NCBI RefSeq assembly: GCF_000973625.1
Contig: NZ_CP007501.1
Span: 186,001 to 250,000, forward strand
Reading direction: 5' to 3'
Origin: Polynucleobacter duraquae
Lineage (GTDB): Bacteria; Pseudomonadota; Gammaproteobacteria; Burkholderiales; Burkholderiaceae
Length of the DNA stretch: 64,000 nt
Within the stretch, counting starts at the first letter, position 1, and every line of letters begins with the position of its first letter. The notes under the pieces were generated by a model. It made no database searches, was not told the DNA's origin, and was given only the letters and a program-made list of their open reading frames with translations. A program made the translations under genes and the position numbers. This document shows, piece by piece, positions 1 to 64,000 of the stretch.

Positions 1-421
1 CCTTGCTGTATTAATTCCAAATTGCCCGATTTGTCACCAAAGTCAAAGCTTATTGGCGCGTTATTTGGAGGAGGCTGGTATCCCCACAGTCATCATGGGC
101 GCGGCGAAAGATATTGTGGAGTATTGCGGTGTACCACGTTTGCTCTTTAGTGACTTTCCGCTGGGCAATGCTGCAGCGCTCCCTGATAATGAGCCATCTC
201 AAGATTCGAATTTTGAATTAGCGCTGCGTTTGCTAGAAAGCGCTCCAAGCGCACGTACAACGGTGCAGTCACCCTTAGTCTGGGATTCCGACGCTTCTTG
301 GAAATTAGACTATTCCAATCTAGAGCGTCTGAGTGCTGAGGAAATTACACGTTTGCGTGATGAAGCGGAAAAGGCGCGTATTACAGCGCGTGATATCAGA
401 ATGAAAAGTGTTGGCGCTTAG
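1..421 (+). CDS. Glycine/sarcosine/betaine reductase family protein, 3' part
   Basis: The reading frame is open from base 2, so the true start lies outside the window; the first in-window start-like codon (TTG at 53) is internal. The visible residues include a PNCPICHQ segment followed by GIPTVIMGAAKDIVE and a LLFSDFPLGNAA segment. These resemble the selenoprotein-B (GrdB/PrdB-like) family that many Burkholderiales carry as a Cys-containing homologue beside ispB; this assignment is from memory of the family. The substrate in this organism is unknown. The TAG stop overlaps the ispB stop tail to tail by three bases. The family call is fairly secure and the function is not. Confidence 0.7.
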   Translation, partial: LAVLIPNCPICHQSQSLLARYLEEAGIPTVIMGAAKDIVEYCGVPRLLFSDFPLGNAAALPDNEPSQDSNFELALRLLESAPSARTTVQSPLVWDSDASWKLDYSNLERLSAEEITRLRDEAEKARITARDIRMKSVGA

Positions 422-1422
422 GTCTGCCTAGACAAGGAGTATGTACTCAAGGCATGTAGCGCTGTTGTCGCTTCATTTTGAGGAAACTCTTTAAGGCATT
501 CGAGTGCCAGATCAACTTCGCGCTTCGCGGCAGCTTGGGTGTAATCCAGGGCTCCAGAATTTTGAACCGCACTCAGAATCTGTTGGAAAACATCATCCGG
601 CAAATCTTGATTTTGTTCAATTGCTGCACGAACCAGTAAGCGCTCTTCGGTGCTACCGTTTTCAAGGAGATAAATGAGCGGCAACGTAGGTTTGCCTTCT
701 CTTAAATCATCACCAGCATTTTTTCCCATTTGAGATGCGTCTGCGGTGTAATCCAGCAAGTCATCCATTAGCTGGAAAGCAGTACCAATATGGCGACCAA
801 AGGCAGCTGACTGCTCTCTTTGTTTGTCATTAGCACCCGACAAAATCGCCCCAAGCTCTGTGGATGCTTCAAATAATTTTGCGGTTTTATAGCGAATGAC
901 CCGTAGATAGCTTTCTTCATCCACCTCAGGGTCGTTCATATTGAGGAGTTGCAAAACCTCTCCTTCGGCTATCGTATTAGTGGCATTGGACAGGATTTCC
1001 ATGACTCGCAGGTCATTGGGGCCCACCATCATCTGAAAGGCTCTTGAATACAGAAAATCGCCCACCAGCACGCTCGCGGCATTACCAAAAGCAGCATTGG
1101 CGGTTTCTCGACCCCTTCTCAGGGTGGATTCATCGACAACATCATCATGCAGTAGAGTGGCTGTGTGGATAAATTCCACTACCGCGGCTAGTTCTAAGGC
1201 ATGCGGACTTACTGCGCCATTGGCTAAAGCCTTGCTGACCAAGAGCAAGAGAGCAGGCCTAACCCGTTTTCCACCCGCCTTGATGATGTAGGAGGAGATT
1301 TGATCAATTAAGGCAACTTTTGAGGCTAAACGCAGGCGAATAACCTCGTCTAAGGCCTTGAAATCTAAGGCAATTGGGGCCAAAATTTGGCTTAATTCGT
1401 TGGTTTTGACAGTGCTCTTCAT
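418..1422 (-). CDS. ispB: Octaprenyl diphosphate synthase (polyprenyl synthetase)
   Basis: Trans-prenyltransferase that elongates farnesyl diphosphate with isopentenyl diphosphate to make the ubiquinone side chain. The 334-residue protein has the two Asp-rich metal/diphosphate motifs, DDVVD at about residues 93-97 and DDLLD at about 220-224, and a GGKRVRP substrate-binding segment near 50-56. Length is normal for the family. It is divergent from rplU, the usual arrangement in proteobacteria; a consensus promoter for rplU lies across its first codons. It could be an octa- or nonaprenyl synthase, since chain length cannot be read from these motifs. Confidence 0.95.
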   Translation of the reverse strand: MKSTVKTNELSQILAPIALDFKALDEVIRLRLASKVALIDQISSYIIKAGGKRVRPALLLLVSKALANGAVSPHALELAAVVEFIHTATLLHDDVVDESTLRRGRETANAAFGNAASVLVGDFLYSRAFQMMVGPNDLRVMEILSNATNTIAEGEVLQLLNMNDPEVDEESYLRVIRYKTAKLFEASTELGAILSGANDKQREQSAAFGRHIGTAFQLMDDLLDYTADASQMGKNAGDDLREGKPTLPLIYLLENGSTEERLLVRAAIEQNQDLPDDVFQQILSAVQNSGALDYTQAAAKREVDLALECLKEFPQNEATTALHALSTYSLSRQT

Positions 1423-1434
1423 GCAAGATATAAT
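1406..1434 (+). promoter_or_regulatory. Consensus sigma-70 promoter of rplU-rpmA
   Basis: TTGACA at 1406-1411 and TATAAT at 1429-1434 are separated by exactly 17 bases, matching the sigma-70 consensus at every position. Transcription would start near 1441 and run into rplU. The -35 box lies inside the 5' end of the divergent ispB gene. This strength fits a ribosomal-protein operon. Confidence 0.85.
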
Positions 1435-1443
1435 AATCGGCTT

Positions 1444-1466
1444 AGCTCATCCAGGGTGGATTAGCT
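1444..1466 (+). promoter_or_regulatory. Stem-loop in the rplU 5' leader
   Basis: AGCTCATCCA at 1444-1453 pairs with TGGATTAGCT at 1457-1466 around a GGG loop, with one mismatch. It lies just downstream of the predicted transcription start, so the rplU mRNA would begin with this hairpin. It may stabilise the 5' end or act as a ribosomal-protein leader. Only the inverted repeat is seen; the function is inference. Confidence 0.45.
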
Positions 1467-1497
1467 TAAATGTAGATATTAATTGAGGTTTCACACC

Positions 1498-1809
1498 ATG
1501 TACGCGGTCATAAAAACCGGTGGCAAACAGTATAAAGTTGCTGCAGGCGAAAAATTGAAAATAGAACAGATACCAGCGGAAATCGGCAGCGAAATCACTC
1601 TTGACCAAGTCTTAGCCGTAGGCGAAGGCGCTTCACTCAAATTGGGTGATCCATTGGTTAATGGTGCAGCTGTGATGGCCACTGTCGTCTCCCAGGGACG
1701 TCACGATAAAGTGACAATCTTTAAGATGCGCCGTCGCAAGCATTATCAAAAGCACCAAGGCCATCGTCAGAATTACACAGAAATTCTGATTAACACGATT
1801 AAAGCCTAA
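1498..1809 (+). CDS. rplU: 50S ribosomal protein L21
   Basis: Large-subunit ribosomal protein of 103 residues that binds 23S rRNA. It starts [14 protein letters not shown] and carries the basic [16 protein letters not shown] segment near the C-terminus, both diagnostic. The ATG at 1498 is chosen over an upstream in-frame TTG at 1483 because GAGG at 1485-1488 is well placed as a ribosome binding site and the family begins at MYAV. First gene of rplU-rpmA, behind a consensus promoter. Confidence 0.97.
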
Positions 1810-1843
1810 TTTAGGCTAACGGCTCAATAGCAGGAGAAAAGAT

Positions 1844-2104
1844 ATGGCACAGAAAAAAGGCGGCGGCTCGACACGAAATGGCCGCGACTCAGAATCGAAA
1901 CGCTTAGGCGTTAAAGTTTTTGGAGGCGAGCAAATCAACGCTGGCAGCATCATTATTCGTCAACGTGGTACACGAGTTCATCCGGGTATGAACGTTGGTA
2001 TTGGTAAAGATCACACTTTGTTTGCCCTAGTTGACGGACAAGTGGAATTTGGCGTTAAGGGTGCTTTGAAGAAGGCCCAGGTTTCAGTTCTCCCGCGTTC
2101 ATAA
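1844..2104 (+). CDS. rpmA: 50S ribosomal protein L27
   Basis: Ribosomal protein at the peptidyl-transferase centre, 86 residues. The N-terminus [16 protein letters not shown] and the [10 protein letters not shown] segment are characteristic. There is no cleavable N-terminal extension of the Firmicutes type. An AGGAG ribosome binding site precedes the ATG. It follows rplU by 34 bases and is followed by a strong intrinsic terminator, so rplU-rpmA can form a two-gene unit with obgE reached by read-through. Confidence 0.97.
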
Positions 2105-2162
2105 GACGCCTGACTGAGACACGTTTGATTCAGATTTATTCCGAATTTAACTCTTAGGAACA

Positions 2163-2187
2163 GGCCTCGCTAAGCGAGGCCTTTTTT
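2163..2187 (+). terminator. Intrinsic terminator between rpmA and obgE
   Basis: GGCCTCGC (2163-2170) and GCGAGGCC (2174-2181) form a perfect 8-bp stem with a TAA loop, followed directly by six T residues. The U-tract ends only four bases before the obgE start codon. The only purine-rich candidate ribosome binding site for obgE (GAGG at 2176-2179) is inside the 3' arm of the hairpin. Confidence 0.9.
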
Positions 2188-2191
2188 ATTC

Positions 2192-3286
2192 ATGAAATTT
2201 ATAGATGAAGCCCGTATTGAAGTCATAGCTGGCCAAGGTGGCGCCGGGAGTGCCTCTATGCGCCGCGAAAAGTTTATTGAATTTGGTGGTCCTGATGGTG
2301 GTGACGGTGGCAAAGGCGGAAGCGTTTGGGCTACTGCGGATCGGAACATCAACACCTTAATTGACTATCGCTACGCTAAAACGCACACCGCAAAAAATGG
2401 TGAGCCTGGTCGTGGCGCTGATTGCTACGGTCGCGCGGGCGACGACATTGAACTGCGTATGCCAGTTGGTACGATTATTTCCGATTATGAAACTGGTGAG
2501 CCGATTGCTGACTTAACTACTCACGGTGAGCGTCTTTGTTTGGCGCAGGGCGGTGTTGGTGGTTGGGGAAATATTCACTTTAAGAGTAGTACGAACCGTG
2601 CTCCTAGGCAGAAAACAAATGGCAAAGAGGGCGAGCGCCGTAAGCTCAAGCTGGAATTAAAGGTATTGGCTGACGTAGGTTTGCTAGGTATGCCTAATGC
2701 TGGTAAATCGACTTTGATTACGGCTGTATCTAATGCGCGTCCAAAGATTGCAGATTATCCATTTACAACCTTGCACCCAAATTTAGGGGTGGTACGTGTA
2801 GGCGCTGAGCGTAGTTTTGTGATTGCTGACATTCCGGGATTAATTGAAGGTGCTGCTGAAGGTGCTGGTCTGGGACATCGTTTCTTAAGACACTTGCAAC
2901 GTACTGGTGTGCTGTTGCATTTAGTAGATATTGCACCATTTGATGACAATATTGATCCAGTGGCAGACGCTGTTGCTATCGTGAATGAGTTGCGTAAGTA
3001 CGATGAAGCTCTGGTTGAAAAACCACGTTGGCTGGTATTAAACAAAGTCGATATGATTCCGGAAGAAGATCGCAAAAAGGTGGTTACAGATTTTATTAAA
3101 CGGTTTAAGTGGAAGGGTCCGGTATTTGAGATCTCCGCTCTGACAGGCTTGGGTTGCGATAAGTTGTGCTACTCATTGCAGGATTATTTAGACTCTATTC
3201 GTAAGGATAGGGATGATGAAGATGAGCGTGCTGCTGATCCGCGATATCAAGAGCAAGCTCAGCCAGAAGATAAAACTCCAGATTAA
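2192..3286 (+). CDS. obgE: Obg-family GTPase (ribosome assembly)
   Basis: Essential P-loop GTPase that associates with the 50S subunit and links ribosome maturation to growth. The glycine-rich Obg fold spans about residues 1-158. The G domain follows: G1 GMPNAGKS at 166-173, G3 DIPG at 213-216, G4 NKVD at 284-287 and an SAL G5 motif near 315. The tail after 338 is acidic (RDDEDE), as in other proteobacterial Obg proteins. The canonical MKFIDEA start sits just after an intrinsic terminator, so read-through or a weak local promoter must supply the message. Confidence 0.96.
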
Positions 3287-3315
3287 GCAGTAGTCATTTG
3301 AGATCCGTATTGGTT

Positions 3316-4098
3316 ATGAACACTCAGAAAGCTAAAAGAATCGTCGTGAAAGTAGGCTCAAGCCTAGTCACCAATAATGGTGAGGGCTTGGATCATGCTG
3401 CAATTGCTATGTGGGCTGACCAAATGGCCGCCTTATTAGCTGATGGTCATGAGGTGCTGATGGTCAGTTCTGGCGCGATTGCTGAAGGAATGCAGCGTCT
3501 TGGTTGGACTAAGCGCCCAACAGAAATTCATCAGCTACAAGCGGCGGCTGCGGTTGGTCAAATGGGTTTGGTTCAGGTTTACGAAAGTTGTTTTGCACGT
3601 TTTAATTTACGTAGCGCGCAGGTCTTGTTAACTAATGCTGATTTGGCAGATGCTGAGCGTAATGCCAATGCCAAGGCAACTTTAGATACCTTGCTCAAGC
3701 TCGGTGTTGTTCCCATCATCAACGAAAACGATACTGTAGTTACTGATGAAATTAAATTTGGCGATAACGACAGCTTAGCTGCTTTGGTAACGAATCTCAT
3801 CCATGCGGATTTATTAATAATCCTGACTGATCAGGGTGGCTTATATACTGCCGATCCTCGTCAAGATGCTTCCGCCACTCTTTTAAGTGATGCTACTTCA
3901 GGTGACCCCGCTTTAGAAAAAATGGCTGGTGGTGCTGCAAGTCAGTTAAGTAAGGGCGGCATGTTGACTAAAGTATTGGCTGCGAAAGTCGCCGCTCTAA
4001 CAGGCGCAGATACTGTCATTGCTTCTGGGCACGAGCCTCAGGTTCTCACTCGTTTGATGTGTGGTGAAAAAATCGGTACTTGCCTGACTGCTGGTTAA
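3316..4098 (+). CDS. proB: Glutamate 5-kinase lacking the PUA domain
   Basis: First enzyme of proline synthesis: ATP-dependent phosphorylation of glutamate. The amino-acid-kinase fold is complete, with KVGSSLV at the N-terminus, [10 protein letters not shown], the glutamate-binding INENDTV loop and a GGMLTKV segment. The ATG at 3316 is preferred to an in-frame TTG at 3298 because [16 protein letters not shown] matches family starts. At 260 residues it stops right after the kinase domain (GTCLTAG); E. coli-type ProB is about 367 residues and ends in a PUA domain. The partner proA lies about 41 kb downstream, not adjacent. Confidence 0.92.
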
Positions 4099-4124
4099 GC
4101 ATAAATGATCACTTAATTCCGCAT

Positions 4125-4694
4125 TTAATCGATCACACCATATGAATTGGTTGGCTTGATTTGCCCTGTAAATCCATTGGGATTCAGGGCATTAATAACA
4201 GTCTTAATATTTTTTTCTTGAGACGTAAAGTTACAAAAAGCACCTTGGGCTAATGAAGCTTGATAGCGATTGGGTACATTGCTCTGGATGGCGCGCCAAG
4301 TAGATAGTGGATTTTCTTTCCAAACTCCACTTTCAAAAGTGCCATATAGGCGCCATTGGAACGAGTCACAGCGAATACCTTCATATTGAACTTGGCTATT
4401 GCCATTAGGGCTTGTCAGAATCACGATGTATCTGGTGATGCCATCGTTACCAATCAAAATCGAATTGGTATCAACTGCAAACTTAAAAATGGTCTGTTGT
4501 GAGACATAAAAAGGTTGAGAAGTCGCATTGTTCGGGGGGTTCAGCGGCATCGCTGTTGCGCCCTCTTTAAAAACCATCGGGGCAAATGGATCAACACCAC
4601 TTTCTAGGGGGTCGCCGGCACATCCCGCTAGAGCAAAACTAGTTACTAAGCCAAGAATTGAAATTCGAAGATTGCAAATAGAGAGTTTCATCAT
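4125..4694 (-). CDS. CNP1-like family lipoprotein
   Basis: A 189-residue protein with a lipoprotein signal peptide: hydrophobic stretch about residues 12-23 and lipobox LAGC with Cys25. The rest resembles the CNP1-like family of Betaproteobacteria and Neisseria, with a conserved [18 protein letters not shown] core. The function is unknown. Its ATG overlaps the rppH TGA stop (ATGA), so the two are probably translationally coupled. The pairing with an RNA-decay enzyme does not by itself indicate a role. Confidence 0.7.
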
Positions 4695-5287
4695 GGCTTA
4701 TCGGTAGGTTTTGTTTCTGAAGGCTCATCTTCCTCACTCCCGTACAGGGATTGAAATAGGTCGAGCGGGGATCCCCAAGCAAGCTGTTGCATCCGCATGC
4801 CACGGGATAAATAGCGCGCAAGCTCAGAAAGGGCTAGTTGATAGACCTCGCGCTTGAAATCAATTACTGAATCGAGTTGGATCCAAAAAGGAGCCCAGCG
4901 CCAAGCATCGAACTCAGGATGCTCCGAAGCACGTAGGTGAATATCGCTATCTGAACCCACTAAACGAAGTAAAAACCAGATTTGCTTTTGGCCACGATAG
5001 CTTGCGCGATGATTTTTTGAGGTTTGCTGGCGGCGTAAGAATTCCTCCGGGACGTCATAACGAAGCCAGTCCCTGGTCCGTCCAATAATTTGGACATGTT
5101 CCGGCAGCAAGCCAACTTCCTCATGCAATTCGCGGTACATGGCCTGCTCTGGGCTCTCTCCATGTTGAATCCCGCCCTGCGGGAACTGCCACGAATGCTG
5201 CCCAACGCGTTTTCCCCAGAAAACCTCGTTATGGCTGTTAAGGATGACTATGCCGACATTGGGTCTATACCCTTCACGGTCAAGCAT
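4691..5287 (-). CDS. rppH: RNA pyrophosphohydrolase (Nudix)
   Basis: Removes pyrophosphate from 5'-triphosphorylated RNA to trigger decay. The Nudix box occupies residues 38-60 (GGIQHGE ... REL-x-EE-x-GL). The start [13 protein letters not shown] at 5287 matches the family; the frame stays open further upstream to an in-frame start-like codon at 5356, but that would overlap proS and extend past the conserved N-terminus. This gives 198 residues, with a C-terminal tail rich in Asp/Glu/Ser/Pro. Divergent from proS and coupled by ATGA to the downstream lipoprotein gene. Confidence 0.93.
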
Positions 5288-5337
5288 GAGATCGTGCCTC
5301 AAATCCTTTAAAATCAATGATTTGATTATATCCATAC

Positions 5338-7080
5338 ATGAAAGCTTCTCAATCATTTCTCGCCACGCTAAAAGAGGCCCCTTCAGACGCTGAGGTGGTA
5401 TCGCACAAACTCATGGTACGCGCCGGTTTAATACGTAAGCTCAGCGCAGGTATTTATAACTATCTACCCTTGGGTTTGAAGTCGATTCGCAAGGTTGAAA
5501 ATATTATTCGCGAAGAAATGAATCGTGCTGGCGCCATTGAGTTACTCATGCCAATGATTCAGCCTGCAGAGTTATGGCAAGAGACTGGTCGCTGGGAAAA
5601 GATGGGGCCAGAATTGCTTCGCATCAAAGATCGTCATGATCGTGATTTTTTAATTCAGCCAACCTCTGAAGAGGTAGTGACAGATTTAGCGCGTAACGAA
5701 ATTAAAAGTTACAAACAGCTCCCAGTGAATTTTTATCAAATTCAGACTAAGTTCCGCGATGAGCGCCGCCCACGTTTTGGAATTATGCGCGGACGCGAGT
5801 TCAGTATGAAAGATGCCTATTCTTTTGATCGTGATGCTGAGGGCCTGAAGAAATCCTATCAAATCATGTTTGATGCTTACACTCGTATTTTCAAACGCAT
5901 GGGCTTGAAGTTCCGTGCAGTCACGGCTGATAATGGTGCTATTGGTGGTTCTGGCAGTCAAGAATTTCATGTGATTGCCGATACTGGTGAAGACGCCATT
6001 GTGTATTGCCCCAATTCGGACTACGCCGCTAATCTTGAGGCTGCTGAGTCGGTCTCATTGATTGGTGTGCGTGCTGCAGCAGCTAATACTTTGACTAAAG
6101 TTGCGACACCAAATCAAACAAACTGTACAGAGGTTGCCCAGTTTTTAAACTTGCCACTAGAGCACACTGTGAAGTCCTTACTGTTTGCCGCCGATCAAGA
6201 AAAAGGTCCAGCAAAATTATTTATGGTGCTAGTGCGCGGTGACCATGAACTTAACGAAATCAAGGCAAGCAAGATTCCTGGTATGGCTGAATCACGCTTT
6301 GCCACTGAAGCTGAGATCAAGCAAGCATGTAATGCGCCGGCGGGTTATTTGGGTCCGGTTGGAGTTGCTGCTGATGTAACCGTAGTCACAGATCGCACCG
6401 TAGCTAATATGTCTGATTTTGTTTGCGGCGCTAATGATGCGGGACATCATTTGACCGGTGTGAACTGGGGTCGTGATTTGCCAGAGCCTTTGGTGATGGA
6501 TTTGCGTAATGCTGTAGCGGGAGATCCTTCCCCTGATGGTAAAGGAGTTGTCGATATTTGCCGCGGCATTGAAGTGGGTCATGTATTCCAATTGGGTACG
6601 CGTTACTCTGAGGCTATGGGCTGCACTTACTTAGATCAGCAAGGTAAAGCACAGCCAATGGTGATGGGTTGTTATGGCATTGGTGTAACTCGCTTACTAG
6701 GTGCTGCAATCGAGCAGGGTAATGATGAGCGTGGAATCGTTTGGCCGATTTCGATGGCACCATTTGAAGTGGTGATTTGTCCGATGGGTTACGATAAATC
6801 AGAGGCAGTGAAAGCTGCTGCTGATCAATTACATGATGAATTAATTGCTACTGGAGTAGATGTTGTGCTCGATGATCGTGGCGAGAGACCGGGCGCGATG
6901 TTTGCTGACTGGGAGTTAATTGGCGTGCCCTTCCGTATAGTGATAGGCGATCGCGGTTTGGCAGATGCTCAAGTGGAATTCAAAGGTCGCACTGATGCTG
7001 AATCAGAGAATATCCCACTAGCAGAAATTAAAGCAAAAGTGATTACTGCAGTTGATGTAGCTAAAAAACTCGTTTCTTAA
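5338..7080 (+). CDS. proS: Prolyl-tRNA synthetase, bacterial type
   Basis: Class II aminoacyl-tRNA synthetase of 580 residues. Motif 2 is visible around [17 protein letters not shown], followed by MKDAYSF. A large insertion from about residue 225 to 405 is the editing (INS) domain of the bacterial type, which clears mischarged Ala-tRNA. Motif 3 lies near [17 protein letters not shown], followed by the anticodon-binding domain. The start at [13 protein letters not shown] is the family start. Convergent with ffh. Confidence 0.97.
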
Positions 7081-7099
7081 ACCAAACAGTTTTTAACCA

Positions 7100-8482
7100 T
7101 TATTTTTTAAAGAGTCCGCCAATGCCCTTGGCGGCTCCTTTAGCTGCCATGGAGGCCATGGTGCGAGCCATCTTGCCGCCCTTGAATTGCTTCATCATGG
7201 TTTGCATTTGCTCAAACTGAGCCAACAGGCGATTCACTTCTTGAACCTCAACGCCTGCACCAGCAGCAATACGACGCTTGCGAGTCGCTTTTAGCAATTC
7301 AGGTTTTGCGCGTTCTTTAGGTGTCATGCTATCGATAATGCCGCGCATGCGCTTTGTCTGTTTGTCAGCAGCGCTCATATTTGTTTTGGAGGCTGCTTGT
7401 GCCATATGACTTGGCAGCTTATCCATCAGGCTGGCCATACCGCCCATCTGTTGCATCTGTGCAAGTTGATCTCGGAAGTCGCCTAAATCAAAACCCCCTT
7501 TAGAAATCTTACTTGCCAGCTTTTCTGCTTTGGCAACATCGACGTTCTGCTGGGCTTGCTCAACTAGCGCAAGAATATCGCCCATGCCCAAAATACGAGT
7601 TGCCATTCTCTCGGCATCAAATGCTTCGAGACCATCCATTTTTTCGGCAACACCAATGAACTTGAGTGGCACGCCGGTAACCTGACGCACTGAAAGTGCT
7701 GCACCACCACGTGAATCGCCATCTAACTTGGTGAGGATTACACCAGTGAGCGGGAGTGCTTCATGGAAAGCTTTAGCTGTGTTGATGGCATCTTGACCCA
7801 GCATGGCATCAACCACAAACAGGGTTTCAATTGGATTGAGATTGGCATGCAAGGTTTTGATTTCTTGCATCAGCGCTTCATCAATACCGAGACGACCTGC
7901 TGTATCTACTAGAAGCACATCAAAATAATGGCGATGCGCCCAATCTAGAGCAGCAGCAGCGATTTCACTTGGCTTTTGATTGATATTGCTTGGGAAAAAT
8001 TCAGCACCAACTTGTTTACTGACAGTTTCTAGCTGTTCAATAGCCGCAGGACGATAGACGTCACAAGAGACGGTCAGTACTTTCCTTTTCTTCTTTTCTT
8101 GCAGAAACTTGGCTAATTTACCAACTGATGTGGTTTTCCCTGCGCCCTGCAAGCCAGCCATGAGGATTACTGCTGGTGGTTGGGTTGCTAGATTCAGCTC
8201 GCCGCTTTGGGTAGCGTCACCTCGCATGACCTGGACCAGTTCGCGCTGAACAACACCAACCAGCGCTTGTCCTGGACTGAGGCTTCCAACCACTTCCTCG
8301 CCAAGGGCTTTAAATTTAATTTGCTCTAGCAGGGATTTAACGACTGGAAGCGCAACGTCCGCCTCCAGCAAGGCCAGGCGGATCTCCCGGAGCATTTCTG
8401 CAGTGTTCTCTTCGGTCAGGCGAGCTTGTCCTCGCATTGTTTTAACAACACGAGATAGGCGATCGGTGAGATTCTGTAGCAT
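7100..8482 (-). CDS. ffh: Signal recognition particle protein Ffh
   Basis: GTPase subunit of the SRP that, with 4.5S RNA, delivers nascent inner-membrane proteins to FtsY. N domain about 1-90; G1 loop GLQGAGKTT at 110-118; DTAGRLG (G3) and TKLDGDSRGG follow. The Met-rich M domain runs from about 300 to 460 and contains many methionines (QMQQMGGMASLMDKL). Length 460 is normal. Only 20 bases separate it from the divergent ypjD-like gene, a neighbourhood also known in E. coli. Confidence 0.97.
   Translation of the reverse strand: MLQNLTDRLSRVVKTMRGQARLTEENTAEMLREIRLALLEADVALPVVKSLLEQIKFKALGEEVVGSLSPGQALVGVVQRELVQVMRGDATQSGELNLATQPPAVILMAGLQGAGKTTSVGKLAKFLQEKKKRKVLTVSCDVYRPAAIEQLETVSKQVGAEFFPSNINQKPSEIAAAALDWAHRHYFDVLLVDTAGRLGIDEALMQEIKTLHANLNPIETLFVVDAMLGQDAINTAKAFHEALPLTGVILTKLDGDSRGGAALSVRQVTGVPLKFIGVAEKMDGLEAFDAERMATRILGMGDILALVEQAQQNVDVAKAEKLASKISKGGFDLGDFRDQLAQMQQMGGMASLMDKLPSHMAQAASKTNMSAADKQTKRMRGIIDSMTPKERAKPELLKATRKRRIAAGAGVEVQEVNRLLAQFEQMQTMMKQFKGGKMARTMASMAAKGAAKGIGGLFKK
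7116..7134. terminator. Weak hairpin at the proS/ffh convergence
   Basis: CCGCCAA (7116-7122) and TTGGCGG (7128-7134) form a 7-bp stem with a five-base loop within the last codons of ffh. On the plus strand it is followed by CTCCTTTAG and on the minus strand by ACTCTTTAAAAAA, so neither side has a clean T-tract. It may help separate the convergent transcripts. Confidence 0.3.
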
Positions 8483-8502
8483 TTATCGATTAGACTTTCT
8501 AG

Positions 8503-9351
8503 ATGGATATTTTAGGTTACTCAAGCTTGGATTGGCTCCCTTCTGCGCTTTATTTGCTTCTTTTGTTCTTTTTGGGTTCACGGCCCAAGGGAAAGGTTGA
8601 ATCTCCGGCTTTTACAGGCCTAGTTCAGGCATTGATTCTATTTATTTTGCTGATACATGGAATTGAGCTACATGACTCGGTTTTTACACTTGAGGGATTC
8701 GTATTTGGTTTTGCTCAGGATCTTTCTCTGATAGCTTGGGTGGGTCTCGCGTTTTACTGGTTTCAGTCATGGTTCCTGCCGATTTCCAGTTTACGTTGGC
8801 TTGTCTTATGTTTTGCTCTGATTTGCTCTGTATTGCCAGTGATGTTTTCCGGTACCTTGATTTCGCCAAAGGCGGTATCCGATCCTTGGTTTAAGGGGCA
8901 TTTTATTGTTGCCACTATTTCAGTTGGATTGTTGAGTTTGGCAGCGTTGCATGCCATGTTGATGAGTATTCAAGATCGAGCATTACACCGTCAGCTAGCC
9001 GTCACCCCTAATAGCCGCATCTCCCATTGGTTGGAAGATTTGCCACCCTTGATGGCAATGGAGAGCCTCCTTTTTAACTTGCTCTACGTGGGTGTTGCGC
9101 TGCTGAGCTTGACAGTCTTTTCTGGACTCCTTTTTTCGCAAACGCTGTTTGGTAAGCCGCTTGTTTTCGATCATAAAACCATCTTTGCTTTGATCTCATG
9201 GGTTTTATTTTCTGGCCTCCTAATAGCCCGTTGGCGTGTTGGTTTACGTGGGCGCGTAGCTGTTCGTTGGGTCTTGAGTGCTTATACCGCATTGCTTCTG
9301 GCCTACGTTGGCAGTCGATTTGTTTTGGAAGTGATTCTTCAGAGAGCATGA
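8503..9351 (+). CDS. Inner-membrane protein, YpjD/CcsA (cytochrome c assembly) family
   Basis: A 282-residue polytopic membrane protein with about eight hydrophobic segments, beginning near residue 9 (SALYLLLLFFLG) and ending near 275. It resembles the CcsA/CcmC-type cytochrome c assembly family, and its position divergent from ffh matches ypjD of enterobacteria. The haem-handling WWD motif is not obvious, so a role in cytochrome maturation is not established. It is followed after four bases by the AmpD-fusion gene and probably cotranscribed with it. Confidence 0.7.
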   Translation: MDILGYSSLDWLPSALYLLLLFFLGSRPKGKVESPAFTGLVQALILFILLIHGIELHDSVFTLEGFVFGFAQDLSLIAWVGLAFYWFQSWFLPISSLRWLVLCFALICSVLPVMFSGTLISPKAVSDPWFKGHFIVATISVGLLSLAALHAMLMSIQDRALHRQLAVTPNSRISHWLEDLPPLMAMESLLFNLLYVGVALLSLTVFSGLLFSQTLFGKPLVFDHKTIFALISWVLFSGLLIARWRVGLRGRVAVRWVLSAYTALLLAYVGSRFVLEVILQRA

Positions 9352-9355
9352 CGTT

Positions 9356-10171
9356 TTGATTAAGTGGATTCTTTTATTTGCTGGTGTAGGCGTTTTATAC
9401 CTTTGGATAAAAGGCAAAAAACAAGTAAAGCTCAATACGGATGAGGCTGCCAAGATAAAGGCAGGGCGAAGCAAAGTTGTTGAGCCAGAGGTGATTGTCC
9501 AGTGCCACCATTGTTCTGTTCACCTCCCAAAATCTGAAGCAGTCATGCAAGAGATGCGCTTCTATTGCTCTCAAGAGCATCTCGATAGCTTGGATGCTCA
9601 AGGTTGGCTTGGTTCGGCTGCTTGGCGTATCTCACCTAACCAAGATATGCGACCGGAGGGTCTTGTACCAGATTTGGCAGTGATTCATCACATCAGCCTG
9701 CCGCCTAGTGGATTTGTCGATCGTAATTCCACCCAATTTATCGTAGATTTTTTTCAAAATAAGCTAGATTCTTCTTTGCATCCCTATTTTGAAGAAATTG
9801 CTGATCAAAAGGTATCTAGCCATTTTTTGATTTCTCGTCGTGGCGAGATCTTTCAGTTTGTATCTACTCAAAGCAAAGCCTGGCATGCCGGCGCCTCATC
9901 GTTTTTGGGGCGAGATAAGTGCAATGATTTTTCGATTGGTATTGAGTTGGAGGGAGATGGCGACCATCCCTTTGAGGATATTCAGTATTCTGCGCTGGCT
10001 AAATTAAGCGCCCAAATGCATTCTGTTTACCCCAATCTTCAATTTGCTGGGCATAGTGATATTGCCCCAGGCAGAAAAGTCGATCCAGGCATGCAATTTG
10101 ATTGGAAAAAGTTTCAGGGTAAAAACAACATTTCTACCGAAAAATTACCCTTTGGTTTAGATCCACGTTAG
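9356..10171 (+). CDS. ampD: Membrane-anchored zinc-ribbon/AmpD fusion amidase
   Basis: 1,6-anhydro-N-acetylmuramyl-L-alanine amidase for cytosolic peptidoglycan recycling. The AmpD (amidase_2) domain spans about residues 95-265, with zinc ligands matching H111 (HHISLPP), H233 and D243 (GHSDIAPGRKVDPG) and glutamate E197. Upstream is a separate module: a hydrophobic segment at 3-18 followed by KGKK, and a CxxC...CxxxH cluster (C50, C53, C71, H75) like the small PP0621-type proteins often encoded next to ampD. Positive-inside charge predicts a cytosolic catalytic domain tethered to the inner membrane. The only plausible start is TTG at 9356. Confidence 0.85.
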   Translation: MIKWILLFAGVGVLYLWIKGKKQVKLNTDEAAKIKAGRSKVVEPEVIVQCHHCSVHLPKSEAVMQEMRFYCSQEHLDSLDAQGWLGSAAWRISPNQDMRPEGLVPDLAVIHHISLPPSGFVDRNSTQFIVDFFQNKLDSSLHPYFEEIADQKVSSHFLISRRGEIFQFVSTQSKAWHAGASSFLGRDKCNDFSIGIELEGDGDHPFEDIQYSALAKLSAQMHSVYPNLQFAGHSDIAPGRKVDPGMQFDWKKFQGKNNISTEKLPFGLDPR

Positions 10172-10287
10172 GACTCTAAATTAGTATGTGAGTACACGCT
10201 CACTTTTCTGCCCTTTAGCTAAAAGGGTTACAAAAACTGCACCAAAATGAACCCTAATTTATTGAAAATCTAGGGAAAAATACTTAT

Positions 10288-10327
10288 AAATATTCGTCAG
10301 AAATGTCTTACTAATTTCTGAATATTT
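10288..10327. repeat. Imperfect inverted repeat upstream of the nrd promoter
   Basis: AAATATTCgtCAGAAAT (10288-10304) is mirrored by ATTTCTGAATATTT (10314-10327): 14 paired bases with a two-base bulge and a nine-base loop. GGGAAA just upstream and TTTCCC just downstream extend the symmetry loosely. It abuts the first NrdR-like box. It has no T-tract, so it is not an obvious terminator for ampD. Confidence 0.5.
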
Positions 10328-10342
10328 CCCTATACTTAGTGT
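10327..10342. promoter_or_regulatory. NrdR box 1 (upstream)
   Basis: TCCCTATACTTAGTGT matches about 12 of 16 positions of the NrdR-box consensus (ACACTATATNTAGTGT-like). It starts 31 bases before the second box, about three helical turns, the usual spacing of paired NrdR sites. NrdR is the ATP-cone repressor of ribonucleotide reductase operons. Confidence 0.7.
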
Positions 10343-10352
10343 CAAATGCACT

Positions 10353-10380
10353 TTGAAACACTAGATGTAGTGTTTAAATA
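10353..10380 (+). promoter_or_regulatory. Probable nrdAB promoter
   Basis: TTGAAA at 10353-10358 and TAAATA at 10375-10380 are separated by 16 bases. The second NrdR-like box fills the spacer, so bound repressor would block polymerase directly. A TATAGC alternative -10 overlaps at 10379. The leader to the nrdA ATG would be about 55 bases and ends in AGCAGGA as ribosome binding site. Confidence 0.6.
10358..10373. promoter_or_regulatory. NrdR box 2 (promoter-overlapping)
   Basis: ACACTAGATGTAGTGT is close to a perfect palindrome (ACACTA.../...TAGTGT) and fits the NrdR-box consensus very well. It lies between the -35 and -10 elements. Together with box 1 it gives the canonical tandem operator upstream of nrdA. 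Confidence 0.85.
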
Positions 10381-10443
10381 TAGCAATACCATATTGTTTT
10401 TTAAAGATTTTTGTCCAAATAACTATATATAAGCAGGAAAAAT

Positions 10444-13410
10444 ATGACATACGCCAATCCCCAAGCAGTGGGACAGACTATCGGCATCAATAATCCAGGA
10501 ATCAGCTCTTCCGAATCGATGAATCAAGCTCCATCTGCTGGCTTTGTAGCTGGCGGAGTAGGTGGCGGCCAAGCTACTCAATTATCTGATTACAAGATCA
10601 TTCGCCGAAATGGTTCAGTGGTGGCGTTTGAGCCATCCAAAATCGCTATTGCAGTTACAAAAGCATTTTTAGCGGTTAATGGCGGTCAGGGCGCGGCTTC
10701 TGCTCGCGTACGTGAGCAGGTTGAGCAACTAACCCATGCAGTAGTTCGTGCCTTATTGCGCAGTCGTCCAAATGGCGGGACCTTCCATATTGAAGATATT
10801 CAAGATCAAGTGGAATTGGCATTGATGCGCAGTGGTGAGCATAACGTTGCCCGTGCATATGTTCTTTATCGCGAAAAGCGTAATCAAGAGCGTGCTGCAC
10901 AGCAGACCAATGCACAAGAAACTCAAGCGTCAACCCAAGCTACTGAGCCAGGTTTGAAGGTATCAGATAACGGTGTTGAGAAGTTATTAGATATGGCGGC
11001 CTTGCGCACCATTATCGAAGCTGCCTGTGAAGGCCTTGGCAACAACATTGATGCCAGCCCAATCATTACTGAAACCATCAAGAATTTGTATGATGGCGTA
11101 CCAATGGCTCAAGTGTATGACTCTGCAATTTTGGCATCACGCACTTTGATTGAAAAAGATCCTGCATACAGTCAAGTCACTGCGCGGATTTTGATGCACG
11201 TGATTCGTAAGGAAATCCTGGGTCGCGAAGTATTGCAAGGCGATATGCAAGCTGAGTACGGCAGCTATTTTGCCAAGTACATTAATGAAGGTATTTCTGC
11301 TGAGCTCTTAGACCCACGTATGCGTGAGTTTGATTTACCAAGATTGGCTGCCGCCTTAAATGCAAGTCGTGACTTGCAGTTCAACTACCTTGGTTTGCAA
11401 ACTTTGTATGACCGTTATTTCTTGCATATTGAAGATCGCCGCATTGAAATGCCACAGGCATTCTTCATGCGCGTTGCAATGGGCTTGTCTTTGAATGAGT
11501 TGGATCGCGAGCGTCGTGCAATCGAGTTCTATGAAATCCTTTCTACCTTTGATTTCATGTCTAGCACGCCAACCCTATTTAACTCAGCGACAACACGTCC
11601 TCAGTTATCCAGCTGCTATCTAACAACAGTGGATGACGATCTTGATGGTATTTACGAAGCTTTGAAAGAGAACGCACTCTTGTCAAAGTTTGCTGGTGGT
11701 TTGGGTAATGACTGGACAAACGTACGCGCCTTAGGGAGTCATATCAAGGGCACTAACGGTAAGTCACAAGGTGTTGTGCCATTCTTAAAAGTGGTGAACG
11801 ATACAGCGGTTGCAGTGAACCAAGGTGGTAAGCGTAAGGGTGCCGTTTGTGCCTACTTAGAGACATGGCACTTAGATATTGAAGAGTTCCTTGAGCTACG
11901 TAAGAACACCGGTGATGATCGTCGTCGTACGCATGACATGAATACCTCAAACTGGATTCCCGACTTGTTCATGAAGCGTGTGATGGAGGGTGGTGAGTGG
12001 ACACTATTCTCACCTTCAAATACACCTGACTTGCATGACAAATTCGGTAAGGCCTTTGAAGAAGCTTATGTTGCTTACGAGAAAAAAGCAGACGCTGGCG
12101 AATTGAAGCCATTCCGTCGCATTCCGGCGCAGCAATTGTGGCGCAAGATGTTGGGTATGTTGTTTGAAACCGGTCACCCATGGATCACATTCAAAGATCC
12201 TTGCAACATTCGTAGCCCGCAACAGCATATCGGCGTAGTTCACTCTTCTAACTTGTGTACTGAGATCACTCTGAACACAAATGAGAGCGAGATTGCGGTT
12301 TGTAACCTAGGTTCTGTGAACTTAACAGCTCACATGACTACTGATGCATCCGGCAAAATGATTTTGGATCACGAGAAACTCCAAAAAACGATCCGTACTG
12401 CAATGCGGATGTTGGATAACGTGATTGACATCAACTATTACGCTGTTGCTAAGGCGCGTAACTCCAACTTGAAGCATCGTCCAGTGGGTATGGGCATCAT
12501 GGGCTTCCAAGATTGCCTGCACATGCAACGTATTCCTTACGCCAGTGATGAGGCAGTGAAGTTTGCTGACTCCTCAATGGAAGCAGTATGCTACTACGCC
12601 TATCAAGCATCGAATGAGCTGGCTGAAGAGCGTGGCGTTTACAGCACCTATAAGGGTTCATTGTGGGACCGCGGCATCCTTCCGCAAGACTCAGTGGCAT
12701 TGTTGGCGGCAGAGCGTGGTGGGTACCTTGAGGTAGATAGTTCTTCTACTATGAATTGGGATAGCTTGCGTGCCCGCATTAAGGAGCACGGTATGCGCAA
12801 CTCAAACTGCGTTGCGATCGCACCGACTGCAACAATTTCCAATATCATTGGTGTATCAGCTTGTATCGAGCCGACATTCCAGAATTTGTTTGTGAAATCT
12901 AACCTCTCAGGTGAGTTCACCGTAGTAAACGAGTACTTGGTTCGTGATTTGAAAGATCGCGGTCTCTGGGATGAAGTCATGATCGCAGATTTGAAGTATT
13001 TTGACGGTACCTTATCCAAGATTGATCGTGTTCCACAAGATTTGCGTGACTTATATGCCACCGCATTCGAAGTAGAGCCAAGCTGGTTGGTTGAAGCTGC
13101 CTCACGTCGTCAGAAGTGGATTGATCAGGCGCAGTCACTCAATATTTACATGGGTGGCGCATCTGGCAAGAAATTGGATGACACCTACAAGCTGGCATGG
13201 TTGCGTGGTTTAAAGACTACCTACTACCTCCGCACAATGGCTGCAACGCACGTTGAGAAGTCTACGGTTGCAAGTGGCCAGCTAAATGCGGTATCAAGCG
13301 GCGGTGGTGTGAATGGTACGGATGCAGCATCAGCTCAAGAGTTAGATGGACCTGCTTGCACAATGCGCCCAGGTGACGCTGGATTTGAAGAATGTGAAGC
13401 ATGTCAGTAA
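10444..13410 (+). CDS. nrdA: Ribonucleoside-diphosphate reductase class Ia, alpha subunit
   Basis: Reduces ribonucleoside diphosphates to deoxy forms. An N-terminal ATP-cone spans about residues 47-148, and a second, degenerate cone-like segment about 175-255, so the protein is long (988 residues versus about 760 in E. coli), resembling the two-cone Pseudomonas type. Active-site residues are visible: redox cysteines C391 (SSCYL) and C620 (VCNLGS), and the N603-x-C605-x-E607 triad (NLCTE). The C-terminal shuttle pair is C984/C987 (CEACQ). The first ~45 residues are low-complexity and Gly/Ser-rich. Regulated at the DNA level by the NrdR-like boxes and allosterically by the ATP-cone. Confidence 0.96.
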   Translation: MTYANPQAVGQTIGINNPGISSSESMNQAPSAGFVAGGVGGGQATQLSDYKIIRRNGSVVAFEPSKIAIAVTKAFLAVNGGQGAASARVREQVEQLTHAVVRALLRSRPNGGTFHIEDIQDQVELALMRSGEHNVARAYVLYREKRNQERAAQQTNAQETQASTQATEPGLKVSDNGVEKLLDMAALRTIIEAACEGLGNNIDASPIITETIKNLYDGVPMAQVYDSAILASRTLIEKDPAYSQVTARILMHVIRKEILGREVLQGDMQAEYGSYFAKYINEGISAELLDPRMREFDLPRLAAALNASRDLQFNYLGLQTLYDRYFLHIEDRRIEMPQAFFMRVAMGLSLNELDRERRAIEFYEILSTFDFMSSTPTLFNSATTRPQLSSCYLTTVDDDLDGIYEALKENALLSKFAGGLGNDWTNVRALGSHIKGTNGKSQGVVPFLKVVNDTAVAVNQGGKRKGAVCAYLETWHLDIEEFLELRKNTGDDRRRTHDMNTSNWIPDLFMKRVMEGGEWTLFSPSNTPDLHDKFGKAFEEAYVAYEKKADAGELKPFRRIPAQQLWRKMLGMLFETGHPWITFKDPCNIRSPQQHIGVVHSSNLCTEITLNTNESEIAVCNLGSVNLTAHMTTDASGKMILDHEKLQKTIRTAMRMLDNVIDINYYAVAKARNSNLKHRPVGMGIMGFQDCLHMQRIPYASDEAVKFADSSMEAVCYYAYQASNELAEERGVYSTYKGSLWDRGILPQDSVALLAAERGGYLEVDSSSTMNWDSLRARIKEHGMRNSNCVAIAPTATISNIIGVSACIEPTFQNLFVKSNLSGEFTVVNEYLVRDLKDRGLWDEVMIADLKYFDGTLSKIDRVPQDLRDLYATAFEVEPSWLVEAASRRQKWIDQAQSLNIYMGGASGKKLDDTYKLAWLRGLKTTYYLRTMAATHVEKSTVASGQLNAVSSGGGVNGTDAASAQELDGPACTMRPGDAGFEECEACQ

Positions 13411-13455
13411 GCTATTTGCTAGCTGATTTAGAAAAATAAGAATTAGGAGAAAGTT

Positions 13456-14643
13456 ATGTTGAATTGGGAAGAAGAAGTAGCTCCTGCGATAGCCAAGGTT
13501 GGTTTGGTACCGCAGCCTGTGTTTGCGGAGCCACAACTTCCACAAGCAGACCAGGTTGCGATTGTTACTCCCCAGAATATTGAGTCTGCACCTGTGCAAG
13601 CTGCTGCATTGACTGGTGGTGCAGCCTTGCGTGTTAATGCCGCTGATAAGCGCGTGATTAATGCCAAGACTGACGTGAATCAGTTGGTTCCATTTAAATA
13701 TAAGTGGGCTTGGGAGAAATATCTGGCTGGTTGTGCAAACCATTGGATGCCACAAGAGATCAATATGAACCGCGATATCGCGCTTTGGAAGGATCCCAAT
13801 GGCCTAACTGAAGATGAGCGTCGCATCATCAAGCGTAATCTTGGCTTCTTCACAACAGCAGATTCTTTAGCGGCAAACAATATTGTTTTGGGCACCTATC
13901 GCCACATTACTGCTCCAGAATGCCGTCAATATCTGTTGCGTCAGGCTTTTGAGGAGGCAATTCATACTCACGCCTATCAATATATTGTGGAATCTTTAGG
14001 CTTAGACCAGAGCGAAATCTTTAATGCGTACAACGAAATCGAGTCTATTCGCGCCAAAGATCAGTTCTTAATTCCGTTTATTGATGTGTTAACAGATCCT
14101 AATTTCAAAACTGGGACATTAGAAACTGATCAAATGTTGCTCAAATCATTGATCGTTTTTGCCTGCGTAATGGAAGGATTATTCTTTTATGTTGGTTTTA
14201 CGCAAATACTTGCAATGGGTCGCCAAAACAAAATGACGGGTGCTGCTGAGCAGTATCAATACATCCTTCGCGACGAGTCTATGCACTGTAATTTTGGTAT
14301 TGATTTAATTAATCAAATCAAGCTGGAGAACCCGCAGTTATGGACTTCTGCGTTCAAAGACGAGATCAAATCTATCTTCGAAAAAGCAGTGGAATTAGAG
14401 TACCGTTATGCAGAGGATACGATGCCTCGTGGAGTGCTCGGATTGAATGCGCCGATGTTCAAAGGTTACCTAAGATACATCTGTAATCGCAGATGTTTGC
14501 AAATAGGACTTGACGCGATGTTCCCAAATGAAGAGAATCCATTCCCATGGATGTCAGAAATGATTGATCTGAAAAAAGAAAGAAACTTTTTTGAGACACG
14601 CGTTATTGAGTATCAAACTGGCGGTGCGCTAAGTTGGGAATAA
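13456..14643 (+). CDS. nrdB: Ribonucleoside-diphosphate reductase class Ia, beta subunit
   Basis: Diiron/tyrosyl-radical subunit, 395 residues. The motif E167-x-x-H170-x-x-x-Y174 supplies two iron ligands and the radical tyrosine; an upstream FFTTAD segment supplies the Asp ligand, and [10 protein letters not shown] carries later Glu/His ligands. Residues 1-65 are an Ala/Pro/Val-rich extension not needed for the ferritin-like core, so the native start could be disputed, but AGGAG precedes this ATG. Cotranscribed with nrdA (45-base gap) and closed by a terminator at about 14.8 kb. Confidence 0.95.
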
Positions 14644-14788
14644 GTAGTTAATTAAAAGCGCATAGCCGGCTAAATAGGAGATTAGACGGTTGGATAGTTT
14701 TAAAAGTCAGCAAAACCAGACTCAAATCCGAAAACCCTTGTTCAAGGGTGCCTGGTCTACTCTCTCTATTTTTTCTAGCAAATTTAAG

Positions 14789-14821
14789 AAGCCGTTACCC
14801 TTTGGGGTCACGGCTTTTTTT
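14789..14821 (+). terminator. Intrinsic terminator after nrdAB
   Basis: AAGCCGT at 14789-14795 pairs with ACGGCTT (14810-14816); inner ACCC/GGGT extends the stem with one mismatch. A run of T follows from 14815. An 87-codon open frame across this region is therefore non-coding. Confidence 0.85.
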
Positions 14822-14976
14822 CCAAGATTCATTAGCGTGCAGCACTTAGCATCAAGCCGCGCGCCGATGAATGGCTCGCTCGTCGGCTCCAATCGGTTGC
14901 AAAACCAGGCGGAAATGAATGGTCGGGTCTTCTTAATCGGTAGTTTGTACTAATCCTCACGTGAAGGAGCATTACT
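14822..14976. other. Non-coding leader between the nrd terminator and the H1-like gene
   Basis: No gene is supported here or in the wider stretch 14644-14976. Besides the terminator it holds a short perfect hairpin CCCTTG-TT-CAAGGG near 14737 and a GCCGA/TCGGC repeat near 14869. AAGGAG precedes the histone-like ATG by about eight bases. No tRNA-like cloverleaf was seen. Confidence 0.5.
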
Positions 14977-15249
14977 ATGGCAATCGCCAAGAAGAAAGTT
15001 GCTGCAAAGAAACCAGCTGCAAAGAAAAAAGTTGCTGCTAAGAAGCCTGCTGCTAAAAAAGTTGCTGCTAAGAAGAAGCCTGCCGCTAAAAAGCGTCCTG
15101 CTGCTAAAAAAGCTGCTGCTAAGAAGCCTGCTGCTAAGAAAAAGCCTGCTGCTAAGAAGAAGCCTGCTGCTAAAAAAGCTGCTGCTAAGAAGCCTGCCGC
15201 TAAAAAGCGTCCTGCTGCTAAGAAGCGCGTAGCTGCAAAAAAAAAGTAA
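14977..15249 (+). CDS. Lys/Ala-rich histone H1-like protein (zero-frame product)
   Basis: A 90-residue protein built almost entirely from KKPAAK/KKVAAK-type units, homologous in style to bacterial H1-like proteins (HctB/BpH1) that bind DNA non-specifically. There is no globular domain. The ATG follows a strong AAGGAG site. The zero frame ends RVAAKKK-stop at a nine-A run. A second frame immediately beyond encodes the tail expected for this family in Burkholderiales (LNPAAAWPFPTG...), so either ribosomes shift -1 or the gene carries a one-base deletion. The full-length product would be 131 residues. Confidence 0.85.
   Translation: MAIAKKKVAAKKPAAKKKVAAKKPAAKKVAAKKKPAAKKRPAAKKAAAKKPAAKKKPAAKKKPAAKKAAAKKPAAKKRPAAKKRVAAKKK
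14989..15240 (+). repeat. Degenerate tandem repeat encoding KPAAK-type units
   Basis: The DNA consists of variants of a 12-15-base unit built on GCTGCTAAGAAGCCT, differing mainly at third positions. It encodes the basic H1-like repeats. Such arrays are prone to expansion and contraction by slippage. Confidence 0.8.
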
Positions 15250-15275
15250 GTAAGCCTGCTGCGAAGAAAGCGGGC
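15240..15275 (+). promoter_or_regulatory. Candidate -1 programmed frameshift signal
   Basis: In the zero frame the gene ends with the heptamer A AAA AAG (15240-15246) directly followed by TAA. After a 7-base spacer, GCCTGCT (15254-15260) pairs with AGCGGGC (15269-15275), a 7-bp stem with one G-U and an 8-base loop. This is the arrangement of dnaX-type and IS-type -1 frameshift sites. Slippage avoids the TAA and continues to the stop at 15369. Confidence 0.55.
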
Positions 15276-15371
15276 AAAGCTGTAAAAAAGCCCGTGGCTA
15301 AAAAAGCTGTCGCTTCAACAACGTTGAATCCTGCCGCTGCTTGGCCCTTCCCAACTGGCACACGTCCATAA
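15246..15371 (+). other. -1 frame C-terminal extension of the H1-like protein
   Basis: Read in the -1 frame from GTA at 15246, 41 codons stay open to TAA at 15369-15371. They encode more basic repeats (KPAAKKAGKAVKKP) followed by STTLNPAAAWPFPTGTRP, a non-repetitive tail that I recall as the conserved C-terminus of H1-like proteins in related betaproteobacteria. Its preservation argues that the tail is, or recently was, translated. Confidence 0.7.
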
Positions 15372-15397
15372 GCTTTGCTTATAGGCGGGTGAAGTTC

Positions 15398-15426
15398 AAA
15401 GGGATCTCTCACGAGATCCCTTTTTT
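15398..15426 (+). terminator. Intrinsic terminator after the H1-like gene
   Basis: GGGATCTC (15401-15408) and GAGATCCC (15413-15420) form a perfect 8-bp stem with TCAC loop, flanked by AAA and TTTTTT. It lies downstream of the -1 frame stop, so the whole extended frame is inside the transcript. Confidence 0.92.
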
Positions 15427-15452
15427 ATTGCTACTTCAGTTAATTATTGGCT

Positions 15453-16412
15453 TTAGAGGGCAAATCCAAATGCGAATTTGAATTGAGCGGCGATATCATC
15501 TTTGCTCATTTGGTGATTTTGTGGTCCCTGATGGGCGATTTTGATCGAACCCATCAAGCTAGCTAATCGCCCAGTAGTTTCCCAATCCATACCGTTTTCT
15601 AATCCAAACAGCAAGCCACCTCGGAATGCATCGCCGCAACCAGTTGGATCAACTAATTTTGCTGCTGGTACCGGCGGAATCGCAATACATTTACCGTCAA
15701 AGTAGATATCCGCACCTTCAGCGCCCTTAGTCACGATTAATGCTTTTACTCTTTTAGCAACTTTTGCCAGGCTTAAACCAGTTCTTTGGGAGAGCATTTC
15801 GCCTTCATAGTCATTTACTGCGAGGTAGCTTGCTATATCTACAAGCTCTAGTAGCTCTGGACCATTAAACATCGGTAAACCCTGGCCCGGATCAAAAACA
15901 AAAGGAATTCCTGCTTCAGCTAACTGATGACAGTGCTCCCACATTCCTTGACGACCGTCAGGGGCAACGATTCCGAATTTAGCGGCACCTTTAGCATTTT
16001 TACTGCGCTCCACAATCACCGAGGAAACTTGATTGAGATGTGATTCGCCCATTGCGCCCGGATGAAAAGCCGTAATCTGATTATTGGCTTGATCGGTAGT
16101 GATCATCGCTTGAGCGGTAAATGCCTGCTCAATTTGGCGAATATGCGTTGCATCAATCTTTAGTTGTTTTAGGCGATCAAGATATGGGGCTGCATCACCA
16201 CCAACGGTTGCCATGATGATGGGATCGCCACCCAGAAGGCTGAGGTTGTAGGCAATATTACCTGCGCAACCACCAAATTCACGACGCATTGTAGGAACCA
16301 GGAAGGCAACATTAAGGATATGAATCTGCTCTGGCAGGATTTGATCAGCAAATTTGCCTTCAAAGTTCATGATGGTGTCGTAAGCGATGGAACCGCAGAT
16401 CAAGCTAGCCAT
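15453..16412 (-). CDS. PfkB-family carbohydrate/nucleoside kinase
   Basis: A 319-residue ribokinase-fold sugar or nucleoside kinase. The N-terminal GG-A-GNIAYNL segment (FGGCAGNIAYNLSLLGG) and the C-terminal DPTGCGDAFRGG motif with catalytic Asp are both present. The substrate cannot be told from sequence; nucleoside kinases of this type exist in Burkholderia. It follows the prmA fusion on the minus strand, probably as the last gene of the aroQ-accBC cluster. Confidence 0.85.
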   Translation of the reverse strand: MASLICGSIAYDTIMNFEGKFADQILPEQIHILNVAFLVPTMRREFGGCAGNIAYNLSLLGGDPIIMATVGGDAAPYLDRLKQLKIDATHIRQIEQAFTAQAMITTDQANNQITAFHPGAMGESHLNQVSSVIVERSKNAKGAAKFGIVAPDGRQGMWEHCHQLAEAGIPFVFDPGQGLPMFNGPELLELVDIASYLAVNDYEGEMLSQRTGLSLAKVAKRVKALIVTKGAEGADIYFDGKCIAIPPVPAAKLVDPTGCGDAFRGGLLFGLENGMDWETTGRLASLMGSIKIAHQGPQNHQMSKDDIAAQFKFAFGFAL

Positions 16413-16469
16413 AAATAATTACTTTCTAACAAAAATTGATTGAGATAAGTGTGAAGTGGAGTTTGAAGT

Positions 16470-18017
16470 CTACTTTTCAGTATAAAAAATTCTGACGCGA
16501 TATCCAGCGGCGTTTTGTGGGATGGAAATCGGTAATGCAGATGAAAAGATTTCACCAGCAGGGGCGCCTTGACGTAAAAAATCTGAATGTGACTCTCGCC
16601 AAGCAGTCGGCAACCATTCTTGCGGAGTGAGTTGAATCTTTTTGATTTCAGATTCCTCTGCATCGGTGAGAGAAATTTCTAAATTCGGGAATAAAACGGC
16701 GATGGCAAGACGATTTTGTATTCCAACTTGCAACACAGATTGATTTGAGGGGTTTTTAAGGCCCTCTCGCGCGTTTTCAGGCAAAAGAGTAACCGAAGTT
16801 ATTTTCCAAGCAGCAAAATCGCTTACAGGGCGATTTACACACCCTAGTGCACGACACAATTGTTCATCTAACTTCTGTAAAAGAGAAAATGCACTACTTG
16901 CAATTGCAGAAGAGCTGCCATCAACGCGTGTTGCTAATGTTGGTAAAAGGAAATTTCTGGAAAGGTGCTCGCCACAAACAATGAGCAGAAGGAAAAAAAG
17001 ACTAAGAAAAATGAATTTAAAACTTTTTTTTTGAGCCGGTGCTGAAGTAACTCTATTTTTATCGACTGAACTTGCCAGAACACCTTGTGTAGGAAATTCG
17101 CCATGTAAACAGACCCAGCCTTCACTTTCTTTCCAAACGGAAAGTTTTAACCATTGGCTATAGGTCGCAATCACTTCCTCAGCTTGGCGCGCCAGCACGC
17201 CGGAGAGAACAATTTTTCCACCTGGGCACATTTTGTTTACTAGCGCCGGCGCTAAAACTTGTAGAGGATTGGCCAAAATATTGGCCATGACGATGTCGTA
17301 CTTCGTTTCCGCTGCAAGTTCAGGTGCATTTTCGTTAGGCAAAACAAAACGAATGACTGTCTTGTTGATTTCTGCATTGCTGCGAGCCGCAACCATCGCT
17401 TGTGGATCGATATCAGTTCCAACTACGGGTTTGCATCCCAATTTTGCAGCGGCAATGGCCAAAATTCCAGACCCACAGCCGTAATCGAGCAAGCTTTGAT
17501 TCGCAAGTTGCGTGTTTTGTTCAAGCCAAAGCAAGCAAAGGTGTGTGGTTGGATGGCTACCGGTACCAAATGCTAAACCTGGATCTACCGCCAAACAAAT
17601 TGCATTGGGGTCGGTAGGCGCCTCATGCCAAGAAGGCACTACCCAAATACGCTCACCAATCTGAATCGGAGTAAATTGACTTTGGGTTAAACGAACCCAA
17701 TCTTGTTCTTCAACAATCTTTTCTTGTGGGGCTGGGAGATTGAATCCTGCTTCCTGAAGGGATGCGAGAAGCTCGGGGATGAAGTTTTCTGTATCAGAAT
17801 CATCAATCTCTGGATTAAAAAGTGCAGTTACAGAAGATCGATCCCAAGCCTGAACTTCTGGCGAGAGTCCTGGCTCGCCATAGAGTGGATTTTCATCGTA
17901 ACCACCTGCGGCATCATCTTCAACGGTAACGGAGAGTGCTCCCACCTCCAGTAAAGCATCACCTAAAGGTTCTGCAATCTCAGCTGGGACCGTGAAAACA
18001 AGTTCACGATAGGACAT
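16470..18017 (-). CDS. prmA: L11 methyltransferase fused to a membrane DUF3426 domain
   Basis: Residues 1-306 are PrmA, which methylates ribosomal protein L11: AVDPGLAFGTGSHPTT at about 143-158, SAM motif LLDYGCGSGILAIAAAKLG at 176-194, and the MANILANPL motif at 244-252. Residues 333-349 form a transmembrane helix, and about 370-513 match the DUF3426 domain (AWKITSVTLLPE ... AGYRVRIFY). In relatives a separate gene after prmA usually encodes a zinc-ribbon plus TM plus DUF3426 protein. Here the zinc ribbon is missing and the remainder is in frame with prmA. Total 515 residues versus about 295 for PrmA. Confidence 0.9.
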   Translation of the reverse strand: MSYRELVFTVPAEIAEPLGDALLEVGALSVTVEDDAAGGYDENPLYGEPGLSPEVQAWDRSSVTALFNPEIDDSDTENFIPELLASLQEAGFNLPAPQEKIVEEQDWVRLTQSQFTPIQIGERIWVVPSWHEAPTDPNAICLAVDPGLAFGTGSHPTTHLCLLWLEQNTQLANQSLLDYGCGSGILAIAAAKLGCKPVVGTDIDPQAMVAARSNAEINKTVIRFVLPNENAPELAAETKYDIVMANILANPLQVLAPALVNKMCPGGKIVLSGVLARQAEEVIATYSQWLKLSVWKESEGWVCLHGEFPTQGVLASSVDKNRVTSAPAQKKSFKFIFLSLFFLLLIVCGEHLSRNFLLPTLATRVDGSSSAIASSAFSLLQKLDEQLCRALGCVNRPVSDFAAWKITSVTLLPENAREGLKNPSNQSVLQVGIQNRLAIAVLFPNLEISLTDAEESEIKKIQLTPQEWLPTAWRESHSDFLRQGAPAGEIFSSALPISIPQNAAGYRVRIFYTEK

Positions 18018-18051
18018 GCTTACTCCAAATGGACATCAACTAGCCTGTAGC

Positions 18052-19416
18052 TTAAGGCTTGCCGCGACTAGCGGCTTGCTCTTCAAGGCGATGCTCGAGA
18101 TAGTGAATGCTGGTGCCGCCTTCGATAAAGTTCGGGTCAAGCATGAGTTCACGATGTAGTGGCACATTCGTTGTAATGCCGTCGATCACCATCTCGGAAA
18201 GGGCAATCTGCATACGGCGTATCGCTTGCTCGCGAGTATTGCCATAAGCAATTAACTTGCCAATCATGGAGTCGTAATTAGACGGCACTACATAACCGCT
18301 ATAGGCATGCGAGTCGACGCGAATTCCGGGGCCGCCTGGCATATGGAATGAACCAATTTTTCCTGGGCTTGGTGTGAACTTGAATGGGTCCTCTGCATTC
18401 AGACGGCATTCGATAGCATGACCACGGAAAACAATGTCTTTTTGGCGGTAGCTGAGTTTTAAGCCAGCAGCGATGCGAATTTGTTCTTGAACAATATCAA
18501 CACCTGTAATCATTTCGGTGACTGGATGCTCTACTTGAACGCGGGTATTCATCTCAATAAAGAAGAATTCGCCATCTTCGTACAAGAATTCAAAAGTACC
18601 AGCACCTCGGTAACCAATTTTTCTACAGGCTTCAGCGCAACGCTCACCAATTTTGGCGATGGCACGGCGATCAATGCCGGGTGCCGGAGCTTCTTCAATC
18701 ACTTTTTGATGGCGACGTTGCATTGAGCAATCACGCTCACCTAACCAAATGGCATTGCCATGCGTATCAGCCAAAATCTGAATTTCTACGTGGCGAGGCT
18801 TTTCTAAAAACTTCTCCATGTAGACTTCGGGATTACCAAAGGCACGACCAGCTTCTTCTTTAGTCATGTTGACCGCATTGAGAAGGGCTGCTTCGGTATG
18901 CACGACTCGCATTCCACGACCGCCACCACCACCGGCAGCTTTGATGATGACTGGGTAGCCAACGCGTTTTGCAGTGGCAATAATTTCTTTTGGATCGCTT
19001 GGCAAGGCACCCTCTGATCCAGGAACGCAAGGGACGCCAGCTTTGATCATGGCACGCTTGGCTGAAACTTTGTCACCCATGAGGCGAATTGAGGTTGCAG
19101 TAGGGCCAATGAATGCAAAACCGGACTTCTCAACACGTTCTGCAAAGTCGGCATTCTCAGAAAGAAAACCATACCCAGGGTGAATCGCTTCAGCATCCGT
19201 CACTTCCGCCGCTGAAATGATGGCAGGCATATTGAGATAGCTGAGCGGTGATGGGGCGGGTCCGATGCAGACTGCTTCGTCAGCAAGCTTCACATATTTA
19301 GCTTCTTTATCTGCGGTCGAGTAGACCACCACAGTTTTAATTCCCAACTCGCGACATGCGCGTTGGATACGGAGAGCAATTTCTCCGCGATTGGCAATCA
19401 GAATCTTATCGAACAT
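18052..19416 (-). CDS. accC: Biotin carboxylase subunit of acetyl-CoA carboxylase
   Basis: ATP-dependent carboxylation of biotin on AccB, the first step of fatty-acid synthesis. ATP-grasp protein of 454 residues, with start [17 protein letters not shown], glycine-rich loop [22 protein letters not shown] and [16 protein letters not shown], all diagnostic. Lies downstream of accB with a 52-base gap in the order aroQ-accB-accC-prmA. Length is normal and nothing is missing. Confidence 0.97.
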
Positions 19417-19468
19417 GTCGGCTCTGAGTTAAGTAACGGTGGATTGGAATAGATCTAAGAGAGATCTA

Positions 19469-19930
19469 TTAAGCGATGATGAATAGCGGTTGATCAAATT
19501 CAACGCCTTGACCGTTTTCACACAGAATTTGTTTAATGACGCCAGCTTGCTCGGATTCGATCTCATTGAGGAGCTTCATCGCTTCAATAATGCACAGCGT
19601 TTGACCCACTTTGACGGTGTCACCCACTTTGACGAAATCTGGAGACTCAGGGTTTGGTGCGCGATAGAAGGTGCCGACCATTGGTGAGCGAGCAACAAAG
19701 CCAGATTCAGCGGGCGCTTCTTCAATAGCTGGTGCTGCAACTGGGGTAGTCACAGGAGCAGCTTGCATCACTTGAGCAGGCGCTGGATTAGCGTAAACCA
19801 CTTGACCTGTGTGAGCTTGAGAGCCGGCATTCACAATGCGAACACGATCTTCGCCTTCATTGACTTCTAATTCAGAAATTCCTGATTCAGAAACAAGGTC
19901 GATTAGGGTTTTTAGTTTTCTTAGGTCCAT
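19469..19930 (-). CDS. accB: Biotin carboxyl carrier protein
   Basis: Carries biotin between biotin carboxylase and carboxyltransferase. 153 residues: N-terminal dimerisation part (MDLRKLKTLIDLVSESGISELEV), Pro/Ala-rich linker at about 45-75, and the biotinyl domain with EAMKLLNE, whose Lys is biotinylated, and the protruding-thumb segment before it. Upstream of accC in the same transcript and downstream of aroQ. Confidence 0.97.
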   Translation of the reverse strand: MDLRKLKTLIDLVSESGISELEVNEGEDRVRIVNAGSQAHTGQVVYANPAPAQVMQAAPVTTPVAAPAIEEAPAESGFVARSPMVGTFYRAPNPESPDFVKVGDTVKVGQTLCIIEAMKLLNEIESEQAGVIKQILCENGQGVEFDQPLFIIA

Positions 19931-19959
19931 GGATAGGCTTCCTCTCTGGTAATTCTTAA

Positions 19960-20415
19960 TTAATCTTTATTTTGTAAACGGGCGATGGCCGCTTGCAGTG
20001 CTAATTCATAACCAATTGCGCCCAAACCGCAAATAACGCCAGTAGCAATATCAGACAGGTAAGAGTGTTTACGGAACTCCTCACGCTGGTGAATGTTAGA
20101 CAGGTGGATCTCAGTAAACGGTATAGCAACCCCAGCTAGTGCATCGCGCAAGGCAACACTGGTGTGGGTAAAAGCGCCTGGATTGATGATGATGAAATCC
20201 ACCCCATCTTGTTTGGCCTTTTGAACTCGGTCAATCAACTCCCCTTCATGATTGCTTTGGAAGGTGGATAAATCGACGGAGTATGACTTGGCAATCGCGT
20301 CAAGCTTTGTATGAATATCTTCAAGGGTAGTTTTACCGTAAACCTCTGGCTCACGGGTTCCCAACAAATTGAGGTTAGGGCCTTGGATAACGAGAATTGA
20401 AGTGTTTTTCGACAT
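19960..20415 (-). CDS. aroQ: Type II 3-dehydroquinate dehydratase
   Basis: Third step of the shikimate pathway. 151 residues with the type II signature: [16 protein letters not shown] at the N-terminus containing the catalytic Tyr, NPGAFTHTS with the conserved Asn, and [17 protein letters not shown] with the catalytic His. First gene of the aroQ-accB-accC group on the minus strand. The 248-base region upstream carries an 18-base palindrome and a TATACT box that may control the operon. Confidence 0.96.
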
Positions 20416-20663
20416 AGATCGATATTTTTAGAGGCAGTTAGGTTTAATTGCGGAGATAAAACTTTTCTCTGAAAACTGCTTATTCAATGAAGAATCTTCT
20501 TCATCTTATAGACAAAGTATACCCCCGGAGCGGTGTCCCAAGCCTAAAAATCATGCAATAAACTGGCTATTTTTTATGATTTAAAGTGTAAATATTGCAA
20601 GTTTCAGCTCAGAAGCTGCTAATTTTGAACTTGATAATGACTGCAAAGATCATTTAAAAGGTC
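20416..20663 (-). promoter_or_regulatory. Upstream region of aroQ-accBC with an 18-bp palindrome
   Basis: No gene is supported in these 248 bases. ATGAAGAATCTTCTTCAT at 20487-20504 is a perfect inverted repeat (8-base arms, TC centre). Just upstream on the minus strand are TATAAG and TATACT elements near 20505-20522 that could be -10 boxes; a matching -35 is not clear. The palindrome would lie in the early leader or overlap the start of transcription. Confidence 0.45.
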
Positions 20664-21191
20664 TTATAAAGCCGATTTAATGACACTTCTGAGTTCTTCT
20701 TCGCTTATCTTGCCTAATTTGCTGCTAGTAGCCTTGCCTTGAGCATTAATGATGACGGTGTAAGGAAGTGCCCCTTGGGCATTCCCCATCTGTTTCGAGA
20801 TATTGCTGCCCTCAAGTCCACCGATCACAATTGGGTAAGAAACTTGGGTTTTTTCTAGGAATTCGCGAATGTTAGAGGGTGAATCGATGCCAATGCCGAC
20901 AAATAAGACATTTTGGCTCTTGAACTCTGCTTGTAATTTGTCCAAAGTTGGCATTTCTTCGACGCAGGGAGGGCACCAGGATGCCCAAAAGTTCACCACG
21001 AGGACTTTTCCACGCCATTCTTTGGTTTCAACTGATTTTCCATCGGGTGTTTGCCATGAGTTTGCAAAAAAGGCTTTGATAGCGGGGTCGTCAGCTAGCT
21101 CTGTTTTGAAGATCCATTTCGAGGTCGCCATTCCCGCAGCAAGGGCTACGAGGTTAAATCCAATGATGCCAATCCACTGTCTTCGGTTCAT
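20664..21191 (-). CDS. TlpA-like thiol:disulfide oxidoreductase
   Basis: Membrane-anchored periplasmic thioredoxin-like protein, 175 residues. N-terminal signal anchor at about residues 6-23 (WIGIIGFNLVALAAG). The thioredoxin fold carries the redox motif WCPPC within FWASWCPPCVEEMP and the GLEGSNIS...GALPYTVII segment with the cis-proline. It is typically a reductant, for example in cytochrome c maturation, but the partner is not evident. Divergent from mpl by 26 bases. Confidence 0.9.
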   Translation of the reverse strand: MNRRQWIGIIGFNLVALAAGMATSKWIFKTELADDPAIKAFFANSWQTPDGKSVETKEWRGKVLVVNFWASWCPPCVEEMPTLDKLQAEFKSQNVLFVGIGIDSPSNIREFLEKTQVSYPIVIGGLEGSNISKQMGNAQGALPYTVIINAQGKATSSKLGKISEEELRSVIKSAL

Positions 21192-21217
21192 TGCTACTCC
21201 TTAGCTAAAATTGCCCA

Positions 21218-22624
21218 ATGCATATTCATATCTTGGGCATTTGCGGTACTTTCATGGGCGGCATTGCCGCAATCGCTCGGCAGGCCGGACATCGTGTTAC
21301 GGGTTGTGATGCCAACGTATATCCACCGATGAGCACGCAGCTTGAAGCGCAGGGCATTGAGCTCATCGAGGGATTCTCGCCCGACCAATTATTACAGTTT
21401 GAGACGATGCCGGATTTATTTGTAATCGGCAATGTTGTTTCTCGTGGCAATCCACTGATGGAAGCCATTCTGAATCAAGGGCTTCCTTACACCTCTGGCC
21501 CTCAGTGGCTAGGTGAGCAAGTTCTTTTTAAGAGGCATGTTTTGGCTGTTGCCGGTACGCACGGCAAAACCACTACCTCCGCCATGCTGGCCTGGATCTT
21601 AGAATTCAATAATTACAAGCCGGGTTATTTGATTGGTGGGGTGCCATTGAATTTCACTGTATCTGCCCGCTTAGGCGAGAGTAAATACTTCGTGATCGAA
21701 GCTGATGAATACGACACGGCATTTTTTGATAAGCGCAGTAAGTTTGTTCACTATCGCCCGCGCACTGCTTTGTTAAATAATCTCGAGTTCGACCACGCCG
21801 ATATTTTTGCTGATCTTGCTGCAATCGAAACGCAGTTTCATCATTTAGTACGTACCGTCCCAGGGGCTGGTCTCGTTGTGGTTAACGGTGAAGAGCCTGC
21901 TCTTGAGAGAGTCATTGCAAGAGGTGTTTGGGCGCCTGTTGAAAAGTTTGGGCAAGACAAACACAATGCCTGGTCATTAATTTCTCAGGCAGCAGATGGC
22001 TTTACTGTTTTGCAAGAGGGTAAAGAGGTCGCCACAGTGACCTGGGCACCAGACTCGGGAGTCATGGGCCGTCACAATCAACTCAATGCATTGGCAGCCA
22101 TTGCGTCAGCAAATCATATTGGCATTGCACCAGTAGATGCCGCACGCGCTTTAGCTGAGTTCAAAAATGTGAAGCGCCGTTTAGAAACGATTGGTGTCGT
22201 AAATGGAGTCACTCTATACGATGACTTTGCACATCACCCAACCGCAATTATTACCACGGTAGATGGCTTACGCCGCCGCGTAGGGCAATCACGAATTTTG
22301 GCAGTATTAGAGCCTCGTTCTAATACGATGAAACTCGGGGTGATGAAAGCGCAACTACCGAACAGCCTAGAAGCTGCCGACAAGATTTTTGCTTACGGCG
22401 CAAGCGCTGGTAAAGATTCTTTAGGCTGGGATTTAGATGAAGTCTTGGCCCCATTAAATGCAAAGAGTCACAATCGAGCTGAAGCCTTTGATGATCTATC
22501 TACTTTGGTTAAGGCTGTTGCAAACGAAGCGAAGCCTGGCGATCATATTTTGGTGATGAGTAATGGCGGCTTTGGTGGAGTGCACCAAAAAATATTGACT
22601 GCAATACAAGAGAAAGCAAAGTGA
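21218..22624 (+). CDS. mpl: UDP-N-acetylmuramate--tripeptide ligase
   Basis: Recycles murein tripeptide (L-Ala-D-Glu-mDAP) onto UDP-MurNAc in the cytosol, the step downstream of AmpD recycling. Mur-ligase of 468 residues: N-terminal Rossmann part [16 protein letters not shown]-loop [11 protein letters not shown] near 113-123, and [10 protein letters not shown] in the C-terminal domain. Longer than MurC family relatives only in normal range. The stop overlaps a GTG that could start the next gene. Confidence 0.95.
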
Positions 22625-22629
22625 TAGGC

Positions 22630-23358
22630 ATGAGACTAAAAGATAAGGTAGCCATCATTACTGGTGCTGCAAAAGGAATTGGCTTTGCAACTGCAAAACG
22701 TTTTGCGCAAGAAGGTGCAAAGGTCATGATTGCCGATGTGAATCCCGAGGCGGTTAAAGCTGCTGCAGATCTTATTTCTGGCTCAGAAGCTTATGTTATG
22801 AACGTAACTGATCGTGCAAGCATTGAAGCAGCTGTTGATCAAATCATGCAACGCCATGGACGCATCGACATTTTGATTAATAACGCTGGCATCACTCAAG
22901 ACGCACGCTTAGTCAAAATGACGGAGGCTCAATTTGATACGGTAATTGATGTCAATCTCAAGGGTGTTTTTAATTGCACGCAGTTGGTAGTGCCGCATAT
23001 GTTGGAGGCTGGCAAAGGCGCTGTCGTCAATGCTTCTAGTGTTGTGGGTATTTATGGAAACTTTGGACAGACTAATTATTCAGCAACCAAGTTTGGGGTA
23101 ATTGGCTTTAGTAAAACTTGGGCGCGTGAATTAGGTCCAAAAGGTATTCGGGTAAATGCAGTGTGCCCAGGCTTTATTGCCACTGAAATGGTCAAAGCTA
23201 TGCCAGAAAATATTCTGACTGACATTGAGAGGCGCAGTTGGCTTGGTCGCTTAGGGACTCCTGAAGAAATGGCGAATGTCTATTTATTCTTGGCAAGCGA
23301 TGAGGCTAGCTATGTGAACGGTGTTGCTCTTGAGGCCAGTGGCGGGATCTCCCTCTAA
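22630..23358 (+). CDS. fabG: SDR-family 3-oxoacyl-ACP reductase-like protein
   Basis: NAD(P)-dependent short-chain dehydrogenase, 242 residues from ATG 22630. NAD(P)-binding TGAAKGIG near the N-terminus, NNAG, catalytic Ser (NASSVVG) and YSATK with the Tyr-Lys pair are all present; CPGFIATEM is typical of FabG. An upstream in-frame GTG at 22621 overlaps the mpl stop and is an alternative start. This copy is not within a fab operon, so it may be a FabG paralogue with a different acyl substrate. The gene symbol is tentative. Confidence 0.8.
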
Positions 23359-23360
23359 GC

Positions 23361-25349
23361 ATGCATCTTTTATATGAAGAGGGTGGCGACATCAAGGTCG
23401 CCACAGTCCAGTCTGCTTCGGGTGCTGGAGATGCGGAATCATGGCAAGCAACTAGTTTGTCTGGGAAAAAGATTAAGTTAAAAGCCAAAGAGGTTTGGTT
23501 ACGCTTTGAGAAGCCAGAGCCACAGGCATTGATGGATGAGGCAAATGCCCTATCAAAAGAGATTGATCTGCAATTCTTATGGGACTGCGCACCTGATGAA
23601 GAGTTTGGCTTATTAGATGTTGCTCATGAGTACTTTGGCGCTCAAGCCACCGTACCGCAACAGACGGCATTAGCTATTGCTTTACAAAGTGCGCCAGTAT
23701 TTTTCCGTCGCAAAGGGCGTGGACGTTTTCAAAGGGCGCCGCTAGAACAACTGCAGGCTGGTTTGGCTGCGCTTGAGCGCAAGCAAAAAGAATTAGAGCA
23801 GCAGACTGCATGGCAGCAAGAACTAGTGGCTGGCGTGTTTCCAGAGACGCTTCAATCCCAGGCAAATCAACTTCTGTTTTCTCCGGACAAAAATACCTCT
23901 GCCTATAAAGCATTGATTGCAGCGTGTACTGAGTCAGGAGAATCACCTGCACAGCTCATGATCCGCTGTGGTGCGATTGACTCACCTTTGCAATATCACC
24001 AAGGAATGTTCTTAAAAGCGCATTTCCCTCAGGGTGCTGCACATGACTTAAGTTTGGCGGTTGATCAGGCTGCTCTAGATGCCGCTATTTCAGAATTACC
24101 TCTAGCTGAAGTGACTGCATTCTCGATTGATGACTCAGGTACTACTGAAATTGATGATGCTTTATCAGTGACAACGCTCGAGGGTGGTGGACATCGTATC
24201 GGTATTCATATTGCGGCGCCTGGCTTGGTGATTACCAAGGATGATGCTTTAGATAAAGTCGCACGTACTCGGATGTCTACCGTGTATTTCCCTGGCGACA
24301 AGATTACGATGTTGCCCTACACAGTGATTGCACAGTTCTCATTGGATGAGGGCGCGGCTCGCCCAGCTTTATCAATTTATGTGGACATTGATCCAGCTGG
24401 AGTTGTAGATAAAGAGACTCTACAGTTGCGTGCTGAGATGGTTCCGATGGGGGCAAATCTGCGCCTAGAGAATTTAGAGCATCTGGTAACGGAAGAAAGT
24501 TTTGCTGATGAATCAGCTGGCTATGCTTATCGTGAAGAGTTGAGTGTTTTATGGGCCGCTGCAAAGTTATTGCACGCAGGGCGCCAGGAACAGCGTGTAG
24601 CTAATGGATTGCGTGCTGAGCAATTAGGGGTCTTGGATCCTAATGCCTTAGCAAGAGACTTTCATTTTCAAATTCAAGAAGTGGATGGCGCACAGAGGGT
24701 GGAGATTAGTCCTCGTCAACGTGGCTCCATCCTTGATACCATCGTTGCTGAGTGGATGATTTATTGCAACAGTGCTTCAGGACGCTTATTGGCAGATCAT
24801 GGGATACCTGGTCTGTTTCGGACTCAAAAGGGTTGGGGTCCCTTACGTACGCGTATGCAGATAACTCCCGGTCCACATGAAGGATTGGGTTTGGAGTATT
24901 ACGCCTGGTGCACATCACCTTTGCGCCGTTACTCAGATTTAGTAAATCAGTGGCAGTTAATCGCAATAGCAAAACATGGTATTACTGCCAAGATGGTGGC
25001 GCCGTTTCCTCCGCGTGATGCAGCATTAATGGGTATCGCCGCCGACTTTGAAGCTTGCTATTCTGCCTACGGTGAATACCAAGATCGCCTTGAGAAATAT
25101 TGGTGCTTGCGCTGGGTTTCTCAAGATGAGACTCCTAAGCAAGTCTTTGTGAGACATCTTAAGGAAGGTATGTCGCGAGTAGAGCCTGTCCCATTGCATC
25201 TTCCAGTTCCTGAGTTGGTGACCCACCCGCGTATGACTCGAGCTGAAGTAAGTTTGGCTGACGTAGACCTATTGCAGCTCACTGCCGGGGTTCGGGTTCT
25301 TCATATAGAAACCCCAGAAGTTCCTGAGAGTGATGCAAGTCTTACCTAG
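23361..25349 (+). CDS. RNase II/R-family exoribonuclease (RNB domain)
   Basis: A 662-residue 3'-5' exoribonuclease of the RNB superfamily. The catalytic core is marked by SIDDSGTTEIDDALSV (metal-binding Asp cluster, about residues 253-268), HIAAPG, and MSTVYFPGDKITMLP. The C-terminal part has SPLRRYSDLVNQWQL. The N-terminal ~230 residues are poorly matched to classical cold-shock domains and no clear S1 domain is seen at the end, so it is neither a standard RNase II nor a full RNase R. It begins two bases after the fabG-like stop. Confidence 0.85.
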   Translation: MHLLYEEGGDIKVATVQSASGAGDAESWQATSLSGKKIKLKAKEVWLRFEKPEPQALMDEANALSKEIDLQFLWDCAPDEEFGLLDVAHEYFGAQATVPQQTALAIALQSAPVFFRRKGRGRFQRAPLEQLQAGLAALERKQKELEQQTAWQQELVAGVFPETLQSQANQLLFSPDKNTSAYKALIAACTESGESPAQLMIRCGAIDSPLQYHQGMFLKAHFPQGAAHDLSLAVDQAALDAAISELPLAEVTAFSIDDSGTTEIDDALSVTTLEGGGHRIGIHIAAPGLVITKDDALDKVARTRMSTVYFPGDKITMLPYTVIAQFSLDEGAARPALSIYVDIDPAGVVDKETLQLRAEMVPMGANLRLENLEHLVTEESFADESAGYAYREELSVLWAAAKLLHAGRQEQRVANGLRAEQLGVLDPNALARDFHFQIQEVDGAQRVEISPRQRGSILDTIVAEWMIYCNSASGRLLADHGIPGLFRTQKGWGPLRTRMQITPGPHEGLGLEYYAWCTSPLRRYSDLVNQWQLIAIAKHGITAKMVAPFPPRDAALMGIAADFEACYSAYGEYQDRLEKYWCLRWVSQDETPKQVFVRHLKEGMSRVEPVPLHLPVPELVTHPRMTRAEVSLADVDLLQLTAGVRVLHIETPEVPESDASLT

Positions 25350-26193
25350 GCTGTCGCAGCTAGTAGGACGCTTAAATACTGGTTGGCGCCGCCACCCATT
25401 TTGCTATGCGCTAGGTCTTTCGATTTTGGCTCACCTCATCTTGTTCTCCTTCCGCTGGGGTATGGGGGAAATAGAAAATCGTCGTCTAAATACACCGCTC
25501 AGTGTTGTCTTGGTAAATGCTAGTAATCCAGTAGCGCCCAAGCAGGCCAATAAATTAGCCCAAGCAGATTTGCAGGGAGGCGGCAATACCTCCAGTCAAG
25601 ATGCTAGTGCGCTCCATCAAGCAAGACTCGGTGCAGATGCCCGTCTCGAGGTTTTAGAAAAACAGCAAAAGCAAATGTTGGCTAAGCTTGAAGCGGATCG
25701 AGCGCTTTCGGGCGGTCGCAAAAGTGGAGATGAGAAACAAGCGACATCCCAACTAAATTCTTTGGAAGCTGAGTTGGCTAAACGTTTACAGGCCAATGGC
25801 CGTGAGCCTCGTCGTAAAGTCTTAACTGGAGCAAGCACTAAAGCGGTTGTTTTTGCCCAGTATTACGATGCCATGCGTCAAAAGATTGAGGCTTATGGAA
25901 GTGCATTTTTTCCACGGGCTAATGGTCGCCCCTTGTACGGAAGTTTAGTGATTGTGGTGAGCGTAGATGCTCAGGGGCGTATTGCCAATAATGCTCAAGG
26001 TAAAGATGGTCTCAGTATTGGGCGAAGCTCTGGCAATCCCGAGTTGGATCGCCAGGCCTTAGCAATTGTGCGTGCTTCTGCCCCCTTTGGAGTTTTCCCC
26101 GCAGAAATGCGTAATCAGCTTGATATCCTAGATTGGGTTTCTACTTTTGATTTCACACGAGATGGATCTGATCGCTTAGATTTGCGCCCTTAA
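25333..26193 (+). CDS. TonB-like energy transducer/cell-envelope protein
   Basis: A 286-residue protein with one N-terminal transmembrane helix (about residues 23-38, [17 protein letters not shown]), a coiled-coil-like charged region (about 98-160) and a C-terminal TonB-type domain with [15 protein letters not shown] ... [20 protein letters not shown]. It overlaps the end of the RNB gene by 17 bases. No exbB/exbD is nearby, so the energy source is unproven. It may serve TonB receptors or be a TolA-like envelope link. Confidence 0.78.
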
Positions 26194-26234
26194 TTCAGAA
26201 GACATCACTCAATTTCGCTTATCCTGTAGTTACT

Positions 26235-27143
26235 ATGAGTCAAATCTCCTCTGCCCAATTGCATGCCGATCCCACTCAATTTCCCGGTATGGATGTTTAT
26301 GCGGTTGCTGGTAATCCGATCTCACACAGCAAATCACCCGCTATTCACAAGCGATTTGCTGAGCAGTCAAACCAGAAAATGTATTACGGGCGTTTACAGC
26401 CTGAGCTTGGTGAATTCAAAACCGCTGCGCAAGCTTTCTTTTCTGCTGGCGGTAAGGGTATGAATGTTACCGTCCCATTTAAGTTGGACGCTCAGGCTCT
26501 TGCAGATGTGTTAACGCCGCGCGCTCAGCTCGCCGGGGCAGTAAATACTTTGCGTATTGAGGATGGAAAAATATTTGGTGACAACACGGATGGCGCCGGC
26601 TTAGTCAGAGATCTACTGGCTCAGGGCCTTCAAATTCAAGGCTCTCGAATTTTATTGCTGGGAGCGGGCGGCGCATCTCGCGGAGTACTTGGCCCCTTAT
26701 TAGAGCAATCGCCCCAAAAGTTGATTATTGCTAATCGATCCAATGCCAAGACCGACGAGTTAGTTCGATTGTTTAGTGATTTAGCTGTTTCGCTCGATGT
26801 TGTGTTGCAAGCCGTCACTTTGGGCGACTTGGAAGATGCAAGTAAGATCGCATCTCCTTTTGATCTCATTATTAACGCTACTGCCGCCGGACTATCTAAT
26901 GAATCTCCTATTAGCGATACCGCCGCAAGCAATATCTTTACTCCACAGTCTTTTGCCTACGATATGGTCTACGGCAAAGTCACTACCTTGATGCAGCAAG
27001 CATTGCATCGCGGTGCACGAGTCAGTGATGGCTTGGGCATGTTGGTTGAGCAAGCTGCCGATGCCTTCTTAATTTGGCGTGGTGTTCAGTTTTCTGATGC
27101 AATTGATTCTCGCGCTGTATTGGCAGAACTTCGCACTTCTTAA
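26235..27143 (+). CDS. aroE: Shikimate dehydrogenase (NADP+)
   Basis: Reduces 3-dehydroshikimate to shikimate. 302 residues, with the substrate-binding [19 protein letters not shown] containing the catalytic Lys, DNTDGAG, NADP-binding GAGGASRG and [13 protein letters not shown]. The N-terminal ~18 residues before VYAVAGNP are slightly longer than usual. Part of the plus-strand run from mpl to mtgA; the shikimate gene aroQ lies on the other strand 6 kb upstream. Confidence 0.96.
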
Positions 27144-27160
27144 TTTATAGCTAAGCTTTA

Positions 27161-27904
27161 ATGCGTTGGCTTTATTACTTTCTGAAATGTTTGCTGGGCG
27201 GTTTTATTGCCATGCAAATGTACTTTGTCATTCAGATTGGCTTATGGGTAGTTTTTGATCCTAGCAGTACTGCATTTCAGAGAGCTGAACGTTGGCGCCT
27301 TTGCAGTTTATCTTGGTCTTGCCCGGTTAAGTCAACTTGGGTTCCGTATGACAAGATCTCGGCCAATCTCAAACGTGCTGTTTTAGTGAGTGAAGACGAT
27401 ATCTTCTTTCAGCATATGGGTGTGCGGGTTGAGGATATGAAAAAGGCATGGGCCAAAAATTCACAACTTAACCAACAGGGTAGTGGTAAATCTAAAACAG
27501 CTTTGCGTGGCGGCTCTACGATTACACAGCAATTAGCAAAGAATCTTTTTCTTTCTTCTGAGCAGAATTATTTTCGCAAAGCTCAGGAGCTCATCATTAC
27601 GGGTCTATTGGAGGTAATGCTTCCTAAGCAACGTCTTTATGAAATCTATCTGAACTCGGTAGAATGGGGCGAAGGCATCTTTGGTATTGACGCTGCTTCT
27701 CAGCATTACTATGGCATTAAGCCAGCATCACTTAATCGCGAACAGGCCGCAGCTTTAGCATCAGCATTGCCAGCACCGAAATGTTTCGATAAATCACAAT
27801 ACTGTCGTAAGGCCAATATTCACTTCCCCACGCGGCAGGAATTTATCTTGGAAAATATGGATAGGGTTGCTTTAGCACCCATTCAAAAGCCTAAAGCGCG
27901 CTAG
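27161..27904 (+). CDS. mtgA: Monofunctional peptidoglycan glycosyltransferase
   Basis: GT51 enzyme polymerising lipid II into glycan strands. 247 residues: N-terminal membrane anchor at about 8-28, catalytic Glu in VSEDDIFFQH, RGGSTITQQLAKNLFL, and EIYLNSVEWGEGIFGIDAASQHYYG. There is no transpeptidase domain, so it is monofunctional. It follows aroE by 17 bases, the usual neighbour in betaproteobacteria. Confidence 0.95.
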   Translation: MRWLYYFLKCLLGGFIAMQMYFVIQIGLWVVFDPSSTAFQRAERWRLCSLSWSCPVKSTWVPYDKISANLKRAVLVSEDDIFFQHMGVRVEDMKKAWAKNSQLNQQGSGKSKTALRGGSTITQQLAKNLFLSSEQNYFRKAQELIITGLLEVMLPKQRLYEIYLNSVEWGEGIFGIDAASQHYYGIKPASLNREQAAALASALPAPKCFDKSQYCRKANIHFPTRQEFILENMDRVALAPIQKPKAR

Positions 27905-27906
27905 TG

Positions 27907-28752
27907 TTATTTAGTGCTTGCAGCTCTTAGCGCATCTCTCGTTGCGATGGCTACTTTTCTGGCCGCCTCGGCAAAATCATTTCCTGAGCTTGCATACAAA
28001 ATTGCTCTGGAGGAGTTGATCATCATGCCTGTGCCTAGCTGATTGGGTATGCCGCCAGCTTTAACGGTGGCATCGATATCGCCACCTTGAGCGCCAATGC
28101 CTGGAATGAGTAAAGGCATCTCGCCCACAATGGCTCGCACTTGAGCAATTTCTTTGGGAAAGGTAGCGCCAACTACTAGGCTAATTTGTCCAGAGGCATT
28201 CCAGTTCTGTGCGGCAAGCTTGGCCACATGCAGATAAAGCGGCTCCCCATTGGGGGCTACATTCAAGAACTGAAGGTCGGAGCCCCCTAGATTTGAGGTT
28301 CGACATAAAACAATCACGCCCTTGCCAGCGTGCTTCAGGTAAGGTTCGATCGTGTCAAAGCCCATGTAAGGGTTCACGGTGACGGCATCTGCACCATAGC
28401 GCTCAAAGGCCTCTAAGGCGTAGTGGTCAGCCGTACTACCGATATCACCACGCTTCGAGTCCAATATGACAGGGATATGCGGATATTGATCTTTAAGATA
28501 GCGAGTGAGCTTTTCAAGTTGAGCCTCGGCTCTTTGAGAGGCAAAGTAAGCGATCTGGGGCTTAAAGGAGCAGGCGGTATCCGCAGTGGCATCAGCGATC
28601 TCGCGGCAGAACTCAAAAATCCCCTCAGGCTTGTCCTGAAATACAGCAGGTAAACGCTTGGGATCTGGATCAAAGCCCACGCACAACATACTGCCTTGAG
28701 AAGCCCATGCAGACTGGAGTTGTTGGATAAAGGTATTTGAGCTGGAGTTCAT
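27907..28752 (-). CDS. pyrF: Orotidine 5'-phosphate decarboxylase
   Basis: Last step of UMP synthesis. 281 residues from ATG 28752; an in-frame TTG at 28776 is rejected as start. The active-site motif [12 protein letters not shown] and FKPQIAYF are typical of the longer type 2 PyrF family found in betaproteobacteria and mycobacteria. GIGAQGGD and [10 protein letters not shown] form the phosphate-binding end. Convergent with mtgA, with only two bases between stops. Confidence 0.95.
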
Positions 28753-28826
28753 TAGGATTGGGCTTATTTTAGTCAAACTGTCATGGTCTATAGGATAAAC
28801 TAGCGACCATTCCTTAGGAGTTCACC

Positions 28827-29798
28827 ATGATCAACTTGTTCGTCCTGCAAAATGGCCGCCTCTCTCAAGAGCAAGTGGAAGATCGCAATGAATTGTTGCA
28901 ATACTCCAATCCTATCTGGATCGACGTTGTTGATCCCGAAGAAGAAGAGCTCCTGTGGATCAAAGAGGCTTTTGGCGTTCTCTTGCCTGAATTAGATGAT
29001 TTAGGCGACTTAGAAGCTTCTGCGCGGTATTTCGAGGCGGATGATGGCCACCTTCATATTCGTACTGATTTCTTATTGGACGAAGAAGAAACTTCTCGAA
29101 ACGTGCGAGTTGCTTTCGTGATGACCAAGCAAGTTTTGTTCTCGATTCATGACGAAGATTTACCAGTGTTCCGCTTGGTGCGTTTGCGTGCCCGTTTACG
29201 TCCAGGTTCAGTTAGTAATGCGAAAGATGTTTTGCTCGACCTGTACTCCACTGATGCTGAGTACTCTGCCGATGCCTTGGAAGAGGTTTATGAAAATCTC
29301 GAGCAAGCAGGCAAGCGTGTTCTGCAAGATGACATTACCGATCATGATGCAGAGGAAGTGCTCGAAACGATTGCCAAGGAAGAGGATACCAACGGACGTA
29401 TTCGTCGCAATGTAATGGATACTCGTCGCGCATTGTCTTTTTTGATGCGCAGCAAATTATTGTCTGATGAGCAGCAAGAAGAAGCGCGTCAGATTTTGCG
29501 AGATATTGATTCATTAGAAAACCATACCGCCTTCTTATTCGATAAGATCAACTTCTTGATGGATGCGACAGTCGGTTTTATTAATTTGAACCAAAGTAAG
29601 ATCATCAAGATCTTCTCGGTGGTGTCTGTTGCCTTAATGCCTCCAACTTTATTAGCGAGCGTGTGGGGAATGAACTTCCGCTATATGCCTGAACTAGAAC
29701 AGACTTGGGGTTATCCAGTTGCGATTATTTCAATGGTGATTTCAGCGATGATTCCATTGGGTTACTTCCGCCACAAGGGTTGGCTTAGCTCACGTTAA
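28827..29798 (+). CDS. corA: Magnesium/cobalt transporter CorA
   Basis: Pentameric inner-membrane divalent-cation channel. 323 residues: large acidic cytosolic domain (about 1-260) and two C-terminal transmembrane helices at about 266-287 and 296-315. The signature GMN motif (SVWGMNFRYMPEL) sits after the first helix. A TTAGGAG ribosome binding site precedes the ATG. Divergent from pyrF. Confidence 0.95.
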   Translation: MINLFVLQNGRLSQEQVEDRNELLQYSNPIWIDVVDPEEEELLWIKEAFGVLLPELDDLGDLEASARYFEADDGHLHIRTDFLLDEEETSRNVRVAFVMTKQVLFSIHDEDLPVFRLVRLRARLRPGSVSNAKDVLLDLYSTDAEYSADALEEVYENLEQAGKRVLQDDITDHDAEEVLETIAKEEDTNGRIRRNVMDTRRALSFLMRSKLLSDEQQEEARQILRDIDSLENHTAFLFDKINFLMDATVGFINLNQSKIIKIFSVVSVALMPPTLLASVWGMNFRYMPELEQTWGYPVAIISMVISAMIPLGYFRHKGWLSSR

Positions 29799-29802
29799 TG
29801 AA

Positions 29803-30327
29803 TTAGGCATTTTTTGGTTTAAGTAATTCCAAAAATTGAGAGAGTGCAAAATCACGCGCTTGCTCTCGCACTACTTGGCGATCACCGTTGAAGTGTTTAG
29901 TCAGCGTGACTGTATTAATAACATCATGCCCAACATTTTCTTTAATCACCAAGCCAAAGCAGACAGTGCCAACCGGCTTTTCTGCTGAACCACCCGTTGG
30001 ACCAGCGATACCGGTAATGGAGATAGCAGCGTTGACATTGGCATGACGTAGCGCCCCCTCGGCCATGGCTTTGGCGACTTGTTCGCTGACTGCGCCAAAA
30101 GAGTCAATCGTTTCCATTGAAACGTCTAAGCATTCTGATTTTGCGGCATTGCTGTAGGTGACATAGCCTCGTTCAAGCCAATCACTCGAGCCTGCTAAGT
30201 CCGTTAGTGTGGCGCAGACAAGGCCGCCAGTGCAGGACTCTGCTAAGGCAATTTTCCAGCCCCGGCTCACTAGAGTCAAGGCAATAGCTCTCGCCAGCTC
30301 ATGTTGGGGATCGTTATTGTTTTTCAT
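29803..30327 (-). CDS. pncC: Nicotinamide-nucleotide amidase (CinA C-terminal domain)
   Basis: Deamidates NMN to NaMN in NAD recycling. 174 residues corresponding only to the C-terminal CinA domain: AESCTGGLVCATLTDLAGSSDW, SNAAKSECL and SITGIAGPTGGSAEKPVGTV are conserved. Last of a tight minus-strand operon thiL-pgpA-pncC with four-base ATGA overlaps. Confidence 0.93.
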   Translation of the reverse strand: MKNNNDPQHELARAIALTLVSRGWKIALAESCTGGLVCATLTDLAGSSDWLERGYVTYSNAAKSECLDVSMETIDSFGAVSEQVAKAMAEGALRHANVNAAISITGIAGPTGGSAEKPVGTVCFGLVIKENVGHDVINTVTLTKHFNGDRQVVREQARDFALSQFLELLKPKNA

Positions 30328-30905
30328 GAGAGATAGCCCAATCCAATTTGCACAAGCGCTATTGTGAGAAGTGTAAAAAATGCAGCAGCAAGATCATCTG
30401 CAATGATTCCGAAGCCGCGCCATAGTATTAAGCCAATACTTGATGGAGAGGAGTTATCACTATTTTCTAAATGTTTAAAGTACCGATCAATCATTCCAAT
30501 CGGACCGGGTTTCACGGCATCAAAGAATCGGAATAGTGCAAATGCCAAAATTTGTACCCATAAGTTTGCTGGCAGGATGAATATCAATACAAGCCAGAAG
30601 GCGACTAATTCATCCCACACAATTCCACCAAAATCTTTTTTCCCTAACTCTTCACTGACTTGTCCGCAGATCCAGCAACCCAGAAGAATCCCTGTGCCAA
30701 TAATCCACCACCATGCTTCTGTTGATAGAAAGAGTTCGCCCAGTAAGAAAGCAGCCCAAGCCCACAGTGTTCCTGCAGTACCGGGTGCAAATGGTGCCAA
30801 TCCACTACCCAGTCCAAACGCCAAGGCACGGCTTGGTTTGCTAAATACCCAACTCAAGCTGGGGGTGGGTACGGTCGAAGTTGGCGTATTGGTTTGATTA
30901 TTCAT
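30324..30905 (-). CDS. pgpA: Phosphatidylglycerophosphatase A
   Basis: Membrane enzyme that dephosphorylates phosphatidylglycerol phosphate. 193 residues with several hydrophobic segments and the family motifs GLGSGLAPFAPGTAGTL and DDLAAA near the C-terminus, plus WDELVAFW. It overlaps thiL upstream and pncC downstream by four bases each, indicating translational coupling. A long open frame on the opposite strand is a shadow. Confidence 0.94.
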   Translation of the reverse strand: MNNQTNTPTSTVPTPSLSWVFSKPSRALAFGLGSGLAPFAPGTAGTLWAWAAFLLGELFLSTEAWWWIIGTGILLGCWICGQVSEELGKKDFGGIVWDELVAFWLVLIFILPANLWVQILAFALFRFFDAVKPGPIGMIDRYFKHLENSDNSSPSSIGLILWRGFGIIADDLAAAFFTLLTIALVQIGLGYLS

Positions 30906-31924
30906 GCGAAGTGATCAAAGGATTTGAGCAGTTGATTTACTTCTTCAGGATTTAATCTAGCCCCATTGCTGTCAATGAGCTGGATCTTTGGTGAGTGATT
31001 TTGCATATCCTTGATGCTGCCAATTTGAGTGAGTGGAAGATTTAAGTCTCCACTGATTTTGGTGATGGCATTTCTTAAGCTACTTGCGGCAGTAAAGCAC
31101 AACTCGTAATCATCACCGCCACTTGCGGCATATTGATTTTGAATATTGGGCGATTGTTTGCGTAGTGTTCTGGATTTAGGGATCTGCTCTAAATGGATTT
31201 CTGCATCTTTACCTGATTGCTGGAGGATATGCCTCAGATCACCCAATAGACCATCGGAGACATCTAAAGCAGAATTGGCCACGCCTCTTAAGGCGATGCC
31301 TAAATTAATTCTAGGGGTGGGTTGATGCATACGCGCTTCAATTACTTCCAAATCTCCCTTTTCTAATTCAATCTCATGACGCAGTGCAGCAAGTGCAAGT
31401 CTGGCGTCACCAACGGCTCCTGAAACCCAAATGTCATCACCTACTAATGCGCCTGACCTAAGGATGGCTTTATCTTTTGGAATACTGCCAAAAGCAGTGA
31501 TACAAATATTGAGTGGGCCGGCAGTGGTGTCACCGCCAATAAGTGGGCAGGTAAATTGATTGGCGATGGCAAATAAACCTTTGCTAAACGCTTCTAACCA
31601 GGCTGAATTCGCCTCAGGTAGCGCCAGTGCTAGTGTGAAGCCCATTGGCCTAGCACCCATAGCGGCTAGGTCTGAGAGGTTGACTGCTAGGGCTTTCCAG
31701 CCCAGCCACTCTGGATTAGCGCCTACAAAAAAGTGTCTGCCACTGACCAACATGTCGCTGGTAATGGCAATCTCCTCGGCAGGATCGGTTTTTAGTAGGG
31801 CGCAATCATCTCCAATTCCCATTTTTACTGAGCCGGGATTGCTGACAAGCATCAGTTCCGACTGCGTTTTAAAGAAACGCTGAATGAGATCAAATTCGCC
31901 AAGTGAGGATATTTGAGATTGCAT
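30902..31924 (-). CDS. thiL: Thiamine-monophosphate kinase
   Basis: Phosphorylates TMP to the cofactor TPP. 340 residues from ATG 31924 (MQSQISSLGEFDLIQRFF), which is the family start; the frame is open to 32044 but that extension has no homology. Conserved GIGDDCALL, SDMLVSGRHF, GGDTT and DVSDGLLGDL are the Mg-ATP and substrate motifs. First gene of thiL-pgpA-pncC and divergent from maeB. Confidence 0.94.
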   Translation of the reverse strand: MQSQISSLGEFDLIQRFFKTQSELMLVSNPGSVKMGIGDDCALLKTDPAEEIAITSDMLVSGRHFFVGANPEWLGWKALAVNLSDLAAMGARPMGFTLALALPEANSAWLEAFSKGLFAIANQFTCPLIGGDTTAGPLNICITAFGSIPKDKAILRSGALVGDDIWVSGAVGDARLALAALRHEIELEKGDLEVIEARMHQPTPRINLGIALRGVANSALDVSDGLLGDLRHILQQSGKDAEIHLEQIPKSRTLRKQSPNIQNQYAASGGDDYELCFTAASSLRNAITKISGDLNLPLTQIGSIKDMQNHSPKIQLIDSNGARLNPEEVNQLLKSFDHFA

Positions 31925-32008
31925 GCCCCATTTTATGGCTCTTGGGAGTCTTTCATCTGAGAGGAATAGAATTAGAAGCTTGAATACCTCTGATTGATGA
32001 GTGAACTG

Positions 32009-34336
32009 ATGAGCAAACCAAGTAATAACAGCAAAGAACAGCAAATAGCAGATTTAAGGGCGGCCGCTCTTCACTATCATGAGTTTCCAACTCCGGGGAA
32101 GATTGAAATCGCCCCAACGAAGCAGCTAACCAACCAGCGTGACTTAGCCTTGGCTTACACGCCTGGCGTTGCTGCACCTTGCGAGGAAATTGTTAAAGAT
32201 CCTGCTAATGCCTTCAAATACACAGCCCGAGGTAATTTAGTTGGTGTGATCACCAACGGCACGGCAGTATTGGGTCTGGGAAATATTGGGCCACTGGCCA
32301 GTAAGCCAGTGATGGAAGGTAAAGCAGTTCTGTTCAAGAAATTTGCTGGCATTGATGTTTTTGATATTGAAGTGAACGAAAACGATCCAGATAAATTAGT
32401 TGAAATTATTGCAGCGCTCGAACCCACTTTTGGTGGTATCAATTTAGAAGACATCAAAGCACCAGATTGTTTCATTGTTGAGCGCAAGCTGCGAGCGCGT
32501 ATGAAGATTCCGGTCTTTCATGATGACCAACATGGAACTGCGATTGTGGTTGCTGCTGCGATTCTGAATGGCTTAAAAGTAGTCGGTAAGGATGTTACTA
32601 ATGTGAAATTAGTCACCTCTGGTGCTGGCGCTGCTGCATTAGCTTGTTTGGATTTATTGGTTGATCTTGGTATCCCACGTAAGAATATTTGGGTTACTGA
32701 CTTAGTTGGTGTTGCATACAAAGGCCGTCAAGAATTGATGGATCCGCAAAAGGAGCCGTTTTGTCAGGAGACTGATTTACGTACCCTAGATCAAGTGATT
32801 GAAGGCGCTGATATTTTTCTAGGCCTCTCAGCTGGCGGTGTTCTTAAGCAATCCATGGTGAAGAAGATGGCTGATAAGCCATTGATCTATGCCTTGGCAA
32901 ATCCAACACCTGAGATTCTCCCTGAGGAAGTAAAGGAAGTTCGTCCTGACGCGGTGATGGCAACGGGTCGTACTGATTATCCAAATCAAGTGAATAACGT
33001 GCTGTGCTTTCCATTTATCTTCCGTGGTGCACTAGACGTCGGTGCTACCACCATCACACGTGGCATGGAAGTCGCAGCAGTCAAGGCTGTGGCGGAGTTA
33101 GCACGAGCTGAGCAGAGCGAAATAGTGACCTCGGTATACGGTATTGAGAACCTATCTTTTGGTCCGGAGTATTTAATTCCAAAACCGTTTGATCCACGTT
33201 TAATTACCGTCATCGCACCCGCTGTTGCTAAAGCGGCAATGGAAGATGGTGTTGCGCTGCGTCCAATTAAAGACTTCGATGCTTACCGCAATCAGTTGCA
33301 ACAATTTGTGTACCACTCCGGTACTTTGATGAAGCCATTATTTAGCATTGCCAAAGGAGTGCCTGCCGCTCAAAAACGTATTGTGTTTGCTGAAGGTGAA
33401 GATGAGCGCGTATTGCGCGCAGTACAAATCATTATTGATGAGCATTTAGCAACACCAATTCTGATCGGTCGTCCTGCGGTAATCGAGCATCGCATTGACA
33501 AGTTCGGATTACGTATTAAAGCGGGTGAAGACTTTGAGATTGTGAATCCAGAGAATGATCCACGCTTCCGTGATTTCTGGCAAACCTATTTGGCCTTGAC
33601 TGAGCGTAAAGGCGTTACCGAATCTTTTGCTAAGTTAGAAATGCGTCGCCGCAATAGCTTGATCGGATCCATCATGATTAGCAAAGGTATGGCTGATGGC
33701 ATGATCTGTGGAACCGTTGGTAACTTAGCAACTCATTTGAAATACATCGATGAGGTGGTAGGTCAAGAGCCGGGCGCCAATGTTTATGGCGCCATGTCTG
33801 GATTGATTTTGCCGGGTCGCCAAGTCTTCTTAGTAGATACCCATGTGAATATCGATCCAACGGCAGAAGAATTGGCTGAACTCACACTGATGGCTGCAAA
33901 CGAAATGCGTAAATTAGGCATAGTGCCTAAGGTAGCACTCTTGTCTCACTCCAACTTCGGTTCTAGTAGCGCTCCATCCGCAGTCAAAATGCGTGACGTA
34001 CTAGCTTTAATTCAAAAAGCAGATCCTAGTCTTGAAGTGGACGGCGAAATGCACGGTGATAGCGCTTTGGATGAAACCATTCGTGCTAGCGCTGTTACTT
34101 CATCACCTTTAAAAGGTGGTGCCAATTTGCTGGTGTTGCCAAATATTGATGCCGCAAACATTTCTTACAACTTGCTAAAGACTGCTGCTGGAAACGGTAT
34201 TGCAATTGGACCATTACTCCTAGGTGCAGCTAAGCCAATTCATATTCTGACGCCTTCAGCTACTGTGCGTCGTATCGTTAATGTGACCACCTTGGCGGTA
34301 GTTGAAGCAGCAAGCAATGCTAGAGGGGCGGCCTAA
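32009..34336 (+). CDS. maeB: NADP-dependent malic enzyme with phosphotransacetylase-like domain
   Basis: Oxidative decarboxylation of malate to pyruvate. The MaeB-type protein has about 775 residues: malic-enzyme half at about 1-430 ([44 protein letters not shown]) and a phosphotransacetylase-like half at about 430-775 ([36 protein letters not shown]). In this class the second half is regulatory and binds acetyl-CoA. ATG 32009 is chosen for a GAG spaced seven bases upstream; ATG 31997 is an alternative. Confidence 0.94.
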
Positions 34337-34365
34337 GACCTAGGGATGGGCTTATATTTATACTA

Positions 34366-34381
34366 GTTAGTGTTAACTAAC
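34366..34381. repeat. Hairpin/palindrome GTTAGT-GTTA-ACTAAC
   Basis: Perfect six-base arms with a four-base centre lie between maeB and the barstar-like gene, in an AT-rich 138-base gap. There is no T-tract on the plus strand, so it is a weak terminator candidate at best. It could equally be an operator for the downstream gene. Confidence 0.35.
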
Positions 34382-34435
34382 ATAAATTATTACTTTATAA
34401 ATCAATGGTTTATATAAAATGTACTGTAATTGGGC

Positions 34436-34464
34436 TTGATTTGATGGCGTGTTAAGGGTAATCT
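34436..34464 (+). promoter_or_regulatory. Promoter of the barstar-like gene
   Basis: TTGATT at 34436-34441 and TAATCT at 34459-34464 are spaced by 17 bases. The predicted start near 34471 is only about four bases before the ATG at 34475, and no Shine-Dalgarno sequence precedes that ATG, suggesting a leaderless or near-leaderless mRNA. An AT-rich TATATAAAAT segment near 34411 is an alternative -10. Confidence 0.5.
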
Positions 34465-34474
34465 AGCATCCATC

Positions 34475-35095
34475 ATGAATAATCGCTCTGAAAACGGCAC
34501 TACAGTAGGCTTTGACGAACACAGCCGGGCTGAAAGTTGGGATAGTAACGATCGACTCGAAACCGAGTCATCCGCAGCCAATATCTATGCTGAGGGCGGT
34601 TTATCTCGTTTACAAACCTATGCAGCAAATCAAGTTTCGGGGAAAAAAGTGACAGCTTCTTGGCGTGCCGCTTTGGCCGTTCGCGATGCCGGACCGCCGG
34701 CAATGTTGCGCAGTGTGCGCCCTAATATCGTGCAATCTATTCGTGCTTTCCGCACTCCTGATCTTCAGGAGGCAGCTACTGAGCTTGGCCAGCATTTCAT
34801 TTACGCTAATTGTGCAAATGCGATGACTAAAGGTGAAGTATTGGAGGCGATTGCGATTGCTTACACATTCACCAAGCAACAGGCGAAGAATTTTGATCCT
34901 TTATTGGATGCTTTGACGACAACTGTTGATAAGTCTGGCCCTCAGCCAGGTTTTGTAGTGGTGCTCGAAGGTTTACCTTGTACTCAGAAGTTTGACAAAG
35001 AGGCTCGTGAGACTCTGCTAGATGTATTCCGTGATGCCGTGGACTTCTGGTCTGAGCGCCGAACACCATACCGCGTGTTCTACTCTTTTGCCTAA
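34475..35095 (+). CDS. Barstar (barnase inhibitor) family protein, orphan
   Basis: A 206-residue protein whose last ~95 residues resemble barstar: a helix-rich start (NAMTKGEVLEAIAIAYTF), KNFDPLLDAL, and a strand/helix pattern GFVVVLEGLP ... ETLLDVFRDAVDFWSERRTPYRVFYSF. Barstar itself is about 90 residues. The N-terminal ~95 residues are hydrophilic, acidic at first and without a signal peptide. No barnase/guanyl-specific RNase gene is adjacent, so the partner is unknown. Similar orphan genes occur near rsmE in related betaproteobacteria as far as I recall. Confidence 0.7.
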   Translation: MNNRSENGTTVGFDEHSRAESWDSNDRLETESSAANIYAEGGLSRLQTYAANQVSGKKVTASWRAALAVRDAGPPAMLRSVRPNIVQSIRAFRTPDLQEAATELGQHFIYANCANAMTKGEVLEAIAIAYTFTKQQAKNFDPLLDALTTTVDKSGPQPGFVVVLEGLPCTQKFDKEARETLLDVFRDAVDFWSERRTPYRVFYSFA

Positions 35096-35148
35096 TCACA
35101 CGTTTTAGCGAACCAAGCAGTAAGGCAGTAAATCAGCAAAAATCGCCT

Positions 35149-35910
35149 TTATTTGAGGCGATTTTGCATTTCTGGATCCCAAATGCTGTGAACAGCGGTA
35201 ATTGCCACAATCCCAGCAGTTTCAGTTCTCAATACTCGATCACCCAGAGAGACTATTTGATAACCCGCTGCCTGAGCTTGTGCTTCCTCTTCTGGGGTGT
35301 GTCCACCTTCGGGCCCTATCATGAGAATAATGTCCTGTGGCGGGCTATCAATCAATGCTGAATACAAGCTTTTATCAGTATCTGGGCTTAAAAGAAGTTT
35401 AAGTTTAGCTTTTTGTGGCTTCTGTAGGTAACTTGCAAAACTTTGTACTGGCTCTACAGTAGCCAAGACTGTGCGATCACATTGTTCGCAAGCAGCTTGA
35501 ACAATACCTTGCCAGTGCAAAAGGCGCTTTTGAGCGCGCTCAAAGTCACTAGAACGGGTTAATTTGGTAACTGAGCGCTCACACTGTAATGGGACAATGA
35601 CCTGAGCCCCAGTCTCAATCGCCTTTTCAACCACCCAATCCATCTTGTCGCCTCCAGCTAGGCCTTGCGCCAAAGTAATGGCATAGAGGCTCTCACGATG
35701 GGTATCTTGGTGAATATCGCTCAACTCGGCTTCCCCTGATTTATTGCCCAGCGAGAGCAGTTTGGCTTGGGCAACTTGACCATTTCCATCAAAGATAGGG
35801 AAGAATTCACCGACTTGGATGCGGCGGACGCGCAGGTGATGTGCGAGCTCAGGAGTGAGGGGATTTGGCTTTTGGTTTTCCCATGGGCCGGGAAGATAAA
35901 ATTGAGGCAT
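35149..35910 (-). CDS. rsmE: 16S rRNA m3U1498 methyltransferase
   Basis: SPOUT-class methyltransferase of 253 residues that methylates N3 of U1498. The N-terminal PUA-like part (MPQFYLPG ... HHLRVRRIQVGE) is followed by the knotted SAM-binding region IGPEGGHTPEEEAQAQAAGY and LGDRVLRTETAGIVAI, which are diagnostic. Divergent from tkt and convergent with the barstar-like gene. Confidence 0.95.
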   Translation of the reverse strand: MPQFYLPGPWENQKPNPLTPELAHHLRVRRIQVGEFFPIFDGNGQVAQAKLLSLGNKSGEAELSDIHQDTHRESLYAITLAQGLAGGDKMDWVVEKAIETGAQVIVPLQCERSVTKLTRSSDFERAQKRLLHWQGIVQAACEQCDRTVLATVEPVQSFASYLQKPQKAKLKLLLSPDTDKSLYSALIDSPPQDIILMIGPEGGHTPEEEAQAQAAGYQIVSLGDRVLRTETAGIVAITAVHSIWDPEMQNRLK

Positions 35911-35953
35911 TACTGAAATATAGCTAATTAATTTTCTCGAGACCCAATTTACG

Positions 35954-37948
35954 ATGTCAAACCTTCAAATTCGTATGGCAAATGCCATCCGCGCTTTATC
36001 CATGGATGCAGTACAACAAGCCAATTCGGGGCATCCTGGAATGCCAATGGGTATGGCTGATATTGCAGTCGGTCTTTGGAATGAGCATTTGCAACACAAT
36101 CCAACCGATCCCCATTGGATGAATCGTGATCGCTTTGTTTTATCTAACGGCCATGGCTCGATGTTGTTGTATTCCTTATTGCATCTCACTGGCTATGACT
36201 TACCAATTGGCGAATTGAAAAACTTCCGTCAGTTACATAGCAAAACTGCTGGACATCCTGAGTATGGAATTACTCCCGGAGTAGAAACTACTACCGGTCC
36301 TTTAGGTCAGGGTATTTCAAATGCGGTTGGTATGGCTTTGGCAGAAAAATTATTAGCAGGGGAATTTAATCGCCCTGGTCATAATATTGTTGATCACTAT
36401 ACCTACGTGTTTTTAGGTGATGGTTGTTTGATGGAAGGCATCAGTCATGAAGTATGTTCATTGGCTGGCACACTCAAACTGAATAAACTCATCGCACTAT
36501 GGGATGACAATGGCATCTCAATTGATGGCAAAGTAGTTTCTTGGTTTAACGAAGATACGCCAAAGCGTTTTGAGGCTTACGGCTGGAATGTCCTTCGTGC
36601 TGTGGATGGTCATGATGCAGAGGCTGTATCTAGCGCAATCGCTCAAGCGAAGAAGAGTGACAAACCGACATTGATTTGTTGCAAGACTGCGATTGGTCAA
36701 GGTTCTCCCAACATGGCGGGTAGCGATAAGGTGCATGGCTCCCCATTGGGCGCAGCTGAAATTGCAGCAACCCGTGTTGCATTGAACTGGCCGTACGCAC
36801 CCTTTGAAATTCCAAATGATATTTACGAAGCTTGGGATTTCAAGAAGCGTGGCCAAGCTTCTGAGCATGAGTGGAATAAAGAATTTCAGGCATACAAAAA
36901 CAAATATCCAGAATTGGCTTCTGAATTGCAGCGTCGCATGCAAGGCGATTTATCCCAAGACTTCTCTAAGACTTTAGATGCTTATTTAAAAACCTGTGAA
37001 GTTAAAGCAGAAACTATTGCTACTCGTAAGGCTAGTCAAAATGCCATCGAGGCTTTGGCGCCAGCGTTACCCGAGTTCATGGGTGGCTCTGCTGACCTAA
37101 CAGGATCTAACTTAACGAACTGGTCTTCATGTAAACCTGTACGTGGTGATCAGTGGGGTAATCACATTAATTACGGTGTGCGCGAATTTGGTATGAGTGC
37201 CATCATGAACGGCATCGCTTTACATGGTGGATATATACCATTTGGCGGCACCTTCTTAACCTTCTCTGATTACAGTCGCAATGCATTGCGTATGGCTGCA
37301 TTGATGAAGTTACGAAGCATCTTTGTCTTTACTCATGACTCTATCGGCTTGGGTGAAGATGGTCCAACTCACCAGTCTGTTGAGCACATAGCAAGCTTGC
37401 GTCTTATTCCGAATTTAATGGTGTGGCGTCCATGTGACACTACTGAGAGTGCGGTTGCATGGGGTGCTGCGATTGAGCGTAAGCATGGCCCAAGCGCTTT
37501 GATCTTCAGTCGTCAGAACTGCCCATTTGTTTCACGCAATAGTCAGCAAGTAAAAGATATTGCCCGCGGTGGATATGTTTTGCATGATCCCAAGAAATTA
37601 AAGATCAAGGCAGTAATCATTGCTACTGGTTCAGAAATCGCTTTGGCGTTGCAAACAGCGGAGCGTCTAGAGGGTGAGGGTTTTGGTATACGCGTGGTAT
37701 CGATTCCATCAACGACAGTATTTGATCAACAAGACGCTGCGTACAAGGCAAAAGTTTTGCCGGCGGATATTCCGCGCATTGCTGTTGAAGCTGGCGTGAG
37801 TGATTTCTGGTGGAAGTATGGTTGTGTTGCTGTGCATGGTGTTGATACCTTCGGAGAATCTGCGCCAGCACCTGTCCTCTATGAATACTTTGGTTTAACG
37901 GTTGATCAGATTGCTAAAACAGTGAAGCAATGTATTGCAAAGAAATAG
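35954..37948 (+). CDS. tkt: Transketolase
   Basis: Thiamine-diphosphate enzyme of the pentose phosphate/Calvin-type carbon shuffle. 664 residues: start [36 protein letters not shown] truncated here to its motifs HPGMPMG, TPD-binding GDGCLMEG with the NGISIDG tail, and the pyrimidine-domain [14 protein letters not shown]. Length matches the family. It precedes gap by about 56 bases and is probably cotranscribed. Confidence 0.97.
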
Positions 37949-38004
37949 ACAGCATAAGAAACAAAGTATTTATCTAAGAATTCAAAATGAGCAAGGGAAA
38001 TGGA

Positions 38005-39033
38005 ATGACAATTCGTGTCGCAATTAACGGTTATGGTCGCATTGGTCGTATGGTCTTACGTGCTTTGTATGAAGATCAAGTCAATGGTAAGCCTAGGCGC
38101 GATATCAAAATCGTCGCAATTAACGCAATGGGTGATATCGACATCAATGCGCATCTGACGCAATATGATTCTGCGCACGGCCGTTTTCCTGCTGAAGTAA
38201 AGGTAGACGGTGATTGCATGGTGGTCAATGGCGATCGCATCAAGATGTTCTCTACTCGTAATCCTTTGGAAACTCCTTGGGGTGAGTTTGGTGTGGATTT
38301 AGTGCTTGAGTGTTCAGGCAAATTCACTTCCAAAGAAAAAGCCATGGTGCATATTTCTCAAGGTGCGAAGAAGGTATTGATCTCTGCTCCAGGTGAAAAA
38401 GATGTTGATGCCACTATTGTTTATGGCGTAAATCAGCAAGTTCTAAAGCCAAGCGATGTCGTAGTCTCCAATGCGAGCTGTACAACCAACTGTTTAGCCC
38501 CATTGGTTAAGCCATTGTTAGAAAAAATTGGGATCGAGTCTGGTTTGATGACTACGATTCATGCATTTACAAATGACCAAGTTCTGACTGATGTGTATCA
38601 CAAGGATATGCGCCGTGCTCGTTCTGCTGTGAGCAGCATGATCCCAACTAAGACGGGTGCTGCTAAAGCGGTTGGCTTGGTTTTACCGGCATTAGCAGGG
38701 CGCTTTGACGGTTTTGCAATGCGCGTGCCCGTCATTAACGTTTCTGTCGTGGATTTAACCTTTGCTGCCAGCCGGGCTACTAGCGTGGATGAAGTCAATT
38801 CAATCCTCAAAACAGCCAGCGAGGGTGAGTTGAAGGGTATTTTGGGTTTCAATACCTTGCCTTTGGTATCGATCGACTTTAACCACGATCCTCGCCCTAG
38901 TATTTACGATGCTTCCCAGACTCGTGTATCCGCCGATGGGAAGTTGGTCAAAGTCTTAGCTTGGTATGACAACGAGTGGGGTTACTCAGTCCAGATGCTT
39001 AATGCTGCTCAGGCATTAATGGCTGTAAAGTAA
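38005..39033 (+). CDS. gap: Glyceraldehyde-3-phosphate dehydrogenase, type I
   Basis: Glycolytic dehydrogenase of 342 residues. NAD-binding start [16 protein letters not shown] and the catalytic Cys in [12 protein letters not shown] are present, with the C-terminal [12 protein letters not shown] 38005 is preferred because AAGGGA precedes it and MTIRVAIN is the family start; an in-frame ATG at 37987 adds six residues. Followed by a palindromic terminator shared with fur. Confidence 0.96.
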
Positions 39034-39085
39034 AAGGTTCGGTAAGATTTGTGGCTAAAAGTTCTTAAAATCCTGCTTTAAATGT

Positions 39086-39113
39086 AAAAAAGACCTCAAT
39101 TGAGGTCTTTTTT
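39086..39113. terminator. Bidirectional intrinsic terminator between gap and fur
   Basis: AGACCTCAA (39091-39099) and TTGAGGTCT (39100-39108) are perfect inverted arms extended by A5 on the left and T5 on the right. The element is a full 28-base palindrome and would terminate in both directions, serving the convergent gap and fur genes. Confidence 0.9.
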
Positions 39114-39138
39114 CATTATTTGCCTCTATCTTCCTGAA

Positions 39139-39597
39139 TTAGGATTTTGGTTTATTGCGACAATTCTTCTTTTGGCAGTGTCCGTACATCGCTAAAGAGT
39201 GCTCTTGGAGCTTAAAACCGAGGTTTTTGGCAATATCTCGCTGCCTTTTTTCAATTGCCTCATCTACAAACTCCTCAACGTGGCCGCAATCAAGGCACAC
39301 CAAGTGGTCATGGTGCTGACCCTCGTTCAGCTCATAAATAGCCCTACTATCACCTTTGCTGGACTCAAAATGACTGCGGAGCAAGATGCCTGCTTGCTCA
39401 AACTGGGTTAGCACCCTATATACCGTGGCCAGACCAATTTCTTTGTCATTCTTAGCTAGAGCCATAAAGACATCTTCAGCGCTAAAGTGAGTGCCACTAT
39501 TTTGATGAAAAAAGTCCAAGATTTTCATGCGTGGACCGGTCGCCTTCAGGCCAATGTCGCGCAAATTTGCTGGAGTCGGATTTTGGTTCATATTCAT
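39139..39597 (-). CDS. fur: Ferric uptake regulator
   Basis: Iron-responsive repressor, 152 residues from ATG 39597 (ATG 39591 is two codons later). Winged helix about 10-85 (LKATGPRMKILDFF, EIGLATVYRVL), then the metal-binding HHDHLVCLDCGHVEEF with CxxC and a C-terminal CQKKNC. The open frame extends to 39642 but that region is the divergent intergenic promoter space with bamE. The fur/bamE pair is a conserved betaproteobacterial arrangement. Confidence 0.94.
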   Translation of the reverse strand: MNMNQNPTPANLRDIGLKATGPRMKILDFFHQNSGTHFSAEDVFMALAKNDKEIGLATVYRVLTQFEQAGILLRSHFESSKGDSRAIYELNEGQHHDHLVCLDCGHVEEFVDEAIEKRQRDIAKNLGFKLQEHSLAMYGHCQKKNCRNKPKS

Positions 39598-39691
39598 GGG
39601 TTTGGGAGCTAAAATCAATGTCTTAATGATACGGCCTGCCATGCAAAATTGCCTTCAACTTTTTACCCGTCTACTGAACTCTATTTTTGAG

Positions 39692-40360
39692 ATGTTTGAC
39701 CGTGCTCGCACGGGCTTAGTCATTGCCGCTATTAGTTCGGCAATGATTGCTACTGGTTGTACCAGCGCTGTCGATGACACCCAGCGCGCTTGGATGAATA
39801 AAGTCTTTAGACCTTATGTTCCAGATGTGGTGCAGGGTAACTTTATTTCTAGCGAGCAATACGCCAAGTTACAAGTTGGTCAGAGTCGTGAGCAAGTGCG
39901 TCAAATTCTGGGAACGCCTTTACTGGCTAGTTATTTCCATGCAAATCGCTGGGACTACGTTTTTGAATTTAAGCGCGCTGGTCAACAAATGAGTAAAGAG
40001 CGTCGTGTGACAGTATTTTTCGAAGGCGATAAGCTGGTGAAGTTTCAGGGTGATGCATTACCAACCGATATCGAGTTGGTTGCTGAGATTGATGGTTACG
40101 CAAAAACGAAGCGTTCATTCTGGGATGTTATGACTGGATCAAATAAGCCACCAGTCACTCCACCTTTGCAGCAGCCTGAGTTGCTGGTTCCCAGTCCAAC
40201 GAATAATTTGCCCGTCGGGGCTACAGTGCCTGCAGCTCCTGCCAGTAGTTCATTTTGGGACTTTTTTAGCTTTTCAAAAAAGTCGCCAGATGCGCAGCCC
40301 GTACCTCAACAGTTAGGCCCTGGAACTCTCAACGTTCCACAGGCTAGTGAAGCAAAGTAA
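39692..40360 (+). CDS. bamE: Outer-membrane assembly lipoprotein BamE/OmlA
   Basis: Small lipoprotein of the BAM complex, which inserts outer-membrane beta-barrels. From ATG 39692 the signal peptide is MFDRARTGLVIAAISSAMIATGC with lipobox Cys25; ATG 39641 is an alternative that would add 17 residues and squeeze the divergent promoter region. The SmpA/OmlA domain follows (YVPDVVQGNFIS, LQVGQSREQVRQILGTPLL, WDYVFEFKR). After about residue 140 there is a Pro/Ser-rich extension with two FWD-type repeats, making it longer than E. coli BamE. Confidence 0.9.
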   Translation: MFDRARTGLVIAAISSAMIATGCTSAVDDTQRAWMNKVFRPYVPDVVQGNFISSEQYAKLQVGQSREQVRQILGTPLLASYFHANRWDYVFEFKRAGQQMSKERRVTVFFEGDKLVKFQGDALPTDIELVAEIDGYAKTKRSFWDVMTGSNKPPVTPPLQQPELLVPSPTNNLPVGATVPAAPASSSFWDFFSFSKKSPDAQPVPQQLGPGTLNVPQASEAK

Positions 40361-40377
40361 AGATAAATTTGTGTTGA

Positions 40378-40399
40378 TGTCGAGTGAAGTTTTTCGACA
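40378..40399 (+). other. Small hairpin in the dapB leader
   Basis: TGTCGA (40378-40383) and TCGACA (40394-40399) pair around a ten-base loop, between bamE and dapB. There is no following T-tract. Only the repeat is seen; no function is claimed. Confidence 0.25.
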
Positions 40400-40425
40400 A
40401 CCTTGAATAAGAAACGAAGATACAA

Positions 40426-41229
40426 ATGATGAAAATCGCAATTGCTGGTGCAACCGGCCGCATGGGAAAAATGTTGATCGAGGCTGTGCTCAACTGCACT
40501 GATACTGAGCTTGTTGGTGCGCTTGAGCATGGGTCTTGCTCTTTGCTTGGCGAAGATGCCGGTGCGTTCTTGGGTAAAAAAACTGGCGTAGCCATTACAT
40601 CGGACATTGCAAAGGCCTTGACTGGTGCTGAGTTCTTAATTGATTTCACTCGTCCAGAAGGCACGATGGCTCACTTAGCCGTGGCGCAAAAGACTGGCAG
40701 CAAAATGATTATCGGTACTACTGGCCTTAGTCCAGAACAGATTGATAGCTTGAAAAAGGCTTCTGCAAATTTAGCCATCGTTTTTGCGCCCAACATGAGT
40801 GTTGGCGTGAATGCCACATTCAAGTTATTAGAGATAGCTGCAAAGATGCTGAATGAAGGTTACGACATTGAAATCGTTGAAGCCCATCACCGTCATAAAG
40901 TGGATGCTCCATCTGGTACTGCCCTTCGAATGGGCGAGGTGATTGCGGATGCGCTTGGTGAGAAATTGGACGATGTTGCGGTATATGCACGTGAAGGTCA
41001 TACCGGTAAGCGCAAAGCTGGCTCGATTGGTTTTGCCACTATCCGTGGTGGAGATATTGTGGGTGATCACACTGTCTTATTTGCAGGCGAGGGTGAGCGG
41101 ATTGAGATTAGTCATAAGTCTTCTAGCCGTCAGTCTTATGCACAAGGTTCGTTGCGCGCCGCACGCTTCTTACAAGCTAAGGGTTCCGGTCTTTATGACA
41201 TGCAAGATGTTCTTGGCCTGCGTAAGTGA
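40426..41229 (+). CDS. dapB: 4-hydroxy-tetrahydrodipicolinate reductase
   Basis: NAD(P)H-dependent step of lysine and meso-diaminopimelate synthesis. 267 residues: Rossmann motif GATGRMGKM at the N-terminus, DFTRPEGT, and the active-site [15 protein letters not shown] with the catalytic His and Lys. It follows bamE by 65 bases. Its product feeds both lysine and peptidoglycan cross-links. Confidence 0.96.
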
Positions 41230-41269
41230 ATGTTCAGTAAATCAGAATAGAAGAAAAGAGTTGTATTGA

Positions 41270-43942
<2,673 letters not shown>

Positions 43943-43978
43943 ATCGCTAACGCTTTATTTTGAATAGAAACTAGACAC

Positions 43979-44506
43979 ATGCGCGTAAATCATCTTCGAC
44001 GTACCATGCTTGGGCTTTTAGCCTTGGCTCCAGTCAGTGGTTTGATTGCCTGCGGCTATCGTTTGCGTGGCATGGTCGATTTGCCCTTCAAAGTCATTGC
44101 GATTACTGGCAGCCCATCACCACCTCTGAGAACGGATCTTCAGACAGCGATTTTGACGGGCACAGATGCTAAGGTGGCTATCAATCCTAAAGATGCCGAT
44201 CTCATTTTAGAAATTACCAGTGATCTCAATGGTCGTGAAATCTTGGCCTATAACTCGAATGGTCAAGTCTCTGCCTATCGCTTAAATATTCGGGTCGGAT
44301 TTAGGGCGTATGACAACACTGGGGCAGATGTTGTGCCCGAAGCTGAAATCTACATGACTCGTGATATGGACTTCTCGGTGTCTACCGTTTTGGCGACCGA
44401 CGTCCAAATGCAGCAATTTTTATCTTTGATGCGCAGAGATCTTGCGGTACAAATTCTGCGTCGTGTTTCTGCATCTGCTCGAGCACCACAGGCTCGAAGA
44501 TTTTAA
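43979..44506 (+). CDS. lptE: LPS-assembly lipoprotein LptE
   Basis: Outer-membrane lipoprotein that plugs LptD for lipopolysaccharide insertion. 175 residues with a signal peptide ending in lipobox LIAC and Cys25, followed by GYRLRGMVDLPF, typical of the family. The central part matches the LptE alpha/beta fold (LILEITSDLNGREILAYNSNGQVSAYRL). Between leuS and holA, its usual position. Confidence 0.93.
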   Translation: MRVNHLRRTMLGLLALAPVSGLIACGYRLRGMVDLPFKVIAITGSPSPPLRTDLQTAILTGTDAKVAINPKDADLILEITSDLNGREILAYNSNGQVSAYRLNIRVGFRAYDNTGADVVPEAEIYMTRDMDFSVSTVLATDVQMQQFLSLMRRDLAVQILRRVSASARAPQARRF

Positions 44507-44525
44507 AGAATGACGATCAAATCGC

Positions 44526-45587
44526 ATGGTTAAGAGCGATGCTCTACAGGTTCATTTGAAGTCACTCAATTCTGCGGCTTCATTAAAGCCTCTTTATATA
44601 TTTAGCGGTGATGAGCCTCTCCTGATGATGGAAGCAATGGACCAGCTACGTGCCACTGCTAAAAAAATGGGCTATACCGATCGTGAAGTCTTATTGCAAG
44701 AGCGCGGATTTGATTGGAGCGCCTTGTTAAGTGCTGGCCAAACGATGTCTTTATTTGGAGATAAACGCTGGGTTGAGTTGCGTATACCAACAGGAAAGCC
44801 GGGTCGTGATGGTGCTGATGCGCTTAAGCAGTTCTCTGCCCAAATTGAGTCTCAGTCGGTAGGCTCTGAAGGCCCGGACACGATTTTTTGCATCATCTTG
44901 CCTAAATTGGATGGCAAGACCAAAACCTCTGCTTGGTTTAGTGCCTTAGATGAGGCTGGCATGGCGATTCAATTGGATTCCTTGGATCGCTCGCAATTAC
45001 CGCAGTGGATTGCGGGGCGCCTAAAGAAGCAGGGTCAAGAAGTTCAGTCTGGTCCAGATGGGCAGCGTGCTTTAGCCTTCATTGCTGAGCAGGTAGAGGG
45101 AAACCTCATTGCCGCTCATCAAGAGATTCAGAAGCTGGGTTTGTTACATCCTGCCGGCGTCCTTACTGAGGAACAGATTCGGTCAGCCATTTTGAAGGTA
45201 GCTCGTTATAACGTCTTTGAATTAACTGAAGCGATGTTAGCTGGTGATCTTCCTCGCCTTAATCGCATGTTAGATGGCCTTAAGGGTGAGGGTGAGCCTT
45301 TAGTTCTGATTCTGTGGAGCGTAACTGAAGAGCTTCGGATACTATCGAAACTGAAAGCAGCAAGCGATGCTGGAGAGTCTGTACAGAACTTAATGCGCGC
45401 TAACCGGATCTGGGGAAATAAGGAGCGTTTATATCCTATAGCTCTAAAGCGAGTGCAGCCTTTGAGATTGCGGAGGGCAATGCAGGTGGCTGCAGGTTTA
45501 GATCGTCAAGCCAAGGGATTGCATGCAGCAGAATTACCGGCAGATCCTTGGGATGGCTTGCGTTTGGTGGGTAATTTATTGCGCTAG
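44526..45587 (+). CDS. holA: DNA polymerase III delta subunit
   Basis: Clamp-loader subunit that opens the beta clamp. 353 residues, with the family features YIFSGDEPLLMMEAMDQL, a Walker-less AAA+ fold and the C-terminal DELTA domain (YNVFELTEAMLAGD, LWSVTEELRIL). No functional P-loop is expected. Follows lptE by 19 bases and is cotranscribed. Confidence 0.94.
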   Translation: MVKSDALQVHLKSLNSAASLKPLYIFSGDEPLLMMEAMDQLRATAKKMGYTDREVLLQERGFDWSALLSAGQTMSLFGDKRWVELRIPTGKPGRDGADALKQFSAQIESQSVGSEGPDTIFCIILPKLDGKTKTSAWFSALDEAGMAIQLDSLDRSQLPQWIAGRLKKQGQEVQSGPDGQRALAFIAEQVEGNLIAAHQEIQKLGLLHPAGVLTEEQIRSAILKVARYNVFELTEAMLAGDLPRLNRMLDGLKGEGEPLVLILWSVTEELRILSKLKAASDAGESVQNLMRANRIWGNKERLYPIALKRVQPLRLRRAMQVAAGLDRQAKGLHAAELPADPWDGLRLVGNLLR

Positions 45588-45620
45588 ATAAAACAATATT
45601 AATTTTGACATAGTAAATAT

Positions 45621-46907
45621 ATGAGTAATTCAACAAATACCATTCAGCAAATGATGCAAGATATTGGCCAACGTGCTCGTCAGGCATCACGCGCAATGGC
45701 GCGGGCATCTAGCGAGCAGAAAAATAAGGCCTTATTGCATATCGCCAAGTTGGTTCGTGAGCGGTCTGAGGAAATTGTCCGAGTGAATGCACTCGATGTT
45801 GCTCGAGCAAAAACCAATGGTCAAGATGCAGCGTTTATTGATCGCCTGACGATGACGCCAAAGACGATTGAATCTATGGCATTAGGTTTGGAACAAATTG
45901 TTTATTTGGAAGATCCGATTGGCAAAATAACGCCATTACAAAAGCAGGCTTCCGGTATTGAGCTCGGTCAGATGCGTGTGCCACTTGGTGTGATTGGCAT
46001 CATTTATGAATCTCGTCCAAATGTCACGATTGATGCAGCTGCACTGTGCCTGAAGTCTGGCAATGCAGTGATTTTGCGTGGTGGCTCAGAGGCAATTGAT
46101 TCAAATACCTTGTTGGCGCAATTGATTCAAGAAGGTTTAGATGCTGCCAATTTACCCATGGATGCGGTGCAGGTTGTGACCACCACAGATCGCGCTGCTG
46201 TTGGCGAAATGATTACCATGACCCAATATATTGATGTGATCGTTCCACGTGGTGGCAAGAGTTTGATCGCCCGTTTGATTGCAGAAGCGCGCGTGCCAAT
46301 GATTAAGCATTTGGATGGTATCTGTCACACTTATATTGATGCCGATGCGGATGTCGCAATGGCAATCAAGGTTTGCGATAACGCCAAGACTCAGCGCTAT
46401 GCGCCATGTAACGCAATGGAAACGCTCCTAGTAAATAAATCGATTGCATCACAAGTATTGCCAGCTCTTTGCAAAATCTATCAAGATAAGGGTGTGGAGT
46501 TGCGTGTTGATGATCAAACCCGAAGCACTCTTGAAGCAGCCGGTTTTAAAGATTTAGTCAATGCCACTGAAGAAGATTGGCAAACAGAATATTTGGCACC
46601 AATTTTGTCGATCAAGACTGTTGCGGATATCGACGAAGCAATGGGTCATATCGAACAATACGGCAGTAAACATACTGATGCCATCATTACTAAGAATCAA
46701 GCGCAAGCCAATCGCTTTTTGCGTGAAGTCGATAGTGCCAGTGTGATGGTCAATGCCAGCACCCGTTTTGCCGATGGTTTTGAGTATGGTCTTGGCGCAG
46801 AGATTGGCATCTCGAATGACAAGCTACATGCTCGTGGCCCGGTGGGCTTAGATGGTCTCACTTCTCTCAAATACATCGTCATGGGTCATGGCGAGATTCG
46901 TACTTAA
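45621..46907 (+). CDS. proA: Gamma-glutamyl phosphate reductase
   Basis: Second step of proline synthesis: NADPH reduction of glutamyl phosphate. Aldehyde-dehydrogenase-fold protein of 428 residues with [26 protein letters not shown], and the catalytic Cys region [35 protein letters not shown] near the C-terminus is diagnostic. The partner kinase ProB is encoded about 41 kb upstream and lacks its PUA domain. Confidence 0.96.
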
Positions 46908-46937
46908 TCCAGCTTCATTACAGAACGGAAATTAATC

Positions 46938-47366
46938 ATGATGGGCAATGCATATTTATGGACCAAGACTTTTCATATTGTCTTGATTGCATCTTGGTTC
47001 GCAGGCTTGTTTTATCTTCCGCGTATCTTTGTGAACTTGGCTGATGAAAAAAATCCTGAGGTCTATGCACGTATTCTAGGAATGGCGAATCGCTTATTTC
47101 GATTTATGACTATATTGGCAGTACCTGCCGTATTGCTAGGCCTTGCTTTGTGGTTGCACTTCAGAATAGGTGCTGGTGAGGTATGGATGCATGCCAAGAT
47201 GTTCTTTGTACTTCTGGTAATCGGTTATCACCATGCTTGTTGGGGTTTGCTCAAAAAGTTCCGTAATGGTGTCAATACCCATTCAGGGGTTTGGTATCGT
47301 TGGTTTAACGAAGCGCCAGTCCTTCTTCTTCTGATCGTGACCGCTTTAGTGGTCATTAAGCCTTAA
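46938..47366 (+). CDS. hemJ: HemJ/CopD-family membrane protein
   Basis: A 142-residue inner-membrane protein with four hydrophobic segments. The pattern WTKTFHIVLIASWFAGLFYLPRIFV plus the conserved Lys in WMHAKMFFVLLVIGYHH matches HemJ, the protoporphyrinogen IX oxidase of many proteobacteria. hemL is about 2 kb downstream, which supports a haem-pathway role. The family is also annotated as CopD-like, so the symbol is probable rather than certain. Confidence 0.75.
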   Translation: MMGNAYLWTKTFHIVLIASWFAGLFYLPRIFVNLADEKNPEVYARILGMANRLFRFMTILAVPAVLLGLALWLHFRIGAGEVWMHAKMFFVLLVIGYHHACWGLLKKFRNGVNTHSGVWYRWFNEAPVLLLLIVTALVVIKP

Positions 47367-47401
47367 TTTTTTTATTTCATCTCTTTTAGATTGCTAGCCT
47401 C

Positions 47402-48868
47402 ATGAGATTTTTTGTTGTTTGTCCAGGCGGACTGGAAGTGCCTCTTGCACAAGAGCTAGCAAGTATTGCGCAGCGCCCTGACTGTAAAGCCTTGGGTGCC
47501 TGGGTGATTGATCCTACGCCTACGAGTCCTACGGGTGGAGTAGGTTTGGCGGCGCCAATATCTGCCGCCATGGCATTGAACTTACATTCACGGATTGCGA
47601 GTCGAGTATTGCTACAGATGGCGGAATCGCCATACCGTCAGGAAGAAGATTTGTATAAGTTGGCTAGTGGTTTAGCTTGGGAAGAATGGTTTTCTTCTAA
47701 ACAAACTTTACGCGTTGATGTGACGGCCCATCGTTCACCCTTGAAGAGCTTAAATTTTGCAACTTTGAAGATTAAGGATGCGATTGTTGATCGCCTCCGT
47801 GATGCCACTGGCGATCGTCCCAGTATTGATACTGCATTTCCGGATGTGCGGGTACAGGCTCATCTCACGGCAACTCATGCCACGATCTATTTGGACACTT
47901 CAGGTGAGGCCTTATTCAAACGTGGCTGGAGAGATGAAAAGGGCGATGCTCCCTTAAAAGAAAATCTTGCAGCAGGCATCTTGTCAATTACCGGCTGGAA
48001 GCCTTCGCAAACTTTATTTGATCCAATGTGCGGTAGTGGCACCTTTTTGATTGAGGCTGCACAAATGGCTTTAGCTATTCCGCCGGGTGCTATTCGGGCG
48101 GGGATGTATGGTGATGACGCGAAGCCGAGTCGATTAGCCTATCGCCCATTAGTAACTTCCGCTCATGGGTTTGGGTTTCAGCGACTCAAGCCATTTAATG
48201 AGGCTGCCGAGCAAAAGCGTTGGGCGACTTTGAAAGACGCTGTACATTCTGAGATGTTGGAGAGGCGTAAACAGTTCCCAGATTCAGAGTCTTTGGGTAT
48301 TAGCGGTGGTGATATTAACGAGCGCTTGGTAGCGATGTTTAAAGGTAACTGGCAGCGGGCTCAGTTGCCGGGATTGCCAGTAACACGTCAAGTTGATGCC
48401 TTAGCAACTAGGCCACCAACAAATGCTCAAGATGGTGTGATGCTATTGAACCCGCCTTATGGTGAGCGCTTAGTGATCAAGGGTGGACGAGGCCAGGATC
48501 GTGCTGCGAGTGGCGATATGGGGCGAGACTCTTACGAACAAGCTGAGGAGCCAGAAGATCGCTATGCATTTAATCTAGAAACAGGACGTCAAAGTGCTAA
48601 ACGCTCTAGCCGCGAGTCTCTCAAAAAGCTACAAGCTCAAGAAGAACAGGACCCTAAGTTTGTGGAATTCTTGAGGCAGTTTGGCCAGCATCTCAAGGAT
48701 ACTTTTGGTGGCTGGAATGTCTTTGTATTGACTGCGGATATGGCCTTACCTGGGCAGTTACGTATTAAGGAATCTAAACGCACCCCTTTATTTAATGGCC
48801 CCCTGGAATGCAGATTATTTAAGTTCGAGATGCATCAAAAGCGTGATGCTGCATCCGATTTAAAATAG
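47402..48868 (+). CDS. THUMP-domain rRNA methyltransferase, RlmL-like
   Basis: Class I SAM-dependent RNA methyltransferase of 488 residues. N-terminal THUMP region about 60-165 (RVDVTAHRSPLKSLNFATLKIKDAIVDRL), then SAM motif LFDPMCGSGTFLIEAAQMA and the catalytic LNPPYGERL. This resembles the m2G2445 half of RlmL/RlmKL; the RlmK half is absent. A charged low-complexity insertion lies after NPPYGERL. The exact target base is not determined. Confidence 0.85.
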   Translation: MRFFVVCPGGLEVPLAQELASIAQRPDCKALGAWVIDPTPTSPTGGVGLAAPISAAMALNLHSRIASRVLLQMAESPYRQEEDLYKLASGLAWEEWFSSKQTLRVDVTAHRSPLKSLNFATLKIKDAIVDRLRDATGDRPSIDTAFPDVRVQAHLTATHATIYLDTSGEALFKRGWRDEKGDAPLKENLAAGILSITGWKPSQTLFDPMCGSGTFLIEAAQMALAIPPGAIRAGMYGDDAKPSRLAYRPLVTSAHGFGFQRLKPFNEAAEQKRWATLKDAVHSEMLERRKQFPDSESLGISGGDINERLVAMFKGNWQRAQLPGLPVTRQVDALATRPPTNAQDGVMLLNPPYGERLVIKGGRGQDRAASGDMGRDSYEQAEEPEDRYAFNLETGRQSAKRSSRESLKKLQAQEEQDPKFVEFLRQFGQHLKDTFGGWNVFVLTADMALPGQLRIKESKRTPLFNGPLECRLFKFEMHQKRDAASDLK

Positions 48869-48891
48869 AAAGATAAATAAGGAAGACGGTA

Positions 48892-49062
48892 ATGGAATTC
48901 AAAACATATATGTGCTTAATTTGTGGCTGGGTTTATGACGAGGCTGCAGGTTTACCTGAAGAGGGTATTGCGCCAGGCACCCTTTGGAAAGATGTACCCA
49001 TGAACTGGACCTGTCCTGAGTGTGGTGCACGTAAAGAAGACTTTGAAATGATGGCGATCTAA
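48892..49062 (+). CDS. Rubredoxin
   Basis: A 56-residue iron-sulfur electron carrier that is easy to miss because of its size. Two CxxC pairs coordinate one iron: C8/C11 (MCLICGWVYD) and C41/C44 (WTCPECGARK), with the conserved WVYDEAAG and PEEGIAPGT between them. The GGAAG-like purine stretch (AAGGAAG) precedes the ATG. Located between the RlmL-like gene and hemL. The electron partners are unknown. Confidence 0.93.
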   Translation: MEFKTYMCLICGWVYDEAAGLPEEGIAPGTLWKDVPMNWTCPECGARKEDFEMMAI

Positions 49063-49118
49063 TAGATTAATTTAATTAGACGATGTTTAAATTCATTAGC
49101 TAAATCGGGAAAAGTATC

Positions 49119-50411
49119 TTGGGAAAAAATGACATCTTATTTGAGCGCGCACAAAAAACAATTCCTGGGGGTGTGAATTCTCCAGTACGCGCTTTTCGTC
49201 AAGTAGGCGGTACACCGCGTTTTGTTGCTAAAGCAAAAGGCCCTTACTTCTGGGATGCTGAAGGTACGCGCTATATTGATTTAATTATGTCCTGGGGTCC
49301 TATGATTGCAGGCCATGCTAATCCAGAAGTGGTGGAAGCAGTTAAGCAGGCTGCAGAAACTAGCTTTAGTTACGGCGCCCCTACCGAAGGCGAAATTGAA
49401 TTAGCAGAACGCATCTGTCAGTTGGTTCCTAGCATTGAGCAGGTGCGGATGGTATCGAGTGGAACCGAAGCCACTATGAGTGCTCTGCGTCTCGCACGTG
49501 GCCATACAGGACGTGATCTCATTATTAAATTTGAAGGTTGTTATCACGGCCATGCCGATAGTCTTTTAGTGAAGGCAGGTTCTGGCCTCTTGACCTTTGC
49601 AGATTCAACTCAAAATGCACCCTCTTCTGGTGGCGTTCCACAAGATTTAGTTAAACACACCTTAGTACTGCCATATAACGATGTGCAAGCCTTGAAGGAA
49701 GTGTTTGTAAAGCAGGGTGATCAGGTTGCCGCGGTGATTATTGAACCGTTTGCTGGCAATATGAATCTCATTAAGCCCTCAAAGGAATTTCTCTCGACAC
49801 TACGCCAGCTGACTAGCGAGCATGGCAGTGTATTAATTTACGACGAAGTCATGACCGGCTTTAGGGTTGCTTTAGGTGGCGCGCAATCTCTGCAAGTTAT
49901 TACCCCTGACCTGACTTGTCTTGGTAAGGTCATGGGCGGCGGTATGCCGATGGCTGCTTTTGGCGGTAAAAAAGAAATTATGTCTAAGTTAGCGCCGCTG
50001 GGCAATGTTTACCAGGCAGGCACATTGTCCGGTAATCCAGTAGCTGTAGCGGCTGGATTAAAGACGCTGGAGATTATTTCTCGAGAAGGTTTCTTCGATT
50101 GTCTGACGGGGCAAACTGAAAAGCTCATGTCTGGGTTCAAGCTTGCGGCAGATGAAGCAGGCGTACCTTTTGCGGTAGATAGTGTTGGTGGAATGTTTGG
50201 TTTTTACTTTGCCAATGAGGTCCCAACCTCTTTTGAGGCAGTCACTAAAACTGATATTGAGGCGTTTAAGAAATTTTTCCACTTGATGTTAGATCAAGGG
50301 GTGTATTTAGCACCCTCTGCTTATGAAGCTGGATTTACTTCTATTACTCATGACAATGGAGTTTTGGAAGAAATTATCACTGCCGCGAAAACTGCATTTA
50401 AAAAACTATAA
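49119..50411 (+). CDS. hemL: Glutamate-1-semialdehyde 2,1-aminomutase
   Basis: PLP enzyme giving 5-aminolevulinate in the C5 tetrapyrrole route. 430 residues with [43 protein letters not shown] and [19 protein letters not shown] with the PLP lysine. The start is TTG at 49119: a stop lies in frame at 49101 and no ATG fits, while GGGAAAA precedes it. Near hemJ. Confidence 0.95.
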
Positions 50412-50426
50412 GAGGCAGAGCCAAAA

Positions 50427-51266
50427 TTACATTCTGAGTGGATGGTCATAGCCATCTACTTGGATAAACTTTAGATCCTTGCTTGGCTTACCTGATTCTG
50501 GAACTTCCATTGCGGTGAGCTTTCCACCCCAAACGCAGCCTGTATCGAGACCAATGACATTCCTATGCTGGAGAAGTCCTAGGGTTGACCAGTGACCGAA
50601 GTAAATCAGGGCATCTTGCGTTTTTCGTTTAGGAGTTTTAAACCAAGGGACATAGCCTTTGGGACCATCTTCAAAACCTTCTTTACTCTCGAATTCCATT
50701 GTGCCGGTAGGAGTACAAAAACGAATGCGGGTCAGTGCATTGGTGATGACGCGTAAACGCTCATAACCTTTAAGAGAGTTGCTCCACTTATTTGGGGTGT
50801 TGCCATACATATTCATTAAGAAATCTTTGTAGGATTTTTTACGTAGCGCTTTTTCTACTTCCTGTGCACACTCGATTGTTTGCTGCAAGTCCCATTGTGG
50901 TAGAACTCCTGCATGAACAGTGAGTACTTTTCCGTTACTCAGAGCCATTGGCCTATGGCGTAGCCAATTCATTAATTCTGCTCTATCGGGCGCATTTAGA
51001 ATCGGTTGTACGGTATCAAGCCCTTTAGTTTTTCGGATGCCAGCATCTACCGCAAGCAAATGGAGATCGTGATTTCCGAGAATACACTCGATGCGTTTAT
51101 CTTCTTGTAATTTCTTGAGGTAGCGTAGGGTGCCTAATGAGTCAGGGCCCCGATTTACCAGGTCACCTAAAAAAATCATCTTGGACTGTGCGGGGAGCTT
51201 TTTGACGAGCGCCTTCAAAGAGGGCGCGCAGCCCTGAATATCACCTACAGCATAGATCTTGCTCAT
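50427..51266 (-). CDS. apaH: Symmetrical bis(5'-nucleosyl)-tetraphosphatase
   Basis: Hydrolyses Ap4A to two ADP and can decap Np4-RNA. Calcineurin-like phosphoesterase of 279 residues with the metal-binding motifs GDIQGC, GDLVNRGPDS and GNHDLHLLA, and a later HAGVLPQW. Convergent with hemL. Together with rppH it gives the window two RNA 5'-end processing enzymes. Confidence 0.94.
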   Translation of the reverse strand: MSKIYAVGDIQGCAPSLKALVKKLPAQSKMIFLGDLVNRGPDSLGTLRYLKKLQEDKRIECILGNHDLHLLAVDAGIRKTKGLDTVQPILNAPDRAELMNWLRHRPMALSNGKVLTVHAGVLPQWDLQQTIECAQEVEKALRKKSYKDFLMNMYGNTPNKWSNSLKGYERLRVITNALTRIRFCTPTGTMEFESKEGFEDGPKGYVPWFKTPKRKTQDALIYFGHWSTLGLLQHRNVIGLDTGCVWGGKLTAMEVPESGKPSKDLKFIQVDGYDHPLRM

Positions 51267-51306
51267 ACCCTATCTTAAAGCGGAAAGTGCCAGAGTTTTC
51301 ACTAAC

Positions 51307-52797
51307 TTAATCGGTCGTAGATTCTGGACTGACTTTTTTAACAATGCTATAGCGCACCAAGGTCTTTTTGCGTGCTTCATCATGATTAACAACTGGTAGG
51401 GGATAGTCACGACCCAGAAGAACGCCGGCAGCCTCTAGTTCAATATGGCCGGATTCCCAAGGTGCATGAATTGACTTCTTAGAGAGTTTGTCTAGTTGAG
51501 GTAAGTAGCGACGAATGAACTTTCCTTCGGGATCGAACTTTTGGGACTGAGTAATCGGATTGAAGATGCGGAAGTAGGGCTGCGCATCACATCCCGATGA
51601 AGAGGCCCACTGCCATCCACCATTGTTGGAAGACAATTCAAAGTCATTGAGGTGTTTTGCGAAATACATTTCACCCCAGCGCCAATCAATGCCTAAATCT
51701 TTAGTAAGAAAGCTTGCAACCACCATGCGCAGGCGATTGTGCATATATCCACTTTGGTTGAGTTGGCACATGGCAGCATCTACTAATGGGTAGCCTGTCT
51801 TGCCATCACACCAAGCTTTAAATAACCTCTTAGCAGTGGCACCGCTTTCCCATTCGATATTGTCATAGCCAGGTTTGAAAGCGGCACCCTCAGCAAGGCG
51901 TGGGTGATTGGCCAGAATCATGAAATAAAAATCACGCCAGATCAGTTCACTTAACCAAATCGTTGCACCCATACTGCCAGCAAGCATTCGGCGGTGTGCT
52001 TCGCGCACCAAGCCTCTAATTGAGAGCATACCAAAGCGAAGGTGGGTGGATATGTAGCTCACACCTTTGATTGCTGGGAAGTCTCGACCGATTTGGTATT
52101 GATCGATGCGGTGAAGGAAGTCTTCCAATAAGCTCTGGCCACCCTCAGATCCCGCAGGCAAATAAGCCTCAATACCTGTCGGGCTAAAGCCCATAGATTC
52201 TAGAGATGGGAAGGGAGCCTCTAATGATTTGGGGATGGCAGCTAACTGTCCTTTTTTAGGATCGCAGTCATAAGCGGCAATATCTTTTTCTTGTAGCGTT
52301 TTAAGCCAGTTGTTCTTGTAGGGCGTAAAGATGGAGAACACCGTATTCGAGTTAGTCAGAATTTCTTTCTTCTCAAAAATCACTTGATCTTTGAAAGTCT
52401 CTAATCCAATACCAAGTTTTTCTAGTGATCCGGAAATAGAGGCATCACGTGCAATTGCCGATGGCTCATAGTCATGATTGGTGTAAACGGTATTGACACC
52501 CAAAGTCTCAGCAATTCTCGGAATACACGTAGTGGGCTTGTCGTACTGAACAATCAGTACGCCACCTTGTTTGCGCAATTGCTCGTCAATTTGCTTAAGA
52601 CCTTGCCAAATAAAATCTACGCGACGATCATGTTTGAGGCCACTTGTATCTAGATCTTCGGACTTCAGTGGATCTAAAATATCGGTATCGAAGATAAACG
52701 CTAGCCAAACTTGGTCATTATTTTTTAGGGCGTGATGAAGCGCAGCATTGTCATATAGGCGTAAATCACGGCGTAACCAAACGAGAGCTTTTTTCAT
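51307..52797 (-). CDS. phrB: Deoxyribodipyrimidine photolyase (class I)
   Basis: Light-dependent repair of cyclobutane pyrimidine dimers using FAD. 496 residues: N-terminal antenna domain (ALVWLRRDLRLYDNAALHHAL) and C-terminal FAD-binding domain with STHLRFGMLSIR, WLSELIWRDFY, GYPLVDAAMCQLNQSGYMHNR, and NDFELSSNNGGWQWASSSGCDAQPYFRIFNP, all typical and here split to motifs such as NNGGWQW. A photolyase suits a sunlit freshwater habitat. Divergent from the YdcF-like gene. Confidence 0.95.
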   Translation of the reverse strand: MKKALVWLRRDLRLYDNAALHHALKNNDQVWLAFIFDTDILDPLKSEDLDTSGLKHDRRVDFIWQGLKQIDEQLRKQGGVLIVQYDKPTTCIPRIAETLGVNTVYTNHDYEPSAIARDASISGSLEKLGIGLETFKDQVIFEKKEILTNSNTVFSIFTPYKNNWLKTLQEKDIAAYDCDPKKGQLAAIPKSLEAPFPSLESMGFSPTGIEAYLPAGSEGGQSLLEDFLHRIDQYQIGRDFPAIKGVSYISTHLRFGMLSIRGLVREAHRRMLAGSMGATIWLSELIWRDFYFMILANHPRLAEGAAFKPGYDNIEWESGATAKRLFKAWCDGKTGYPLVDAAMCQLNQSGYMHNRLRMVVASFLTKDLGIDWRWGEMYFAKHLNDFELSSNNGGWQWASSSGCDAQPYFRIFNPITQSQKFDPEGKFIRRYLPQLDKLSKKSIHAPWESGHIELEAAGVLLGRDYPLPVVNHDEARKKTLVRYSIVKKVSPESTTD

Positions 52798-52851
52798 AGC
52801 TGATATGTTAGAGCTGATTTACTGATTTCGCTGAGCTTGCATGTAATATTA

Positions 52852-53676
52852 ATGCTTATGGATACATTTTTTTTCATTTTTTCGAAGACGGTGCAGTTTT
52901 TTATTGAACCCTTAAATTGGATCATTGCCTTTGTGGGCTTAAGCCTTTTTTCACTTTGTTCTAGAAAACCCCATTTATGTAAACGTTTTTTAATTCTCAC
53001 CTTAGCCGATTTATTACTAGTTGGCTGGTTGCCTAGCTCCGAACTATTTTTAAGGGCTTTAGAGGATTCAGTGCCTAAAAGTAATTTGAGCATGATCTCA
53101 AAAGATGAGGTAGCCGGAATTATCATTTTGGGTGGCGCTATAGCTGGGGGTGATGTTGCTGTTGATCGTGGTGAGATTTCGATTTATTCCTCAGCAGAGC
53201 GCATTACCAAAGCCTTTGAGCTTATACGTCAATATCCACGACATCCATTTATTTTTAGTGGGTTCTCGAGTCATTTGGTGCCTACCGGGATGTCAGAGGC
53301 GAATGCTTTTAAGCAACTCATAGCTGAGCAAGGCTTGTCTGATCAGTATGCTCATTATGAGAGCCAGTCCCGAAATACCTATGAAAATGTGCTCTATATG
53401 AAGCCTATGATTTTGGAATTGGTAGCAATCAATCAAAGTAATATCAGTGGAGCCCAAAAACCTTGGTTACTCATTACTTCTGCAAGTCATATGTATCGAT
53501 CGCTTAAAATTTTTCAAAAACAAGGCCTCGCGGTCATTCCAGTTCCAGTTGATTATCAAACTGGGCGTAAATTAAATTGGGGCTCCTTTAGCCTAATTGC
53601 AGGGGCGCAGCAGTGGAATAATGTCATCCATGAGGTAGTTGGTCTTCTAGCCTACTGGATCACTGGAAAGATCTAG
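52852..53676 (+). CDS. YdcF-family (DUF218) membrane protein
   Basis: About 274 residues with two N-terminal hydrophobic segments (about 5-32 and 40-62) and a DUF218/YdcF domain from about 85 (GIIILGGAIAGGD), including ESQSRNTYENVLYMKP and LITSASHMYRSLKIFQKQGL. Related proteins include ElyC/SanA, linked to envelope integrity. ATG 52852 is preferred; ATG 52858 and TTG 52837 are alternatives. Substrate and activity are unknown. Confidence 0.8.
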   Translation: MLMDTFFFIFSKTVQFFIEPLNWIIAFVGLSLFSLCSRKPHLCKRFLILTLADLLLVGWLPSSELFLRALEDSVPKSNLSMISKDEVAGIIILGGAIAGGDVAVDRGEISIYSSAERITKAFELIRQYPRHPFIFSGFSSHLVPTGMSEANAFKQLIAEQGLSDQYAHYESQSRNTYENVLYMKPMILELVAINQSNISGAQKPWLLITSASHMYRSLKIFQKQGLAVIPVPVDYQTGRKLNWGSFSLIAGAQQWNNVIHEVVGLLAYWITGKI

Positions 53677-53707
53677 CTAGGGCAGAGAATTCGGTAAAAT
53701 AAATCAA

Positions 53708-54373
53708 ATGAACATGGCTAAAAAAGCCCCTGTGGGTCAAGCTACAACATCCACTAAGCCTTCCCAGACTTCTGCTGCTGGGCCCTCAATCGCTTATTCT
53801 GCTAATCATCTAGCAAACCAATTCCTTGTTGCCATGCCTGGGATGGTCGACCCCAATTTTGCAGGTTCAGTTATCTATCTTTTTGAGCATACTGAACGGG
53901 GTGCGATGGGCTTGGTGATCAATCGCCCTACCGAGCTTGATATGGGGGCCTTATTTGAAAAAATTGAGGTCAAGCTGGAGGCTGAGCCGGTATCTAATCA
54001 ACCGGTCTATTTTGGTGGTCCAGTGCAATTCGAGCGTGGTTTTGTCTTGCACGAACCTGCCGCAGAGTTGGCTTACAGCTCTTCCTTGGCTGTTCCGGGT
54101 GGCTTGACCATGACAACATCAAAGGATGTGCTTGAGGCTGTGGCAACAGGTTCTGGGCCGAATAAGTTCTTGATGACCTTGGGTTATGCAGGTTGGAGTG
54201 CGGGCCAGCTTGAGGAAGAAATTACCCTCAATGGCTGGATCAATGTCCCTTTGTCCCAAAAACAAATGGTTGAGATTATTTTTAATACCCCCTCTAGCCA
54301 GCGCTATGAGCGGACGATGGGTCTTTTGGGGTTTGACCCATCGCATCTTTCTGGCGAGGCAGGGCATGCCTGA
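53708..54373 (+). CDS. YqgE/AlgH (UPF0301) family protein
   Basis: A 221-residue member of UPF0301, with FLVAMPGMVDPNFAGSVIYLFEH, GAMGLVINRPTEL, GGPVQFERGFVLH and GYAGWSAGQLEEE. The biochemical function is not established. The first ~35 residues are a Ser/Thr/Ala-rich extension, so ATG 53714 or later may be used. It precedes ruvX with an overlap, the conserved yqgE-ruvX pair. Confidence 0.9.
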   Translation: MNMAKKAPVGQATTSTKPSQTSAAGPSIAYSANHLANQFLVAMPGMVDPNFAGSVIYLFEHTERGAMGLVINRPTELDMGALFEKIEVKLEAEPVSNQPVYFGGPVQFERGFVLHEPAAELAYSSSLAVPGGLTMTTSKDVLEAVATGSGPNKFLMTLGYAGWSAGQLEEEITLNGWINVPLSQKQMVEIIFNTPSSQRYERTMGLLGFDPSHLSGEAGHA

Positions 54374-54791
54374 GGGCATGAAGAAAGATACAGAGTTGAC
54401 GGTTATGGCCTTTGACTTTGGGACGCGGCGTATTGGTGTTGCCGTCGGAAATACCCTCACTTGTCTGGGGAAGCCAATTAAAACGATCGCAGAATCATCT
54501 AGTAATGCTGTATTCAGAGTCATTGAGGGGCTTCTGAAGGAGTGGCAGCCCAATCACCTAGTGGTTGGCTTACCTTGTCACCCTGACGGTGCCGAGCATG
54601 AAATGAGTGCCAAGGCCCGCCGCTTTGGCAATCAGCTGCAGGGACGCTTTCATTTACCAGTGGAGTGGGTGGACGAGCGCTACACCTCGGCTGTTTTAGA
54701 GGGAAATCCAGACATGCGAGACAATTTGGATGCACTGGCTGCGGCCTTGATTTTGGAGCAGTATTTTCTTGAAAAGAATTGGATTAGTTGA
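54366..54791 (+). CDS. ruvX: Pre-16S rRNA nuclease / RuvX (YqgF)
   Basis: RNase-H-fold protein that processes the pre-16S rRNA 5' end; also described as a putative Holliday junction resolvase. 141 residues with MAFDFGTRRIGVAVGN, VVGLPCHPDG and DERYTSAVLE, the conserved acidic/active-site segments. ATG 54366 is chosen because GAGG is six bases upstream; it overlaps the yqgE stop by eight bases. ATG 54378 is an alternative. Confidence 0.93.
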   Translation: MPEGMKKDTELTVMAFDFGTRRIGVAVGNTLTCLGKPIKTIAESSSNAVFRVIEGLLKEWQPNHLVVGLPCHPDGAEHEMSAKARRFGNQLQGRFHLPVEWVDERYTSAVLEGNPDMRDNLDALAAALILEQYFLEKNWIS

Positions 54792-54792
54792 G

Positions 54793-55299
54793 ATGAATGC
54801 AGAGCAGTCCTATCTAAAGTTACTAGAGACTTTGAATCAGTACAAAAAGGCTGGCGATGTGTTTGAGTTAGCCGGTCTTGCAATGGGCGGGGCTTGGATT
54901 GCAGAGCGTTTAGCGACAGATTTAAATCTTCTTCACTTTGGAGTAATCAATGTAGCCTTTCATCGCGATGACTATTCTGAGAAGGGTATGACTGCGCTTC
55001 GAACCGCTAGCAACATGTCTACCCATCTTCCTTTTGAGGTGAATGGCGCAAATGTAATCTTGATTGATGATGTATTGCTTACTGGCCGTACTGTCCGCGC
55101 AGCGCTCAATGAGTTATTTGATTTTGGTAGACCTGCACAAGTGAAGTTGATGGTTTTAGCAGATCGTGAAAACCGTGAATTGCCGATCTCAGCTGATTTT
55201 GTAGGGGAGCAAGTAAGCGTTCCAGATACTCAAATTTTAGTTTTGGAAAAAGATGGTGCTGGCAAGTTCAGCTTCCAATTAGAGGAGCGTACAGTATGA
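54793..55299 (+). CDS. pyrR: PyrR: pyrimidine operon regulator / uracil phosphoribosyltransferase-like
   Basis: Phosphoribosyltransferase-fold protein of 168 residues; the PRPP loop [18 protein letters not shown] is intact. In some bacteria PyrR binds pyr mRNA, while in proteobacteria it often sits directly before pyrB and its RNA-binding role is less clear. ATG 54793 is preferred to TTG 54769. It overlaps pyrB by four bases (ATGA). No attenuator was seen just upstream, as the gene lies inside the ruvX unit. Confidence 0.9.
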
Positions 55300-56276
55300 G
55301 CGGATTGAATGACTTAGTCAACGCCCCAGTAAATCAATTTAATTCCGCTGGTGAGTTAACTCATTTGTTGACTTTAGAGGGTTTACCAAAAGAGCAGATC
55401 CTCCACATCCTCGATACCGCACAACAGTTTGTCAGCGTGACAGATCCTGCTAGAGAAGTGAAGAAAGTACCGCTTCTTCGTGGCAAGAGTGTATTCAACT
55501 TGTTCTTTGAAAACTCCACTCGCACTCGTACTACTTTTGAGATTGCTGCTAAGCGTTTATCTGCAGATGTAATTAACTTAGATATTTCTACATCTTCTAC
55601 CGCAAAAGGCGAAAGTCTTTTAGATACGATTGATAACTTAGTGGCTATGCAGGCGGATATTTTTGTGGTGCGCCATAGTATTTCTAGGGCGCCGATTCAG
55701 ATTGCTCAACATATTCCCGCTCACGTCCACGTAATCAATGCTGGTGATGGTAGCCACCAGCATCCGACTCAAGGCTTGTTGGATATGTACACGATGCGCC
55801 ACTTCAAGAAAGATTTTAGTAGTCTAAAGGTTGCTATCGTAGGTGACATTTTGCATAGCCGTGTTGCCAAATCGAATATCTGCGCATTAAGAACTTTGGG
55901 CTGTAAGGATATTCGTGCGATTGGACCTGAAAGTCTTTTGCCAAGCGATTTAGATATGCTGGGGATCAAGATATTCCACAGCATGGAAGAGGGTTTAAAG
56001 GGCGTTGATGTAGTCATGACATTGCGCATCCAGAAAGAGCGCATGGAAGCAGGTCAAGTTCCCGAAGGCGATGAATTCTTTAAACAGTATGGTTTAACAC
56101 CTACACGCTTAGCCTTAGCGAAATCTGATGCTATCGTGATGCACCCAGGCCCCATGAACCGTGGCGTAGAAATTGATTCCGCTGTAGCGGATGGCACTCA
56201 ATCTGTCATCCTCAATCAAGTCACCTTTGGTATAGCAGTTCGAATGGCTGTTATGTCGATAGTTGCAGGAAATTAA
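55296..56276 (+). CDS. pyrB: Aspartate carbamoyltransferase, catalytic chain
   Basis: Second committed step of pyrimidine synthesis. 326 residues with [12 protein letters not shown] (carbamoyl-phosphate binding), HPTQGLLD and [11 protein letters not shown]. The longer N-terminus (about 30 residues before the core) is typical of the PyrB form that partners with a PyrC-like subunit in Pseudomonas and Burkholderiales. That pyrC gene is not next: the glycan island begins instead. Confidence 0.96.
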
Positions 56277-56319
56277 AAAGTAACTTGTTTCTTACTGAAT
56301 AGTAATTATTTTTTGAGAG

Positions 56320-57372
56320 TTATTTTAAGAGCTTTTGATATTTACTTAAAATAATCGTAGCCATCTCATCGTACGAGAATCGATCTTTAATAAATTTTCT
56401 TCCCTCTAAGGCAATCTTTTCACACATATATTCATCGTCAAGTATTCGTTTCAGGGAAGCCTTAAATTCATCAAGGTTATTAAATAAAATCAGATTGTGA
56501 TTATTTTTCAGTTCAGGGTGTAATTCATCGTAATTATCTGAGAGCAGTAATGATCCAGATGCTAGGATTTCATAAGGCCTCATATTGATACCACTTTGAG
56601 TTTCTAGCGCACTCTCCGGCTTTGCAATGATGCTTAAAACAACTTTGGATGAGTTGTAGAGTCTGTTCAAGCTCTCCCCATAGCATTCCCATCCTTTAAT
56701 TACTTTTATAAGTGAGAAATTGGATAGGGCAGGTGAAATCCATCTTGAACCGTAAAGGCTAACTTTGTTTGTTATTTCTAAAGCGGCCAGGATAAATTTT
56801 TCTCGATGAGCACTATGCTTTCCAACAAAGGCTATATCAATGTTTTTTTTAGTTTCAGGTAAGTAGCGGAACTGATGATGATCAACTGCATGAGGCAAAT
56901 AATTGGTATTCATAAATCCAGCCTTATTGAGGGCCGCAATTGCGATCTTGCTGTATGAGAAATACCAATCTAAGTTTTGGGAGAATAGAAGAAGTCTTTG
57001 TGGATCTTGAACGGGGTCAACAAGCCAGCCAATTTTAGGGGCGTCAATTTGAGATAAGGTTGCTTTTGAATAATGAATCCCATGAATAAATAATACAAAA
57101 TCAGGTTTATTTTTTTTATAGGACTTAATGAGCTCTGTATTTAGAAAATTCCAGTGATTTAATGGGTGCTTGGAGAAAAGAAATTCCCTCTTTTTCAAAA
57201 TTCTTAAGTTGTGCGCCCACTTATTAACAGCATGAAATACATATTTATCAACCCAATGATGGTGTTCGTTGGCCAAAAAAGTGATTATCTCTAACCCGGC
57301 ATTTTCAAAGCCCTTTACTAAGCCTGGCACTATGGATGGCTTTGATTGGTATACGATAAGTAGGCGTGTCAT
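56320..57372 (-). CDS. CgeB-like glycosyltransferase
   Basis: A 350-residue cytosolic protein of the glycosyltransferase-1-like (CgeB/DUF3880) type. The N-terminal half ends in GWLVDPVQDPQRL and YFSYSKIAI; the C-terminal half has IAFVGKHSAHREK, INMRPYEILASGSLLLSDNYDELHP and a final FKASLKRILDDE region, which is the usual GT-B C-terminal pattern. The sugar is unknown. First gene of the island after pyrB and on the opposite strand. Confidence 0.75.
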   Translation of the reverse strand: MTRLLIVYQSKPSIVPGLVKGFENAGLEIITFLANEHHHWVDKYVFHAVNKWAHNLRILKKREFLFSKHPLNHWNFLNTELIKSYKKNKPDFVLFIHGIHYSKATLSQIDAPKIGWLVDPVQDPQRLLLFSQNLDWYFSYSKIAIAALNKAGFMNTNYLPHAVDHHQFRYLPETKKNIDIAFVGKHSAHREKFILAALEITNKVSLYGSRWISPALSNFSLIKVIKGWECYGESLNRLYNSSKVVLSIIAKPESALETQSGINMRPYEILASGSLLLSDNYDELHPELKNNHNLILFNNLDEFKASLKRILDDEYMCEKIALEGRKFIKDRFSYDEMATIILSKYQKLLK

Positions 57373-57473
57373 TTAGGGCTATAGTTTGATCGCAATAATA
57401 TGAAAGTTTACAATGTCAGCATATGATTTTATATGCTGGTGAGAAATTATTGTTGACAACTATTTAAGGCTAT

Positions 57474-58088
57474 ATGAGGCTCGTAAATTATTTTAAAACC
57501 CTGAAATTAATGTTCCGGTCTTTTAGCAGTATTGTTGATATGGAAGAAGTTGGTGATTTAGAGGTTTTTTACTCTGCGTTTAGATCAGATTTAACTAAAA
57601 ATACAAATTCCAAAAGCTTAGATTTGGGGTGTGGGAATATTCCTAGAAATCCATTTAAAGCAGATGTGCTTTACGGAATTGATATTCGAGATAGTGCTAA
57701 CCCCAATATTGCTAGGTCAGACCTTGCTCAAGAGGGAATCCCCTATGAGGACGCATCCATGGACTACATTACTGCATTTGATTTTATAGAGCATGTCCCG
57801 CGGGTTTTGTATTTGCCGGAAATTCGCTATTCGTTTATAGAGCTGATGAATGAGGTTTACCGAGTTTTAACTCCAGGTGGATTATTTTTGGCGCAAACGC
57901 CGGTTTATCCATTCTCTGCGTGTTTTACAGATCCAACTCATATCAATCCAATAACAAGCGAAACTTTCTCTCAATATTTTGATGATCAGCGTCAGTGGGG
58001 AAGAATGTATGGCTTTAAAGGTTCTTTCAAAGTCGAGAGTCAGGTACGCCACTCCACACATTTAATTAGTGTGCTGAGAAAAGTTTGA
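57474..58088 (+). CDS. SAM-dependent methyltransferase (type 11-like)
   Basis: A 204-residue class I methyltransferase. SAM motif LDLGCGNIPRNPF is at about 42-54, YGIDIRDS follows, then AFDFIEHVPR and RVLTPGGLFLAQTPVYPF. In glycan clusters such enzymes methylate sugars or precursors; the target is unknown. AAGG precedes the ATG. Its stop overlaps the potential TTG of the next gene. Confidence 0.8.
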   Translation: MRLVNYFKTLKLMFRSFSSIVDMEEVGDLEVFYSAFRSDLTKNTNSKSLDLGCGNIPRNPFKADVLYGIDIRDSANPNIARSDLAQEGIPYEDASMDYITAFDFIEHVPRVLYLPEIRYSFIELMNEVYRVLTPGGLFLAQTPVYPFSACFTDPTHINPITSETFSQYFDDQRQWGRMYGFKGSFKVESQVRHSTHLISVLRKV

Positions 58089-58093
58089 TTCTG

Positions 58094-59089
58094 ATGGCTA
58101 ACGTCCAAAAAAAGAACAGAGTTCAAAGTGGAAAAGTTTTGGTTGTCTACCATTATTATGAAAAAGATCAATCTTACATCGATAATTTTTCCCACTTCTT
58201 GAGATTTGGTTATTGCGTAGAGCTGAACTACCTCATTATTATTGCCGGTGAGTACACAATAGATTTTCCACTCGCAGATAATATTAAATACTTTTTTACT
58301 GAGAATAAAAATTTTGATTACGGTGGCTATTGTGCGGCTATTTGTGAGCTAAAAGCTTGGCAGGAGTATGATTTTTATCTATTTATTAATTCTTCTGTGC
58401 GTGGCCCTTTTATTCCTGCGTACGACAATCAAAATTGGACCGATCTTTTTATTGATCTATTTTCGAATGAAGTTGGTATTGTAGGCTCAGCGATTAGTAT
58501 TACTCCATCCCATCATTCAATCGCGAAGATGTACTATGGAAAATATGGAATACGTGAACGCAATGATCAGTTTTTGGGGCATGTTCAGACCACCTGTTAT
58601 GCACTAACCCGACCAGTACTAGAGCAGCTTGTTAAGCTTGGCTTTTATGAGGGTGCTGAGAATCTCAACAAGGACGAGACTATTTGCCATTATGAAATTA
58701 GACTTTCTCAGTTAATAGTCGACATGGGTTTAAATTTGCGCTGCATTTTGCCAGAATATAATCAGGTTGATTATCGCAAGGAGCTTCTGGATATAAACCC
58801 TTCATCACGCGAGGGTGATAGTGGGTTCGAGCGCTCATACTTTGGGCGGAGTGTGCATCCATATGAATCAATCTTTATCAAGACAAGTAGAGCTACACTT
58901 TCTGAAGAAGATTTGATGCGTTTAGCTCATTCAATGTCAATTAACTTAAAGCTAAATGACGCTCTAGAGAGGCAACATTTTATGCGCTCATTTGTTCAAA
59001 AAATACAGGCATCCTCACTAGGGCCGCGTGAGGACTCAAGATTGCAGAAAAAAAGTTTACTTAAATCCATGCTGAATAGATTTAAGTAA
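58094..59089 (+). CDS. Putative glycan-biosynthesis protein, unassigned
   Basis: A 331-residue soluble protein from ATG 58094; TTG 58085 overlaps the upstream stop. I do not recognise a confident family. The visible core VVYHYYEKDQSYIDNF, NKNFDYGGYCAAI, YDFYLFINSSVRGPF and GIVGSAISITP resembles proteins found beside glycosyltransferases in O-antigen clusters. It has no signal peptide or membrane helix. A glycosyltransferase-like role is inferred from context. Confidence 0.55.
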   Translation: MANVQKKNRVQSGKVLVVYHYYEKDQSYIDNFSHFLRFGYCVELNYLIIIAGEYTIDFPLADNIKYFFTENKNFDYGGYCAAICELKAWQEYDFYLFINSSVRGPFIPAYDNQNWTDLFIDLFSNEVGIVGSAISITPSHHSIAKMYYGKYGIRERNDQFLGHVQTTCYALTRPVLEQLVKLGFYEGAENLNKDETICHYEIRLSQLIVDMGLNLRCILPEYNQVDYRKELLDINPSSREGDSGFERSYFGRSVHPYESIFIKTSRATLSEEDLMRLAHSMSINLKLNDALERQHFMRSFVQKIQASSLGPREDSRLQKKSLLKSMLNRFK

Positions 59090-59095
59090 GAAGCT

Positions 59096-60072
59096 TTAGT
59101 ATTTACAAAAATAATCAGCAATTTGTTGTTTGAAAATTTTTGGCTCATCTTGTAACCATTTTCTATAAGAAGTAAAGGCTGCATGGTGTCCAGCAAATTT
59201 ATCCATAACATCTTTAGCAAGAACTCCAAAATCCTCGATAAAGCCATTTGCATTGCTATCCAATTTGTATAGCGGTGGTATGGGCAGATCTATAGCATTG
59301 CCGGCGGATCCTAATTTGCCAGTAATTAAGCAGCATCCATGCATTGCAGCTTCACGGGGCATGCGATCTCTGCCTGGGTGATGTCCAAAATCTATATATA
59401 ACTTCGCACTATAAAGTGCCTCAGAGAGTTGATCTCGATTGAGTCCTTTAAGTGGAAAAAATTTCCATTCTGGGTATCGGGAAATTAACTGCTGGGTAAC
59501 TGTCCATCCTTTAGTCGGATTGTAGAAAATTATGTTTTTTTGTGATCAATCCGATCGAGGTATTTATTCGTAAGGAAATCCTCATTAATCGAGTCGATTA
59601 ATGGAATTGGCTCAATTCCGCAGGATTTGAGATATTGGGTTGAGTGTTCTGTTTGGGAAAAATGCAAAAGTCCCTTTAAATTTTTTGCGCCAGACCAGGG
59701 CCTGCGTCCTTGAAGCACTCTTTTAAAATAACGAACTCGGTCATGAAGCAGCCATGTATGGCGACGCTCCAAGAAATTTTCTAAGGATAGCCACCAAAGC
59801 GCTGCTTGGGCATTTTTTACTTTCAGGGCTGGCATTGGGTCAATTTCCGGGAAAATGATTAAGTTTCCGGCCATATCCTCGTAGGGTGCTGACTGTGTTT
59901 GGTAGCATTCATATGCAGCTGGTGGTTTAGCTGATGCAGTGAATGGCTGGTAGCACATGAATGCAGGCAGCCCTAGGCTATTCATGTGCGCAGTTAATTG
60001 ATGAAGCGCTTCTGGCCCACCAGATACAGCACCTGCCGGGCAAACCACTAATATTTTTTTAAATTTATGCAT
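59096..60072 (-). pseudogene. Glycosyltransferase interrupted by a -1 frameshift
   Basis: The gene starts at MHKFKKILVVCPAGAVSGGPEA (ATG 60072) and in the first frame ends at HKKT-stop (59530). The adjoining frame, open back to 59546, continues in register as KNIIFYNPTKGW ... LYSAKLYIDFGHHPGRDRMPREAAMHGCCLITGKLG split at its motifs, then ...YFCKY to a stop at 59096. The break lies at seven A residues in coding sense (59535-59541); one more A restores a 325-residue glycosyltransferase. No slippery heptamer is in phase. It could be a real mutation, phase variation or a homopolymer sequencing error. Confidence 0.75.
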
Positions 60073-60103
60073 CTGTAAATGAGCCACTCTAAGTTGATAT
60101 TGT

Positions 60104-61117
60104 CTATGAGCTCTGAGCGCCCAATTGACTATAGAAGCGCCAGGCATCCTCACACATTCTTTCAATTCCATGCTTTGGTTGCCAGCCTAATACTACTCTC
60201 GCTAAGTCACAATTTGCATAATACTCAGCTAGGTCGCCGGGTCGACGCCCAACTATATCGTATGGAATTTTTTTGCCGCTAACTTTTTCAAAGGTTGCGA
60301 CCATTTCAAGGACGCTATTGGGTTTTCCTGTTCCAAGATTCACCACAAGCATACCTGGATTGCACTCTAGATATTCCAAGGCCAAGAAATGACCCATAGC
60401 TAAATCATCAACATGAACATAGTCCCTGAGTCCTGTGCCGTCATGAGTCGGAAAGTCACCTCCAAACACTTTTAGCCTTGAGAGGCGACCCATGGCAATT
60501 TGTCCAATGTAAGGGATCAGATTATTTGGGGTTCCAACGGGATTTTCTCCAATGAGTCCGGAGAGGTGGGCACCAACCGGGTTAAAGTAGCGTAAGCAGG
60601 CAATTTTGAGGTGTGGATTTACTCTCGATATATCTCTAAGAATATCCTCAATCATTAATTTCGTGCGCCCATAAACATTAATGGGAGCGGTGACCATATC
60701 CTCATGATACTCAGTAGTGCGAGACTCACCGTAGACTGTAGCTGATGAAGAAAAGACAAAAGCATCTACCTTAGCTTTTAGCATTTCCTCTAGAAGGCTA
60801 ATGCTGCCAACGACATTGTTGTTGTAGTACCTTAACGGCTCACTTTGGGATTCGTCAACGCTTTTAAGTCCAGCCAAATGAATTACCCCTGAAATTGGGT
60901 GATTAGCAAAGATCGTACCAAGCAATATTCGATTATTAATATCGCCTTCGTAAAATATTGGGTTGGATCCTGAAATCTTTTGGATACCCTCAAGTGCGGA
61001 GAGCTTGCTATTACACAGATTATCCAATATCAGTACTTTATAACCTCTCTCTAACAGGGTCAATACCGTATGGGAGCCAATATATCCAGCACCACCTGTG
61101 ACGAGAATCGTCTTCAT
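60104..61117 (-). CDS. galE: UDP-glucose 4-epimerase
   Basis: Interconverts UDP-glucose and UDP-galactose (or the N-acetyl forms). 337-residue extended SDR with NAD-binding VTGGAGYIGSHTVL, FSSSATVYG and catalytic YGRTK, then YFNPVGAH and RDYVHVDDLA. All core residues are present. It supplies a sugar nucleotide to the island. The glycosyltransferase downstream starts 32 bases after its stop. Confidence 0.93.
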   Translation of the reverse strand: MKTILVTGGAGYIGSHTVLTLLERGYKVLILDNLCNSKLSALEGIQKISGSNPIFYEGDINNRILLGTIFANHPISGVIHLAGLKSVDESQSEPLRYYNNNVVGSISLLEEMLKAKVDAFVFSSSATVYGESRTTEYHEDMVTAPINVYGRTKLMIEDILRDISRVNPHLKIACLRYFNPVGAHLSGLIGENPVGTPNNLIPYIGQIAMGRLSRLKVFGGDFPTHDGTGLRDYVHVDDLAMGHFLALEYLECNPGMLVVNLGTGKPNSVLEMVATFEKVSGKKIPYDIVGRRPGDLAEYYANCDLARVVLGWQPKHGIERMCEDAWRFYSQLGAQSS

Positions 61118-61259
61118 AGTAGATTTAATGTAGAGGTGAGGGTTGATAAATGCTGTAATGGTATTCTGCTTTAAACACGGTACTTATCCTCTATTAATAT
61201 AATGCTCTGTCAAACGTGCTGTCGATGATAATTCATTGCATTAGTCCCTCAAGAAAGCT
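61118..61259 (+). promoter_or_regulatory. Divergent intergenic region with a TATAAT box
   Basis: A perfect TATAAT at 61198-61203 could be the -10 for the ligase-like gene (start 61260), but the -35 is weak (near TTTAAA at 61170). No other structure was seen in these 142 bases between galE and the ligase-like gene. Confidence 0.35.
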
Positions 61260-62589
61260 ATGAAAAACAATTCAATGCGTACTTACACCAAGCTAGACTG
61301 GTTAGTAATGTTTGCCATCTTCATGTTTCCCGTCACTTTTTTGACAGTGCGTCATGGTGTGCATGTTTCGTTATTTGCTTTGCTTCTCATCACATTTTAC
61401 CAATTCTGGCGAGTTGGGTTGAAAAAGATTCAGCTCCTTTACCCGCAGGATTTACTGACCCTTTTTATATTTTCGGGCTTGTTCATTTCAATTTTAATAT
61501 CGCAAACATTTCGTGGGGCAATACATTTTGCGGCATTGGATGGGCCATCTCGAGTCTTATTTGCTGGAATTATTTTTATTTTCCTCAAAGAGTTAAATAT
61601 TCCGTATATTAAAATTCTAAGGATCGCCATACCAGCCGGCCTTATACTTATTTTTTCTATAATAGTAGTGAAGCCTTTAGATCCGTATTGGTCGGGAAGA
61701 TTTTCGATGTATTTTGTGGATCCAAACACATTAGGATCCCAAGTTTTTATTCTTACGCTTTTATCTATAGTGATGATTGGCTGGAATCAGAATCAGTCCA
61801 GTTCTTTGCTGGGAGTTCAGGTGTTGGGCTGTTTAATGGGGTTCTATGTCGCCTTTGGATCTGGATCTCGTGGTGCATGGCTCGCTACCCCCTTTATATT
61901 CGCCCTGTTTATATTTTTAAAAGCCGGAGATATTGCGCATGCTACTAATTTGCAGAGAAAAAAACTCTGGTATCAACTATGCACTATTACTTTATTAATT
62001 TTCAGTTTATTTTTTGTTAGGGTATTTTTTCTTAAATCATTTAGCGCTAATTGATCGAAGTATTGCTGGATATCATGAGGTACGCAATTGGATAAACGGT
62101 GTTGAATTAGATACCTCAATCGGTTCTAGACTGAGCATCTGGAAATTTAGCCTTCAATTCGCCAATGAAAGCGTCTTATTTGGTTATGGCGAAGAAAAAA
62201 ATATGTTGCAGTTCTTACAAAATAGCGCTCTTAATATCCCGGAAAATAAGACTGCAATTAATATACTGGCATTAGCTGGGCCACATAGTGATATTTTGAG
62301 TAAACTGTTGTCAACCGGCATATTTGGTTTGGTTGCTTATCTCGGACTTTTGCTGCTCCCCCTTATTATTTTTTATAGGCATCGCAATGACATTGATCTC
62401 GATAAAAAGATGGCATCAAGGGTTGGCCTATATTACATTGTCGGTGTTTTTATTGCTGGATTTTCTAATGAGCAGCTCTCCTTAAAGTATCTTTGCACGT
62501 TTTATGGTCTGATGATCGTAACCTTAATGGCGCAAGTACTTCATAAATCTTCTAGCGCAGAACAGTCAAAGGCCCAAAGTGGTTTTTAA
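61260..62589 (+). pseudogene. O-antigen ligase-like protein split by a +1 frameshift
   Basis: Polytopic membrane protein of the WaaL/Wzy ligase family. The first frame (61260-62054) carries about nine hydrophobic segments and the family motif FGSGSRGAWLATPF, then stops at KSFSAN. A second frame (from about 62014 to 62589) continues with ALAGPHSDILSKLLSTGIFGLVAYL and more helices. Removing one T from either of two six-T runs (62010-62015 or 62025-62030) joins them; the first run gives a smoother helix (LFLLGYFFLNH). The joined protein is about 440 residues. Confidence 0.75.
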
Positions 62590-62606
62590 TTAATTTGAGT
62601 GGCTTT

Positions 62607-63710
62607 ATGGGTAATGAAAAGGTAGTTCTATTCTCCGACTCCTCCATGAATATTGGAGGCCAAGAGTTACAGGCGCTTCAGCAGATGCATTCTCTTCATG
62701 AGTGCGGGTATCAGCCAATATTACTATGTAAGCCCAAGAGCGCAATAGCTTCTCGTGCAAAGGATGAAGGTCTATGTTTCATTGAGATGCCGTTTCGAAA
62801 TGCGTTTCATATTCCTAGTTTAATGCGGCTTTTACGCTTAGCAAAGGAGAAAAATCCCGTAGCGATGTTTTGTCATGGCAGTCACGACGCCTTAATTTCT
62901 GCTTTAGTAGGAATGGCGCAAATTTTTCTTGGCCGTAAGCGCATTCCCGTTTTTCGAGTGAAAACTTTTCAGCATGGCTACCCTCTATCGTTTGCCTATA
63001 ACTATCTTTTTGCGGGCACGCTAATACCTAGTTATTATTTGCGCTCTAAGTTTATGGCTAATTCAGCTATCAATATTCATAAGCTGCATGTACTTTATCC
63101 TGGGATTAATTTTTCTGGATTAGAAGATCAGGATGCAGTATTGCCGGAGCGTGTACAAATTTGGTTGGATACTCATCGGGGTCCAGTCATATCTCATGGC
63201 GCTATTCTCAGGGGTGAAAAAGGCCACAGCACCATTTTAAAGGCTCTTGTACGCGTCAAGGAGGTATTTCCGAATGTACGATATGTCATTGCGGGTGAGG
63301 GTCAGGATAAGCCCCTGCTAGAGGCAGAGATTATGAGATTAGGGCTTAGCGATAATGTGCTGATGACTGGAATCTTAAAAAAAATTGCACCCCTTTTAAG
63401 GGTGAGTGACATTGCAGTTCTTCCATCTTTGATTGAGCCTTTAGGCATGTTCCAAATCGAGGCGCAATATTTAGAGGTACCAGTGATTGTTAGTAATACT
63501 GGCGGTATTCCTGAGACGATGGTAAATCAAGTGACGGGTTTGATGATTGAGTCTGCAAATGTCGGGGAGTGGGCTAATGCCATTATTTGGATGCTATGTA
63601 ACCCAATCGCCGCAAAGCATATGGCACAAGAAGGTAAAAAGCTTGTGATTGAAAAATTTTCCCTGAATGCTAACAGCGCAGGGTTGGTAAGTCTTATTGA
63701 GAGGGCTTAA
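62607..63710 (+). CDS. Glycosyltransferase family 4-like protein
   Basis: GT-B-fold enzyme of about 367 residues. N-terminal MNIGGQELQALQQMHSL is the usual acceptor-domain glycine-rich motif; the C-terminal part has SHGAILRGEKGHSTILKAL, VIAGEGQDKPLLEAEI and the donor-binding PSLIEPLGMFQIEAQ...VIVSNTGGIPE pattern. ATG 62607 is preferred to TTG 62595. Sugar and linkage cannot be read from sequence. Confidence 0.85.
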   Translation: MGNEKVVLFSDSSMNIGGQELQALQQMHSLHECGYQPILLCKPKSAIASRAKDEGLCFIEMPFRNAFHIPSLMRLLRLAKEKNPVAMFCHGSHDALISALVGMAQIFLGRKRIPVFRVKTFQHGYPLSFAYNYLFAGTLIPSYYLRSKFMANSAINIHKLHVLYPGINFSGLEDQDAVLPERVQIWLDTHRGPVISHGAILRGEKGHSTILKALVRVKEVFPNVRYVIAGEGQDKPLLEAEIMRLGLSDNVLMTGILKKIAPLLRVSDIAVLPSLIEPLGMFQIEAQYLEVPVIVSNTGGIPETMVNQVTGLMIESANVGEWANAIIWMLCNPIAAKHMAQEGKKLVIEKFSLNANSAGLVSLIERA

Positions 63711-64000
63711 TTAAATCCATTCAAAAGTATGATTTTTTCTTAAGCCGTGCACAGACATGCCATATTTTTTGACTTCGTCTTGGCAAGATTGAGATTGATG
63801 TTTTTTTGCTTGAATCTTGACTAGCTTTCTTTGAATCCAGCTTTGGTTGAGCAACTTGTAGTTATAGCGGTTGGCTAATCCATCTTTCTCAGATAGTCCC
63901 CTCTCTTGCTTCATAGCGGTTTGGGTAATCGACCCAAAGTGATGCAACCACGATGCCCCCGTTATCGAAGTTTGAATATTTGATTTTTTGAGTTCATTAA
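63711..64000 (-). CDS. Glycosyltransferase (GT2-like), C-terminal part
   Basis: The frame is open to the window end, so the start is outside. The visible ~95 residues include ASWLHHFGSITQTAMKQERGLS, NRYNYKLLNQSW and VHGLRKNHTFEWI. This resembles the tail of family 2 glycosyltransferases, where a HFG motif follows the catalytic domain. Its stop abuts the stop of the upstream glycosyltransferase gene. The family call is moderately sure. Confidence 0.6.
   Translation of the reverse strand, partial: NELKKSNIQTSITGASWLHHFGSITQTAMKQERGLSEKDGLANRYNYKLLNQSWIQRKLVKIQAKKHQSQSCQDEVKKYGMSVHGLRKNHTFEWI

Follow-up and report, generated by a model that had tools for sequence, protein, structure and literature searches.

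Mobile elements account for far more of the conserved −1 frameshifts on record than do the ordinary chromosomal genes of bacteria. In Escherichia coli, the heptamer A AAA AAG slips well where a single tRNA-Lys with the anticodon UUU reads both AAA and AAG, and the dnaX gene of that bacterium resembles the locus treated here, a histone H1-like gene of Polynucleobacter duraquae, in this role of the tRNA and in the distance of its hairpin. Published accounts of E. coli dnaX, as far as they bear on these points, further agree with the Polynucleobacter gene in the heptamer itself, its phase and the presence of a downstream hairpin, but they also describe a Shine-Dalgarno (SD)-like stimulator and a shift that yields the shorter product, whereas the Polynucleobacter shift would yield the longer one. 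Eight SD-like strings sought 6 to 22 nucleotides (nt) upstream were found in none of 140 split Polynucleobacter loci, which rules out an upstream stimulator of these forms in that set; a conserved SD accompanies 11 of 69 clusters (8 of 56 plus 3 of 13) in the main text of Sharma 2014 and is hence not obligatory. The dnaX-type gene of the source genome holds no A6G or A7 string and was dropped as a second example of frameshifting.

An A-rich slip site with a downstream structure is also reported, in the accounts of these elements that we draw on, for the transposases of the IS3 family; there, the product of the first open reading frame (ORF) is usually a DNA-binding protein, which the shift extends by a second part (Atkins 2016, as far as the review treats them). 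These elements are mobile and the added part is a catalytic domain, whereas the Polynucleobacter gene is non-mobile, lies beside nrdB and gains a tail of 41 codons. The dnaX gene of Thermus thermophilus is described, in the sources that cover its mechanism, as using transcriptional slippage at nine As, the same run length as here; in contrast, the Polynucleobacter run varies from 6 to 10 while the register and the downstream RNA are kept. With regard to the protein, its Lys/Ala/Pro repeats are shared with the Burkholderiales histone H1-like proteins of the NCBIfam family NF038053 and with AlgP of Pseudomonas aeruginosa, which carries a 124-aa N-terminal domain that is absent from the Polynucleobacter gene. 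AlgP is required to keep polyphosphate granules evenly spaced, and peptides of its repeat region bind to DNA (PMC9239181).

The listings, abstracts and main texts searched contained nothing on a frameshift in this gene, although a database of predicted frameshifts may already include it. The word histone is absent from the main texts of Sharma 2014 and of Antonov 2013, the criteria of which, as given there, required clusters of at least five genes, and it has one unrelated use in the available text of the Atkins 2016 review. The locus appears to present a known mechanism in a new host gene, one that encodes a histone H1-like protein.

The split histone H1-like gene of Polynucleobacter duraquae

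The window, by which we mean the whole stretch of DNA analysed (64,000 nt), comes from a genome consisting of a single contig of 2,026,292 bases. The gene is flanked by what we take, from the names of their products, to be nrdB and a pfkB-type kinase gene. Its features, in window coordinates, are as follows:

14964..14969, + strand: putative ribosome-binding site AAGGAG, 7 nt 5' of the ATG, as read directly from the sequence
14977..15249, + strand: zero-frame ORF of 90 aa encoding a Lys/Ala/Pro-repeat histone H1-like protein (ORF and family matches)
15237..15245, + strand: nine-A run, the length of which was counted over 140 split loci
15240..15246, + strand: slippery heptamer A AAA AAG in the zero-frame phase, found at the junction in 127 of the 129 loci classed as split by frame alone
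15247..15249, + strand: zero-frame stop TAA, abutting the heptamer (127 of 129 loci)
15246..15371, + strand: −1 extension of 41 codons with the WPFPTG tail, then TAA (sequence and pN/pS)
15246..15305, + strand: synonymously near-frozen stretch, −1 codons 1 to 20 (heterozygosity against control draws)
15254..15260, + strand: hairpin strand a, GCCTGCT, starting 7 nt after the heptamer (pairing prediction)
15269..15275, + strand: hairpin strand b, AGCGGGC (a-b pairing across haplotypes)
15290..15295, + strand: strand c, GCCCGT, an alternative partner of 15270 to 15275 (pairing counts and predicted folds)
15398..15423, + strand: terminator-like stem-loop and T run past the −1 stop (stem search; two such sites were found in the region against 1.7 expected from shuffles)

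The zero frame ends in GCA AAA AAA AAG TAA, and the −1 frame begins with GTA (15246 to 15248), ends in STTLNPAAAWPFPTGTRP and stops at the TAA of 15369 to 15371. The predicted products are a short form of 90 aa and a long form of 131 aa with the C terminus LNPAAAWPFPTGTRP. The a-b stem comprises 7 bp, including one G-U, around an 8-nt loop. A preliminary description made from the sequence of the window had pointed out the ORF, the heptamer, the stem, the 41-codon −1 frame and a terminator past its stop, and its coordinates and counts proved right base for base. Among the 39 tRNA matches of the source genome is a single tRNA-Lys, with the anticodon UUU, and none with CUU; ARAGORN left two of the 39 unassigned, and neither is CUU when read by eye.

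The best NCBIfam match of the 90-aa form is NF038053 hist_H1_lk_Burk (E value, 2.4e-7; 31.2 bits against a curated cut-off of 80); three in-frame relatives score 46.4, 46.5 and 70.9 bits against the same cut-off, and this family ranks top in all four proteins. The Pfam HC2 match of the 90-aa form (E value, 4.6e-5) also lies under its cut-off. The in-frame relative from genome G101 reaches the last position of the NF038053 profile, tail included, and the C-terminal WPFPTG tail is common to other genera. The repeat protein is of low complexity and likely to be disordered. A second Lys/Ala-rich gene of the same genome (L002; G000:C1:887302-887412) lies in one frame and ends in ISETPIAE.

Distribution and history of the split within the genus

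The genus set comprised 186 genomes, 169 of which were matched by the tail query, with three more at a looser threshold, giving 173 loci from 172 genomes; 14 genomes are without a tail match, a count in which 4 were outside the looser search or incomplete and 8 others were searched once. Classing by frame alone, which left out 15 loci lacking an ORF start and 2 lacking the tail by the script, placed the tail in the −1 frame in 129 loci, in one frame with the repeats in 25 and in the +1 frame in 2; the zero frame of the 129 split loci ends in A AAA AAG TAA with two exceptions, from genomes G139 and G136. A search by motif and register recovered 140 of the 173 loci as split, with the zero frame ending in A AAA AAG TAA and the tail in −1. 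The string A10-GTAGTT occurs in 15 loci, one of which (G136) has an odd frame upstream, and 13 loci are without the motif (11 in one frame, G112 open to the contig end and G139 with a split of its own). In G011 an extra upstream base joins both parts in one frame, G121 has seven As and reads in one frame, and G111 and G134 have eight As, with one A lost, in a different register that would need another shift. G102, in which the contig starts just upstream and the tail holds a further frame break, was not classed; contig ends cut G112 and G003, G222 has two copies, and all of these were counted as found.

Nine As are present in 129 of the 140 split loci, eight in 9, ten in 1 and six in 1. The six-A locus belongs to G017, a single-contig genome in which the heptamer is kept and the tail is intact apart from reading WPSPTG; the sole split locus with ten As (G119) gained the tenth by substitution, with the register kept. 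The preliminary description had proposed that a conserved A-run, zero-frame stop and stem in relatives would support programming; the A-run, the stop and the sequence that follows are conserved across the genus, with the heptamer and stop at the junction in 127 of 129 loci by the one classing and the split in 140 of 173 by the other. It had also named as a refutation relatives in which the two parts share a frame and the slippery heptamer is missing; such relatives exist, but only in other lineages.

One-frame lineages lie outside the genus, in one deep clade within it, in nine members of a ten-genome clade (including G112, open to its contig end), in G015 and in four tips (G011, G029, G120 and G121); their existence indicates that the long form by itself is viable. 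The tenth member of that clade, G139, has a distinct split before the tail (L230; GCAAAAAAGTAG with A6 and TAG), the other nine being open in one frame; it may represent a frameshift site that arose independently, or else a fault of the assembly. In G134 (L155) and G111 (L220), eight-A runs leave the tail in frame +1, a state that may be a recent lesion, a sequencing error or a different recoding.

A tree built from the codons of nrdB and pfk with seven outgroups places the split state in 127 of a 133-member clade (5 not split, 1 not determinable) and in 12 of the 13 genomes of a second clade, the sister of which, G135, is in frame. With the root taken as in frame, 8 changes are required under parsimony, and each of 300 label shuffles needed at least 30. 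The split may have arisen once or twice, the deep nodes having support of 0.905 and 0.948. The split lineages have diverged to 72 to 77% nucleotide identity in nrdB and pfk. Outside the genus, the tail was hit 37 times in 399 sampled genomes of the order, and 36 of these hits have a continuous frame, the other being cut by a contig end, in contrast to the mostly split Polynucleobacter genes; these one-frame calls rest on the length of the open frame, with the shortest, G284, checked by eye. The matching position carries A10 in in-frame relatives, and the simplest origin of the split would therefore be an in-frame run of ten As that became one A shorter.

A scan with a sequence pattern covering the slip site and the first bases of the stem found 85 stretches. 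Among the 80 matches listed, the tail is present in 71, the titles of which name Polynucleobacter or less precisely named betaproteobacterial or proteobacterial metagenome-assembled genomes (MAGs), and the pattern occurs without the tail in 9, at least 3 of which are Lys rich. In these three, L097 from a Nitrosomonadaceae MAG and L073 and L139 from Bacteroidetes MAGs, the A-run stands in GTAAGTAAGCC and a one-frame reading as KKVSKP is possible, which resembles the presumed in-frame ancestor of the slip site.

Constraint on the tail and on the RNA past the slip site

For the final 15 codons of 140 split sequences, 64 of them distinct, the −1 frame has a pN/pS of 0.197, compared with 2.71 and 3.51 for the two alternative frames, and nonconsensus letters number 69, 50 and 393 at codon positions 1, 2 and 3 of the −1 tail. 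The tail is under purifying selection as a protein, and solely in the −1 frame. This coding constraint suggests that the tail is translated and useful.

The main spacing is present in 116 of the 145 motif-bearing loci, and the codon tests used 114 genomes, taken with their flanks, or 110. Across 110 split genomes, the mean synonymous heterozygosity of the 15 testable codons among −1 codons 3 to 19 is 0.054, compared with an average of 0.380 for codons of the same amino acids drawn from the nrdB and pfk genes of these genomes, and none of 20,000 control draws was as low; a variant of the test on 114 genomes, of which four are not split, yielded 0.053 versus 0.383. In this 114-genome set, the Ala residues at −1 codons 5 and 8 are encoded by GCG in every genome that has Ala there (110 of 110 and 107 of 107, respectively), and a Pro codon of the frozen stretch is CCC in 111 of 111, while the gene bodies use GCG for 123 of 5,213 Ala codons and CCC for 21 of 1,423 Pro codons. 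Variation is seen at codon 18 and, to a slight degree, at codons 9 to 11, and it resumes at codon 21.

The last 12 −1 codons (15333 to 15368) are slow too, with a mean heterozygosity of 0.171 against 0.430 in controls and 0 of 20,000 draws as low, and part of the synonymous freezing must thus have another cause. Such freezing is therefore not unique to the frameshift element: synonymous change is slow throughout the 3' portion of the gene, and the stretch of about 50 nt after the slip site is slower than the rest. The codons of WPFP are synonymously invariant wherever the residue is present in the 110 split genomes, and slower than the nrdB and pfk controls.

Two mutually exclusive helices can be drawn past the slip site, strand b pairing with either a or c, and both are largely kept in the main group. 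In the window sequence, one central a-b pair has a predicted probability of 0.995. The a-b pairs form in 93.8% of 674 cells (104 haplotypes), and the b-c and outer pairs in 96.2% of 989 cells, the haplotypes of both counts being drawn from the 145 motif-bearing loci, five of which are not split. When the two helices are compared alone, b-c is the less stable in 29 of 45 distinct sequences, but together with its outer pairs it averages −12.1 kcal/mol against −10.7 kcal/mol for a-b. The hairpin a-b, 7 nt downstream, is predicted in the window and in most of the main group, with a modest excess of energy and weak covariation. In the predicted folds of G001, G037, G050 and G109, the four folded genomes of the six-member G001 group, and in those of G016 and G127, b-c replaces it.

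The energy of the window hairpin is matched by 205 of 1,000 synonymous recodings. The recoding z scores of 20 sequences run from +0.83 to −2.37 and overlap those of 12 in-frame relatives (−1.68 to +3.10), one of which, the control G135, scores as low as typical split sequences; for the G037 type, most recodings exceed the native hairpin in stability. No strong claim is drawn from hairpin energy, as recodings and in-frame controls overlap the native values. Covariation within a-b is at the shuffle level, with one pair changed on both sides against 1.0 in shuffles. For b-c and its outer pairs there are three two-sided changes against 1.4, a count reached in 14 of 500 shuffles, while other measures are at the shuffle level, and the covariation is suggestive only. 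The two-sided changes of b-c include a nonsynonymous pair in G019 (L212), where Gly is replaced by Ser and Pro by Leu; b-c stays paired there and one a-b pair is broken. Rfam returned four matches, all under their family cut-offs and none on the same strand over the slip site.

Probable mechanism, alternative explanations and the two predicted protein forms

On the basis of these sequence comparisons, we consider it probable that a programmed −1 ribosomal frameshift decodes the Polynucleobacter histone H1-like gene. Ribosomes would translate the Lys/Ala/Pro repeats up to A AAA AAG, where some would read the TAA next and terminate with the 90-aa form, which consists of the repeats alone. A fraction would slip back by one base on AAA and AAG, both decoded by the single tRNA-Lys(UUU), with probable help from the GC-rich hairpin 7 nt downstream, and would go on to add the 41 codons with the conserved LNPAAAWPFPTGTRP tail, giving the 131-aa form. 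We infer that slipping takes place during translation, with the hairpin as its stimulator, and that the cell makes use of both forms. The short form, or the ratio of the two, may be favoured wherever the split is kept, because a single inserted A would abolish it.

The same mechanism could operate with a different purpose: an ancestral in-frame A10 run may have lost one A, with natural slipping rescuing the long protein and the short form having no role. We regard such a tolerated lesion as possible but rather unlikely. The A10 at the matching place in 15 in-frame loci is consistent with it, as are the in-frame tips G011, G029, G120 and G121, which show the long form alone to be viable. Yet the gain of one base would repair the lesion, and none of the six nonsplit tips within split clades is an A10 repair; the A10 of the split locus G119 arose by substitution and left the register unchanged. 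The sharing of the split by lineages at 72 to 77% identity in nrdB and pfk and the constraint on the downstream RNA likewise argue against mere tolerance. Unlikely, too, is programmed transcriptional slippage, in which RNA polymerase would add one A to the nine-A run (or drop two) and the edited mRNAs would give the long form. It draws on the dominance of A9 (129 of 140 split loci) and on the origin of the ninth A from GCA, which accounts for 98 of 107 Ala codons at this position but 696 of 5,213 in gene bodies; Antonov 2013, in the part that defines the mechanism, names more than seven As for it, and nine in Thermus dnaX. This predominance of A9, fed by an uncommon codon, means that transcriptional slippage may add to the yield. 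Runs of 8 to 10 As are found in 139 of the 140 split loci, and those with eight do not speak against slippage because the threshold of Antonov 2013 is more than seven; a run of just six consecutive As does speak against it, but in a single genome of this set, G017, to which the separate split of G139 adds another run of six. Further, slippage needs no frozen 50 nt downstream, yet such a stretch is seen, with the final codons slow as well. Ribosomal slipping is preferred because G017 keeps the heptamer with six As and the downstream RNA is constrained.

To an error of sequencing or assembly, or to phase variation of the A-run, in the source genome we assign a negligible probability. Homopolymers are error prone, and G111, G134 and G102 may be cases of it, but a single register recurs in 140 loci from separate genomes, one-contig genomes included, and phase variation would be expected to leave genomes that differ in run length and frame, a mixture seldom seen in this between-species set. 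The loss of an A by mutation or misreading, which the preliminary description had raised as the main rival to its own proposal, cannot account for these loci; sequencing error, mutation in a single strain and phase variation between species are excluded by their common register. Separate expression of the tail, or its survival as a mere relic, is very improbable. A GTG does lie in the −1 frame 16 codons past the slip site, but the extension has no ATG, and where the window has this GTG, the only one of its extension, 60 of the 110 split genomes have an Ala codon, on which ground a separate start was rejected. Purifying selection on the tail and its in-frame fusion in other genera argue against both versions.

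The preferred reading, a ribosomal frameshift at A AAA AAG, admits of an elaboration that we hold to be quite doubtful, namely, a regulated switch in which b would pair with a, at a distance that stimulates slipping, or with c, which lies too far away, the rate of translation or the growth state thereby setting the ratio of tailless to tailed protein. If true, such a switch would alter the organisation of the nucleoid or of granules. By analogy with AlgP, the 90-residue form could be a plain binder of DNA or polyanions, and the tail could serve to contact some other partner.

Gene callers that halt at the TAA will miss the tail. The natural variants, with 6, 8, 9 or 10 As and with one-frame tips, could separate ribosomal from transcriptional slipping. 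What began as a lesion of the frame may have turned into a maintained recoding signal, and the frameshift, spanning most of the examined species of a genus, would give them two forms of a DNA-binding protein.
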